From: Astropecten irregularis
Taxonomy: Eukaryota > Echinodermata > Asteroidea > Paxillosida > Astropectinidae
DNA: 64,000 nt
Direction: 5' to 3'
NCBI GenBank assembly: GCA_963971285.1
Contig: OZ020255.1
Coordinates: 1,178,001-1,242,000, forward strand
This document shows, piece after piece, positions 1 to 64,000 of this stretch. The notes under the pieces are model-generated. The model did no database searches. It was not told where the DNA came from and saw nothing but the letters and a program-made list of their open reading frames with translations. Positions within the stretch are counted from its first letter, which is position 1; each line of letters begins with the position of its first letter. Made by a program: the position numbers and the translations under genes.

Positions 1-902
<902 letters not shown>

Positions 903-1140
903 GCCAATTTCATAGATCTGCTTAAGCACAAAAATTGCTTAAGCATCTAAATTTTTTTCTTGATCAAACAGGATTACCAAACAAATTTTCATGTGATATT
1001 TACTGCTTTTGACTTGTATTCAGGCATTGTTTGCTGAGCATAACATTCACAAGGAGTTTTGGCAGGCATACTGAAATATTCACCAGGGTTTTTGGCGCTT
1101 AAGCAAATTTTGGTGCTAAGCAGCTCTATGAAATTGGCCC
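903..1140. mobile_element. GGCCAATTTCATAGAGCTGC-type TIR element beside ERCC3 exon 8
   Basis: GCCAATTTCATAGATCTGCT to AGCAGCTCTATGAAATTGGC, 238 bp. It ends 21 bp from the donor side of exon 8. Other copies: 25857-26088, 29630-29861, 37084-37475 (two, overlapping). Confidence 0.75.
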
Positions 1141-1161
1141 TGTTCACGCTCATACATGTAC

Positions 1162-4100
1162 CTGAGATCTGGGTTGTGAGTGTCGTTCCGGAAATCGTAC
1201 TCAGCCAGAAGTGGGTACTCCAGCTCAATGCAACTGTAGAAAGAAACAGAGCAAAGCTTTGTGATGCAAAACGACAGTAGGGGTAAGAAAAGGATTGAAT
1301 ATTGCCTTAATAATCTGAGGTTATTTGTAAATGAGGACTGAGACCAATTGTATTTATATGTGACACCATTGCACATTTGTACATCTGACAAATGTGCAAT
1401 GGGCCGGCCATTGCATGCTCACAAGCCTTTAGTTTGCCGGCGTCAAAATTGAAGGTAAGTAACGGGTGATGACTTGAGATGTGTATTTTCAATGGAAAGG
1501 ATCTTTGTGTGTGATTCATCATGATATGTGGCCGTTGCATGCTTGAACATCAGCCAAACATGCAATGGGAAGGCTATTACATGACTGATGGCCAAAACTA
1601 TTATGGTACTTGATTAAAGACACACGATGCCAATTAAATGACACGGATCTGTGTGAACAAGCTATGGAAGTATGTATAACAATATGTGTCATGCTTGGAC
1701 ATCTGCCAAATGTCAAATGGGCAAGCTATTACATGACTGAAGGCCAAAACTATTTAGGTAATGATGATTACAAACACACATTGGCTATTAAATGACACAG
1801 ATCTGTGTGAACAAGCTATGAAAGTATAACAATATGTATAACAATAGCCTATGTGGCATGCTTGGACATCTGCCAAACGTGGAATGGGCAAGCTATTGCA
1901 TGCCCAAGGGTCTTTGGATCACAGGAACAAAAAGAAAGCAGTAATGCTGAAGACTTGTCATGCCTATTAAACCGAGCAAACAACAGAGTTCTGCCTCGAA
2001 CTGGGCCAAATTTCATGGAATCCGTTACGGCCTATTTTTGTGCTTATGGGCACTACTACACGTGAAATCTACATGTATTTCATGGAATCTGTAAAAGACT
2101 TTCGGTTAGCAGAGGATTTCAAGGGTAACCGTGATTATTTTCTGCTCACGCGCTGTCATATGCATTCTGCACAAATTCTTTGCTTACCGAAACCAGGTTA
2201 CCAAAAAGAAAACTCTCCTGTGAAATACGCTAACTGTAAGCAACAAAAATCTGCTACCATAAGTGACAAATTTTTGCTAACGGTAACGGATTCCATGAAA
2301 GTGGGCCCTGGCCTTACCGTCTCTGAAGGTTTTCTATTTCCTCTTGCTTGACTTCAAACGACACCGTCTGCAACTCTTCACCTTCTTCATCTTCCCGGTC
2401 AATCTTCTCGTAGAAGTCGAAGATGTCCGAGGGAATTTCGGCCTTGGTGCTCCCGTTCTGATCGGCGCCTTCTTGATCGGTGGATGGACCTGCGGCGCTG
2501 GACGAGGCTGAACTTGGCTGATTGAGCTAAAACAAAAAAGTAATTGAAAGGTGAACAAAGAAAAACTGGAGCAGGATTTGAACCGGGGACCTCCTGAACA
2601 CCATACAGGCGCTCTACCAACTGAGCTATCCAGCCCTACGTTGATGGTGTCCCTAATAGTCAATAATCTTTATTCGTTTGGCAGTCACAAGCCATGAAAC
2701 CATGCACATACTGTTATATCCCAGGGATCATTTTATCGATACACGCAGCAAGCTGCAACCTGGGAACGGTACATGGGGGATCACTCAAATAGGATACAGC
2801 TTTTTAATCAATATAATCATCAACTAACCACAAGGGAAACTGACTGAATTTTTAAGTCATTGAAAAGTGAACAAAGAAAAATTTCCTGGAGCAGGATTCG
2901 AACAGGCGACCTACTGAATACTATACAGGCACTGTACCAACTGAGCTATGCAGCCCTACGTTAGTGGTGTCCCCAATAGTCAATTATTTTGGTTCAAAAA
3001 ACAAAAAAGAAAAGAAACAGATGTGGTTCCATCGATGAAGACCAGTTTCTGTCCGCACCGTGTGCCTACCTTCAAGGCCGACTGACCAGACACTTTGGAC
3101 ACCAGAAAGCCTTCCTCTCTACCCTGCCCATCTTCATCCACGTCTTCACTGAGCCGACACCGCTGTACCACTTCATCTTTCAGTAGCCTCTGTAGCACAT
3201 CCTGAAAACAAAACAAAATTGGTGGTGAACAAACAAAAATTGATGGGAGGTAGATTCGAACCTGGGACTGACAGAATACCACACTTTGTCTAATCCAGCA
3301 AGTACATGAAATGATAAACCTGTGCAAATTTGAGCTCAATCAGACATCAGAGTCACAAGAAAATAGCAAAAACCCGACTCACACTTTCTTATAAGACATA
3401 AAGAAGGATTTTTGGTCTCGCAAAATATCAAAAATGTTTTTGGTGTTTGGTTGTACTCTTTCTGGATAAATATAAAACTTTTCTGACGGAAATATATTAA
3501 TGATATGTTTCTACCAGCACCATCTTCATACCCTGAAAGTTATACGTAAGTCTGTGAACATTTCTGTTTTGGTTTGCTACCAATGTTGTACATGGCCTTT
3601 AAAAATCCAAGATGGCTGCCATTTTCAAGATGGCTGCCATTTTGTCCATAATAACACAGCTTTTAATATTCCATTTACAATCTGACAATGGGATGACGTG
3701 ATCCAAACTAATAAATGTGAATAATTCTTATGAATATTCATAATGAGAGTACTGAAATGTTTTGTTTCCATGGCAGCCATGAGCAACGCATCAGTGAAAA
3801 AAAGAGAAAACCGCCAAAACTAGCGTCAGAATGTGTCGGGTACATGCTAGGTCTGATGGTTTTATAAGTATTCGGCAAGACTTACTGGGTGCGTGCTCTC
3901 CACAAAGTACCGGTTGTGCTTTAGAACCAACTTCAGCTTACCATAGCTCAATGTACACAGCTGTCAATAAACAACAAACAAACCAAAAGGGATAAATCAA
4001 TAGTAAATGGGTATGTTGAGACAGTGTTTTAAATTCGCTAAAACCAATGTTTTATCCCGATCAGTTTTAACAAATTGTGTTTGGACGCTCTAAAATGGTT

Positions 4101-7100
4101 ATATATTTAAAACTGATCAGTTTTATCTGCCGCTAAAACCCTGAAGTCATAACTGCTCGGAAAGAGGGTTTACTGCTAAAATGCTGTTGGGACAGAGTAA
4201 CTTTACGACATCCCGTTTCAGTGCAGCAAAGCCTGGCAGCTGGGGCCGATTTCATAAAACTTACGACGTGTCGCAGAGTTAAGACGCATCCTTACTCTAT
4301 GGATTCATCACATCTATGCAACGCGCCGCAACCACGATGCGTTGCAAATCGAAATGCGACGCGTCACAGAGCTTTATGAAATCGGCCCCTGGTTTTTAAT
4401 ACATAACACCTGTTGTGGCCTGCTTGTTTATATTCAGCACACAGATCAATCAGCATACTTTACTTTATAACTAGAAGTCCGTAAGGGGTCAAGGCACAAT
4501 GCGTGACCTCTTAAAACCAAAAATAAAACCGATCAGTTTTAACTGCAAACAGTAAAACGTTGTATGGAAGCACCCACAATCTGAAGATTGACCACAGACT
4601 TTGAATTCAACACGCCAGACCACTCAACCACAGCACCAACAGATTGACCACACGACCTTGAGTATGACACACACCAGACCTCTCGGCCAGAGCTGCACCC
4701 CTCACCAATGGGACTAGGTGCTCATGACAGAGTCAAGATGATTACCCAGACATACCTTAATGAACTCGATGATGCCGTCCGGTATGGATGTCTTGCTGAG
4801 CCGTCGGAGATACTCAATGATGTCGCTAGTCTGAAGCCCGACGGACACGGCCGCGTAGAGAGAGTAAGCCGTCAGCTTGTACTCATGGATATGCTCCGGC
4901 CGGCAGACGGGCTCAGAGATGGCAATCAGGAAGTCGTGGGCGTGCTTGTAAACAGGGGAGAAAGACTCCAAGAAGATATGGCCGTCTGGGGCCTGTGAGG
5001 GGTGGGACAAAGATTAGCTGAAGATTAGTTCCGATCTTGTTCCTTAGAAAAACTTTTGGCAAACCATTCCACTCCATTAAAACCCCAACAGCCCCAAATC
5101 CCTCAAACTCCAACAGACAATTCTGTTGAATTTTGGCTTGTTTGGTAACAAACAGTAAGGACCTGTTGTTGGGCTTTGTTCGATTCAGTACCAAAGGTCC
5201 AGGAGTACAATGTTTCATTCTGACAGGTTTGGGGAAGTAAGGAATGAGACCTGTAGAAACAAGTGTTGGAGTTTGTGGCAGTGCACTGGCATTTTGTTTG
5301 TGGGTAAGGCTACCCAGCCATGGCCTGTACAGTTGCACAGGAAGTTGTGGTGGTGCACTTGTGTGATGAAAGGCACTGTGGCATTTTGTTGAAAGGCATT
5401 GTGCCATTTTGTGTGGTTTGGGACAGTTGGTCTACAGCCACGCACGAAGGCATAGACACATCCATACCAAGTTAATCAAACTCCAACAGCTGGAATTTGT
5501 CAGGTTCAGTACCAATCCCTACCAAACCTGAGACCAAATGTTGAAGTATGTTTGGTTCAGTATGCTTCCTAGTACAAGGGCCTAGGGGGGTTAAGGTTTT
5601 AAAGGTATAATACATGATCAGTAATGGTCACAGAACAGTACCCACTGATCCAGCATACATGTACATGAAATAATACGTCTGTGAAATTTTAAGCTAAATT
5701 GGACAACTGAATCCTGAGAAAATAGCGAAGTATCAACCTGTTTTTTTCTCATAAAACATAAAGAAGTTCAAGCCTAAACCCCTTGTTCACATTTCCAGTA
5801 AATTGCGATGCAAAGCTAAATATGTGACCCAACAATTAATACTTGAGCTGTTTTTTGCTATCAAAGAAATCCGCTTGGCTTCACAAAGTTTGCATGGAGT
5901 GTGAACCTGAGACCACTGGGTCCAAAGTCAATGTCACCTACCAGCCATAGTGGCCTGGATTTGTGGTCCAGCTTCAACTCCAGGAGTTTCCTGTAATCTT
6001 TGGCACCAAACTCATCTTCCTCGGATGTTTTCTCCTCTACGTGTCGCAGCGCACTCTCCGGTAGCTCCGTACTACCTGAATGTTGGTGTTGTTTCGAATT
6101 TTAAAGGTATATTACATGATGGGTAAAGGTCACAGAACAGTAATCACACTTTGTCTGATCCAGCATGTACATGAAATAATAAACCTGTGAACATTTGAGC
6201 TCAATTGGCCATCTGAGTCACAAGAAAACAGCAAACATACATCAATTTTTCTCATAAAACATACAGAATGGTTTTGATCTTACACAAGATCAAAACTGCT
6301 TTCGGCTGTTGTTTGACTAATTTCTGGAAAAAAAAAAAACAAATTCGGACAGAATAATTTTAACGGTATGTTTCTACCAGCACTATCTTCATACCTTGAA
6401 AGTTATACGTAAATCAGTGAACATTTTTAATAGTGTATACAAACAAAATGCTCTGCTATGTGCAGTGAAGGTTAAGAAAGATTTGAGGCTTTGTATGGTG
6501 ATAATTGATATGTGGATCGGTTTGCAGAAACACCATGTAAGCATCATTCGGACTTTCCCTTTTCTACATTATTCCCACTTTTCGTAAGGTCTCAACGTTT
6601 CGACTAGCCTGCTCTAGTCCTCATCAGCACTCCTGATGGACTCCAGAGCGAGCTAGGCGAAACGTTGAGACCTTACGAGTAGGGCTGTGCATTCACGGGT
6701 AATTTTGGACCCGAGTACCCTTTGCCCAAACGGGCGGGTACCCGGGTACCCGCGATATAATATAAAACATAAGAAATTAAGAACCCGGAAGTATGTTGCG
6801 TAATGGCCGTTGGTGAGTACCGTATCGGGGCTCCGAGCCAGGCGTGCTAAAAAATTACCAGACCTTCCCCCAAACACCCCGACCTTTAGCGGATTTCGGC
6901 TTTTTTTAGGGGTGCCGAATTTTAGTTTACGCTATTTCTACCGACATGACAGGCCAAGCAAAAGTTAGCGTGATCTTTTTTCCGACATCGAACACCGACA
7001 TCAAACACGATGTATGCATCGTCAGGGTTGTTATTTCGTTGCGTGTTCCCCGTAAAATATTCTGACCACCCCGTAAATCGCATTTTCCTGATCAGCTAAA

Positions 7101-8961
7101 TCTTACTTGAATTTCAGTCGGTAATTTTGTCCAGTTGGCCAATTAGAAGAAACACACATTTCACGTACATGTGCTAGATCTTAAGAAATAACGTGAGAAA
7201 AATTCCTAGGGCGACAAACGCATTATTAAGACGTAATCACGATGCATTGTGCACATGGTCAGCATGGTAATCCCGAATGTTCCATGACTGGTATCCGCCC
7301 CACACACGGCAACGCGTAATAGCCACGGTGTCAAAACAACGTGCACCAGTCTCGACCACGTGTGGGCAGGAAGACTGCATACTGTGTAAACACCGTACGT
7401 ACTGTGTGTGTGCACGGTGTGGGCTCGGTTGGTTCCGATGGTCTGCCGTACGCGGTAGGATTTTTGGTCGGTACATGTATGCCTACATCGCGGCCGGGGT
7501 GCGTCGCGTTGTCGGGTACCGTAGATCGCGGCCGGACTGCGTCGATAATTGTGGCTCGCTGCCGGCTTCGGTACAGATTTGCGGTAAATAATCTGCTTTT
7601 GACATTGCAAAAAACTACAAATTTTGCAGGTCAGTGATGTATTATATGAAAAGGGGCATGGTTGTTATTTTTTTACGGGTAATAGAATCGAAAAAATGGA
7701 GCCGGGTACTCGATGGTTTCGGTCGGGTTTCGAGTACCCGGGTAGAACGCACAGCCCTACTTACGAGAAGTGCGAACGATATAGAAGTGCAAAAGTATGA
7801 ACGATTCTTACATGGTGTTTCAACAAACCGATCCACATAGCAGTGAAGGTTATTAGAACATTGGTGTAAATACGGTATCACCTCGATCCAATACGAGAGA
7901 AGACACTTCACAGCAATACCAAACTCACATTTGTTTGATATCCATTTTGATGTCAGCAAGCTAAGGGTTGGGAAAGTTGGCAGGGTTTTGAGATTTTAAG
8001 GGAAGTTATTTAAGGGGAGTCAGCGACACAAAGAAAGGTATGAAAAAAGCAGGCAACGGAACTTTAACGACACACACAGACTAAACTGCCAATTCGGGGG
8101 AAAATGACTGGCATCATTCCGGGATGTGTCCTTACCATCGGGTCCTTGTGAATCCTCGTCCTGGCCTAGGTCCACCACCTTGGCACGCTTAGTACCTTTC
8201 CCTTTCTGGCCATCTGTGGGGAACGTTGGATTCGGGGAGATAAAAGATACGTGATTTTTATTAAGATTTTAAGAAGAAAATTAAGAAAAAGTATTTCTTA
8301 TGTGTTTTGTTGTTTCAACGGAACACCGGAACATAAATCGTTCACGGAGTCTGATCGATTCGGTCAGAATTGAGTCTTCCGACTGTTCTGACTCAGCCCT
8401 AGTGTATAATACTCAATTACTCACGGAGGCACCGTGGATTGAATACAAAACATCACAATGGACACAAAATGGGGTTGGGTCGGGATTTCCTGTTTTACGT
8501 CAACAAAAAGTTAGAAACAAAACCAGGCTACCTCCAGCACCTTCGACTTTTACCAACTCACAACTACCACAAAGAACCATGGAGAAATATGAAAGAACAT
8601 GGACTCATTCAATCAAATTTCATGGAGCTAACAGAAGACGGTCAGAATTTCACGACAACGTTAGCACAATCGATGGAATAGGCCTATAACCAATTGATGC
8701 AAATACACTGATCCAGTAGGCCACCTCCCTTGACAAAATCATGAAAATGTTGGAAAGAATTCCACTGACCGTACTGACGGCCATTACAGAAAAGTTTGTG
8801 CACACTGCAGTCTGCACTGGCACAAACGGGCACAAAAACACAAGTCAACTCAAGCAAGTGATGGCCGTCAGTGGAATTCGTCCTTCGTTATTTACACACA
8901 TATTCCTCCTCAGAACGTTAAGAGAGTTCCTACCGCCGTTTAGCCGATCCCTTTTCCCCAT
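1162..8961 (-). CDS. ERCC3: ERCC3/XPB, TFIIH DNA translocase subunit, N-terminal 8 exons (gene runs off the left edge)
   Basis: XPB is the 3'-5' DNA translocase of TFIIH, used in nuclear transcription initiation and nucleotide excision repair. Eight exons can be read with GT-AG borders and matching phases: 8934-8961 (start, MGKRDR as in vertebrates), 8136-8213, 5942-6075, 4756-4992, 3886-3960, 3070-3201, 2318-2526 and 1162-1233. They give about 321 residues. Recognised blocks are GAKDYR...SRPLWL (exon 3), [19 protein letters not shown] and [16 protein letters not shown] (exon 4), [17 protein letters not shown] (exon 5, damage-recognition region), [13 protein letters not shown] and TVSFEVKQ (exon 7), and [14 protein letters not shown] (exon 8). 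This is the N-terminal domain; the helicase motifs are not in the window, because exon 8 ends in an open phase-2 donor at 1161. No break is seen. Exons 1-2 (basic, then acidic) are the least conserved and rest on splice fit plus the MGKRDR start. Confidence 0.95.
1380..1910. repeat. Degenerate tandem repeat, period about 150-170 bp
   Basis: CATGCTTGGACATCTGCCAA-like starts at about 1538, 1690 and 1857, with GGGCAAGCTATTACATGACT following. About three copies in the ERCC3 intron. Confidence 0.7.
2003..2308. mobile_element. TIR element next to the ERCC3 exon 7 donor
   Basis: GGGCCAAATTTCATGGAATC at the left, GGATTCCATGAAAGTGGGCC at the right, 306 bp. Exon 7 ends at 2318, so only the first nine bases of the intron separate them. 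Confidence 0.7.
2529..2638 (-). repeat. tRNA-derived SINE whose tail abuts ERCC3 exon 7
   Basis: Minus strand: TAGCTCAGTTGGTAGAGC (A box, 2611-2628) and GGTTCAAATCC (B box, 2574-2584), then TTTTTCTTTGTTCACC. The T-rich body runs straight into the acceptor TTTTAG of exon 7 at 2527. Stems do not make a canonical tRNA. Confidence 0.8.
2823..2958 (-). repeat. tRNA-derived SINE, second copy
   Basis: TAGCTCAGTTGGTACAG and TTCGAATCC boxes, then the same TTTTTCTTTGTTCAC body and a longer tail (AGTTTCCCTTGTGG). Confidence 0.75.
3202..3270 (-). repeat. SINE 3' part abutting ERCC3 exon 6
   Basis: Minus strand GGTTCGAATC (3253-3262), then TTTTTGTTTGTTCACC and a T-rich tract ending in the acceptor TTTTCAG of exon 6. 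Confidence 0.6.
3272..3598 (+). mobile_element. Second TTAA family, 5'-truncated copy in ERCC3 intron
   Basis: Right end ATGTTGTACATGGCCT/TTAA. The right third is homologous to the other TTAA MITE (ACCAGCACCATCTTCATACC), the left part is not. Confidence 0.6.
4242..4389. mobile_element. Short foldback MITE (GGGGCCGATTTCATAAA)
   Basis: 148 bp; GGGGCCGATTTCATAAA to TTTATGAAATCGGCCCC, with CGACGCGTC/GACGTGTCGC arms. Confidence 0.75.
4390..5941. other. ERCC3 introns around exon 4, no other gene
   Basis: Apart from exon 4 (4756-4992) and the TTAA-family fragment at 5603-5775, only unique AT-rich sequence and CCAGACC-type simple repeats near 4560-4690. Confidence 0.5.
5603..5775 (+). mobile_element. 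Second TTAA family, left part only
   Basis: TTAA then AGGTATAATACATGATCAG; ends inside the element. Confidence 0.55.
6105..6430 (+). mobile_element. Second TTAA family, near-complete copy in ERCC3 intron
   Basis: TTAA then AGGTATATTACATGATGGG. The left end lies 25 bp from the acceptor of ERCC3 exon 3 (6075). Confidence 0.6.
6583..6679. repeat. Foldback repeat split by the hAT insertion
   Basis: CGTAAGGTCTCAACGTTTCG and its complement flank a short GC-rich middle. The outer arm bases (CACTTTTCGTAAG) find their partner only after the hAT element, at 7760 onward. Confidence 0.7.
6680..7759. mobile_element. Non-autonomous hAT-type element with 8 bp target duplication
   Basis: 1,080 bp with ends TAGGGCTGTGC...ACAGCCCTA and exact flanking CTTACGAG (6672-6679, 7760-7767). 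An 8 bp duplication and this terminus fit hAT. Longer imperfect inverted ends carry CGAGTACCC/GGGTACCCG motifs. No transposase is readable. It sits in ERCC3 intron 2 (6076-8135). Confidence 0.88.
8755..8880. mobile_element. GAATTCCACTGAC-type TIR element in ERCC3 intron 1
   Basis: AAAGAATTCCACTGACCG at the left and ATGGCCGTCAGTGGAATTCG at the right, about 125 bp; 54 bp from exon 1. Confidence 0.65.
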
Positions 8962-9033
8962 TTCCCGACCGTCAGTCAGTTACTTCTGCGCTGTTTAATT
9001 TCTATACACTGCTGTTAATGTTACTGACGGATA

Positions 9034-9075
9034 TTAGACATACACTGCGTCACACATGGCGAGCGCCATCTTGGA
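9034..9075 (-). promoter_or_regulatory. Possible ERCC3 5' leader: YY1-like site and short upstream ORF
   Basis: About 105 bp upstream of the ERCC3 start, the minus strand reads CCAAGATGGCGC, close to a YY1-type initiator motif. The ATG in it (first base 9069) opens an 11-codon frame that stops at 9034, before the main start at 8961. If transcription begins upstream of 9069, this would be an upstream ORF. The transcription start itself cannot be seen. Confidence 0.3.
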
Positions 9076-9282
9076 CTTCAGTATGGCTTACACCACAACC
9101 ACTGGGGGCACATTCGTAATGAATATGCATGATTACCACCCACGAATTCGAACAGCCACAACATGAATCTGCACAAAAAATGATCAAAAACCGCTTCACA
9201 TTGTGTCAAATATTAGAACAATAATGAGAAAAACAAAATATTGAAATATTTTTCGTTTTTAAATTGGCGAATGAGTAATTTT

Positions 9283-9536
9283 ACTAATCTGGATTCACGA
9301 AATGGAGCCGGAGCCTGAGCCTAAGGGCGTTTACGAAACTGAGGCTTAGGCTCAGGCTAGCTCTGACATCCATATCCTGAAAATATAGGCTGTGGTTTTT
9401 CATTGAAGCTGAAGCTCTGTTTCCCTTTTCTAACCAGAGAATCTAGTTCCGAACCGCAGCCAAAAGCCTCTATTTTTGATACCCAATATTTTTAGAATGG
9501 ATTCATGAAATAAAGCCGGAGCCTGAGCCTGACCCT
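9283..9536. mobile_element. GTTTACGAAACGGAGGCTC-type element, rearranged copy
   Basis: GGAGCCGGAGCCTGAGCC and GGGCGTTTACGAAACTGAGG blocks; a family with GGCTCAGGCTCAGG-rich ends, also at 15162, 25627, 29400 and 34520. Confidence 0.6.
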
Positions 9537-9924
9537 AAGTTCCCTGTGACTACGACCGGTATTACGTGTTTGCTGCCATCACGAGTTTGGAAATGGTTAG
9601 GTTTTCCTTTCAACGCACAATCTATTGATGCCAGTAATAATAATAGAACATCTGGGGCAATCAAGTAATATGCCAACGGCAAAATAAATCTGGAATCTTC
9701 AATATCCATTTTCTTTTCGATTTTGTTTTTCAGTATAACCATTAACTTTCAATTGGCAATTAGGGGAAAAAATATCCCTAAAAAATGCCAAATAAACTGC
9801 CGCCAAACTTTAGAAAATTATAGTAGGTCTACCTCCCCACTAACCAGAGGAATTGGGACACGTTTTTTCCTAATTTTCACCAGTACGCACAGATCAACAA
9901 AAGGTCGGCCAAGATTGAAATCAA

Positions 9925-10265
9925 AGGTAATATCATACTTTGGTTTTTTTTTGTCGAAGAAATGCATATTTATGGGCAAAAAATCAAGAAAGATACAGTA
10001 ACAGTCATCTGTGAAAATTTCAGTCTCGTACGGTGCCAACTTAAAAAAAAAAACAGTAAAAAGTTTTTAAAGTTAAAAAAAACCCCCAGTTTTTAAAGAC
10101 TTTTCACCATTATTTTTTATCTTTAAAAGATCAAAATTGTTTTTGGTAATTGGTTTTACTCTTTTCTTGATAAATACAGCACTCCATGCAGACAAATGAT
10201 TCAACTATCACCATCTTTATACCCTGTAAGTTATAGCAGATTTGTGTTTTAATATGATACGCCAA
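9925..10265 (+). mobile_element. TTAA MITE, degenerate
   Basis: AAAGGTAATATCATACTTTGG start and AATATGATACGCCAAAG end; interior decayed. Confidence 0.6.
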
Positions 10266-10678
10266 AGTACGTTTAGACAGAGTATGCAGATTTTTTGTGT
10301 GTGGTCATACTTTCTGAGTCAGGCATTCCGATAGCTAGCTGGACTTAATATAAATTACTTTTGAGATAACCCAGATATACCACAAGCTCACGCTCTGTCA
10401 AAAATTTCTTTCGGCTCACGGCCAAAATCTTTATTCAAATAGTTCAAAAGGTAAATGAAGGATATTTAAAGAAGTACAATTAAAGGCACGAAGTTATGTG
10501 ACGTATATAGGCACAATTGGGCTCTCCTATTGGAGATTTAAATTAGTAGAAAATCCAAAATATTGCGGAATCATTACACCTTGTAGCACAATCAACTTTG
10601 AAACACTAATGTTAACTTTGTCAGCACTGTCAATCATTATCAAACTTGTTTCACATTGTTGTCCAATAATATCTTTAA

Positions 10679-10978
10679 AGGTAATATCATACTTTGGTTT
10701 TTATCAAAGAAATACAGATTCATGTGCAAAAATATCAAGACAGATACAGTAACAGTCATCATTCTGTGAAAATGTCAGTCCCATACGGTGCCCACTTTTT
10801 GAGAAAACCGTTGAAAAACAGATTTTCGGTCGTTGTTTTACTAATCTCTGGATAAATACACCATTTCAGGCGGAACAATTTTAACGGTATGCTGTACCAC
10901 CACCATCTTTATACCCTATACGTTATACGTAAATCTGTGAACATTTCTGTTTTGGTTTCTTACCGTATGATACTACCT
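10679..10978 (+). mobile_element. TTAA MITE between ERCC3 and GT77 A
   Basis: 300 bp with TTAA at 10675-10678 and 10979-10982. It lies about 200 bp downstream of the GT77 A stop, possibly near its 3' end. Confidence 0.8.
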
Positions 10979-11181
10979 TTAATGAAAAAGATTTAATTAG
11001 CACAAAAACATGTTAAATATGAACAAATAAGCCACAGATACCTATAAAACGTGACAAGAAAATGAAAACGACAAGAAAAAGTTAAAAAAATATTACGAAA
11101 AACTGTTTAGCACAATGTTAGCATCAAATATTAGCATCACTGCCCTAAATAATTGAAAGACAAATGTTCATCTGACAGAAG

Positions 11182-12314
11182 TCATAACTTTTCTGCAACC
11201 AATTCCTCTGTGGATTTGCCAATCAGCCACATGTTGGAACTCTTGAACTTCGTGACTTTGTCCTTGTGTCCGCGGATGCTGGCAGCGTGCATCATGACAG
11301 TTGGGTAGTTGGCCTTCTTGGCGAGCAGGTCATAAAACTTCGGACCCCACGGGAAAATATCCGTGTCCAAGGGCTTGACGTTTATATGGACAGGCTTGTC
11401 GTGGTTCAAGAGGGTGTTGAGCACTCCCTGATCCGTGGGGTAGCTCCCTCTTTTCCTGTGACCCTCTAAAGAATCAACCCAGGACTTAACGAGCTGAAGG
11501 GTTGCAGATGTTGTTTTGAAGTAGATGAAACCGGCGCAGAAATTGGATCTAGAGGTCCGCACTCCAAAAGGATTTGCTGAGTCAATCAAGGATATGTCAA
11601 AGTCTCCTTTGAAGAAAGGAAATGGGTCTCTGAACCAAAATGTGTCAGCGTCACTGAAGAGAACTTCATATCCTTGCTTAAGAAGCCTAAGGATGTAGGC
11701 TTGACGCTTATTCATCAGGCCATAGTACTGGCTTCGATCACCACGTGGATGCTCTACGGCGTCCATCTCTCCAGAATCGGTCAAGAGCACGTTCAGTGTC
11801 GGGTCATCCTTGGCCCTCTTGGCCATCTGCTCGTAGACTGTCTTGTCTTCTGCGATGAAGGTAGTGTTGACGCAGACTCCTGTCTTTTTGATACTCAGCA
11901 GCATGTTGATGGCCACGTCCAGAAAGGCAAGATTAGCTGTGGTCAGCAGGACCACACCGGGACGCTTCTTGATGTCATCTATGCTGCAGTTGGTCAGTGG
12001 TCCACGGATTGAAAGGTCTTGAACATCCAGTGTATGAGAGGTATTACTCGAGAGAGGCTCGTCAGGGGTCTTAGCGGTTTGGACAGCAGAGCTGTCGTTA
12101 GTTGATGGCTCCCTCTCTGTGATCTCCTCGTGTGGAACCCTGACAGGCTGATCAGCAATGATGCTCCCAGTCTCAGGTACCTTACCTGAGGCTTTCTCAC
12201 ACTCTGCCTGTCCAGTCCTAACGACCTGCTGTTTGCAGACACAGTCGTCTGAAGTGTTTGTGCCGTGGCGACTAGTGATGTGATTAGGTAGGAGAGTTTG
12301 CATCTGCGAGAAGG
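11182..12314 (-). CDS. GT77-family glycosyltransferase A, exon 2 (stem and catalytic domain)
   Basis: Nucleotide-diphospho-sugar transferase (Nucleotid_trans, GT77), expected to be a Golgi type II membrane enzyme; acceptor and sugar are unknown. The exon opens after an acceptor at 12315-12318 with two bases of a split codon, then FSQ and 373 further codons to the TGA at 11182. Joined to the exon 1 at 36641-36713 it gives about 401 residues. A long Ser/Thr/Pro-rich stem with a CxC (DDCVCK) precedes the domain, which starts at RGPLTNCSIDDIKKRPGVV. The DxD metal/nucleotide-sugar motif is in LFSDADTFWFRDP (residues about 246-248), followed by GDFDISLID, FCAGFIYF, TDQGVLN and MMHAASIRGH. The stem is about 75 residues longer than in copies B and C. 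The middle of the exon is almost identical to B and C while both sides are diverged, which suggests gene conversion. Confidence 0.93.
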
Positions 12315-12318
12315 CTGC

Positions 12319-12766
12319 AAAAAAGTTAAAAGAAGTATCAATTTAGGATCATGGAGGTATTCTTGGAAAGATCAAAAAGTGCTTTAGTATCTCGTCCTGA
12401 AGTATAATACGGTCGGTTCCAGACCGAACTTCCGTATCTCCAAGTTCACGGTAACATGCGAATCTGTCCGAATCAGTGGAATTCAATAATATTTCCAATA
12501 CAAGTAATAAACTGCTAAAGGCCGCCGCACATGCTGGGAGCTATCTGTGAGCAAATTTCACGACTCTGCTCAGCACAAAACTTTGCTAAGCATGAAATGT
12601 CTGTCTTAAATGTAGAAAAGACTAACACAGTGGGCATGAATAAATTCCAGTGAATTTTGTCAAGCCTTTGTTCACACCAGTGACTTGCTTGAATGCTTGT
12701 AACTGTATGCCATATTTTAAAACCTTTCATCTGAGAACAACCTGGACAAAAAAAAATCATCTGCAG
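12319..12766. other. Start of the GT77 A intron, no gene
   Basis: Contains a fragment of the GGCCAATTTCATAGAGCTGC element near 12535-12620; nothing else recognised. Confidence 0.5.
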
Positions 12767-13025
12767 GGGCGGTTCTAGGGGGGGGGGGGGGTGGGCTAGC
12801 TACAGGGGGCTGTACCCAAGAGTTTTGTCAAGCCCCCCCCCCCCCAAAAACAAAAATGCAATTGAATGTTGGTAATTGAGAAAATACTGGATCTTTTCAG
12901 TTATTACGCGCCAATTACTTGGAAAAACGCGCTGTGTATGGTTATAGGTTTCTTTTACACCTAATAAGATAGCAGAAGCGAATGTAAGAAGATGACGTCC
13001 CCAACCCCAACCCCCCCCCCCAAAA
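12767..13025. mobile_element. Decayed poly-C-rich hAT-type MITE
   Basis: GGGGCGGTTCTAGGGGGG, AAGCCCCCC and ACGCGCCAATTACTTGG-type interior match the 42086 element; the right end is lost. Confidence 0.6.
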
Positions 13026-13315
13026 AAAATCATGTCATTGTTGGATGTGATGAATAAACAAAAACATAAATAGATTATAAATTAATGTCTGTTGACAACG
13101 GAATAATAAGCTCCATAGCCAAATAAAAGACGCACCAATGCGTTGGTCAGTGTACCTAGTGTTTTATTCGATTTATTTATAATCAATGGCTATTTCAAAG
13201 GATTTCATGGACTTAATTTACTGCCAACACAGAGTAAGGGTGTGTGTAACTATTGATTTTAACCAGCTGCGTTGTGTAGTGGCATTTTTCTTTATAATTA
13301 TTATAATCATCAAAA

Positions 13316-13432
13316 TAACCACAAGGGAAACTGCCTGAATTTAACGTCATTGAAAAGTGAACAAAGAAAAACTACTGGCGTGACCTCCTGAATACCGTAC
13401 AGGCGCTCTACTAATTGAGCTATCCAGCCCTA
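13316..13432 (-). repeat. tRNA-derived SINE, decayed, left of the array
   Basis: A-box-like GCTCAATTAGTAGAGCG and the TTTTTCTTTGTTCAC body; the B box is lost. Confidence 0.65.
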
Positions 13433-13433
13433 T

Positions 13434-13892
13434 ACATGGTGTCCCAGAAAACAAACGCAACACTGTGTCGGGAACAATAATGTTACAATTAAACTGTTTT
13501 TCACTTCAAGACTCAGTTATGTGATACACTAATGTCTTGGCTATCACCAAGTGGAATATAAGCATATTGGGGCTGAAATTGGAGAAAATATGACCAATTG
13601 AAAGTGTACTCCTTAAAAACAAATTTGCAAGGATAGCATGAGTAATAGCTAATAGTAAGTGGCCAATACACACATGTGTATGAAAGAAAGATGAAAATCG
13701 GGTTTTGAGGTTGGGTAATTCAGTCTCAGTTTTTTCCATTAATTTCAGTCCACCTTTACTCAAATTATACATGGTGATAGCCATGACATGGATGTATCAC
13801 ATATCTCTATCTTGAAGTGATAAACAATTTAAATTAATTTTAATAAAATGGTTATCGGCACAAAGTTTTTGGGTTTTTTGGGACACCCTGTA
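13434..13892. mobile_element. TIR element with GGTGTCCC ends
   Basis: ACATGGTGTCCCAGAAAAC at the left and GTTTTTTGGGACACCCTGT at the right. Later array units keep only the part from AACTGTTTTTC onward. Confidence 0.55.
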
Positions 13893-14318
13893 CACTGCAT
13901 GGTGTTCCCAATAGTCAATTATTTTTATTCCTTTGGAAGTCAGAAGCCATGAAACCACGCACACAAAACGACGCGCTCCAGTATTGGAATATTACTGACA
14001 ATGGCAGTGGCTAGGTTCGCTAAGGTTCATTTAATTTCATTGTTGAAGTTTACCTTGAAATCAATAACATGCCAACAGAATGAGTTCATGTAGAATGTAC
14101 ATGTACTTGCAGCAAGCATCTTTGTGCGAAGTTGACTTTTACTGTAGTGTAGTAGTAGTAAACATTATGTTATCAAGTATGTTGTATAATATACGCACAA
14201 GTGCATACATCTGGGATCCCGTGCGTTAAACAAACAGGCCCAAAGTGAGCTCTAACAGTACTCTAAGATCGTGTTATATTTTTCTTTTACATTTTTGTCT
14301 GTACTACATTTTATTTTG

Positions 14319-14594
14319 TACGGAAGCGTATAAGGGCCACATGCAAAAAAAAAAAAAAATTGTCTGCAACAAATAAACATAAATTAAGACGTCTCTCTAT
14401 TTTATCCATCAAATTGTCGGTGTTATGGTCAGATGATTGGAACTTGTTTCTTTGTCTGCTTTCCGCAGGATACGTGTATGAGTTTGCTCTCCCTTTTCAC
14501 ACACATCTCGATCCATAATACAAAAGCCCGGAAAGACTTGCACACAAATTTGCGACTATAATTCTTTTGCATGTGGCCCTTCTACGCTTCCGTA
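14319..14594. mobile_element. TA-flanked MITE with CGGAAGCGTA ends
   Basis: TACGGAAGCGTATAAGGGCC...GGCCCTTCTACGCTTCCGTA, about 276 bp; inverted ends of roughly 27 bp. A copy is in each of units 3, 4 and 5. Confidence 0.78.
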
Positions 14595-15161
14595 ATTTTG
14601 GGATTTTATGCAAATGTCATATTTGACTTTCGTTTATTTATAGATCGTGGTTTCATGTCAAACTAAAATGTCCCTTAAATAATGACTCATACCCCTTTTG
14701 TTTGGACACGCTTGACTGCTCTACCAGTCTGTGTTTATCCATAATGATGAATTTTCACATTACATCTGATGTAGTGTTAAAGACAGAGTACAGGATTTGC
14801 AAGGCCTCCAAAAAGGTTTATTGAGTTTGAGACAGAAAATGGACTCAACAGTTCGTAAACAGTGCAAACAGTCACCATGGGAAATCTTGGTTCATCAGAT
14901 GCTTGGGTTTTCAAGGAAATCAAGATTTAGTGTCTTTAAAAGATCGTACGTCCGAACGATTTAGTAGCATTTCGAAAGCGTGGTGTAACCGTGAAGGATT
15001 CGGAGGGGCAAGATTATTTCGGCCGTATTTCTGCTATCCAGATGAACAAAGCGTAAAAAGGTACATGAAACAACGTAAAAACTAATACCTTCACTTCTGT
15101 TTAAGTACCAAATTCAGCCAAAACGCATATCTTTGCAAATCCTATATGAGCTCCCTTTAAA

Positions 15162-15371
15162 GGGGGTTTACGAAACGGAGGCTCCGGCTCCATTTCGTAA
15201 AATCCAGTCTAAAATCATTGGTATCAAAATAGAGGCTTTTGACAGCGGCTTGGAAGTAGATTCTCTGGTTTGAAAAAGAAAACAGAGCTTCAATGATAAA
15301 CCACAATCTATTCAGCATTTATGGGTGACAGAGCTGGAGCCTGAGCCTGACCCTCCGTTTCGTAAACCCCC
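15162..15371. mobile_element. GTTTACGAAACGGAGGCTC-type TIR element
   Basis: GGGGGTTTACGAAACGGAGG at the left, CCTCCGTTTCGTAAACCCCC at the right; 210 bp. Confidence 0.8.
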
Positions 15372-15607
15372 ATAGCCAAGGGCCACTTTCATAGAGCTGC
15401 TTAGCACAAACAAATTGCTCAGCACAAAAATGGCTTGCCCAATAAAACAAACCACCACTGAAAATTGCATTTGATATTCATGGTCAGTGAGCAACAGCCA
15501 AAGAACAATTGCAAGTGATACAGAACACATGGAAATTTGGTTGTTAATCCGGCCACTCAGGTTTTTATTTAGACAGAAATGTCATGCTTAGCACATTTTT
15601 GTGTTAA

Positions 15608-15951
15608 AGGTAATATCATACTTTGGTTTTTATCAAAGAAATACAGATTCAAGGGCAAAAATATAAAGACAGATACAATAACAGTCATCTGTGAAAATTT
15701 CAGTCCCATACGGTGCCCACTTTTTGAGAAAACAGTGAAAAACAGCCACAGTATTTCTTAAGTCTTTTCTCTTTTATTAAGATCAAAAAGATTTTCGGTC
15801 GTTTTTTTTAATACTAATTTCTGGATAAATACACATTTTCGGGCGGAAAAATTTAACGGTATGTCTACCAGCACCATCTTCATACCCTGTAAGTTATACG
15901 TAAATCTGTGAACATTTCTGTTTTGGTTTCTTACCAAAGTATGATGTACAT
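15608..15951 (+). mobile_element. TTAA MITE in unit 1 (first)
   Basis: 344 bp; TTAA at 15604-15607 and 15952-15955. The right terminus is altered to ATGATGTACAT. Confidence 0.8.
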
Positions 15952-16346
15952 TTAACTGTCATGTCTATGTCAAATCATTGTCGACATTTTCAGATATGGA
16001 GCCAATGCTATTTACATAGCATAGTAACCTAAATGTAAGATGCCAATTAATTAATGTATCTCAATGTCTACAGCTTTGTTTTTTATACAAGCAAAACCCC
16101 AAGGCAATTACAATACACACATCATAGCAACCGTTACTAGGCAACACTTCTATAAACCAAGCATATACAGTACGTCTGCACTCTGCAGACATATAGCTTT
16201 ACTCTTCACAACAGTCAACTGCATGCACATGGCTTAATAATAATTGCTAGGCGATTGTATCACAATTTGGGCTGTTCTAATATGTTATTAAAGGGAGCAT
16301 ATAGGATTTGCAAAGAATATGCATTTTGGCTGAATTTGGTACTTAA

Positions 16347-16700
16347 AGGTAGTACCATACTTTGGTTTTTGTCAAAGAAGTACAGATTCGTGGGCAAAAA
16401 TATGAAGGAAGATACAGTAACAGTCATCTGTGAAAATTTCAGTCCCATACGATGGCCACTTTTTGAGAAAATCGTGAAAAACGGCCACAGTATTTCTTAA
16501 GTCTTTTCTCTTGTATTTATGATCTTTTAAAAGATCAAGATTTTCGGTCGTTGTTTTACTATTTTCTGGATAAATACACCATTTCAGGCGGAAATGTTTT
16601 AACGGCAGGTTTCTACCAGCACCATCTTCATACCCTGTAAGTTATATGTAAATTTATGAACATTTCTGTTTTGGCCTCTGACCAAAGTATGATACTACCT
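16347..16700 (+). mobile_element. TTAA MITE in unit 1 (second)
   Basis: 354 bp with good inverted ends and a central GATCTTTTAAAAGATC palindrome. Confidence 0.88.
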
Positions 16701-18033
16701 TTAAACAGAAGTGAAGGTCTTAAACTTCCTTACAGACGTTGTTTCATGTACCTTTTTACGCTTTGTTCATCTGGATAGCAGAAATACGGCCGAAATAATC
16801 TTGCCCCTCCCCCTATCCGAATCCTTCACGGTTACACCACGCTTTCGAAATGCTACTAAATCGTTCGGACGAATGATCTTTTTAAAAGACACTTAATCTT
16901 GATTTCCTTGAAAACCCCAGCATCCGATGAACCAAGATTTCCCATGGTGACTGTTTGCACTGTTTACAAACTGTTGAGTCCATTTTCTGTCTCAAACTCA
17001 ACAGTTTTTTTGGAGGCCTTGCAAATCCTGTACGCTGCCTTTACGAACATTCAAACATGCATGGTAATCACATATCTAATGCAACACAAAGTTCAAACAC
17101 AGAGATCATGAACCATCAAAACCACCATTTACTTGCCATCCCAAAACACTCAGAATGCTAGACTTGAACACTATTTGGAAGCCACTAAGCTAAGATGCAA
17201 CTCGCTTATAGGGGCGTTTACGAAACGGAGGCTCAGGCTCAGGCTCCAGCTCTGACATCCATATACTAAACATATAGGTTGTGTTTTTTCATTGAAGCTG
17301 AAACTCCGTTTTCCTTTTCAAACCAGAGAAATATGCTTCAGAACTGCAGCCAAAAGCCTATATATTGATACCAGTTATTTCAGAATGGGCACGTGCCCCC
17401 CCTGGAAAACCTCCTGCCCCCCCGCGTGCCCCCCCCCCCCCATTTGAGATTTGAGTTGGTGAAAAAAAATATAATATATATTGTAGCGTTGCCCCCCAAC
17501 AATTGCTAGTGCGCCCCTTGTGCCCCCCCCCCCCCCCCCAGACTCAAAAGTCTGGTGACGCCACTGTGGCTTAGCGACATAAATTTTGTTTTTATTTGTG
17601 CATGTCATACACAAATAGTCTGCATGTAAATCTAGTGTTATTCAAATGAGGTTTTCTATAGAAATTACTGACAATGGCAGTGGCTAGGTTCGCTAAGGTT
17701 CAGTTCATTTCATTGTTGAAGTTTACCTCGAAATAAATAACATGCCAAAAGATGGAGTTCATAAAGTCGTATAATGCGCAATAGAGTATATCACATATGT
17801 ATTCATATAGTAGCTGCACAATATAAATGTACTATATTATTATTAATAATAGTACATGTACATGTACATGTACTTCCATTTGCAGCATTCCGTTTGTGCG
17901 AAGTTGACCTTTGCATTGTAGTAAACAGCAGGATATTAATATGCATAAGTGCATGCATATAAATTTAGTTTGCAAAATAGGTAAATATAGGTTTGTGTTT
18001 GTCATTATTTCTTCTTTGAGAAATCGGACTTAA

Positions 18034-18729
18034 AGGTAGTATCATACTTTGGTTAGACACCAAAAAAGAAATGTTCACAGATTTATGTATAATTTACAGG
18101 GTATATGAAGATGGTGGTGATGGAAACATACTGTTAAAATTCTTTCGCCTGAAATGGCGTATTTATCCAGAAATTAGTAAAACAACGACCGAAAATCTTT
18201 TTGATCTTTTAAAAGATCAAAAATAAAAGAGAAAAGACTTAAAGGTAGTATCATACTTCGGTTTTTGTCAAAGAAGTACAGATTCATGGGCACAAATATC
18301 AAGGAAGATACAGCCATAGTCATCTGTGAAAGTTTCAGTCCCATGTACGGTGCCCACTTTTTGAGAAAACAGCCACAGTATTTCTTAAGTCTTTTCTCTT
18401 TTATTTTTGATCTTTTAAAAGATCAAAAAGATTTTCGGTCATTGTTTTACTAATTTCAGGATAAATACACCATTTCAGGCGGAAAAGATTTAACGGTATG
18501 TTTCCACCAGGACCATCTTCATACCCTGTGAACATTTCTGTTTTGGTTTCTTACCAAAGTATGATACTATACCTTAAGAAATACTGTGGCCGTTTTTCAC
18601 TGTTTTCTCAAAAAGTGGGCACCGTATGGGACTGAAATTTTCACAGATGACTATTATTGTATCGTCCTCATATTTATGTCCATGAATCTGTATTTCTTTG
18701 ACAAAAACCAAAGTATGATACTAATACCT
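18034..18729 (-). mobile_element. TTAA MITE (outer), interrupted by a nested copy
   Basis: Ends AGGTAGTATCATACTTTGG and its complement, flanked by TTAA on both sides. The copy is reversed and split at a TTAA inside GAAAAGACTTAAGAAATACTG. Confidence 0.85.
18243..18573 (+). mobile_element. TTAA MITE nested in another copy
   Basis: 331 bp, TTAA at both edges (18239-18242, 18574-18577). Removing the insert and one TTAA restores the outer element's GACTTAAGAAATACTG. Confidence 0.9.
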
Positions 18730-18733
18730 TTAA

Positions 18734-19077
18734 AGGTAATATCATACTTTGGTTTTTATCAAAGAAATACAGATTCAAGGGCAAAAATATAAAGACAGAT
18801 ACAATAACAGTCATCTGTGAAAATTTCAGTCCCATACGGTGCCCACTTTTTGAGAAAACAGTGAAAAACAGCCACAGTATTTCTTAAGTCTTTTCTCTTT
18901 TATTAAGATCAAAAAGATTTTCGGTCGTTTTTTTTAATACTAATTTCTGGATAAATACACATTTTCGGGCGGAAAAATTTAACGGTATGTCTACCAGCAC
19001 CATCTTCATACCCTGTAAGTTATACGTAAATCTGTGAACATTTCTGTTTTGGTTTCTTACCAAAGTATGATGTACAT
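18734..19077 (+). mobile_element. TTAA MITE at the left edge of unit 2
   Basis: Shares a single TTAA with the outer nested element to its left, so the two are directly abutting. Confidence 0.85.
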
Positions 19078-19472
19078 TTAACTGTCATGTCTATGTCAAA
19101 TCATTGTCGACATTTTCAGATATGGAGCCAATGCTATTTACATAGCATAGTAACCTAAATGTAAGATGCCAATTAATTAATGTATCTCAATGTCTACAGC
19201 TTTGTTTTTTATACAAGCAAAACCCCAAGGCAATTACAATACACACATCATAGCAACCGTTACTAGGCAACACTTCTATAAACCAAGCATATACAGTACG
19301 TCTGCACTCTGCAGACATATAGCTTTACTCTTCACAACAGTCAACTGCATGCACATGGCTTAATAATAATTGCTAGGCGATTGTATCACAATTTGGGCTG
19401 TTCTAATATGTTATTAAAGGGAGCATATAGGATTTGCAAAGAATATGCATTTTGGCTGAATTTGGTACTTAA

Positions 19473-19825
19473 GGTAGTACCATACTTTGGTTTTTGTCAA
19501 AGAAGTACAGATTCGTGGGCAAAAATATGAAGGAAGATACAGTAACAGTCATCTGTGAAAATTTCAGTCCCATACGATGGCCACTTTTTGAGAAAATCGT
19601 GAAAAACGGCCACAGTATTTCTTAAGTCTTTTCTCTTGTATTTATGATCTTTTAAAAGATCAAGATTTTCGGTCGTTGTTTTACTATTTTCTGGATAAAT
19701 ACACCATTTCAGGCGGAAATGTTTTAACGGCAGGTTTCTACCAGCACCATCTTCATACCCTGTAAGTTATATGTAAATTTATGAACATTTCTGTTTTGGC
19801 CTCTGACCAAAGTATGATACTACCT
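19473..19825 (+). mobile_element. TTAA MITE in unit 2 (second)
   Basis: Counterpart of 16347-16700; one A is missing at the left terminus. Confidence 0.82.
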
Positions 19826-20315
19826 TTAAACAGAAGTGAAGGTCTTAAACTTCCTTACAGACGTTGTTTCATGTACCTTTTTACGCTTTGTTCATCTGGA
19901 TAGCAGAAATACGGCCGACATAATCTTGCCCCTCCCCCTCCGAATCCTTCACGGTTACACCACGCTTTCGAAATGCTACTAAATCGTTCGGACGAATGAT
20001 CTTTTTAAAAGATACTTAATCTTGATTTCCTTGAAAACCCCAGCATCCGATAACCAAGATTTCCCATGGTGACTGTTTGCACTGTTTACAAACTGTTGAG
20101 TCCATTTTCTGTCTCAAACTCAACAGTTTTTTTGGAGGCCTTGCAAATCCTGTACGCTGCCTTTACGAACATTCAAACATGCATGGTAATCACATATCTA
20201 ATGCAACACAAAGTTCAAACACAGAGGCCATGAACCATCAAAACCACCATTTACTTGCCATCCCAAAACACTCAGAATGCTAGACTTGAACACTATTTGG
20301 AAGCCACTAAGCTAA

Positions 20316-23300
20316 TTTTAACTGTTTTTCACTTCAAGATTCAGTTATATGATACACCAATGTCTTGGCTATCACCAAGTGGAATATAAGCATATTGGGG
20401 CTGAAATTGGAGAAAATATGACCAATTGAAAGTGTACTCCTTAAAAACAAATTTGCAAGGATAGCATGAGTAATAGCTAATAGTAAGTGGCCAATACACA
20501 CATGTGTATGAAAGAAAGATGAAAATCGGGTTTTGAGGTTGGGTAATTCAGTCTCAGTTTTTTCCATTAATTTCAGTCCACCTTTACTCAAATTATACAT
20601 GGTGATAGCCATGACATGGATGTATCACATATCTTTATCTTGAAGTGATAAACAATTTAAATTAATTTTAATAAAATGGTTATCGGCACAAAGTTTTTTG
20701 GTTTTTGGGGGACACCCTGTACACGTTGCTGTATGGTGTTCCCAAAAGTCAATTATCTTTGTTCCTTTGGAAGTCAGAAGCCATGAAACCACGCACACAA
20801 AACGACGCGCTCCAGTATTGAAATATTACTAACAATGGCAGTGGCTAGGTTCGCTAAGGTTCAGTTAATTTCATTGTTGAAGTTTACCTTGAAATTAATA
20901 ACATGCCAACAGAATGAGTTCATGTAGAATGTACGTTGTGCAGCAAGAATCTTTGTGCGAAGTTGACTTTTACTGTAGTGTAGTAGTAGTAAACATTATG
21001 TTATCAAGTATGTTGTATAATATACGCACAAGTGCATACATCTGGGATCCCGTGCGTTAAACAAACAGGCCCCAAGTGAGCTCTTACAGTACTCTAAGAT
21101 AGTGTTATATTTTTCTTTTACATTTTTGTCTGTACTACATTTTATTTTGTACGGAAGCGTTTAAGGGCCACATGCAAAAAAACAAACAAATTGTCTGCAA
21201 CAAATAAACATAAATTAAGACGTCTCTCTATTTTATCCATCAAATTGTCGGTGTTATGGTCAGATGATTGGGCCTTGTCTCTTTTCTGCTTTCCGCAGGA
21301 TACGTGTATGAGTTTGCTCTTCCTTTTCACACACATCTCGATCCATAATACAAAAGCCCGGAAAGACTTGCACACAAATTTGCGACTATAATTCTTTTGC
21401 ATGTGGCCCTTCTACGCTTCCGTAATTTTGGGATTTTATGCAAGTATGTCATATTTGACCTTCGTTTATTTATAGATCGTGGTTTCATGTCAAACTAAAA
21501 TGTCCCGTAAATAATGACTCATACTATTTTTGTTTGGACACGCTTGACTGCTCTACCAGCCTGTGTTAATCCATGATGATGAATGTTCAAATTACTTCTG
21601 ATGAAGTGGTGTTAAAGGCAGCGTACAGGATTTGCAAGGCCTCCAAAAAAGATTTATTGAGTTTGAGACAGAAAATGGACTCAACAGTTCGTAAACAGTG
21701 CAAACAGTCACCATGGAAAATCTTGGTTCATCAGATGCTGGGTTTTTCAAGGAAATCAAGATTTAGTGTCTTAGTAAAAGATCGTTCGTCCGAACGATTT
21801 AGTAGGATTTCGAAAGCATGGTGTAACCGTGAAGGATTCGGAGGGGGCAAGATTATTTCGGCCGCATTTCTGCTATCCAGATGAACAAAGCGTAAAAGGT
21901 ACATGAAACAATGTCTGTAAGGAAGTTTAAGACTTTCACTTCTGTTTCAAGGGACCACGATATAGGATTTAAATTGCATTATTCCTGCTTAAAACAATAA
22001 AGTACTATATCTACAATGATATTTTGTGCCTCGAGCTTATTATTTCCTGGATTAAATATGAGAAAAAATGTTGAAAATTTTTGTCCAAGCTACTACGCCC
22101 CTTGAGTGGGACCCTCATTAACATAAATCTTCCCAAGGGCCACTTTCATAGAGCTGCTTAGCACAAACAAATTGCTCAGCACAAAAATGGCTTGCCCAAT
22201 AAAACAAACCACCACTGAAAATTCGATTTGATATTCATGGTCAGTGAGCAACAGCCAAAGAACAATTGCAAGTGATACAGAACACATGGAAATTTGGTTG
22301 TTAATCCGGTCACTCAGGTTTTTATTAAGATAGAAATGTCATGCTTAGCACATTTTTGTGTTAAAGGTAATATCATACTTTGGTTTTTATCAAAGAAATA
22401 CAGATTCAAGGGCAAAAATATAAAGACAGATACAGTAACAGTCATCTGTGAAAATTTCAGTCCCATACGGTGCCTACCTTTTGAACAGCCACAGTATTTC
22501 TTAAGTTTTTTCTCTTTTATTAAGATCAAAAAGATTTTCGGTCGTTTTTTTTTTACTAATTTCTGGATAAATACACAATTTCGGGCGGACAATTTTAACG
22601 GTATACGTTTCTACCATCACCATCTTCATACCCTGTAAGTTATACGTAAATCTGTGAACATTTCTGTTTTGGTTTCTTACCAAAGTATGATGTACATTTA
22701 ACTGTCATGTCTATGTCAAATCATTTTCGACATTTTCAGATATGGAGCCAATGCTATTTACATAGCATAGTAACCTAAATGTAAGATGCCAATTAATTAA
22801 TGTATCTCAATATGTACAGCTTTGTTTGTTATACAAACACAACCCCAAGGCAATTACAATACACACATCATAGCAACCGTTACTAGGCAACACTTATATA
22901 AACCAAGCATATACAGTACGTCTGCACTCTGCAGACTAATTCTACTATAGCTTTACTCTTCACTCTGTGGACAACAGTCAACTGCATGCACATGGCTTAA
23001 TAATAATTGCTAGGCGATTGTATCACAATTTGGGCTGTTCTAATATGTTATTAAAGGGAGCATATAGGATTTGCAAAGAATATGCGTTTTGGCTGAATTT
23101 GGTACTTAAAGGTAGTACCATACTTTGGTTTTTGTCAAAGAAGTAAAGATTCGTGGGCAAAAATATGAAGGAAGATACAGTAACAGTCATCTGTGAAAAT
23201 TTCAGTCCCATACGATGGCCACTTTTTGAGAAAATCGTGAAAAACGGCCACAGTATTTCTTAAGTCTTTTCTCTTGTATTTATTTATTTATATTTATTTT

Positions 23301-23946
23301 CGGTCGTTGTTTCACTATTTTCTGGATAAATACACCATTTCAGGCGGAAATATTTTAACGGCAGGTTTATACCACCACCATTTTCATACCCTGTAAGTTA
23401 TATGTAAATTTGTGAACATTTCTGTTTTGGCCTCTGACCAAAGTATTATACAACCTTTAAACAGAAGTGAAGGTCTTAAACTTCCTTACAGACGTTGTTT
23501 CATGTACCTTTTTACGCTTTGTTCATCTGGATAGCAGAAATACGGCCGACATAATCTTGCCCCTCCCCCTCCGAATCCTTCACGGTTACACCACGCTTTC
23601 GAAATGCTACTAAATCGTTCGGACGAATGATCTTTTTAAAAGATACTTAATCTTGATTTCCTTGAAAACCCCAGCATCCGATAACCAAGATTTCCCATGG
23701 TGACTGTTTGCACTGTTTACAAACTGTTGAGTCCATTTTCTGTCTCAAACTCAACAGTTTTTTTGGAGGCCTTGCAAATCCTGTACGCTGCCTTTACGAA
23801 CATTCAAACATGCATGGTAATCACATATCTAATGCAACACAAAGTTCAAACACAGAGGCCATGAACCATCAAAACCACCATTTACTTGCCATCCCAAAAC
23901 ACTCAGAATGCTAGACTTGAACACTATTTGGAAGCCACTAAGCTAA
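20316..23946. repeat. Tandem unit 3
   Basis: 3,631 bp, joined directly to unit 2 at GCTAA/TTTTAACTG. It holds the TA-flanked MITE at 21150-21424 and TTAA MITEs at 22365-22697 and 23110-23456. It lacks the GTTTACGAAACGG element of units 1, 4 and 5 and has other sequence at 21950-22130. Confidence 0.88.
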
Positions 23947-26900
23947 TTTTAACTGTTTTTCACTTCAAGATTCAGTTATATGATACACCAATGTCTTGGC
24001 TATCACCAAGTGGAATATAAGCATATTGGGGCTGAAATTGGAGAAAATATGACCAATTGAAAGTGTACTCCTTAAAAACAAATTTGCAAGGATAGCATGA
24101 GTAATAGCTAATAGTAAGTGGCCAATACACACATGTGTATGAAAGAAAGATGAAAATCGGGTTTTGAGGTTGGGTAATTCAGTCTCAGTTTTTTCCATTA
24201 ATTTCAGTCCACCTTTACTCAAATTATACATGGTGATAGCCATGACATGGATGTATCACATATCTCTATCTTGAAGTGATAAACAATTTAAATTAATTTT
24301 AATAAAATGGTTATCGGCACAAAGTTTTTTGGTTTTTGGGGGACACCCTGTACACGTTGCTGTATGGTGTTCCCAAAAGTCAATTATCTTTGTTCCTTTG
24401 GAAGTCAGAAGCCATGAAACCACGCACACAAAACGACGCGCTCCAGTATTGAAATATTACTAACAATGGCAGTGGCTAGGTTCGCTAAGGTTCATTTAAT
24501 TTCATTGTTGAAGTTTACCTTGAAATCAATAACATGCCAACAGAATGAGTTCATGTAGAATGTACATGTACTTGCAGCAAGCATCTTTGTGCGAAGTTGA
24601 CTTTTACTGTAGTGTAGTAGTAGTAAACATTATGTTATCAAGTATGTTGTATAATATACGCACAAGTGCATACATCTGGGATCCCGTGCGTTAAACAAAC
24701 AGGCCCCAAGTGAGCTCTTACAGTACTCTAAGATCGTGTTATATTTTTCTTTTATATTTTTGTCAGTACTACATTTTATTTTTTACGGAAGCGTATAAGG
24801 GCCACATGCAAAAAAAAAAAAATTGTCGGCAACAAATAAACATAAATTAAGACGTCTCTCTATTTTATCCATCAAATTGTCGGTGTTATGGTCAGATGAT
24901 TGGAACTTGTTTCTTTGTCTGCTTTCCGCAGGATACGTGTATGAGTTTGCTCTCCCTTTTCACACACATCTCGATCCATAATACAAAAGCCCGGAAAGAC
25001 TTGCACACAAATTTGCGACTATAATTCTTTGGCATGTGGCCCTTCTACGCTTCCGTAATTTTGGGATTTTATGCAAATATGTCATATTTGACCTTCGTTT
25101 ATTTATAGATCGTGGTTTCATGTCAAACTAAAATGTCCCGTAAATAATGACTCATACTATTTTTGTTTGGACACGCTTGACTGCTCTACCAGCCTGTGTT
25201 AATCCATGATGATGAATTTTCACATTACATCTGATGTAGTGTTAAAGGCAGAGTACAGGATTTGCAAGGCCTCCAAAAAGGTTTATTGAGTTTGAGACAG
25301 AAAATGGACTCAACAGTTCGTAAACAGTGCAAACAGTCACCATGGGAAATCTTGGTTCATCAGATGCTGGGTTTTTCAAGGAAATCAAGATTTAGTGTCT
25401 TTAAAAGATCGTACGTCCGAACGATTTAGTAGCATTTCGAAAGCATGGTGTAACCGTGAAGGATTCGGAGGGGCAAGATTATTTCGGCCGTATTTGTGCT
25501 ATCCAGATGAACAAAGCGTAAAAAGGTACATGAAACAATGTAAAAACTAATACCTTCACTTCTGTTTAAGTACCAAATTCAGCCAAAACGCATATTTTTG
25601 CAAATCCTATATGAGCTCCCTTTAAAGGGGGTTTACGAAACGGAGGCTCGGGCTCAGGCTCCGGCTCCATTTCGTAAAATCCAGTCTAAAATCATTGGTA
25701 TCAAAATAGAGGCTTTTGACAGCGGCTTGGAAGTAGATTCTCTGGTTTGAAAAAGAAAACAGAGCTTCAATGATAAACCACAATCTATTCAGCATTTATG
25801 GATGACAGAGCTGGAGCCTGAGCCTGACCCTCCGTTTCGTAAACCCCCATAGCCAAGGGCCACTTTCATAGAGCTGCTTAGCACAAACAAATTGCTCAGC
25901 ACAAAAATGGCTTGCCCAATAAAACAAACTACCACTGAAAATTCCATTTGATATTCATGGTTTGCCAACAACAGCCATTGTAAGTGATACACAATACATG
26001 GAAATTTGGTTGTTAATCCGGTTTTTATTAAGACAGAAATGTCATGCTTAGCGAATTTGTGTGCTAAGCAGCTCTATGAAATTGGCCCCAGGCGATGGGT
26101 GCGGAAATTGCTCAAATTCTAATAAAAGCATGAACATGTGTATGCACATTTTAAAGTTAATATCATACTTTGTTTTTTATCAAAGAAATACAGATTCTTG
26201 TGCAGAAATATCAAGACAGATACAGTAACAGTCATCTGTGAAAATTTCAGTCCCATACGGTGCCCACTTTTTGAGAAAACAGTGAAAAACAGCCACAGTA
26301 TTTCTTAAGTCTTTTCTCTTTTATTAAGATCAAAAAGATTTTCGGTCGTTTTTTTTTTACTAATTTCTGGATAAATACACATTTTCGGGCGGAAAAATTT
26401 AACGGTATGTTTCTACCAGCACCATCTTCATACCCTGTAAGTTATATGTACATCTGTGAACATTTCTGTTTTGGTTTCTTACCAATGATGTACATTTAAC
26501 TGTCATGTCTATGTCAAATCATTTTCGACATTTTCAGATATGGAGCCAATGCTATTTACATAGCATAGTAACCTAAATGTAAGATGCCAATTAATTAATG
26601 TATCTCAATGTCTACATCTTTGTTTGTTATACAAGCAAAACCCTAAGGCAATTACAATACACACACCATAGCAACCGTTACTAGGCAACACTTATATAAA
26701 CCAAGCATAATACAGTACGTCTGCACTCTGCAGACTAATTCTACTATAGCTTTACTCTTCACTCTGTGGACAACAGTCAACTGCATGCACATGGCTTAAT
26801 AATAATTGTATCACAATTTGGGCTGTTCTAATATGTTATTAAAGGGAGCATATAGGATTTGCAAAGAATATGCGTTTTGGCTGAATTTGGTACTTAAAGG

Positions 26901-27727
26901 TAGTACCATACTTTGGTTTTTGTCAAAGAAGTACAGATTCGTGGGCAAAAATATGAAGGAAGATACAGTAACAGTCATCTGTGAAAATTTCAGTCCCATA
27001 CGATGGCCACTTTTTGAGAAAATCGTGAAAAACGGCCACAGTATTTCTTAAGTCTTTTCTCTTTTAAAAGATCAAGATTTTTGGTCGTTGTTTTACTATT
27101 TTCTGGATAAATACACCATTTCAGGCGGAAATATTTTAACGGCAGGTTTCTACCACCACCATCTTCATACCCTGTAAGTTATATGTAAATCTGTGAACAT
27201 TTCTGTTTTGGCCTCTGACCAAAGTATGATACAACCTTTAAACAGAAGTGAAGGTCTTAAACTTCCTTACAGACGTTGTTTCATGTACCTTTTTACGCTT
27301 TGTTCATCTGGATAGCAGAAATACGGCCGACATAATCTTGCCCCTCCCCCTCCGAATCCTTCACGGTTACACCACGCTTTCGAAATGCTACTAAATCGTT
27401 CGGACGAATGATCTTTTTAAAAGGTACTTAATCTTGATTTCCTTGAAAACCCCAGCATCCGATAACCAAGATTTCCCATGGTGACTGTTTGCACTGTTTA
27501 CAAACTGTTGAGTCCATTTTCTGTCTCAAACTCAACAGTTTTTTTGGAGGCCTTGCAAATCCTGTACGCTGCCTTTACGAACATTCAAACATGCATGGTA
27601 ATCACATATCTAATGCAAAACAAAGTTCAAACACAGAGGCCATGAACCATCAAAACCACCATTTACTTGCCATCCCAAAACACTCAGAATGCTAGACTTG
27701 AACACTATTTGGAAGCCACTAAGCTAA
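23947..27727. repeat. Tandem unit 4
   Basis: 3,781 bp. Contains the TA-flanked MITE 24784-25057, the GTTTACGAAACGG element 25627-25848, a whole GGGCCA/TGGCCC-ended element 25857-26088, and TTAA MITEs 26155-26495 and 26898-27237. Nearly identical to unit 5, so the last duplication is recent. Confidence 0.88.
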
Positions 27728-30700
27728 TTTTAACTGTTTTTCACTTCAAGATTCAGTTATATGATACACCAATGTCTTGGCTATCACCAAGTGGAATATA
27801 AGCATATTGGGGCTGAAATTGGAGAAAATATGACCAATTGAAAGTGTACTCCTTAAAAACAAATTTGCAAGGATAGCATGAGTAATAGCTAATAGTAAGT
27901 GGCCAATACACACATGTGTATGAAAGAAAGATGAAAATCGGGTTTTGAGGTTGGGTAATTCAGTCTCAGTTTTTTCCATTAATTTCAGTCCACCTTTACT
28001 CAAATTATACATGGTGATAGCCATGACATGGATGTATCACATATCTCTATCTTGAAGTGATAAACAATTTAAATTAATTTTAATAAAATGGTTATCGGCA
28101 CAAAGTTTTTTGGTTTTTGGGGGACACCCTGTACACGTTGCTGTATGGTGTTCCCAAAAGTCAATTATCTTTGTTCCTTTGGAAGTCAGAAGCCATGAAA
28201 CCACGCACACAAAACGACGCGCTCCAGTATTGAAATATTACTAACAATGGCAGTGGCTAGGTTCGCTAAGGTTCAGTTAATTTCATTGTTGAAGTTTACC
28301 TTGAAATTAATAACATGCCAACAGAATGAGTTCATGTAGAATGTACGTTGTGCAGAGGAATCTTTGTGCGAAGTTGACTTTTACTGTAGTGTAGTAGTAG
28401 TAAACATTATGTTATCAAGTATGTTGTATAATATACGCACAAGTGCATACATCTGGGATCCCGTGCGTTAAACAAACAGGCCCCAAGTGAGCTCTTACAG
28501 TACTCTAAGATCGTGTTATATTTTTATTGTACATTTTTGTCTGTACTACATTTTATTTTGTACGGAAGCGTATAAGGGCCACATGCAAAAAAAAAATTGT
28601 CTGCAACAAATAAACATAATTAAGACGTCTCTCTATTTTATCCATCAAATTGTCGGTGTTATGGTCAGATGATTGGAACTTGTTTCTTTTTCTGCTTTCC
28701 GCAGGATACGTGTATGAGTTTGCTCTCCCTTTTCACACACATCTCGATCCATAATACAAAAGCCCGGAAAGACTTGCACACAAATTTGCGACTATAATTC
28801 TTTGGCATGTGGCCCTTCTACGCTTCCGTAATTTTGGGATTTTATGCAAATATGTCATATTTGACCTTCGTTTATTTATAGATCGTGGTTTCATGTCAAA
28901 CTAAAATGTCCCGTAAATAATGACTCATACTATTTTTGTTTGGACACGCTTGACTGCTCTACCAGCCTGTGTTAATCCATGATGATGAATTTTCACATTA
29001 CATCTGATGTAGTGTTAAAGGCAGAGTACAGGATTTGCAAGGCCTCCAAAAAGGTTTATTGAGTTTGAGACAGAAAATGGACTCAACAGTTCGTAAACAG
29101 TGCAAACAGTCACCATGGGAAATCTTGGTTCATCAGATGCTGGGTTTTTCAAGGAAATCAAGATTTAGTGTCTTTAAAAGATCGTACGTCCGAACGATTT
29201 AGTAGCATTTCGAAAGCATGGTGTAACCGTGAAGGATTCGGAGGGGCAAGATTATTTCGGCCGTATTTGTGCTATCCAGATGAACAAAGCGTAAAAAGGT
29301 ACATGAAACAATGTAAAAACTAATACCTTCACTTCTGTTTAAGTACCAAATTCAGCCAAAACGCATATTTTTGCAAATCCTATATGAGCTCCCTTTAAAG
29401 GGGGTTTACGAAACGGAGGCTCGGGCTCAGGCTCCGGCTCCATTTCGTAAAATCCAGTCTAAAATCATTGGTATCAAAATAGAGGCTTTTGACAGCGGCT
29501 TGGAAGTAGATTCTCTGGTTTGAAAAAGAAAACAGAGCTTCAATGATAAACCACAATCTATTCAGCATTTATGGATGACAGAGCTGGAGCCTGAGCCTGA
29601 CCCTCCGTTTCGTAAACCCCCATAGCCAAGGGCCACTTTCATAGAGCTGCTTAGCACAAACAAATTGCTCAGCACAAAAATGGCTTGCCCAATAAAACAA
29701 ACTACCACTGAAAATTCCATTTGATATTCATGGTTTGCCAACAACAGCCATTGTAAGTGATACACAATACATGGAAATTTGGTTGTTAATCCGGTTTTTA
29801 TTAAGACAGAAATGTCATGCTTAGCGAATTTTTGTGCTAAGCAGCTCTATGAAATTGGCCCCAGGCGATGGGTGCGGAAATTGCTCAAATTCTAATAAAA
29901 GCATGAACATGTGTATGCACATTTTAAAGTTAATATCATACTTTGTTTTTTATCAAAGAAATACAGATTCTTGTGCAGAAATATCAAGACAGATACAGTA
30001 ACAGTCATCTGTGAAAATTTCAGTCCCATACGGTGCCCACTTTTTGAGAAAACAGTAAAAAACAGCCACAGTATTTCTTAAGTCTTTTCTCTTTTATTAA
30101 GATCAAAAAGATTTTCGGTCGTTTTTTTTTTACTAATTTCTGGATAAATACACATTTTCGGGCGGAAAAATTTAACGGTATGTTTCTACCAGCACCATCT
30201 TCATACCCTGTAAGTTATATGTACATCTGTGAACATTTCTGTTTTGGTTTCTTACCAATGATGTACATTTAACTGTCATGTCTATGTCAAATCATTTTCG
30301 ACATTTTCAGATATGGAGCCAATGCTATTTACATAGCATAGTAACCTAAATGTAAGATGCCAATTAATTAATGTATCTCAATGTCTACATCTTTGTTTGT
30401 TATACAAGCAAAACCCTAAGGCAATTACAATACACACACCATAGCAACCGTTACTAGGCAACACTTATATAAACCAAGCATAATACAGTACGTCTGCACT
30501 CTGCAGACTAATTCTACTATAGCTTTACTCTTCACTCTGTGGACAACAGTCAACTGCATGCACATGGCTTAATAATAATTGTATCACAATTTGGGCTGTT
30601 CTAATATGTTATTAAAGGGAGCATATAGGATTTGCAAAGAATATGCGTTTTGGCTGAATTTGGTACTTAAAGGTAGTACCATACTTTGGTTTTTGTCAAA

Positions 30701-33700
30701 GAAATACAGATTCTTGGGGAAAAATATGAAGGAAGATGCAGTAACAGTCATCTGTGAAAATTTCAGTCCCATACCGACGATGCCCACTTTTTGAGAAAAT
30801 CGTGAAAAACGGCCACAGTATTTCTTAAGTCTTTTCTCTTGTATTTATGATCTTTTAAAAGATCAAAAAGATTTTCGGACGTTGTTTTACTATTTTCTGG
30901 ATAAATACAGCATTTCAGGCGGAAAAATTGTAACGGTAGGTTTCTACCACCAGTTATATGTAAATTTGTGAACATTTCTGTTTTGGCCTCTTATCAAAGT
31001 ATGATACAACCTTTAAACAGAAGTGAAGGTCTTAAATACCCTATACAAACTATTATCGGCAACAGACCGGTTGCTAATCATCCAAGAACAAATCGCTTGT
31101 CAACTGAACTTAGACAAATTCCCAGAGTTCCAGGTCAAACGTCAGGCTTGAATGGATCTGCCCGGAACAATCACGCTGCTCTCCCACGTTTTTTTGTGAC
31201 CAATGCACGCTCCTTATTGAATAAGCTTGATGAGATGGAATTGAAGCTCTCTGAACAACAAGCAGATGTAGCAGTAATAACTGAATCGTGGGTTACACCA
31301 AACAGTTCTCCACACCAGTACTGTATTGATGGATTCAACGCATTCAGCAAGTGTACGTAGAGTCAGCAGATGTGGAGGTGGAGTACTTGTGTATGTCAAA
31401 GACCACATTCGTGCCACCGTCATTCATGATATTGACGTTCCACCTGAAATTGAGGGTGAATGGATTATGCTCAATCATCCGAAATACCCTAGATGCATCC
31501 CTTCCATAGCTGTTTTTGCAGTTTATAGTCCACCTGACTCACCGCACCATGACCTTTTATGTCGTCATATCATTGATAGCATAGATAAACTTTGGATGAG
31601 AAAACCAAGCATTGGAGTGGTCCTACTTGGTGATTTCAATCAAATGGACATTACGCCTATTTGTAATGGGAATAATCTTCAACAGATTGTAAAACAACCC
31701 ACTAGAGGAGATGCAATACTCGACTTAATTATCACAAATTTTGCAGAGCAGTATAATTCTCCTATGATATCTGCTCCCGTTGGCAGGAGCGATCATAATT
31801 CTATTACCTGGATACCCAAATCTATTATACCCATCAAAAGTTGCTCTACTAAACTAATTCAGCCAATGAAAGATTCCAGTATTAGATCGTTTGGTAGATG
31901 GATCCAGTCTCAAAGCTGGGATGATGTTATTAATGATGATAACGTTCAGGGTAATGTTGATGCTTTTTATAAAAGGGTTAATCAGGCTGTTAAAGATCAC
32001 TTTCCTTTTAAAACCATTAAATGTCACAATGCCGACAAACTTTGGATAACTAACATGCTAAAATGTCTGATCATGCAAAGGCAGAGAGCATTTTTTTGTC
32101 ACAGGTAATAGGCAACAATTTTGTATTCTCAGAAATAGAGTCACAAGGGAGATCCGTGTTGCCAAGGAAAAATTTTATACAGGTAGAATTAGAAAACTTC
32201 AAAATTTTGATCCAGGAAGATGGCACAAAGAGGTACGCAATCTGGCTAATATGAATAAGAATGATTTGACTGTTCATATTGAAGGCATTGATCCTTCTGA
32301 TTATAAAACAATAGCCAATGCAATAAATAATAATCTTGCCAGTTTTTCTCAATCTCACGAACCGCTTGACTTAACTAAATTGCAAGCTTACTTGCCATCA
32401 CACGTGCCACCTCCTCAGGTCCAACCTTGGGAAGTTTTTAAAGTACTTTCAAAAATATCTGTTTCTAAATCTGGGGGACCTGATGATTTACCTGCTAAAA
32501 TTATCAAGGAATTTGCGTATGCATTTAGCACCCCTGTAACCCAAATTCTTAATCAATCGTTTTCTCAGTGTATTGTGCCCAATCAATGGAAACAAGCCAA
32601 TGTTGTCCCAGTTCCGAAACAAACGCCCCCACGTTACATAAACTTAGGCCTATATCTTTGACTCCAATATTAGCTAAGTTAGCTGAAGAATTTATTTGTA
32701 AATGGACCATGAATTTTATTGGACCTAATATAGACAGGAGGCAGTTTGGTAATCAGAAGGGCAAGTCTACAACACACTGTCTTATTGATGTTTACCATCA
32801 TTTAGTCTCAGGAGCAAATATTCCCAATAACATAACTACACTTGTACTCACAGATTTCACAAAGGCATTTGATACAGTTAATCATGAAATGGCTATTGAA
32901 AATTTGTTGGAATTGGGTGTGCCCTCCATAATTGTCCAGTGGATTGCTAATTTTTTAACTGACCGCCAACAAAGGGTCAAATACAAGCAAACGTTTTCCC
33001 ATTGGCAAACATTAACAAGTGGTGTCCCTCAGGGTACAAAACTTGGTCCTGTGATCTTCTTAGCATGTATCAATAATGCAGTCAAACATGCCCAGTGTAA
33101 ATCCTGGAAATATGTGGATGACCTAACACTTTGCGAAAATAGATATATTTTTGGAGCTAGCAAGATTCAAGAAGATCTCAATGATCTTGCTAACTGGACT
33201 ACTGAAAATGGGCTTTCGCTTAATCCATCTAAATGTCAAACAATGCAGATTTATTTTGGTAGAAGGGCTCCTCCTGACATACAATATTTCATTTCGAATG
33301 TGTCGCTCCAGGATGTGCAATGTGTTAAGTTATTAGGTGTCACCTTACAACATAATTTGAAATGGGACATTCATGTCAAAGACACTATTAATAAAGCCAA
33401 TAAAAAACTGTTTATGCTCAGGAAACTGAAACAAAGTGGTTTAAACCGTGAAGAACTGGTTACTGTATACAAGGGTTACATAAGACCCGTGTTAGAATAT
33501 GCATCACCCCTGTGGCATTCTGGTCTTACTTGTATGCAGTCTGATAAATTAGAATTAACACAAAAAAGAGTATGTCGAATTATTCTGGGTCAACTGTATG
33601 TGCATTATGATCAAGCATTACTTACCCTTGGACTAGAGAAATTAATTTGTAGAAGAATTAAACATAGCACTACATTTGCTTTAAAGGCTTTTAATTCTAA

Positions 33701-34493
33701 CAAATTTAATGAATGGTTCGTAACATCCAGGAATATTCATACAATGAATCTTAGATCCAAAAGAAAACTTCAAGAATTCCCAAACAAATCCAAGCGTTTT
33801 TATAATAGTCCGGTCCCCTACTTAACAAGAATGATCAACTCTTTTATTTAGTTCTCCACTCACACTCTTAATGTATGTGTGTCTCGAACTTGTTTTATCT
33901 TCTTATATCTGTCTGTTATTATTTTTATTCTAAGTAAAGTACTTTTACCTGTTGTTTTAAATAATGATTGTAAATCTGTTTTAATTCAACCTTTGGGCTG
34001 CTATTGACAGTTTTTAATAAACCAGCAATAATAATAACTTCCTTTCAGACGTTGTTTCATGTACCTTTTTTACGCTTTGTTCATCTGGATAGCAGAAATA
34101 CGACCGACATAATCTTGCCCCTCCCCCTCCGAATCCTTCACGGGTACAAGCTTTCGAAATGCTGCTAAATCGTTCGGACGAACGATATTTTTAAAAGACA
34201 CTAAATCTTGATTTCCTTGAAAAACCCAGCATCTGATGAACCAAGATTTCCCGTGGTGACTGTTTGCACTGTTTACAAACTGTTGAGTCCATTTTCTGTC
34301 TCAAACGCAATACTTTTTTTTGAGGCCTTGCAAATCCTGTATACGCTGCCTTGATTATTCAAAGATGAATGGGAATCGCATATCTAAAGCAACACAAAGT
34401 TTAAACACAGATACCTTTCAAACCACCATACTTGCCATCCCCAAAGAACTCAGAATGCTAGCCTTGAACATTACTTGGAAGCCACTAAGCTAA
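27728..34493. repeat. Tandem unit 5, split by a LINE at 31037-34037
   Basis: About 3,765 bp without the LINE. Same order as unit 4: TA-flanked MITE 28561-28830, GTTTACGAAACGG element 29400-29621, GGGCCA element 29630-29861, TTAA MITEs 29928-30268 and 30671-31012. The part after the LINE (34038-34493) is more diverged from the other units than the part before it. Confidence 0.85.
31037..34037 (+). mobile_element. CR1/L2-like LINE, 5'-truncated, with endonuclease and reverse transcriptase
   Basis: The 3.0 kb insert sits in the last tandem unit: the empty site GTCTTAAA/CTTCCTTACAG is seen in the other units. The endonuclease has VTNARSLLNKLDE, LLGDFNQMD and GRSDHNSI. The reverse transcriptase has LRPISLTPILAKL, TDFTKAFDTVNH, SGVPQGTKLGPVIF and KYVDD, then the CR1/jockey-type C-terminus GYIRPVLEYASPLWHSGL. 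No ORF1 is present. The frame changes about three times (near 31355, 32105 and 32640), so it is dead but not very old. The longest intact stretch is 32568-33851. The 3' end is a short AATAATAATAA tail. No clear target duplication was seen. Confidence 0.9.
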
Positions 34494-35963
34494 GATGCAA
34501 CTCGTTCATATGAGACTAAGGGCGTTTACGAAACGGAGGCTCAGGCTCAGGCTCCAGCTCTGACATCCATATGCTAAACATATAGGTTGTGTTTTTTCAT
34601 TGAAGCTGAAACTCCGTTTTCCTTTTCAAACCAGAGAAATATGCTTCAGAACTGCAGCCAAAAGCCTTTATATTGATACCAGTTATTTCAGAATGGATTC
34701 ACGAAAGGGAGCCGGAGACGGAGCCTGAGCCTCCGTTTCTTAAACGCACTGAGAAATACAAACATGTCCCAAGCCGTGTCAGCCGTTGTTGGCTTAGCGA
34801 CATAAATTTTGGTTTTTATTTGTGCATGTCATACACAAATAGTCTGCATGTAAATCTAGTGTTATTCAAATGAGGTTTTCTATAGAAATTACTGACAATG
34901 GCAGTGGCTAGGTTCCCTAAGGTTCAGTTCATTTCATTGTTGAAGTTTACCTCGAAATAAATAACATGCCAAAAGATGGAGTTCATAAGGTCGTAGAATG
35001 CGCAATAGAGTATATCACATATGTATTCATATAGCAGCTGCACAATATAAATGTACTATATTATTATTAATAATAGTACATGTACATGTACATGTACTTC
35101 CATTTGCAGCATTCCGTTTGTGCGAAGTTGACCTTTGCATTGTAGTAAACAGCAGGATATTAATATGCATAAGTGCATGCATATAAATTTAGTTTGCAAC
35201 ATAGGTAAATATAGGTTTGTGTTTGTCATTATTTCTTCTTTGAGAAATCGGATTTAAAGGTAGTATCATACTTTGGTTAGACACCAAAAAAGAAATGTTC
35301 ACAGATTTATGTATAATTTACAGGGTATGAAGATGGTGGTGATAGAAACATACTGTTAAAATTCTTCCGCCTGAAATGGTGTATTTATCCAGAAATTAGT
35401 AAAACAACGACCGAAAATCTTTTTGATCTTTTAAAAGATCAAAAATAAAAGAGAAAAGACTTAAAGGTAGTATCATACTTCGGTTTTTGTCAAAGAAGTA
35501 CAGATTCATGGGCACGAATATCAAGGAAGATACAGCCATAGTCATCTGTGAAAATTTCAGTCCCATACGGTGCCCACTTTTTGAGAAAACAGTGAAAAAC
35601 TGCCACAGTATTTCTTAAGTCTTTTCTCTTTTCTTTTTGATCTTTTAAAAGATCAAAAAGATTTTCGGTCATTGTTTTACTAATTTCAGGATAAATACAC
35701 CATTTCAGGCGGAAAAAAATTTAACGGTATGTTTCCACCAGGACCATCTTCATACCCTGTGAACATTTCTGTTTTGGTTTCTTACCAAAGTATGATACTA
35801 CCTTAAGAAATACTGTGGCCGTTTTTCACTGTTTTCTCAAAAAGTGGGCACCGTATGGGACTGAAATTTTCACAGATCACTATTATTGTATCGTCCTTGA
35901 TATTTATGCCCATGAATCTGTATTTCTGTGACAAAAACCAAAGTATGATACTAATACCTTTAA
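34494..35963. repeat. Block S, second copy
   Basis: Second copy of 17194-18733, without the poly-C insert; here the GTTTACGAAACGG element (34520-34747) is whole. The nested TTAA MITE pair is at 35258-35959 with the inner copy at 35465-35802. Confidence 0.8.
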
Positions 35964-36387
35964 AGGTAATATCATACTTTGGTTTTTATTAAAGAAATAC
36001 ATATTCATAGGCACAAATATCAAGGAAAATATAGCAGTAATCTGTGAAAATTTCAGTCCCATACGGTGCCCACTTTTTGAGAAAACAGTGAAAATCCGTA
36101 GCCACAGTATTTATTAAGTCTTTTCTCTTTTATTTTGATCTTTTAAAAGATCAAAAAGATTTTTGGTCGTTGTTTAACTATTTTCTGAATAAATCTTCTG
36201 AAAATAATTTTGGCCACTGTACAGTGTACTGGTTTTTACTCTTTTCTAGATAAATACAGCCATTTCAGGCAGAACAATTTTAACAGTGTATTTCTACCAT
36301 CACCATGTTTATACCCTGTACGTTATATGTAAATCTGTATAATGTTATGCTACTATTTATGTATGCTACTGAAGTATGATACTACCT
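35964..36387 (+). mobile_element. TTAA MITE after block S, with decayed tail fragment
   Basis: 424 bp, an expanded and diverged copy. A further reversed fragment follows to about 36520, ending within 120 bp of the exon 1 donor of GT77 A. Confidence 0.7.
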
Positions 36388-36640
36388 TTAAAAGATCAAA
36401 AATAACGGTGAAACGGTTTTAAAAAACACCGTGGCCGTTTTTAACAGTTTACTAAAAAAAAGTGGGCACCGTATGGGACTGGGCATTTCACAAATGACTG
36501 TTGCTGTATCTTCCTTGCTACTATCATTACCTAACATGGTTTATTTTATTGTCCGTTAGGTGAAATCTTTACACAGACAGACTAATTAATAGATTCATCA
36601 TCATGGAGGAAAGAATAAGGAATATACATTGTATACTTAC

Positions 36641-36713
36641 AAAGCAGGAATAGAATAAATGCCACAGACTGCAAAAAGAACAGGACTTTGTATATGTTTC
36701 CACCCGCCGCCAT
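36641..36713 (-). CDS. GT77-family glycosyltransferase A, exon 1 (signal anchor)
   Basis: The 73-base coding exon starts with ATG at 36713 and ends one base into a codon at a GTAAGT donor. It codes MAAGGNIYKVLFFLQ followed by a hydrophobic run (SVAFILFLL), clearly homologous to exon 1 of copies B and C, and makes the short cytoplasmic tail and membrane anchor. The phase-1 end fits the exon at 12314, giving Ser-Phe-Ser-Gln across the joint as in the paralogs. No other GT77 second exon lies between, and no nearer first exon was found. The join therefore implies an intron of 24,326 bp, which is inference. The start codon sits in AAGATGGCGGC, a YY1-like context shared with B and C. Confidence 0.78.
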
Positions 36714-38208
36714 CTTGCTACGGTTTATGATCCTGAATTGAAGTAGAGGATTACAGCAAACACGGAACAGTGAATATAACAGGATAGTAAAGTTGACAAT
36801 GCATACAAAGTACACAATGTCGGTGATTCTAGAGCGTGGTGGCTTATAACCCGTACGTGTTATTTGTAATATGGAGACCCAATCCGCCATTCCATTAATA
36901 CACAAATAGCTTCTGTGTGATACGGGTTTGCATAACAAATTAGCTATAGTGTTCAACAGCATGGGGGTCACCCATCCATGAAGGCTATTTGGAAGTAATT
37001 TCCAGCGTGGATCCCTATTAATATTAACCATAAGTGCCATGTTTCGAAGGATGATTTCCTCAACCTTTGACCATGCAGTACTTGAACAATTTCATAGAGC
37101 TGCTTAGCATAAAAAATGCTCAGCTTAGCACAGAAATGTCTTGCCCAATAAAACAAACCACAGTGAAAAATTTCCTTTGATGTTCATGGTCAGTCAACAA
37201 CAGCCAGAGAACAACCACAAGTGATACACAACACATGGATATTTGGTTGTTAACCCTGTTTTTATTAAGACTGAAATGTCATGCTTAGCAAATTTGTGTG
37301 CTTAGCAGCGCCGTAAAATTGGCCCATGGTCAGCGAACAACATCCAAAGAACAATTGCAAGTGATACACAATGCATGGGAATTTGGTTGTTAATCTTGTT
37401 TTTAATAAGACATAAATATCATGCTTAGCGATTTTTTTGTGCTAATAATTAAGCAGCTCTATGAAATTGGCCCCTCTTGTAGACATATACCTGTCCTATA
37501 GCAGTTAATTAGAGCAGTTTGGTCTCATGGCGTGAGAATAATCATGATTATTCCGTTATTTTAATTGAAATAAGTGATTGTGCGGTATGGAACAAACCTT
37601 TATTGTTCCTCCACACCATTATGGTGTCACCCCACCTCATTTCCTCATATACATGTATATACACGGATATATACGGATCGGTATTGTCGAGGGACTCCAT
37701 CTGTCCCATTTCCTTCCTCCATAACCCAACGCTGATGATGTGACACTGATGTAGTCTGCTATATTTTCCGGCAGTAATATTCATATTATTCACACCAACC
37801 ACTGTATAAGCCCATTGTTAACTCGGGTAATTCCTGCACATGTGGCCCGGCCAGCTGACCATGAACCGACCACTAATAACGAACCGGGCCGGTTGTAACG
37901 TACGGGTACAGTCCAGTAAATAATTTCCCATAGCTCCCATGCTAAATGACCAATTTCAAAAGAATTATTACAAATATTCAGAAGTTTCTCAAACACTCAA
38001 GTTATACACCAAAATGAAGCTGTAATCTTTATTTTCCTTTAAATTGTCTATAGGGTAACCAATGACTTTTTTAGAAAAATCCATCCAAAGGAATTAAAAT
38101 ACCCTGACGTCATCGTTTATTTTAGTTCGAAAGCCCAAACATTTCCTATAATATCTATCTTATAGCCATCTCGGTTTTATGTGCCCAAAGTCCGTCCTTC
38201 CGTTTTAA
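36714..38208. other. Intergenic region between divergent GT77 A and B, left half
   Basis: Should hold the promoter of A. Seen: the double TIR element at 37084-37475. No further reading frame was supported. Confidence 0.5.
37084..37475. mobile_element. Two joined copies of the GGCCAATTTCATAGAGCTGC element
   Basis: CAATTTCATAGAGCTGCTTAGC at 37088, an inner TTGGCCCATGG near 37321, and GCAGCTCTATGAAATTGGCC at 37452. Lies about 370 bp upstream of the GT77 A start. Confidence 0.6.
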
Positions 38209-39035
38209 AGGTATAAAACATGATTGATAAAGGGCACAGAACAGCACTCACACTTTGTCTAATCCAGCATGTACATCAAACACACCTATGAATAGTTGAG
38301 CTCAATCGGACATCCGAGTCACAAGAAAATAGCGAAACTAACCCGACTAAAATTTCTTATGAAACATAAAGAAGGTTTTTAATCTTGCCAAGATAAAAAA
38401 TGTTTTTGGTGTTTGGTTTACTCTTTATAATAAATACACAATTTCAGGCGGAGATCAAAGGTTACCTGAAATCAAAACTCATATGAAGTTAAATACATCT
38501 GTATTGTTATACAACTCAAACGGTCTATCATTGTTTGTGAAACGTAAACAAGGAGGTATTTTAGACCCAGTTTAGTACCCTACTTTTCGGCGATGAAAAA
38601 CCTTGCTACGTCACCGGCAGAACGCCACGCAGTATACAAGTCGCAATCCTGCCTACCTGCGTTTTTGTTCAAATAGAAGAGGAAAATCCTACATACAATG
38701 TGCACGAGCCAGCATGAGCTTCTGTGGTGCAAGCCTACTTGTTCTGTGTGTGACGTCACACGCACTGTTTCGTGAAACGGTTCCGAGAGGGATTTTTTTT
38801 GGGGCGGGGCATACATGTACAGAACTTTGGGGTCAAAATGAAGCACTTACACACAAATTTAGACATCATGGTAATTAATTATGCATTCAGCAAAAAATTT
38901 GAAGCACTTTCATCCTTTTCCCAAGTATTGGTAACATGTGACCTTTAACGATATGTTTCTATACCAGCACATATCCATACATGAAAGTTATACGTTAATC
39001 TGTGAACATTTCTGTTTTAATGTTGTACATGCCCT
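38209..39035 (+). mobile_element. Second TTAA family copy split by another element
   Basis: Left part 38209-38460 and right part from about 38944 to 39035 flank a foreign piece of about 480 bp that contains the inverted-repeat arm at 38470-38855. Confidence 0.55.
38470..38855 (+). repeat. Left arm of an inverted repeat flanking GT77 B
   Basis: CAAAACTCATATGAAGTTAA, GAACGCCACGCAGTATAC, GTGACGTCACACGC (CRE-like) and GGGGCGGGGCATACATGTAC are found in reverse order and strand at 43905-44228. Confidence 0.75.
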
Positions 39036-39039
39036 TTAA

Positions 39040-39562
39040 AGATAATATCATACTTTGTTTCTTGTCAAAGAAAACCGCCACAGTATTTCTTAAGTCTTTC
39101 TCTTTTATTTTTGGTCTTTAAAAGATAACAAAATAACTATTTGTTACTCTTTCATGGATAAATACAGCATTTCAGGCAAATTTTAATGGTATATATGTTT
39201 CTACCATCACAATCTTTATACCTTGTAAGTTATAGGTAAATATGTTAAGATTTCTGTTTCGGTATGATACCAAAGTATGATACTACCTTTAAAGGTACAG
39301 TAGGTACATTTGTCCGCCTGAAATGGTGTATTTATCCAGAAATTAGTAAAACAACGACCGAAAATCTTTTTGATCTTTTAAAAGATCAAAACTAAACGAG
39401 AAAAGACTTAAGAAATACTGTGGCCGTTTTTCACTGTTTTCTCAGAAAGTGGGCACCGTGTGGGACTGAAATTTTCACAGATGACCATTACTGTATCTGT
39501 CTTGATATTTTTGCCCATGAATCTGTATTTCTTTCACAAAAAACCAATGTATGATATTACCT
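39040..39562. mobile_element. Two abutting TTAA MITEs
   Basis: 39040-39288 and 39293-39562 share the TTAA at 39289-39292. A related element (38209-39035) abuts on the left, so three TTAA elements stand end to end. Confidence 0.7.
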
Positions 39563-40130
39563 TTAAGTTCTTACAAGTTATATATATATTTTTTGCCTTG
39601 TTTTTGATTGATATAATTGAAACAATTCACATTTACATGTATGTTTATTTAATATTTTCACTTTCCACAACTTGGTGAGAGTTTCAGCCCACCGTAACTG
39701 GCATTGCATTTGCTTCTCTTTTGCCCACAATGTATCATGATTGTGATATTGTTGCAATGTCCTATGTTTATATACTGTATATATACTGTATATAGGCCTA
39801 TATATAGGGAGAATACTACATATAAATGCTAGTAATAATAGCAACGAACATTAGCATGACTTCAAAGACCATATAGTGCCACGCATTGTCTGCTGCCACC
39901 ACTCTTCTCATGCCCTTGAAGCCTGATTGGTTTCAAAGGAAAATTTTACCATTGGGTGCCGTTGTTATAAAGTGCCGTGTACAGTGGGCACTGCGAGTCC
40001 GTCACGCATGGATTGGAAGCATTATGTTGCCCTGATGCCATAGCACAGCATGTAACACCTGGGCCATCAGTAGAATTGAACTCGCCATTTTAATAACAAT
40101 ATTCTGAGCGACATAATCATACGTAAGAAG

Positions 40131-41470
40131 ATGGCGGCGCAGCATATTTATAAAATCTTGTTCTTCGCCCAGTCGTGTGCCTTCATCATATTTCTCATCA
40201 GTAAGTAAACTTCAAACCAAAAGGCTTTATTTGCTTATTTATTGTTGCTTCTTGTGCTGGTTTGTTATTTATTTCATGAGTCATCGTGGACTGGTCGACC
40301 GCGTTCATGTTTGGGCGTGGAGAGTCAGTGTCTGTCTCTATTTACTGCACAACCGTGTAAGTTTGTAACTCAGAACGAAACAACTCTGGAGACCGATAGG
40401 CAATAACATGCGTATATTTCTTTGTTGTTGTCAATATGTGACGATCGTGACAAGTTGTGGTAATCTTTTCTTGTACTTTCTGTTGATTTATCGCAGATTT
40501 TTCACAGAAACAAAATATCAATCTTGCTCCAGTCGCCAGTGCTGATCGACATGTCTACGATTTAGACGTCTGCAAATGTAAAACGCACAGCATGATCTTT
40601 GGCTCCTCATCAACGCACAACGCGACATTAGGCTCCCCAACAGCCCGTGGACCACTGACCAACTGCAGCATAGATGACATCAAGAAGCGTCCCGGTGTGG
40701 TCCTGCTGACCACAGCTAATCTGGCCTTTCTGGACGTGGCCATCAACATGCTGCTGAGTATCAAAAAGACAGGAGTCTGCGTCAACACTACCTTCATCGC
40801 AGAAGACAAGACAGTCTACGAGCAGATGGCCAAGAGGGCCAAGGATGACCCGACACTGAACGTGCTCTTGACCGATTCTGGAGAGATGGACGCCATAGAG
40901 CATCCACGTGGTGATCGCAGCCAGTTCTACGGCCTGATGAATAAGCGTCAAGCCTACATCCTTAGGCTTCTTAAGCAAGGATATGAAGTTCTCTTCAGTG
41001 ACGCTGACACATTTTGGTTCAGAGACCCATTTCCTTTCTTCAAGGGAGACTTCGATATTTCCTTGATAGACTCAAGAAATCCTTTTGGAGTGCGGACGTC
41101 TAGATCCAATTTCTGCGCCGGTTTCATCTACTTCAAGCCAACTAATGCAAGTCTGAAGCTCGTAACATCCTGGACGAATATTATGGAAGGTAACAGTAAT
41201 GAGGGGAAGTACCCCACGGATCAAGGGGTACTAAACGGCCTCTTGAAAAACAACAAACCAGTTTATGTCAACATCAAGCCCTTGGACACCAACATTTTCC
41301 CGTATGGACCAAAGTTTTACGACCTGCTCGCCAAGATGGCCAACTATCCGACTGTCATGATGCACGCTGCCAGCATCCGTGGACACACGGCCAAAGTCAC
41401 AAAGTTTAAGAGTTCCAACATGTGGCTGGTCAACAAATCGACTGAGGAATTGTTGAAGGAAAAATTCTGA
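40131..41470 (+). CDS. GT77-family glycosyltransferase B (two exons)
   Basis: Type II membrane glycosyltransferase of the Nucleotid_trans/GT77 family, expected in the Golgi. Exon 1 is 40131-40200 (MAAQHIYKILFFAQ plus a hydrophobic anchor to about residue 23) and ends in phase 1 at GTAAGT. Exon 2 is 40497-41470, after the acceptor TTTATCGCAG. Together they code 347 residues without a break. The stem carries the CxC pair (DVCKCK), the catalytic domain starts near GPLTNCSIDDIKKRPGVV, and the DxD lies in LFSDADTFWFRDP (residues about 192-194). Sequons such as NCS and NTT suggest a lumenal domain. The intron is only 296 bp. The gene is divergent from copy A (3.4 kb between starts) and about 97% identical in protein to copy C, 5.47 kb downstream. 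Sugar specificity cannot be told from the sequence. Confidence 0.95.
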
Positions 41471-42085
41471 ATGTAGTGAATTCTTTGTATGCTTTTTCAC
41501 AATGCCGAACCTCGAAGTGTTTTGTTGTTATTCTCAAGTATTGAAGATCGAAAAAATGTGTAGAAAAGTGCCTGCAAAAGAGTTGCCAAAGCCTGTACTG
41601 TAATTTTATATTTCTGTAAGGGAATGGAGTTTTAAAAATACATGTATATGCAGGGAGTCGGGCTAGTGCTCGTCATGTTATTGCAATAGGACAGAGCGGC
41701 AATCTATGTTAAAACTCGTTTAAAAGTTCGTTGAACGGTATATGTGTTAATAAGTGTACGCTCATACTCTGTATCCATGCAGACGCTATCTTGGTGTGTT
41801 CAAATACCCCGCCGATTTACTCTGCTATGCATATTTAATGAGGTACAAATACGCTCTCTAATTAGGACCAGTAAGATTCATTTCCGTCACACAGTTTATT
41901 TAATGTCATTCTGTCAAGGTATTTGAAATATTTTGTATTGGGGAAAATCCCAAGTGTATACTTTTCATCATTCTAAACAAAGGCTGACCATAAAACATTG
42001 GATTGTCAGCGGTTGAATCCAGTTTAAGTTCGGGGTGTGATGCGGTCGCAAAACTTTGCTCGACTCGCTCTCTTCCATTCTGCGG

Positions 42086-42383
42086 CAGGCGCGGTTCTAC
42101 GGGGGGGCTAGGGGGGGCTGTAGCCCCCCAAAATTTTGTCTAGCCCCCCAAAAAAATGCAAGTGAAAAAAAAAAATCTTGAAAATACTGGATTTGTTTCA
42201 GTTATTAAGCGCCAATTACATAAAAAACGCGTTGTGTGGCCTATAAAGTGCTTGTTTTTCGACCCCTAATAAGACATAGCAGAAGCGAGTGTTAGAAGAA
42301 CCCAAAATATTGGGTCTTCTAGCCCCCCCAAAAATAATGGCTCTTCTAGCCCCCCAAAAATGTTGGCTCTAGAACCGCGCCTG
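42086..42383. mobile_element. hAT-type MITE downstream of GT77 B
   Basis: 298 bp, ends CAGGCGCGGTTCTA...TAGAACCGCGCCTG, flanked by exact 8 bp TTCTGCGG. The interior has repeated TCTAGCCCCCC. Confidence 0.88.
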
Positions 42384-43245
42384 TTCTGCGGTACAAACAA
42401 AATGGTCTCCGCTGGGGTAAGAACAATTGGAAGAGCAGGAATGTCAGTTCCTGAGGGGTCAGTTCTTGTTTTGAGGTTTACTAAATTGTAATATGGTATT
42501 CAGGCGTTACTCTAGTGAAATTGTTGATTCAGACCTGATCTTGTAACTCGAGAATTTGTGCCTACTTTGAGTGGTTATTTACGTTAGACAACCGCAAGTA
42601 GTGCTGATATGTAAACGGTACATATGAAATGTGAATAGTGCATTACGTATCATTTCCTTGTACAATGTTTTGTTGCAGTCTGCTTCATGTCTGGTACTGA
42701 GTAGCTCAGACTGCTGGCTTGGGGGAAACTTCCCTGTAAAAAGTCTTATCTTAACTCCATTGGAGAAGTCAGCCACTACAAATACTGGAATAAATTTGAC
42801 CTGATCTATCGGCTTGTAGGCCTAAACAACAAGTCCAGGCGTCTGTGGTCCATTCTTTGCTGTCAAATCATATACCGTGTACCGAGGAGTCCGAACGGGT
42901 TGAGCATACGCCAACCTACCGGGGACGGTGCAAGCCTCTTCACCCTCACAGGAACCCTCAAGCCTGTTTCTTATCATTTCAAATACAGACTTGTCGTTTT
43001 TAATAGAATAAAATAATCATTATCTATGGACCACTTTGTTTGGGCAGAAATACTGTCAAATGCAACTGATTTTCTGTTTTGTATTCACAAACTGCGAAAT
43101 TTAGCATATTTACAAAAAACGTATGCATTAAATTCGGTACGTATATTGGGATTTGCTTTTCAACGTTATCTGCGAATTAAAACTGAGGAACTACAACTTG
43201 TTCAATCTTTGTTAGTATTTTTTAGATAGGACAGGCCTAGCTTAA

Positions 43246-43550
43246 CGGTAATATCATTCTTCGGTTTTCAATTGTCAAAGAGTACAGATTCATGGGCAAA
43301 AATATCAATGAAGATACAGTAACAGTCATCTGTGAAAATGTCAGTATTTCTTAAGTCCTTTCTCTTTTATTTTTTATCTTTAAAAGATCAGAAATAATTT
43401 TGGTCAATGGTTTTACTCAGTTTTCTGGAGAAATACAGCATTTCAGGCAAACAAATTTTAACGGTATGTTTCTACCATCACCATCATGTAAGTTATAGGT
43501 AAATCTGTGAAGATTTCTTTTTCGGTATGCTACCAAAGTATGATACTACT
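43246..43550 (+). mobile_element. TTAA MITE, degenerate, at the right end of the B duplication
   Basis: AACGGTAATATCATTCTTCGG to CCAAAGTATGATACTACT. The homology of B and C flanks stops at this point. Confidence 0.65.
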
Positions 43551-43904
43551 GAATAGCACAAGCGCTCTACCAGGCTAAGCGATCCAGCTCTGATGAATTT
43601 CACTTAGATTTGAATATGGATAACACAATGTATGGTTTTTCCATTTTGTATTAAATAAATGCCGTGTGGAGTAAGTTTGCTTATAAATTCGTACTGATTT
43701 GTGTTCTAATTCCTACCGCCATGTTTAAAATCACTACGCTTAGCCTACGCACGTTACCTTGAGTGTTATAGGGTTTCCAATTCTCGGACTACTACAAACA
43801 TTCGCGGTATTAAAGATTTACTGTAATCAAATTTGGGAAGGGATGAAAGAGCTTTAAAATTATAGCTTAATACATAATTAGTGACTGTATACATTTATAT
43901 TTTA

Positions 43905-44228
43905 TGTAGAGACTTCATTTTGACCAAAAAGGTTCAAAATCGGTACATATATGCCCCGCCCCCCGCCCCCTTGGAACCGATCCACGCAATAAAGGCGTGT
44001 GACGTCAACTACAGAACTAGTATAGGCTTGCACCACAGTATACTGCGTGGCGTTCTGCATGTGACGTAAGCAAGGTTTTTCGTCACGAAAAGTGGGGTGC
44101 TAAATTATGGATCTAAATACCTCATTTTCTCTATAAATTATACAATATTTTTTAGCACACGCAATAATAGACAGGTTGAGTTTTATATCAATACAGATGT
44201 ATTTAACTTCATATGAGTTTTGATTACA
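43905..44228 (-). repeat. Right arm of an inverted repeat flanking GT77 B
   Basis: Reverse copy of 38470-38855, somewhat shorter, sharing the CRE-like GTGACGTCA, the GC box GGGGCGGGG and both borders. Confidence 0.75.
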
Positions 44229-44637
44229 GTAAACCTTTAAGTTGTTGTTTCATATGCTCACATAATAAAAAAATTGTGGTTGTGATACATAACCAATTTG
44301 GATTATTATCTACATTGTGTACCATTGTGTCGGTCAAAATGCAAGCCGGATATAATTTCATGTGGTGTACCTTCACATGCAAATTCATACATTGGCTGCA
44401 CGTGATGGCTTTAATGTTTGGTTAGAAACCGACCTCTATCTAAAGCCCTGTTCACACTACGAAGCCAATCCCTGGGAAATAAATCTCCGGATTGTTTTAC
44501 CCCACCAACACCCCAGCAACCATTCACACTAGACCCATATGGTAACTCCCGGGAACACCTTTTCACTAGTTGCTTTTCCCCTGGAAAACGTAAATCCCTG
44601 GTGATTTCGGCATTAATCCTACTCTAGAGCGAGGTCA

Positions 44638-45034
44638 AAGGTACTATCTTACTAGCATATACCGAAACAGAAATCTCCACAGATTTACCTATAACTTACA
44701 GGTTATAAAGAAACTTATAAAACAACCCCAACTGTTCGTGCACAAAGCAATTTGATTACTGCTCTCAGTTACCCAGATGACATCACAGTTTTGCTCATGA
44801 ATATGGAAATTCTAATTAGCATACAAACCAAAAACCCGTTGTTGATCCTCAAACAGTGTGAGGAAGTGGGTAAAATCAAAGGCCCATGTAACAATTTATG
44901 TTTGGCACATGTTCAAGCCATAATATTCCTATTGCAGAGACCCTTTAATGGAATGTTTCTACCACCACCATCTTTATACCCTGTAAGTTTTAGGTAAATC
45001 TGTGAAGATTTCTTACCAAAGTATGATACTACCT
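44638..45034. mobile_element. TTAA MITE-like copy upstream of GT77 C
   Basis: AGGTACTATCTTACTAGC...GTATGATACTACCT with a TTAA on the right; the interior is partly unrelated. Confidence 0.5.
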
Positions 45035-45599
45035 TTAAGTACTTACACGTTATTTATATTTTGCCTTGTTTTCGATTGATATGATTGATATGATTCATAT
45101 TTACATGTATGTTTATTTAATATTTTCACTTTCCACAACTTAGTGAGTTGCAGGTTTCAGGCCACGGTAACTGGCAGTTGCATTTGCTTCTCTTTAGCCC
45201 ACCATGTAGGCCTATTATGTGATATTGTTGCAATGTCATATGTATACACACTGTATATAGGCCTATATAGGGAGAGTAATACATGTACATATAATGCTAA
45301 ATAATAGCAACGAAAAAACATGACTTCAAAGACCATATAGTGCCACGCATTGTCTGCTGCCACCACTCTTCTCATGACCTTGAAGCCTGTTTGGTTTCAA
45401 ATGAAACATGCAACATTAGGTGCCGTTGTTTGGTGCCGTGGGTAGAGAGCACAGAGCCTGGTATAGGTCACGCATGGATTGGAAGCATTATGTTGCCATT
45501 TATGATGCCATAGCACAGCATGTAACACCTGGGCCATCAGTAAAATTGAAGTCGCCATTTAATAGCCATATTCCGACCGACATAATCATATGTGAGAAG

Positions 45600-46943
45600 A
45601 TGGCGGCGGCACAGCATGTTTATAAAGTCTTGTTCTTCGCCCAGTCGTGTGCCTTCATCATATTTCTCATCAGTAAGTAAACTTCAAACCAAAAGGCTTT
45701 ATTTGCTTATTTATTGTTGCTTCTTGTGCTGGTTTGTAATTTATTTTCATGAGTCATCGTGGACTGGTCGACCTCGTTCATGTTTGGGCGTGGAGAGTCA
45801 GTGTCTGTCTCTATTTACTGCACAACCGTGCACGTTTGTAACTCAGAACGAAACAACTCTGGAGCCCGATAGGTAATAACATGCGTATATTTCTTTGTTG
45901 TTGTCAAGTTGTGACGATCGTGGCAAGTTGTGATAATCTTTTCTTGTACTTTCTGTTGATTTATCGCAGCTTTTTCGCAGAAACTAAATACTAAACTTGC
46001 TCCAGTCGCCAGTGCTGATCGACATGTCTACGATTTAGACGTCTGCAAATGTAAAACGCACAGCATGATCTTTGGCTCCTCATCAACGCACAACGCGACA
46101 TTAGGCTCCCCAACAGCCCGTGGACCACTGACCAACTGCAGCATAGATGACATCAAGAAGCGTCCCGGTGTGGTCCTGCTGACCACAGCTAATCTGGCCT
46201 TTCTGGACGTGGCCATCAACATGCTGCTGAGTATCAAAAAGACAGGAGTCTGCGTCAACACTACCTTCATCGCAGAAGACAAGACAGTCTACGAGCAGAT
46301 GGCCAAGAGGGCCAAGGATGACCCGACACTGAACGTGCTCTTGACCGATTCTGGAGAGATGGACGCCGTAGAGCATCCACGTAGACACCGAAGCCAGTAC
46401 TACGGCCTGATGAATAAGCGTCAAGCCTACATCCTTAGGCTTCTTAAGCAAGGATATGAAGTTCTCTTCAGTGACGCTGACACATTTTGGTTCAGAGACC
46501 CATTTCCTTTCTTCAAGGGAGACTTCGATATTTCCTTGATAGACTCAAGAAATCCTTTTGGAGTGCGGACGTCTAGATCCAATTTCTGCGCTGGCTTCAT
46601 CTACTTCAAGCCAACTAATGCCAGTCTGAAGCTCGTAACATCCTGGACGAATATTATGGAAGGTAACAGTAAGAAGGGGAAATACCCCACGGATCAAGGG
46701 GTACTAAACGGCCTCTTGAAAAACAACAAACCAGTTTATGTCAACATCAAACCCCTGGACACCAACATTTTCCCGTATGGACCAAAGTTTTACGACCTGC
46801 TCGCCAAGAAGGCCAACTACTCGACTGTCATGATGCACGCTGCCAGCATCCGTGGACACACGGCCAAAGTCACAAAGTTTAAGAGTTCCAACATGTGGCT
46901 GGTCAACAAATCGACCGAGGAATTGTTGAAGGAAAAATTCTGA
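45600..46943 (+). CDS. GT77-family glycosyltransferase C (two exons), tandem duplicate of B
   Basis: Same family and architecture as copy B: exon 1 45600-45672 (MAAAQHVYKVLFFAQ and anchor), a 297 bp intron, and exon 2 45970-46943, giving 348 residues with no stop or frameshift. The DxD is at about residues 193-195 in LFSDADTFWFRDP. Over the 292 residues from MIFGSS to the end it differs from B at about eight positions. Three fall in one short stretch (HPRRHRSQYYG here, HPRGDRSQFYG in B), and others change charge (NSKKGK against NSNEGK, KKANYS against KMANYP). Upstream flank, intron and more than 1.7 kb downstream are also duplicated, so this is a segmental copy, not a retrocopy. Confidence 0.95.
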
Positions 46944-47559
46944 ATGTAGTGAATTCTTTGTATGCTTTTTCACAATGCCGAACCTCGAAGTGTTTTGTTG
47001 TTATTCTCAAGTATTGAAGATCGAAAAAATGTGTAGAAAAGTGCCTGCAAAAGAGTTGCCAAAGCCTGTACTGTAATTTTATATTTCTGTAAGGGAATGG
47101 AGTTTTAAAAATACATGTATATGCAGGGAGTCGGGCTAGTGCTCGTCATGTTATTGCAATAGGACAGAGCGGCAATCTATGTTAAAACTCGTTTAAAAAG
47201 TTCGTTGAACGGTATATGTGTTAATAAGTGTACGCTCATACTCTGTATCCATGCAGACGCTATCTTGGTGTGTTCAAATACCCCGCCGATTTACTCTGCT
47301 ATGCATATTTAATGAGGTACAAATACGCTCTCTAATTAGGACCAGTAAGATTCATTTCCGTCACACAGTTTATTTAATGTCATTCTGTCAAGGTATTTGA
47401 AATATTTTGTATTGGGGAAAATCCCAAGTGTATACTTTTCATCATTCTAAACAAAGGCTGACCATAAAACATTGGATTGTCAGCGGTTGAATCCAGTTTA
47501 AGTTCGGGGTGTGATGCGGTCGCAAAACTTTTCTCGACTCGCTCTCTTCCATTCTGCGG

Positions 47560-47856
47560 CAGGCGCGGTTCTACGGGGGGCTAGGGGGGCTGTAGCCCCC
47601 CAAAATTTTGTCTAGCCCCCCAAACAAAATGCAAGTGGAAAACAAAAATCTTGAAAATACTGGATTTTTTTCAGTTATTAAGCGCCAATTACATAAAAAA
47701 CGCGTTGTGTGGCCTATAAAGTGCTTGTTTTTCGACCCCTAATAAGACATAGCAGAAGCGAGTGTTAGAAGAACCCAAAATATTGGATCTTCTAGCCCCC
47801 CTAAAAATAATGGCTCTTCTAGCCCCCCAAAAATGTTGGCTCTAGAACCGCGCCTG
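47560..47856. mobile_element. hAT-type MITE downstream of GT77 C
   Basis: Same element, same target site and duplication as at 42086, so it was there before B and C split. A poly-C-rich relative lies at about 12767-13025. Confidence 0.87.
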
Positions 47857-48890
47857 TTCTGCGGTACAAACAAAATGGTCTCCGCTGGGGTAAGAACAAT
47901 TGGAAGAGCAGGAATGTCAGTTCCTGAGGGGTCAGTTCTTGTTTAGAGGTTTACTAAATTGTAATATGGTATTCAGGCGTTACTCTAGTGAAATTGTTGA
48001 TTCAGACCTGATCTTGTAACTCTAGAATTTGTGCCTACTTTGAGTGGTTATTTACGTTAGACAACCGCAAGTAGTGCTGAGTCAGTATGTACATGTAAAC
48101 GGTACATATGAAATGTGAATAGTGCATTACGCATCATTTTCTTGTACAATGTTTTGTTGCAGTCTGCTTCATGTCTGGTACTGAGTAGCTCAGACTGCTG
48201 GCTTGGGGGAAACTTCCCTGTAAAAAGTCTTATCTTAACTCCATTGGAGAAGTCAGCCACTACAAATACTGGAATAAATTTGACCTGATCTATCGGCTAG
48301 TAGACCTAAACAACAAGTCCAGGCGTCTGTGGTCCATTCTATGCTGTCAAATCATATACCGTGTACCGAGGAGTCCGAACGGGCTGAGCATACGCCAACC
48401 AACCGGGGACGGTGAACGCCTCTTCACCCTCACAGGAACCCTCAAGCCTGTTTCTTATCATTTCAAATACAGACTTGTCGCTTTTAATAGAATAAAATAA
48501 TCATTATCTATGGACCACTTTGTTTGGGCAAAAATACTGTCAAATGCAACTGATTTTCTGTTTTGTATTCACGAACTGCCAAATTTTGCATATTTACAAA
48601 AAAGGTACGCATTAAATTCAGTACGTACATTGGGATTTGCTTTTCAACGTTATCTGCGAATTAAAAATGAGGAACTACAACTTGTTTAATCTTTGTTAGT
48701 ATTTTTTTTTTTTTAGATAGGACAGGCCTAGCTTAACGGTACCCTGGGAAATAAATCTCCGGATTTTTTGTTTACCCCACCAACACCCCAGCAACCATTA
48801 ACACTAGACCCATATGGTAACTCCCGGGGACCGTCCTTTTCACTACTTGCCTTTCCCCTGGAAAACGCAAATCTCGGGAGATTTCGGCTA

Positions 48891-49188
48891 AGGTACTATC
48901 ATACTAGCATATATACTGAAACAGAAATCTCCACAGCCTGCCTGAAATGCTGTATTTATCCAGAAAAGAGTAAAACCACTGACCCAAAACAATTTAGATC
49001 TTTTTAACATACAAAATAACGGTGAAAAGATTTTAAAGAAATACTGTGACCACTTTTCGCTGTTTTCTCACAAAGGTTGGCACCGTACGGGACTGAAATC
49101 TTCTCAGATTACTGTTTTTGTATCTTCCTTGATATTTTTGCCCATGAATCTGCATCTCTGTGACAAAAACCAAAGTATGATATTACCT
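48891..49188 (-). mobile_element. TTAA MITE, reversed
   Basis: AGGTACTATCATACTAGC to AAGTATGATATTACCT, TTAA on the right side. Confidence 0.65.
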
Positions 49189-49275
49189 TTAAGATTTGTG
49201 AGTCTATATGATACAATACGCGTGATCTCTTATGATAGAGCAAGCTAAATGCATACGGAGCTGACCCTTGCTTAA

Positions 49276-49625
49276 AGGTAATATCATACTTTGGTTTTTG
49301 TCAAATAAATACTGTGTCATGGGCACAGATATCAAGACTGATACAGTAACAGTCATCTGTGAAAATTTCAGTCCCATACGGTGCCAACGTTTTAAGAAAA
49401 CAGTGAAAAACATCCACAGTATTTCTTAAGTCTTTTCTCTTTTATTTTTGATCTTTAAAAGATCAAAAACAATTTTGGTCACTGGTTTTACTCTTTTCTG
49501 GATAAATACAGCATTTAAGGCAGAACAATTTCAACAGTATGTTTCTACCATCATCCTGTAAATCATAGGTAATCTGTGAAGATTTCTGTTTCGGTATGGT
49601 ACCAAAGTATGATACACGTACTGCC
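49276..49625 (+). mobile_element. TTAA MITE
   Basis: TTAA then AGGTAATATCATACTTTGG; the right end decays after CCAAAGTATGATAC. Confidence 0.7.
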
Positions 49626-49689
49626 TTGAAACGAATGCAATACACTACTACATGGCATAAAAACACACGAGGTTTCCTATATGGAGTTA

Positions 49690-49814
49690 GGGGTCGATTT
49701 CACGAAGCCCTACGATCGATCGTAATTCGAGTTACGAAGGATAACTCATCGTAGGGCTGCAGTGCATCATACGTCCTAGTAGTAAGTTACAATAAGTTTG
49801 GTGAAATCGACCCC
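49690..49814. mobile_element. Short foldback MITE (GGGGTCGATTTCAC)
   Basis: 125 bp; GGGGTCGATTTCACGAAG to GGTGAAATCGACCCC. Confidence 0.75.
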
Positions 49815-50029
49815 AGAGGAGTGATATGTTCCATTGAGCGCCATTGGATCTAACACTGTCACTAAATCCTTCTGTTTAAAACCGAAAGAAAAAACAACAC
49901 TACAGAAACTAATATGCATAAAATAACGATAACAAACAAAGAACAACAAAACAGAAAATCAAGGAGAGGAAAACGCCAAAAGCAAGAGAAAAGGACATAT
50001 TCTGCGAATCGAAGTGCTACGTACACCCA

Positions 50030-50345
50030 AACAGAAATGTTCACAGATTTACATATAACTTTTAGGGTATAGGGAAGGTACTGGTAGAAACATATTGTTA
50101 AAACATTTCAGCATGAAATGCTGTATTTACCCAGAAAGAGTATAAAAACAAACACCAGAAACATTTATGATCAAAAATCCTTCTTTGTGTTTTATAAGAA
50201 AAATTGAGTCGGGTTTTCGCTATGTCCGGACTCATGTCCGATTGAGCTCAAATGTTCACAGGTTTGTTATTTTATGTACATGTTGGATTAGACAAAGTGT
50301 TAGTGTTGTTCTGTTACCATTACCAATGATGTATTAACGCCTTCA
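50030..50345 (-). mobile_element. Second TTAA family, reversed copy
   Basis: Reads AACAGAAATGTTCACAGATT at the left and ends ATGATGTATTAACG; decayed ends. Confidence 0.5.
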
Positions 50346-52076
50346 AATTAATGAACATCTGGTGTGTTTCGCTATATCGATCTACCTTTGAAATAAAGTG
50401 TTGGTGAATGACAATACCGATATGCAACCTGATAATGTCATTTTCACACTGTCCAAAATGCAAAAGGTTGAAGCCGGCTCACGGCAATTAGTCCATGAGC
50501 CAGCCGATTTGTCGGTACCATCTGGAGGGACTAATTATAAATAGAGTTTTATGATGTAAAAAAATATATAAAAATGGCAAAATAATATGATGGACGGTCC
50601 AAAACGGTAGCTTATGAGTACTTGTTGAAAGATTTCAAAGGTAAGTTTCAAAGTTCTGAGAGCATCTTCATTTTTGCACAACAGACGACTGTTTATGGAA
50701 TTTAAAAATGGTGTATAACAATTTCGTGTACAAATAAAGAACTTTTATTCAGCTGACAGGAAACAGCCGTAGTTCAACGCGTGGAAGATTACAGCGGTAC
50801 TGCTGATTATGTGCAGATTCACAGGGATTTATTACAAAATGTGTTTTTATTAAAAATGACGGAATAGCAGTGATTCACGGGACACTTTTATGTGTTAAGA
50901 AGTGCTCAGGGCTTGATTCAATTTGCTTTCAGTGCAAGAAAATGTTGGACAAGCAGTAACTTACCAGTTGAAGTTGTCTCTCGCATAGGAAATAGGCCGA
51001 CCCAAAATGTCAGTTTACTTCGTTTTTTTTTTCCCGTGCGTGGAAAGACATTTCAGAATGTCTCCGCGGCGTCTCTGAGACGTCTCAGCAGTCGCGGATA
51101 TCATTAGTCTCCGTGACGTCTCCAAAACATCAAACATTTTTAATGACTCCTCTTACGTCTCAAAGACGTCTCGGAGACGTCTCTGCAACTAGCAAAACCT
51201 GGAGTCGCGAACTAGTTTCAACTCCAGTGAGATACCCCTTTAGATACCCACTTTCTTGGGTCTCTCTTAGTTTGTATTAGTTCCATTGAATATAATCTCA
51301 ACTGTTACGGTTTACTGCATACCTGGTACCTTTAGGTATACCAAGAGGGAAAATAAGGTTGCTGATTAATTGCAAGGCTCACAGCCATTGACACTAAAAT
51401 AGAGTTGAATGAAAAGTTTGTTGAAAGTTCTTGCTTCTTGGAATGCATTTCCCAGAAGGTAGCACAGCATTCTGAGACCTAAGCATTTAAGCAAGTAAAT
51501 GCCATTTAAGTGATACTGCTTTTGTTTTGCATCCATTTGTTTATACTTGAACAGCAGACAATAGACAGAAAATCTGAACAAAAAATTTAACATAAAGAAA
51601 CTTGGCTTTAATACTTCCATGTACATAAATTCAATGTTATACATTGCATTCATTTTCGATAGTAAACGGATAATAGTAGCTGCCAAAAATTGTGCAATGT
51701 TATAATCAAATTTATTTGAGTTGCATTGCTTTCAAGTCACTGAAATACAAACTTGTTACTGAAATTTATTCAATGCCAAAATCTCTACACTTCAAACAAA
51801 ATGCATTTTCCTCTCACCCGTACAATATGATACCGTGTCCCTCTTAGTACATTGTATTGGATAAGCCATCCAAATGGACCAGACTTACTTAACATCAAGC
51901 TATTTCTTCCTAAAATAAATAATAATCTTCACATATTAACTACTTGATGATGGAAAAAAATCTGTCTGAGTTTTTTCATCTTACAAATAGGAATCCATGA
52001 ACCTTTCAACAAAAACCTAAAACAAATTTCAACATCACATGTATAATGAATCGTTGTACCTATATTCACCTGGATC

Positions 52077-52331
52077 GGACCTTAGGGAGACAAGGTTTGC
52101 TATAAATTCGACCTTAGGGAGACACCGAACATTAAAGAGACATTTTGGTGTCTCCCTAATGTTTTAGATGCCTTTTATAGACATATTTGTAATGTCCAAA
52201 TTTTTATAGAAAATAGAGAATGCTCTCAACAAAAACATATGTCAATTTCAAGTTCATTGGTTTGGAGGATGTTTAGAAATAGGTAAGTAAAGTTCAGTGC
52301 ACAACCCTATGGGAATGTCTCCCTAAGGTCC
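52077..52331. mobile_element. Small TIR element (GGACCTTAGGGAGACA)
   Basis: GGACCTTAGGGAGACA to TGTCTCCCTAAGGTCC, about 255 bp, with two internal copies of the motif. Confidence 0.65.
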
Positions 52332-53124
52332 CATTTAGGATAATATAAAATATGTGCATTTATATAAAATTTACGATATCAATAAAAGTACCTAAATCTA
52401 AGAAATCTAGGTGGAGGTTCGTTCATCCACAATTTAAATCATCAAACTAAAACAGTTTGAATTTTTGTGAGAGTACACTATGTAAGTACTCAACTGAAAT
52501 AACAACGAAGAAGTTACTCTAGTGACTATCGGTACTTTCCATCCCTACCTTCCCCTGTTACGGAGAATCACTAATGATAGCCAGCAAATTCTCCACACCT
52601 CGGACCGTCTCCTCAGGCCCATCCCAGAAATCCCACCTTGGCCTAAATTCGTCCCCAACCTCCTCGACTTGATTGTCAAGGCCGAGGTCCCGCCCACTAA
52701 CTTTCTTCCCCATCCAGCATGGCACTTTTAAGTGCAGTTCGAGACATGTGGTCTGCCAGGATTACATAATGAGTCTGATTCTTTCACAGGCAATGGCTAA
52801 ACCCATAAGTCCAAAGGGAATATTACATGCACTATACAATAAATTAGTTGTTCTTTCACTTCTTCATGAACGGAAGATGGTTCAAGAACTTCTATTTTTG
52901 TTTTATACCTTCATCTATAATAAATACAAGACAGGACCCGGAAGCATCCGAGTGACCATGTCAGGACAAAAGTTCAAACTTTTTAAGTATTAAATTACAT
53001 TGATATGCACATGGAATGTCATCGCCAGTCTCAGTTGTTGGTAAGCCGTGTGATACGTCTACTGTGTTATCACTCTGGAATCAGTTAAGAATCTTCGCTC
53101 TTGCAGTCTCAGACGATGTCAGTT

Positions 53125-53694
53125 TGAAGAGGTATGATTAAGATTATAGCTTACCCCTTCAGCCTTCTTGGTGCAGTTCTGGAGTCCGACTGGAGCAGTC
53201 AAGAGGGTGTGTGCACTATTGGGTGGCTGTATACTACTGCCCGCACCACGGTGACACGCCCACTTAAAGTAAGAGTTTGTCTAGTCACCCTTTTAATGTT
53301 TGTACTTATAAATATGAATTTACTACCTAAATACACTAACTAAATAAGTTAAATAAGTTAACTAGAAGCTGTGCACAGGCACTAACCTATACATCACAGA
53401 GAGGGTGTCTCTGGCTAGACCTGCTACATGTAAGTCATGTCCGTCCACTACAGTGGTCTGTGTGAGAGTGAGTGTATAGCTATTCTAACTATACACATAC
53501 AAGTCCCTGTGCGACCAAGCACGAAAGTTACAATAGTGGAGGATGCCTGCTACAGGCATGAGCAAATACCTACATAAATTTAAAAGTTACAAAGGGGTTC
53601 TCCACCCAGTGAATAAGGGGGAAGCTTTATTTATATACACAAAAGTGTTCCACTGTTAAAGTGGAGGTGAAGTCTAAATAGACTAATCACTACA
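53125..53694 (-). repeat. 3' LTR of the CsRn1-type fossil
   Basis: 570 bp partner of the other LTR. A purine-rich tract (AGGGAGGAG) lies just before it on the minus strand, as expected of a polypurine tract. AGTT precedes it at 53121-53124. Confidence 0.92.
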
Positions 53695-53756
53695 TCTAGC
53701 TCCTCCCTAGATTGCAAGCGAAAATGAAGAAATCGACAATAATATATACAATTACT

Positions 53757-54148
53757 TTAACGAGGAAAAATAAAATTTGTATCGCTGGGTAATATCGCCT
53801 GGATATACCTACTTGGCCAGCGAACATGTCTTCCACTTCGAGTAATTCTCGCTGGAGGTTCAGGACTTGCCGCTCGGGGCTGGTCCTTAACTACCCTAGC
53901 CTTCTGTGTGTCAGTGTCAGTGATAATATTATCATCCAAATATGCTACTTTGACTCTATCTATGCTCACAGTTTCCCTTTTCCCATTGTAGTCCAGCTTG
54001 AAAACTTTGTCACTTCGGCCTAGCACTTTGTATGGACCTTTATATGGTGCCTGTAATGGTTTACGTACCGAGTCAGTACGTACCCAGAGTTTTTCGGAAC
54101 TAGAGATATAGGTGCTATGTGTTGCGTCTGGCCAGATGAAAGGGGCTA
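53757..54148 (-). mobile_element. Integrase C-terminal part of the CsRn1-type fossil
   Basis: The minus strand reads GPYKVLGRSDKVFKLDYNG and VSIDRVKVAYL, the usual tail of a Gypsy integrase, then a Pro/Arg-rich end (TRSGRHVRWPSRY) shortly before the 3' LTR. The catalytic core is not seen. Confidence 0.8.
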
Positions 54149-54735
54149 CCTGTACATTTTATAGATTTTGTGGCGCATCCGGGAAGGGTGGGGGGGGGGA
54201 TGTTGGAAGCATGATGGGTATAGACATGTGCAAATCCTATTATGCGTGGATATCTCAACAATAATGAAAATTCTAAATACCTTCATAGGGCCCTTGGGTT
54301 TTTTTGTACGTGTTGGAATTGTGCTTAAAACAAACGTTTACATGGTGTTCTTGAGGTGAAGGATATGCAGGATGGTAAGAATGTGGATAAGATATCCCTC
54401 CCCGCCAGTGACCAATACAAGACAATGACACCATGGACCGTGTGTTGAGTGGCCTGACATAAGAGTAACGTTTATATTTGGGAAAAGTCTGTTGACCTCC
54501 GAAGTATTATACAGTATTTAAGATAATTATTATTTTTGTTAATGAGGGTCCAAACGTGAAGCATTTGTTGAGGAGTACATGTATGATCCAGCAGGAAGTA
54601 TACTCCCCTCGCAATGGCGATTGCTTCATTGACATTTAATTATGTATGTCCTCACTCACAAGTGAAGCAAGTATGGGAGCAAGGGAACAACCTCTCGAGA
54701 GGAGTATAGGGGGAAGTGTCGTGGCAATATTGGTA

Positions 54736-54780
54736 TGCCCTTATAGGTACACTCCCCTGAAGAGTGTACCTATAAGGGCA
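54736..54780. repeat. Perfect inverted repeat, 19 bp arms and 7 bp loop
   Basis: TGCCCTTATAGGTACACTC is followed by CCCTGAA and then its exact reverse complement. No poly-T follows, so it is not an obvious terminator. Confidence 0.9.
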
Positions 54781-55980
54781 ATGTGAACATCAGAATTCTG
54801 CACCAGATGCATGCGTATTTACTGTACGTTGTAAATTAATGACCCGAAATTTCCCGATATTTGAGTATCTTTGGCTTTATAAATCAACGTTTTCTCTAAG
54901 CATGACAGGCTGCTGAATTTGGTACGAGATGCGAACACGTAGGGTAAATGTGCCATGATTCGGACACTTAAGCAATTTTGGATTATTTGACCTTCTTAAT
55001 GTTTGTTTCTCTCAACTATTTTCACTTATGAACAACAAAGTGAAGTTATTATATCCAGGTTGATATTTTATGAAAGTTTTTTGTGTCCTTGAAATGAAAT
55101 TGACTTGAAAAATAACCTTAATTTTAGCCATGATTCGGACACCTTGTCCATGATTCGGACACACATGAAAAAATGCTGAAAAAAACATGCCTTGCAAAAT
55201 AAAATAATACCTCATCAATGCAGTGGGCAAATTCTCAAGTTGCCACCATTTATTTTCCCAAAAAAGTGTCATTTGACTGCTCAGAACTCAAAAAAGAAAA
55301 TTGGTGCATGGACACATCCAGGACTTATTTTCAGAGTTTTTGAAGGCAATGCCCTGATAAAAACGGGCCATTTCGGCCATATCGTGAAATTGAACTCCAT
55401 TCCGTCCGTGCGCTCCCGTGCGCACCACTCTAGTGTGTACAAAAGTCAATGGCGTAGATATTAGACTCCAGCCATTGACGAAATGAACGGCAGTCAATGG
55501 AGTGGAGTGTAAATTCGGGAGATGCCGGCATTTCTTCTAAAATGGAACATACACAAGCCACAAAATTATTTTGGCATATTGTTTAGCGACTCTGGGGGCC
55601 TGGGTAGCATAAATCAATGGAGTGTCAGAAATCATGGCACATATACCTTGGCTTCTGGACAAGGAAATTTATGCAAGTTCAAATTGGCAACGCAGCTCTC
55701 CATAATTTGGACCTTGATGGTATATTGATGAACAGAATATACCAGTTTCATATAAAAAAAATCCTGTTAAATTTAATTAATTTTCTGTGTTTTTAAATAA
55801 TGCATTTTCTCACAACCCTATTTTTAACAGGGCTCTTAAGTTAAGGATCACACTTTTTTTTAATTTGAGGCTGCACCCCAATTTCCTATCAGAAAATGTG
55901 ACATTTTATAATAGGAATTGGATCATGTAAAGTATGTGGCACCGTTGTTTAGTCTAATAGGCCCTAGTGCACCTATCGAA

Positions 55981-56217
55981 AAAGAATTCCACTGATGACC
56001 ATAATTTGTGCACAACTCTATAGAACCAACAGAGGGCGTTTTGAGCAAACTGGCTTTGTACAGTTTGTAGGTAAAAGAACCCTGTAAAACTCACTTTTCA
56101 GATATTCTACGCAAGTTTTCCACACATGAAATTGAGGTTTATCATAATTTGTATCCAATAAGTTAACTCTTGGAGGATATAATCCTTTTTCCGTAATGGT
56201 GATCAGTGGAATTCTTT
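55981..56217. mobile_element. Small TIR element (GAATTCCACTGA family)
   Basis: The ends read AAAGAATTCCACTGAT...ATCAGTGGAATTCTTT, about 237 bp apart. The same termini occur at 8755-8880, so this is a mobile family. Confidence 0.6.
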
Positions 56218-56589
56218 CCATTTGCATTTGCACATTTCCGAGCATCCGAATGCTTCCGAAAACGTTGCTTCCGAAGACCTGCCGAAGATGACGTTCGTTG
56301 TGACGTCACAGGTCATTTAAATAAAGTAATAAAATCCACTTTTTGGCTCAGGTATATACTGTTTCGTATGTTTTTCAGCGTTTCCAACCCTCTTGAAACC
56401 ATTCTAAGGCGTTCCATGCGATACAATGTCAAAATGTTGACTACAACATACATATCTGGGGCATTTTTGGTCATTACCGGATTTTTTTCTACGAAAGTAA
56501 TTAAGAGTGTTCCGATAAAGCCCTAGTCGTGTGCAGCGCCACCTACCGGTGGTTCCGGGAACATTGCGTCCAGACATGAGTACAGTTTT

Positions 56590-57990
56590 GTAAGCAACAA
56601 TAGCAATACAAAGTGGAGCAGAGATATCTAAATGAGTGAGCATCGCTACCTGAGTTAAGGCTGACTTAGCTTCTTCAAAAGCCTGCAGTTCCCTGTCAGA
56701 AAGTTGAACAGACTTATTCTTAACCGTCCCTGCAAGGAGATCTGTGAGAGGTTGTAAAATATCAGCAGCGTGAGGCATAAATCTGCGGTAAAAGTTAACT
56801 AAACCCAAGAATTCTCGTACCTTCCTCAAAGAGTTTGGGGGAGGAAAATCTTGGATAGCTTGCACTTTGTCAGGCAGAGGACTAATTCCTGTTGCATCTA
56901 CTTTGTGACCTAGGAATTCAAGGGATGGCACTCCAAAAACACACTTGTTAGGGTTAATGACAACTCCATACTTATTCAACCTTTCGAACAGTCCGGTAAG
57001 GTGTTGATAGTGCTCTTCAGGTGACGTACTAGCAATTAGTACGTCATCTATGTATGCATACGCAAAGGGAAGGCCATGCAGGACCTGATCTATAAATCTC
57101 TGGAAGGTCTGTGCTGCATTTCTCAAACCGAAAGGCATTCTCACAAATTCAAACAAACCGAAAGGGGTAGTAATAGCCGTCTTTGGGATGTCATTGGGTT
57201 CTACAGGTATCTGGTGATATGCTCTAACCAAATCAATCTTCGAAAATATAGTTTTGCCATGAAGAGTTGACGTAAAATCATGGATATGAGGAATAGGGTA
57301 CCTGTCGGGCACGGTTGCATTATTAAGTGCTCTATAGTCACCACATGGGCGCCAGTCATTAGACTTCTTTGGAACCATATGTAAGGGAGATGCCCAATTA
57401 CTCTGAGAAGGTCTGATAATGCCTAACTGCAACATGTGATCAAATTCGTCCTTTGCTATGCGAAGACGATCAGGTGCTAGTCTACGTGGGCGAGCGTTTA
57501 CTGGAGGACCCTTAGTCACAATATGATGAGTAACGTTATGTTTTACTGCAGACTCTTTATAACAAGGTCTAGTAATATTAGGGTACTGACCAAGTAACAA
57601 CTCGAACTGTGAGCCTTCAGAAATACTTAATGTTGGACTAACTGAGACCTCTGTAGACTTAGTACCTTGAATGCTAAGAGTTGTTTGCATGTCTATAAGT
57701 CTATGGTGTCTTACATCAACTACCAATGAAAATTGTGCTAAAAAATCTGCTCCCAGGATTGGGTAAGATACATCGGCAAGCACAAAAATCCATCGGTAAG
57801 TACGACGCAGTCCAATATCTAAAGTCAAAGATTTCTCGCCAAATGTTCTAATGGGTGTCTTATTGGCAGCGTGTAAACTGAATGTACTAGAGCTAATTTT
57901 GTCTTTGGAAGATGCTGGGAAAATGCTAACATCAGCCCCAGTATCAACCAGAAATTTAGTACCAGTATTACGGTCAGCAACAAAAAAAGA
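56590..57990 (-). mobile_element. Protease and reverse transcriptase part of the CsRn1-type fossil
   Basis: Aspartic protease traits (VDTGAD, then ILGADFL) are followed by a Ty3/Gypsy reverse transcriptase: [38 protein letters not shown] and the YIDD catalytic box. Only the start of the RNase H region is recognisable. Confidence 0.9.
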
Positions 57991-58029
57991 GACGACTTTT
58001 TTTCTCTTTGCCAGACGAACCAGTCGCCA

Positions 58030-58899
58030 TCAGTTGCTGGCGTTTGCGTTTTCCTGCGTAGATGCATTAGGCCTACTTCCTGAATATGTACAGGGTGGGA
58101 CACATTTATGTGCTTGATCCCCAAAACGCCAGTGGTACCAACAGGCACCTCCAGCATGAGCTGGGACATTAGAACTACGTGAGGGTGATCTTGACTGAGA
58201 TTTACGTCTACTATTAGATCTACTTCTATCCCTACTATTAGTTCTAGGACGGCTACTTCGCTGGACCTGTTTACTTAGCGATTGAACTTGAATGCTTAGT
58301 TTAGCTATCATGCTACGGAGCTCATCCGTCTCTGAAGGAGACGGAGAAGCTGCTGCAACAACTGAAGTAATCGCTGAGGAAGAAGTAGGTGTAACTTCCA
58401 AAATCTTATCTGCTATAGTAGCTAATTTATCAATGTCAACACTCTCGCTGGTGGATGCCAAAATTAATTGTGCGTTTGTTGGTAAGCGCTGGAGAAAAAG
58501 TTGTTTCAATATATTTTCTTCCAACACATTTTCACCAAGCAACTGCCTCATCCTTCTTAGCAACTGGGTAGGTTTTCTATCACCTAACTCTTCAGATATT
58601 AATAACTGATGTAAGCGTTTTTGCTCCGAAGCAGATGTACGCTTAATAAGCTCAGATTTAATTTTGTCATATGGGTTTTCCTGTGGGGGATGTAACAAAA
58701 GGTCTCGCACTTCTTGTGCCACCTCAGGTTGCAAAGGTGAAATTACATAAGCAAAACGAGTGTTCTTACTAACAATCCCTCTAGTAACAAACTGAGCCTC
58801 AACTTGCGCAAACCAAATGGTTGGGTCGTTAGTCCAAAAAGGAGGCAATTTCAAACTAACAGCTGCCAAAGAAGGATCAAAAGGCTTTTCTTCAGCCAT
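58030..58899 (-). mobile_element. gag part of the CsRn1-type fossil
   Basis: A frame of about 289 residues starting MAEEKPFDPS. It has the capsid-type block KLPPFWTNDPTIWFAQVEAQF-like, a Ser/Arg-rich tract, then a knuckle spaced C-x2-H-x9-C-x3-C (CWYH...HKCVPPC). That C-H-C-C form is described for the CsRn1 clade, in place of the usual retroviral CCHC. Confidence 0.88.
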
Positions 58900-58999
58900 A
58901 CTTTAACAGTTAAAAATATACACTAGAAATGAAAGATATGAATCAGCGTGTAATATATACAATTAACGCAGAAAAAAAACAACACTATATCACAAGGTC

Positions 59000-59767
59000 T
59001 TACAATTGCAAAATTGCCTGTTTGTCTGCTTCAAAAGCTCTGAGAAGTTCAGAATGCCAACGCCTCTTTACAGTTGAAATTGCGTGAAGACCATCATACA
59101 AAACGGAAAAGTCATTACGGGTTGATTTATTTAATTTTCCAGAACGACTTCTACGTTTAGAGGGTTTTCGTACAGATGTATGCCAAGACAAGGTACGAGT
59201 AACTACATCACATTGTGGTTCACTGTTGTGTGATTTGATGAAAGAATTTACAGAGTCGACAATGTCATCAAGTTCACGCTGATACTGTCGCAAAACATCA
59301 TCAGTCAAAATGGGTGTTTTCAAATGTTTAGTATTCTGAAACTTGGCAAAAGATGCGGGTGGAATTGTAACAAATGAAATGATTGCATTTGGCCTAATCT
59401 CAAGTACACTAGCTTTAAAATGTCGCAGTCGTGAAATCACATCTCCAGAATTAACATCAGATCGTTTGAGTACTTTCTCACGATGTGAACCGATATGAAA
59501 TGCAGTTACATCATTAATTCCTGCAGCTAATCTAACAATAATTCTATCACTCTCAGTGTAGTGACGAAGTCTAGCTAATGTAGGTTGAATCAAATCCGAA
59601 ATAGTGGCGCCACGCCTAATAATATAATCAATGTCAATTCGACACTCTGGGGGCACTGAATAGTGGTCAAACGAATAAGCACGAGAATCTGCTACAAATA
59701 TGCATCTCACGGTCTCGTTTAGACTCATTAATAAAGTGACTAGAAATGCTATGTACAAAAAAAACAT
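59000..59767 (-). mobile_element. SGNH-hydrolase-like reading frame of the CsRn1-type fossil
   Basis: A 255-residue frame between the primer site and gag, on the element's strand. It starts with a hydrophobic segment (MFFLYIAFLVTLLM). Three blocks resemble SGNH/GDSL hydrolases in order: VADSRA (nucleophile-type block), AAGINDVT (GxND block) and YDGLHA (DxxH block near the C-terminus). SGNH-like domains are known in ORF1 of some CR1 LINEs; one ahead of gag in a Gypsy element is unusual. The assignment is by motif only, and its role in the element is unknown. Confidence 0.65.
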
Positions 59768-59793
59768 TTAACTACACCAAGAAAAAAAAATAT

Positions 59794-59811
59794 ATCACGT
59801 CAGGGTCACCA
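59794..59811 (-). other. Primer binding site, tRNA-Trp type
   Basis: Two bases inside the 5' LTR, the minus strand reads TGGTGACCCTGACGTGAT. From memory of animal tRNA-Trp, this is complementary to its 3' end (ending GGGTCACCA) with about one mismatch. Confidence 0.75.
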
Positions 59812-59813
59812 AT

Positions 59814-60383
59814 TGAAGAGGTATGATTAAGATTATAGCTTACATCTTCAGCCTTCTTGGTGCAGTTCTGGAGTCCGACTGGAGCAGTCAAGAGGGTGTG
59901 TGCACTATTGGGTGGCTGTATACTACTGCCCGCACCACGGTGACACGCCCACTTAAAGTAAGAGTTTGTCTAGTCACCCTTTTAATGTTTGTACTTATAA
60001 ATATGAATTTACTACCTAAATACACTAACTAAATAAGTTAAATAAGTTAACTAGAAGCTGTGCACAGGCACTAACCTATACATCACAGAGAGGGTGTCTC
60101 TGGCTAGACCTGCTACATGTAAGTCATGTCCGTCCACTACAGTGGTCTGTGTGAGAGTGAGTGTATAGCTATTCTAACTATACACATACAAGTCCCTGTG
60201 CGACCAAGCACGAAAGTTACAATAGTGGAGGATGCCTGCTACAGGCATGAGCAAATACCTACATAAATTTAAAAGTTACAAAGGGGTTCTCCACCCAGTG
60301 AATAAGGGGGAAGCTTTATTTATATACACAAAAGTGTTCCACTGTTAAAGTGGAGGTGAAGTCTAAATAGACTAATCACTACA
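59814..60383 (-). repeat. 5' LTR of the CsRn1-type fossil
   Basis: 570 bp, TG...CA ends, matched to the repeat at 53125-53694 with about two differences near the inner end. On the minus strand, around 60315-60326, it has TATATAAATAAAG, giving both a TATA-like box and an AATAAA. It begins 8 bp after the stop codon of GT77 gene D. Confidence 0.93.
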
Positions 60384-60391
60384 AGTTGTCC

Positions 60392-62511
60392 CTACGTTTC
60401 AGAGGCTCTCATGATGTCTTCATTGGTGATGTTCACCAGCCACATATCGGAACTTTTGAATTTTGCAACTTTAGCCCCGTGTCCGCGGATACTTGCGGCG
60501 TGCATGACGACAGTCGAGAAGTTGGCCTTCTGGGCGCGTAGCTTGTAATACTTGGGTCCCCACGGGAAGAGGTCAGTGTCAAGGTGACCAATGTTCACGT
60601 GCTTCGGTATGTCTCGGCCCAGAAGATCGTTCATGATGCCTTGATCCGCTTTAATCCTTCCCGTGCGAGACTGGTTCTTCATAGCTTCGATCCAAGCCCG
60701 AATGAACTTGAGGGTGGTTTCCGTTGGCTTCAGATAAATCAAACCGGCGCAGAAATTTGAATCACTGTGTCGTTCGCGATACTTGGAATCAATCAGGGAT
60801 ATGTCAAAGTCTCCTTTGAAATAGGGGAAGGCATCCTTGAACCAGAACAAATCAGAGTCACTGAAGAGAACGTCCAGACCCTTTTCTAACAGAGAAAGAA
60901 TGTAGGGTTGGCGCTTCATAAAGAGCTTGAAGTACTGCTGAGTATATCGCGATATTGACCGAGGCATTTCACCGGAGTCTGTCTGTATCACATGCACCGC
61001 TGGATCAGTCGCGGCTCTCATGTGCATGTACCGATACCCTGTCTGATCCTCAGCAATGATGGTGGTGTTCACACACACTCCTACCCTTTTGATGCTCTCC
61101 AAGAGGTTCATGGTCATGTCCACGAAGGCTGTGTTTGTGGTCAACAGCATCATGACGCCTGGCCTCTTCTTGACGTCGTTCAGAGTGCAGTTGGACAACG
61201 GTCCTCGGACCTGTGATACAGCTGATGTCGCCGTCGCAGAGGGATGAGATGACACTACCTTGTGTGACGATGACAGGACAGCACGTGGCGGCACATCAGG
61301 ATTGGAAGGCACGGCGTCGTGTCGTGTTTGGTTACAGACCAGGACCTCCCTCATGACGCAGTTGCACGAGGAATGAGCCTTCACGGGTTTATGAACAACC
61401 ACACTCTTTGATGCATAATCTACAGTGAAATACGATTAAAAATCAAACATAACTTGAGCAAGGGTGTGACAGGATATGAATACTTTCCATTACAAAACAA
61501 CCCGACCAAGAAGCATTTAGCCTCCGAGAGAAAGATACTGCTAAGATCGAAACATTAGGCCCAAACTTATTTCATCAGGTCATTATTTTCGTTGAGCAGT
61601 TTACAATCAAAATGTATAACTTGTTCAGGATTGTGCTAAAAGCCGCACCCGGCGGCCCTAATATGGCAAAAGGTTGTATCTCGAAAAATCATGTTTCGAG
61701 AAAAACGGCTTTGAATATTCTGTCTAGTACCACTTTTTTCTGGCCAATTTAATTCAGGGAAAAATTTGCTGAAATTAATATTTATAACATACAGAAGGTA
61801 TATTTTAAGTTTCAACCATTTTCTATGATTATTTTTCACATTAGAGGCATTTTTAAGTCGATACTCCCTTTTGACCGTACAATCAATGTTGACCATCTCA
61901 ACACATTTTTGGCAAAAGGGTGTATGTCATGTTAGCATTGCTCATATAGAATGCATTGTCTTGGCAAAAGGGTGTAAATCTATGTTACACAAACACCCTG
62001 CCAATGATCTGTAGGGCAAAAGGGTGTATCTTGTGTTACACAATTCATATTGCATGTTTCTGTTTTAGCAAAGAAATGTATCTGAAGTTACGATGAATGA
62101 CCTTAATGAGAAATCACATGCTAGCTTTAAAACGATGCATCGTACGAACTTGAGATTTCGCCCAATGGAAAAAGCGCCCTCACTTACCCAAAACAGTTTT
62201 AATCTGAAAAATGGTGTAAATTGAGTTACACCCTTTTGCCATCACAGGGCCGCCGGAGTCCAAGCTGAGATTGTTGAATGAAAACTTCCATAGTACATGC
62301 ATGTTTCTATACACCGACAAGCAATGTTTTTTGGGGGTAAATAAGTTACGACTGTTCCAAATCAACGGTTCACAAATTAGCGAATTAAAACATTATCAAA
62401 TTGAAGCATATACAAGTTTTTCACGCAAAAGATCAACTTACTCAGAGTAAATACGAAGAATGCGGTGAATTGGAGAAGACAGACGATTTTGTACAGAGTG
62501 CGTGTGTCCAT
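60392..62511 (-). CDS. GT77-family glycosyltransferase D (two exons)
   Basis: More diverged paralog on the minus strand. Exon 1, 62442-62511, codes MDTRTLYKIV and a hydrophobic anchor (CLLQFTAFFVFTL) and ends in phase 1 at GTAAGT. Exon 2, 60392-61419, begins after the acceptor CACTGTAG; the product is 365 residues. The stem has CxC (SCNC) plus a further Cys. The domain begins GPLSNCTLNDVKKRPGVM, the DxD is DSD in LFSDSDLFWFKDAFPYF (residues about 211-213), and FCAGLIYLKPT, KADQGIMN and VMHAASIRGHG follow. Key family positions are kept, so it is probably active. The intron is 1,022 bp and holds a TIR element. An LTR retroelement lies 8 bp after the stop, in the same orientation. The start lacks the YY1-like context of the other copies. 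Confidence 0.94.
61649..62256. mobile_element. TIR element in the GT77 D intron
   Basis: CCGGCGGCCCTAATATGGCA to TGCCATCACAGGGCCGCCGG, 608 bp. The motif GGCAAAAGGGTGTA or close variants occurs at both ends and three times inside. Confidence 0.75.
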
Positions 62512-62615
62512 CGTTTCCACACAATTAGTACCCTAGGAGGAAATAAAGAGGATTTTCTTATTTGAGAACTTGCAATCGGCGTACAAACTACGCTGTCGCA
62601 TCTCATCATCCATTA

Positions 62616-62825
62616 AGCCTGCTGCACACAAGCGCCAAGTGCGTACGAATGAACTTTTACGTATACGCACTTGGCGCTCGTGTGCGGACTTTGGCGTACG
62701 CACTTGGCTCTCGTGTGAGGGCTTTGGCGTACGCACTTGGCTCTCGTGTGCAGACTTTGGCGTACGCACTTGGCGCTCTTGTGCAGACTTTGGAGTACGC
62801 ACTTGGCGCTTTTGTGCGGCAGGCT
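62616..62825. mobile_element. Foldback element with a 33 bp minisatellite, upstream of GT77 D
   Basis: Ends AGCCTGCTGCACACAAGCGC and GCGCTTTTGTGCGGCAGGCT are inverted (about 27 of 30 match), with TTA on both sides. Inside, five units of 33 bp start at 62664, 62697, 62730, 62763 and 62796 (TACGCACTTGGCGCTCGTGT...). It lies 105 bp before the GT77 D start codon. Confidence 0.85.
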
Positions 62826-63677
62826 TTATGGAATGAGTTGCCCTCCTCTGACCAACCTCTCTATTCGTCCGAATCTCAAATAAGTTGGGACAATTGGTCT
62901 TGTTGTGGACCTGTTGATTTTCAAATTGACTGCCAGCTCAATGTAATGTAAATCACTCCCTTCCAATGCATCAATCAGCCGTTCCCGATCAACATCAAGA
63001 TATTCTCGCGTATAACGCCAACAACCTGCCTTTGTTTTTGAGGATTCTCCAGTTATACAAGCAACCGTTACCAGGAAATTAATAAAAGTGAATTTACTGA
63101 AAGAAGTTAACCATTTTATACCCTTTTAAATCTTGCGGCACAGCACAGCCATAATTACAACTTACAAACGCCAAATTTGCTGAACATTCGCAGAAATGCC
63201 TGCCCCAAAACGAATTCGATTGACAATACGCACGCTGCCAAAAGCCGTTGTGTGAATTTGAATGCTGTTCGAATAGAATTTTAAATTGAAAGGCGATTCT
63301 TTTTAATCGCTTATGAACATTTGCTTGCACATGAAGTGAAAATTGAATGACTATTTTGATGTGTTTGCAGTTTCACGTGGAATGGGATGACGCAACGTTT
63401 AAAAAGTCCGTTTATTTGCGGAACATGGCCAGGATAATATTAATAATAGAAACTGTAAAGTGTGACATTTCCAAAGACTATTGTTCCCTCCGTGTGCTAC
63501 GTATATTGTCTCCTGCTTTTACTCAACCCCTGCCCTTTACGCTTGACTGGTTTTACATGAAAAATTCACCACCAGGATGCCATTATCCGTGTTCATTACT
63601 AATGTGGGCTTGCATGCTTGGCGCCGTACTATAGTGGTTTTTCCACTTACATTTATTCCCACAAAAATATTGATTAA
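62826..63677. other. Upstream of GT77 D, no gene seen
   Basis: AT-rich, no motif recognised before the TTAA MITE at 63678. Confidence 0.5.
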
Positions 63678-64000
63678 AGGTGATATCATACTTTGGTTTT
63701 TGACAAAGAAATACAGATTCATGGGCAGAAATATCAAGACAGATACGGTAACGATCATCTGTGAAAATTTAAGCCCCATACGGCGCCCACTTTTTGAGAA
63801 AACAGTTAAATACGGCCACAGTATTTCTTAAGTCTTCTCTCTTTTATTTTTGATCTTATGTTTTACTCTTTTCTGGATAAATACAGCATTTCATGCGGAA
63901 AAATGTAAACGGTATGTTTCTACCAGCACCATCTTTATACCCGCTGTAAGTTATACGTAAATCTGTGAACATTTCTGTTTTGGCTTCTTACCAAAGTTAT
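63678..64000 (+). mobile_element. TTAA MITE, cut by the right edge
   Basis: Starts AGGTGATATCATACTTTGG after TTAA; runs to TTACCAAAGT at the window edge. Confidence 0.8.

Follow-up and report, generated by a model that had tools for sequence, protein, structure and literature searches.

The window, a 64,000-nucleotide stretch of the Astropecten irregularis genome, contains an LTR retrotransposon on the minus strand that spans positions 53125-60383. Its two 570-bp LTRs (5′ LTR, 59814..60383, with TG and CA ends; 3′ LTR, 53125..53694) differ at 2 of 570 sites, and the element is flanked by a 4-bp target-site duplication (TSD), AGTT, at 60384..60387 on its 5′ side and 53121..53124 on its 3′ side. 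A primer binding site (PBS), TGGTGACCCTGACGTGAT (59794..59811, minus strand), begins two bases past the 5′ LTR and is complementary to the 3′ end of tRNA-Trp plus CCA; two genome sites with a 3′ end that matches it are called tRNA-Trp by ARAGORN. Beyond the PBS the minus strand carries, in this order, a frame with the motifs of SGNH hydrolases (59000..59728 when counted from its Met15), a 100-nt gap that lacks ATG and includes a pyrimidine-AG stretch (58900..58999), gag (58030..58899) and a frame for a protease-like domain and reverse transcriptase (RT; 56404..58029). The gag ATG at 58899 stands in a strong context, and its product matches DUF7041 in a family search (E 2.3e-32). In the window copy pol is interrupted further downstream, and a C-terminal pol remnant (53757..54158, minus strand) has its matches close to the 3′ end in other elements. 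Around the element, a 347-aa frame matching Nucleotid_trans (PF03407, E 8.9e-28; minus strand, 60384-61435) reaches its stop just a few bases upstream of the element on the same strand, a 33-bp tandem repeat with 38-nt inverted arms on both sides occupies 62609-62832, and a pair of inverted arms that are 84-94% complementary (50026-50137 and 63870-63983) lie about 13.8 kb apart with the element inside.

The initial annotation had described this element as a CsRn1-type Gypsy fossil. Members of the CsRn1 clade of Ty3/Gypsy (CsRn1, PwRn1 and AgCR) are described as having a tRNA-Trp PBS, a 4-bp TSD and the Gag signature CX2HX9CX3C (PMC2582038). The window element shares all of these: in addition to its tRNA-Trp PBS and AGTT duplication, the window Gag carries the CX2HX9CX3C knuckle at residues 254-271 of its frame (58090..58143, minus strand), and 4-bp repeats also flank L010, L017, L022 and L026. 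The type assignment is thereby backed, and the SGNH-bearing elements appear to be CsRn1-like Ty3/Gypsy elements, an assignment for which the PBS, the TSD and the Gag knuckle speak. They differ in having an SGNH cistron ahead of gag, a frame not described in the available part of that report. When 150 of 1133 candidates from a search with RT were scored, identities dropped from at least 58% to at most 46%, indicating that the SGNH-bearing elements form a distinct lineage among the Gypsy elements of this genome. The word fossil suits the broken pol of the window copy, but not its age or its family. In addition to the near-identical LTRs of the window copy, LTR pairs were found in 15 of 16 other loci tested, 96.0-100% identical and in 13 of the 15 at least 99.3% (several being cut at the fetched end). 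This is a recently active family of Gypsy-type LTR retrotransposons.

The SGNH-like frame was confirmed where it had been claimed, between the 5′ LTR and gag, as 255 codons open from Met to stop (59000-59767, minus strand) with the motifs ADSRA, RRGAT, AAGINDVT and YDGLH in SGNH order. The cistron that starts at Met15 (59728) encodes 242 aa plus a stop and includes the ADS, RGA, GIND and DGLH blocks, with a basic insert before DGLH. The in-frame hydrophobic extension from Met1 (59729..59767, minus strand) is not conserved in the sibling L025. Because this 98% identical copy has no Met at the position of Met1, and because the frames of other subfamilies begin near Met15, the first 14 residues, which are hydrophobic, probably represent untranslated leader that is in frame with the cistron.

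A search of the same genome returned 71 matches to the SGNH frame, some of them pieces of one copy. Near-full-length matches were found at 98%, 52-55% and 40-47% identity and the majority were open, so the frame is more than a chance feature of the window, and its absence from every other copy of the family, which would have told against it, is excluded. In all 21 loci considered (the window and 20 fetched loci) the SGNH frame shares its strand with gag or a gag piece and immediately precedes it; these loci were chosen for SGNH, and the count therefore shows SGNH to be accompanied by gag rather than gag by SGNH. Three additional SGNH frames have no adjoining gag (two in L014, one in L015). RT is in the expected place in 15 of the 21 loci (L009-L013, L016-L021, L023, L025, L026 and the window). 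The copies fall into about seven subfamilies (window/L025/L026; L009-L013; the C9 copies L014, L015, L027 and L028; L016-L018; L019/L020; L021/L022; L023/L024), between whose representatives the SGNH protein is 42-68% identical. The C9 stretch at about 4.94-5.59 Mb (L014, L015, L027, L028) holds 30 of the 71 matches; there, the frames of L014 and L015 are embedded in a block of approximately 31-bp tandem units, several SGNH frames are cut short of DGLH, and YGGLH stands in those that are full.

Family searches and profile comparisons gave different views of what this protein is. As a single sequence the window protein had no SGNH family match in Pfam, NCBIfam, PHROGs or PDB, and a nine-row alignment of the elements' SGNH frames (A1) found no significant SGNH match in these same collections. 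The best family match was to PF00657, by one of nine members, with an E of 0.0055 and 17.3 bits against a curated cut-off of 23.6, and thus below it; matches to squalene synthase, TASOR and haemagglutinin were at chance level and were set aside. AlphaFold2 run on the single sequence with no alignment returned a pLDDT of 37.5. A second alignment (A2) comprised eight SGNH proteins at places found with PF13472 in the same assembly, of which three are Ngaro, two LINE-like, one SGNH-CCHC and two bacterial-looking, each named by reading its neighbours. The A2 profile finds solved SGNH esterases, with 4c1b first (E 6.7e-27). Comparison of the A1 and A2 profiles gave a probability of 88.8, an E of 2.5e-6 and a score of 46.5, against a best score of 27.0 in 300 column permutations (150 per profile) and of 19.1 and 19.7 for reversed profiles. 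In local alignment at a looser threshold all four blocks, DGLH included, were in register; a forced global alignment (probability 76.5) left DGLH out of register. Three-row sub-profiles reached a probability of only 1.1 for Ngaro and 22.9 for the LINE-like group (which includes L062), so that no special kinship to either can be claimed. The profile search proposed by the initial annotation therefore succeeded at the level of profile against profile, supporting the SGNH identity, and yielded no Pfam match above cut-off. In the same assembly, two tandem TesA-like SGNH genes on C57 (L059, L060) lie beside an ABC-transporter frame and look bacterial, which suggests a symbiont or contaminant contig.

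Conservation was counted after aligning 24 rows, made up of the window frame and the frames of the fetched loci. Wherever a row reaches the block I position, Ser is retained (22 of 22), within an ADS motif whose first residue is Ala rather than Gly. The block II Gly and the Asn of the block III GxND are each present in 24 of 24 rows, and the His of the block V DxxH in 21 of 21. The Asp of this last block is found in 15 of 21 rows and is replaced by Gly in five and by Glu in one. The rows without Asp include L018, a complete element with LTRs identical over 465 bp; the catalytic Asp may be dispensable, or the L018 copy may be defective. A long insert separates blocks III and V, and just before DGLH the seven representatives share a conserved basic insert of 25-31 residues with 7-10 Lys or Arg and 0-1 Asp or Glu. 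The protein is likely an SGNH-type hydrolase that would cut esters.

The SGNH cistron has been held under selection for its product. Synonymous differences between subfamilies are saturated (pS 0.73-0.91), and dN is 0.24-0.63, somewhat higher than for gag (0.13-0.51) and RT (0.10-0.25). Since the protein is conserved while synonymous sites are saturated, the comparison of the coding sequences shows purifying selection across subfamilies, and the frame is kept for its protein. Its retention in several diverged branches suggests that the gene probably helps the element to copy itself; indeed, we hold it very probable that the cistron serves the element.

A genome search with gag returned 108 matches, some without an SGNH match nearby. 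For the reverse test of the association we took the upstream stretches of ten such gag elements. In eight of these (L029, L030, L032, L034-L038) gag directly follows the PBS, with no room for an SGNH frame. An in-frame gag Met lies 26-129 nt past the PBS in six of the eight; no such Met was found in L034 and L037, where the gag frame begins inside the fetched 265-280 nt. In L031 and L033 the fetched sequence revealed no SGNH frame but no PBS either, and these two elements were not counted as SGNH-lacking. An SGNH profile search of all ten stretches gave nothing above noise (best E 0.7). In a tree of RT and RNase H (34 rows, 12 with RT only), 18 SGNH-bearing rows were split from eight SGNH-lacking and two outgroup rows with support 92/91, and the SGNH-bearing clade is nested among SGNH-lacking elements. 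Six relatives of uncertain SGNH status are present in both trees and stand outside the one-clade count; L048 and L053 fall inside the clade, and when the rows of unknown status are scored as others three changes are needed. In a tree of RT only, the backbone is unresolved and there is no single clade, with five changes, one of which comes from the mislabelled L028. In L028 about 4 kb separate the RT from the gag piece, and the RT clusters with the outgroup; the locus was for that reason omitted from the RT/RNase H tree. The window RT is included in the RT-only tree, its subfamily being represented by L025 and L026 in the RT/RNase H tree; L022 and L024 (no RT core) and L014, L015 and L027 (no pol match) are in neither.

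Since the RT/RNase H tree unites the SGNH-bearing elements in one clade, a single gain of the frame is favoured, although a support of 92/91 is not decisive and falls short of proof. The capture of a host or LINE domain proposed at the outset therefore agrees with the element tree to this extent, but no donor was found: the genome matches examined all belong to elements, and searches of viral contigs, phages and prokaryote genomes were empty. In L009 and L010, 13 nt of the junction between LTR end and PBS, TAAAACTGGTGAC, are repeated in the gap after the SGNH frame, with a repeat as long in 1 (L009) and 0 (L010) of 2000 shuffles. L016 has a 7-nt junction match (36 of 2000 shuffles) and the other five representatives have none beyond chance. 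The 13-nt repeat is suggestive of a scar that SGNH insertion at the PBS by template switching could have left.

In these elements SGNH is always a separate first cistron after the PBS. Where both starts could be placed, the gap from the SGNH stop to the gag ATG is 24-105 nt long and contains no ATG; L024, with an altered frame, has a gap of 6 nt. The frame relation of SGNH to gag is 0, 1 or 2 depending on the subfamily. A fusion of SGNH with gag by readthrough or frameshifting was rejected on account of this variation and of the stop in each SGNH frame examined, and the ATG-less gap wherever a gag ATG could be placed also argues against it. Start contexts were compared in seven subfamily representatives: the SGNH ATG is preceded by a purine at -3 in two of them and followed by G at +4 in none, and the gag ATG has A at -3 in all seven and G at +4 in five. 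The interval between the two starts contains 39 ATGs in these representatives against 79 expected from dinucleotide shuffles. The depletion is clear in four of them, namely L014, L016 and L021 (0 of 300 shuffles as low) and L019 (P 0.010); in L023 it is borderline (0.047), and in the window (0.12) and L009 (0.087) it lacks significance; a purine at -3 together with G at +4 is found at just 1 of the 39 intervening ATGs. These start contexts and ATG counts support, without proving, a route in which gag would be reached by leaky scanning in most subfamilies. As a full account, leaky scanning was rejected, as the window and L009 representatives retain 14 and 10 ATGs. Splicing or re-initiation may provide another route, and splicing is kept in consideration because acceptor-like pyrimidine-AG stretches were seen by eye in several gaps, with no clear donor.

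Taken together, we propose that a CsRn1-like clade acquired, between its PBS and gag, a gene for an SGNH-type hydrolase, most likely once. A weak start codon would yield little of the protein, while part of the ribosomes would bypass that start and reach the strong gag start by leaky scanning. Its product, probably cytosolic and equipped with an SGNH active site and the conserved, strongly basic insert before DGLH, would bind acidic membranes and cleave an ester or acyl lipid there, and could aid the assembly of Gag/RNA particles at membranes or their passage through them. These last steps are modelled on the ORF1 esterase of the LINE ZfL2-1, which is hydrolytic and binds acidic phospholipids, and for which the authors favour membrane targeting of the RNP and propose that a positive surface meets membranes (PMC3905857). 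By this analogy the most likely identity of the SGNH protein is a cytosolic membrane-lipid esterase or adaptor resembling the LINE ORF1 esterase. We regard the complete account, that is, a CsRn1-like Gypsy clade with an SGNH gene gained once and expressed from a weak start as an independent first cistron with a membrane-lipid role, as evenly balanced between right and wrong; the membrane-lipid role taken alone is tentative, and we would put it somewhat below an even chance. A bolder version pictures an "esterase-first" CsRn1-like sub-clade in which a lipid-acting SGNH product comes first and the translation of gag was rebuilt around leaky scanning, with the SGNH start weak, the gag start strong and ATGs lost over roughly 750-830 nt; this we consider possible but rather doubtful.

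The main rival to a membrane-lipid role is non-catalytic binding of RNA or Gag. In Oskar, the OSK domain uses an SGNH fold with a basic surface as a binding module, and the SGNH protein could similarly be mainly a binding module for element RNA or Gag, its catalysis secondary or lost. The conserved and strongly basic insert, the loss of Asp in 6 of 21 rows and the adjoining position of gag all fit this reading, as does a 305-aa open frame in the same genome (L062:1123-2037, minus strand) in which an SGNH domain is fused to CCHC-like knuckles and which matches OSK weakly (E 0.014, below cut-off). Pure binding has, however, no need of the Ser, Gly, Asn and His that are found in every row with the position, and we judge this alternative unlikely, if the most serious of the competitors.

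Two further alternatives are far less probable than binding. The first is that the protein is not SGNH at all, and that an unrelated conserved accessory protein bears the motifs by chance. The long insert between blocks III and V and the family searches with single sequence and A1 profile lean this way; a score of 46.5 against a null maximum of 27.0, with four ordered blocks in register in the looser alignment, makes it quite improbable. Equally improbable is an env-like part, secreted or membrane-anchored, that would act on surface glycans or host membranes at entry or exit. If Met1 were used, the window copy would have a hydrophobic N-terminus, and SGNH enzymes include sialate O-acetylesterases (as named among the structure matches of A2), but this N-terminus has no Met in L025 and is missing from other subfamilies, and no other conserved hydrophobic segment is visible by eye. 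A signal peptide was rejected for the same lack of conservation of the hydrophobic N-terminus among copies, and inspection of the alignment by eye revealed no conserved signal peptide or membrane segment in the SGNH frames. With no conserved secretion signal to be seen by eye, glycan handling, one of the roles suggested initially, is disfavoured. Finally, a passenger, that is, a transduced host frame useless to the element, has precedent in other captures of SGNH genes by transposons, such as that reported for a platyfish Helitron (PMC4021074), but is hardly credible for a frame kept in seven subfamilies despite saturated synonymous sites and with no host counterpart among the genome matches.

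SGNH or GDSL frames are known from several other retroelements. The esterase of LINEs (ZfL2-1, CR1, RTEX) is described as a domain of an ORF1p with a coiled coil in non-LTR elements (PMC3905857); it resembles the present protein in its SGNH active-site pattern, in being carried by a retroelement and in preceding the other main frame. The elements studied here differ in having LTRs, a PBS, gag and a stand-alone SGNH cistron, and the profile similarity is weak. Bdelloid Vesta1 LTR elements and Athena carry a GDSL ORF3 (PMC5408684), and thus likewise represent the addition of an SGNH/GDSL frame to an LTR retrotransposon lineage. As far as position can be compared, the Vesta1 frame is numbered after gag and pol, whereas in each of the 21 loci here SGNH precedes gag as the first frame. 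In Ngaro/DIRS elements an accessory SGNH frame follows the tyrosine recombinase (PMC9210276); in our elements it is followed instead by gag and a Gypsy-type protease-RT, and the three-row Ngaro profile was not significant (probability 1.1). Ngaro-like elements are present in the same genome, with tyrosine recombinase frames and then SGNH frames in L063-L066, L070 and L032:3-1577 (plus strand); the L032 instance happens to sit just upstream of an SGNH-lacking Gypsy element. Extra sense ORFs upstream of gag-pol are also known in LTR elements (PMC8220671, PMC7264820), comparable in lying ahead of gag but different in that the accessible text of these reports mentions no SGNH or esterase identity. 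Within the literature searched, which lay outside Repbase and most subscription journals, no SGNH cistron 5′ of gag in a Gypsy element was found, in line with the initial view that a 5′ hydrolase ahead of gag is an unusual Gypsy part; such elements may have been catalogued without discussion. What is new against the known SGNH/GDSL frames of LINE ORF1, Ngaro, Athena and Vesta1, as judged from the accessible literature, is therefore an SGNH cistron ahead of gag in Gypsy.

One type of enzyme has thus been recruited repeatedly by retroelements, each time at a different place, which suggests that they share some step of retrotransposition, so far without explanation, in which ester or lipid chemistry plays a part. 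The Astropecten family is also relevant to how an LTR element fits a cistron of about 240 codons before gag and still makes Gag, and its young, near-identical copies, together with SGNH-lacking relatives in one genome, make a comparison within a single host possible. If the "esterase-first" reading is true, LTR elements would have arrived by convergence at a counterpart of the LINE ORF1 esterase, which would be evidence that membranes are of importance to retrotransposition in either class.
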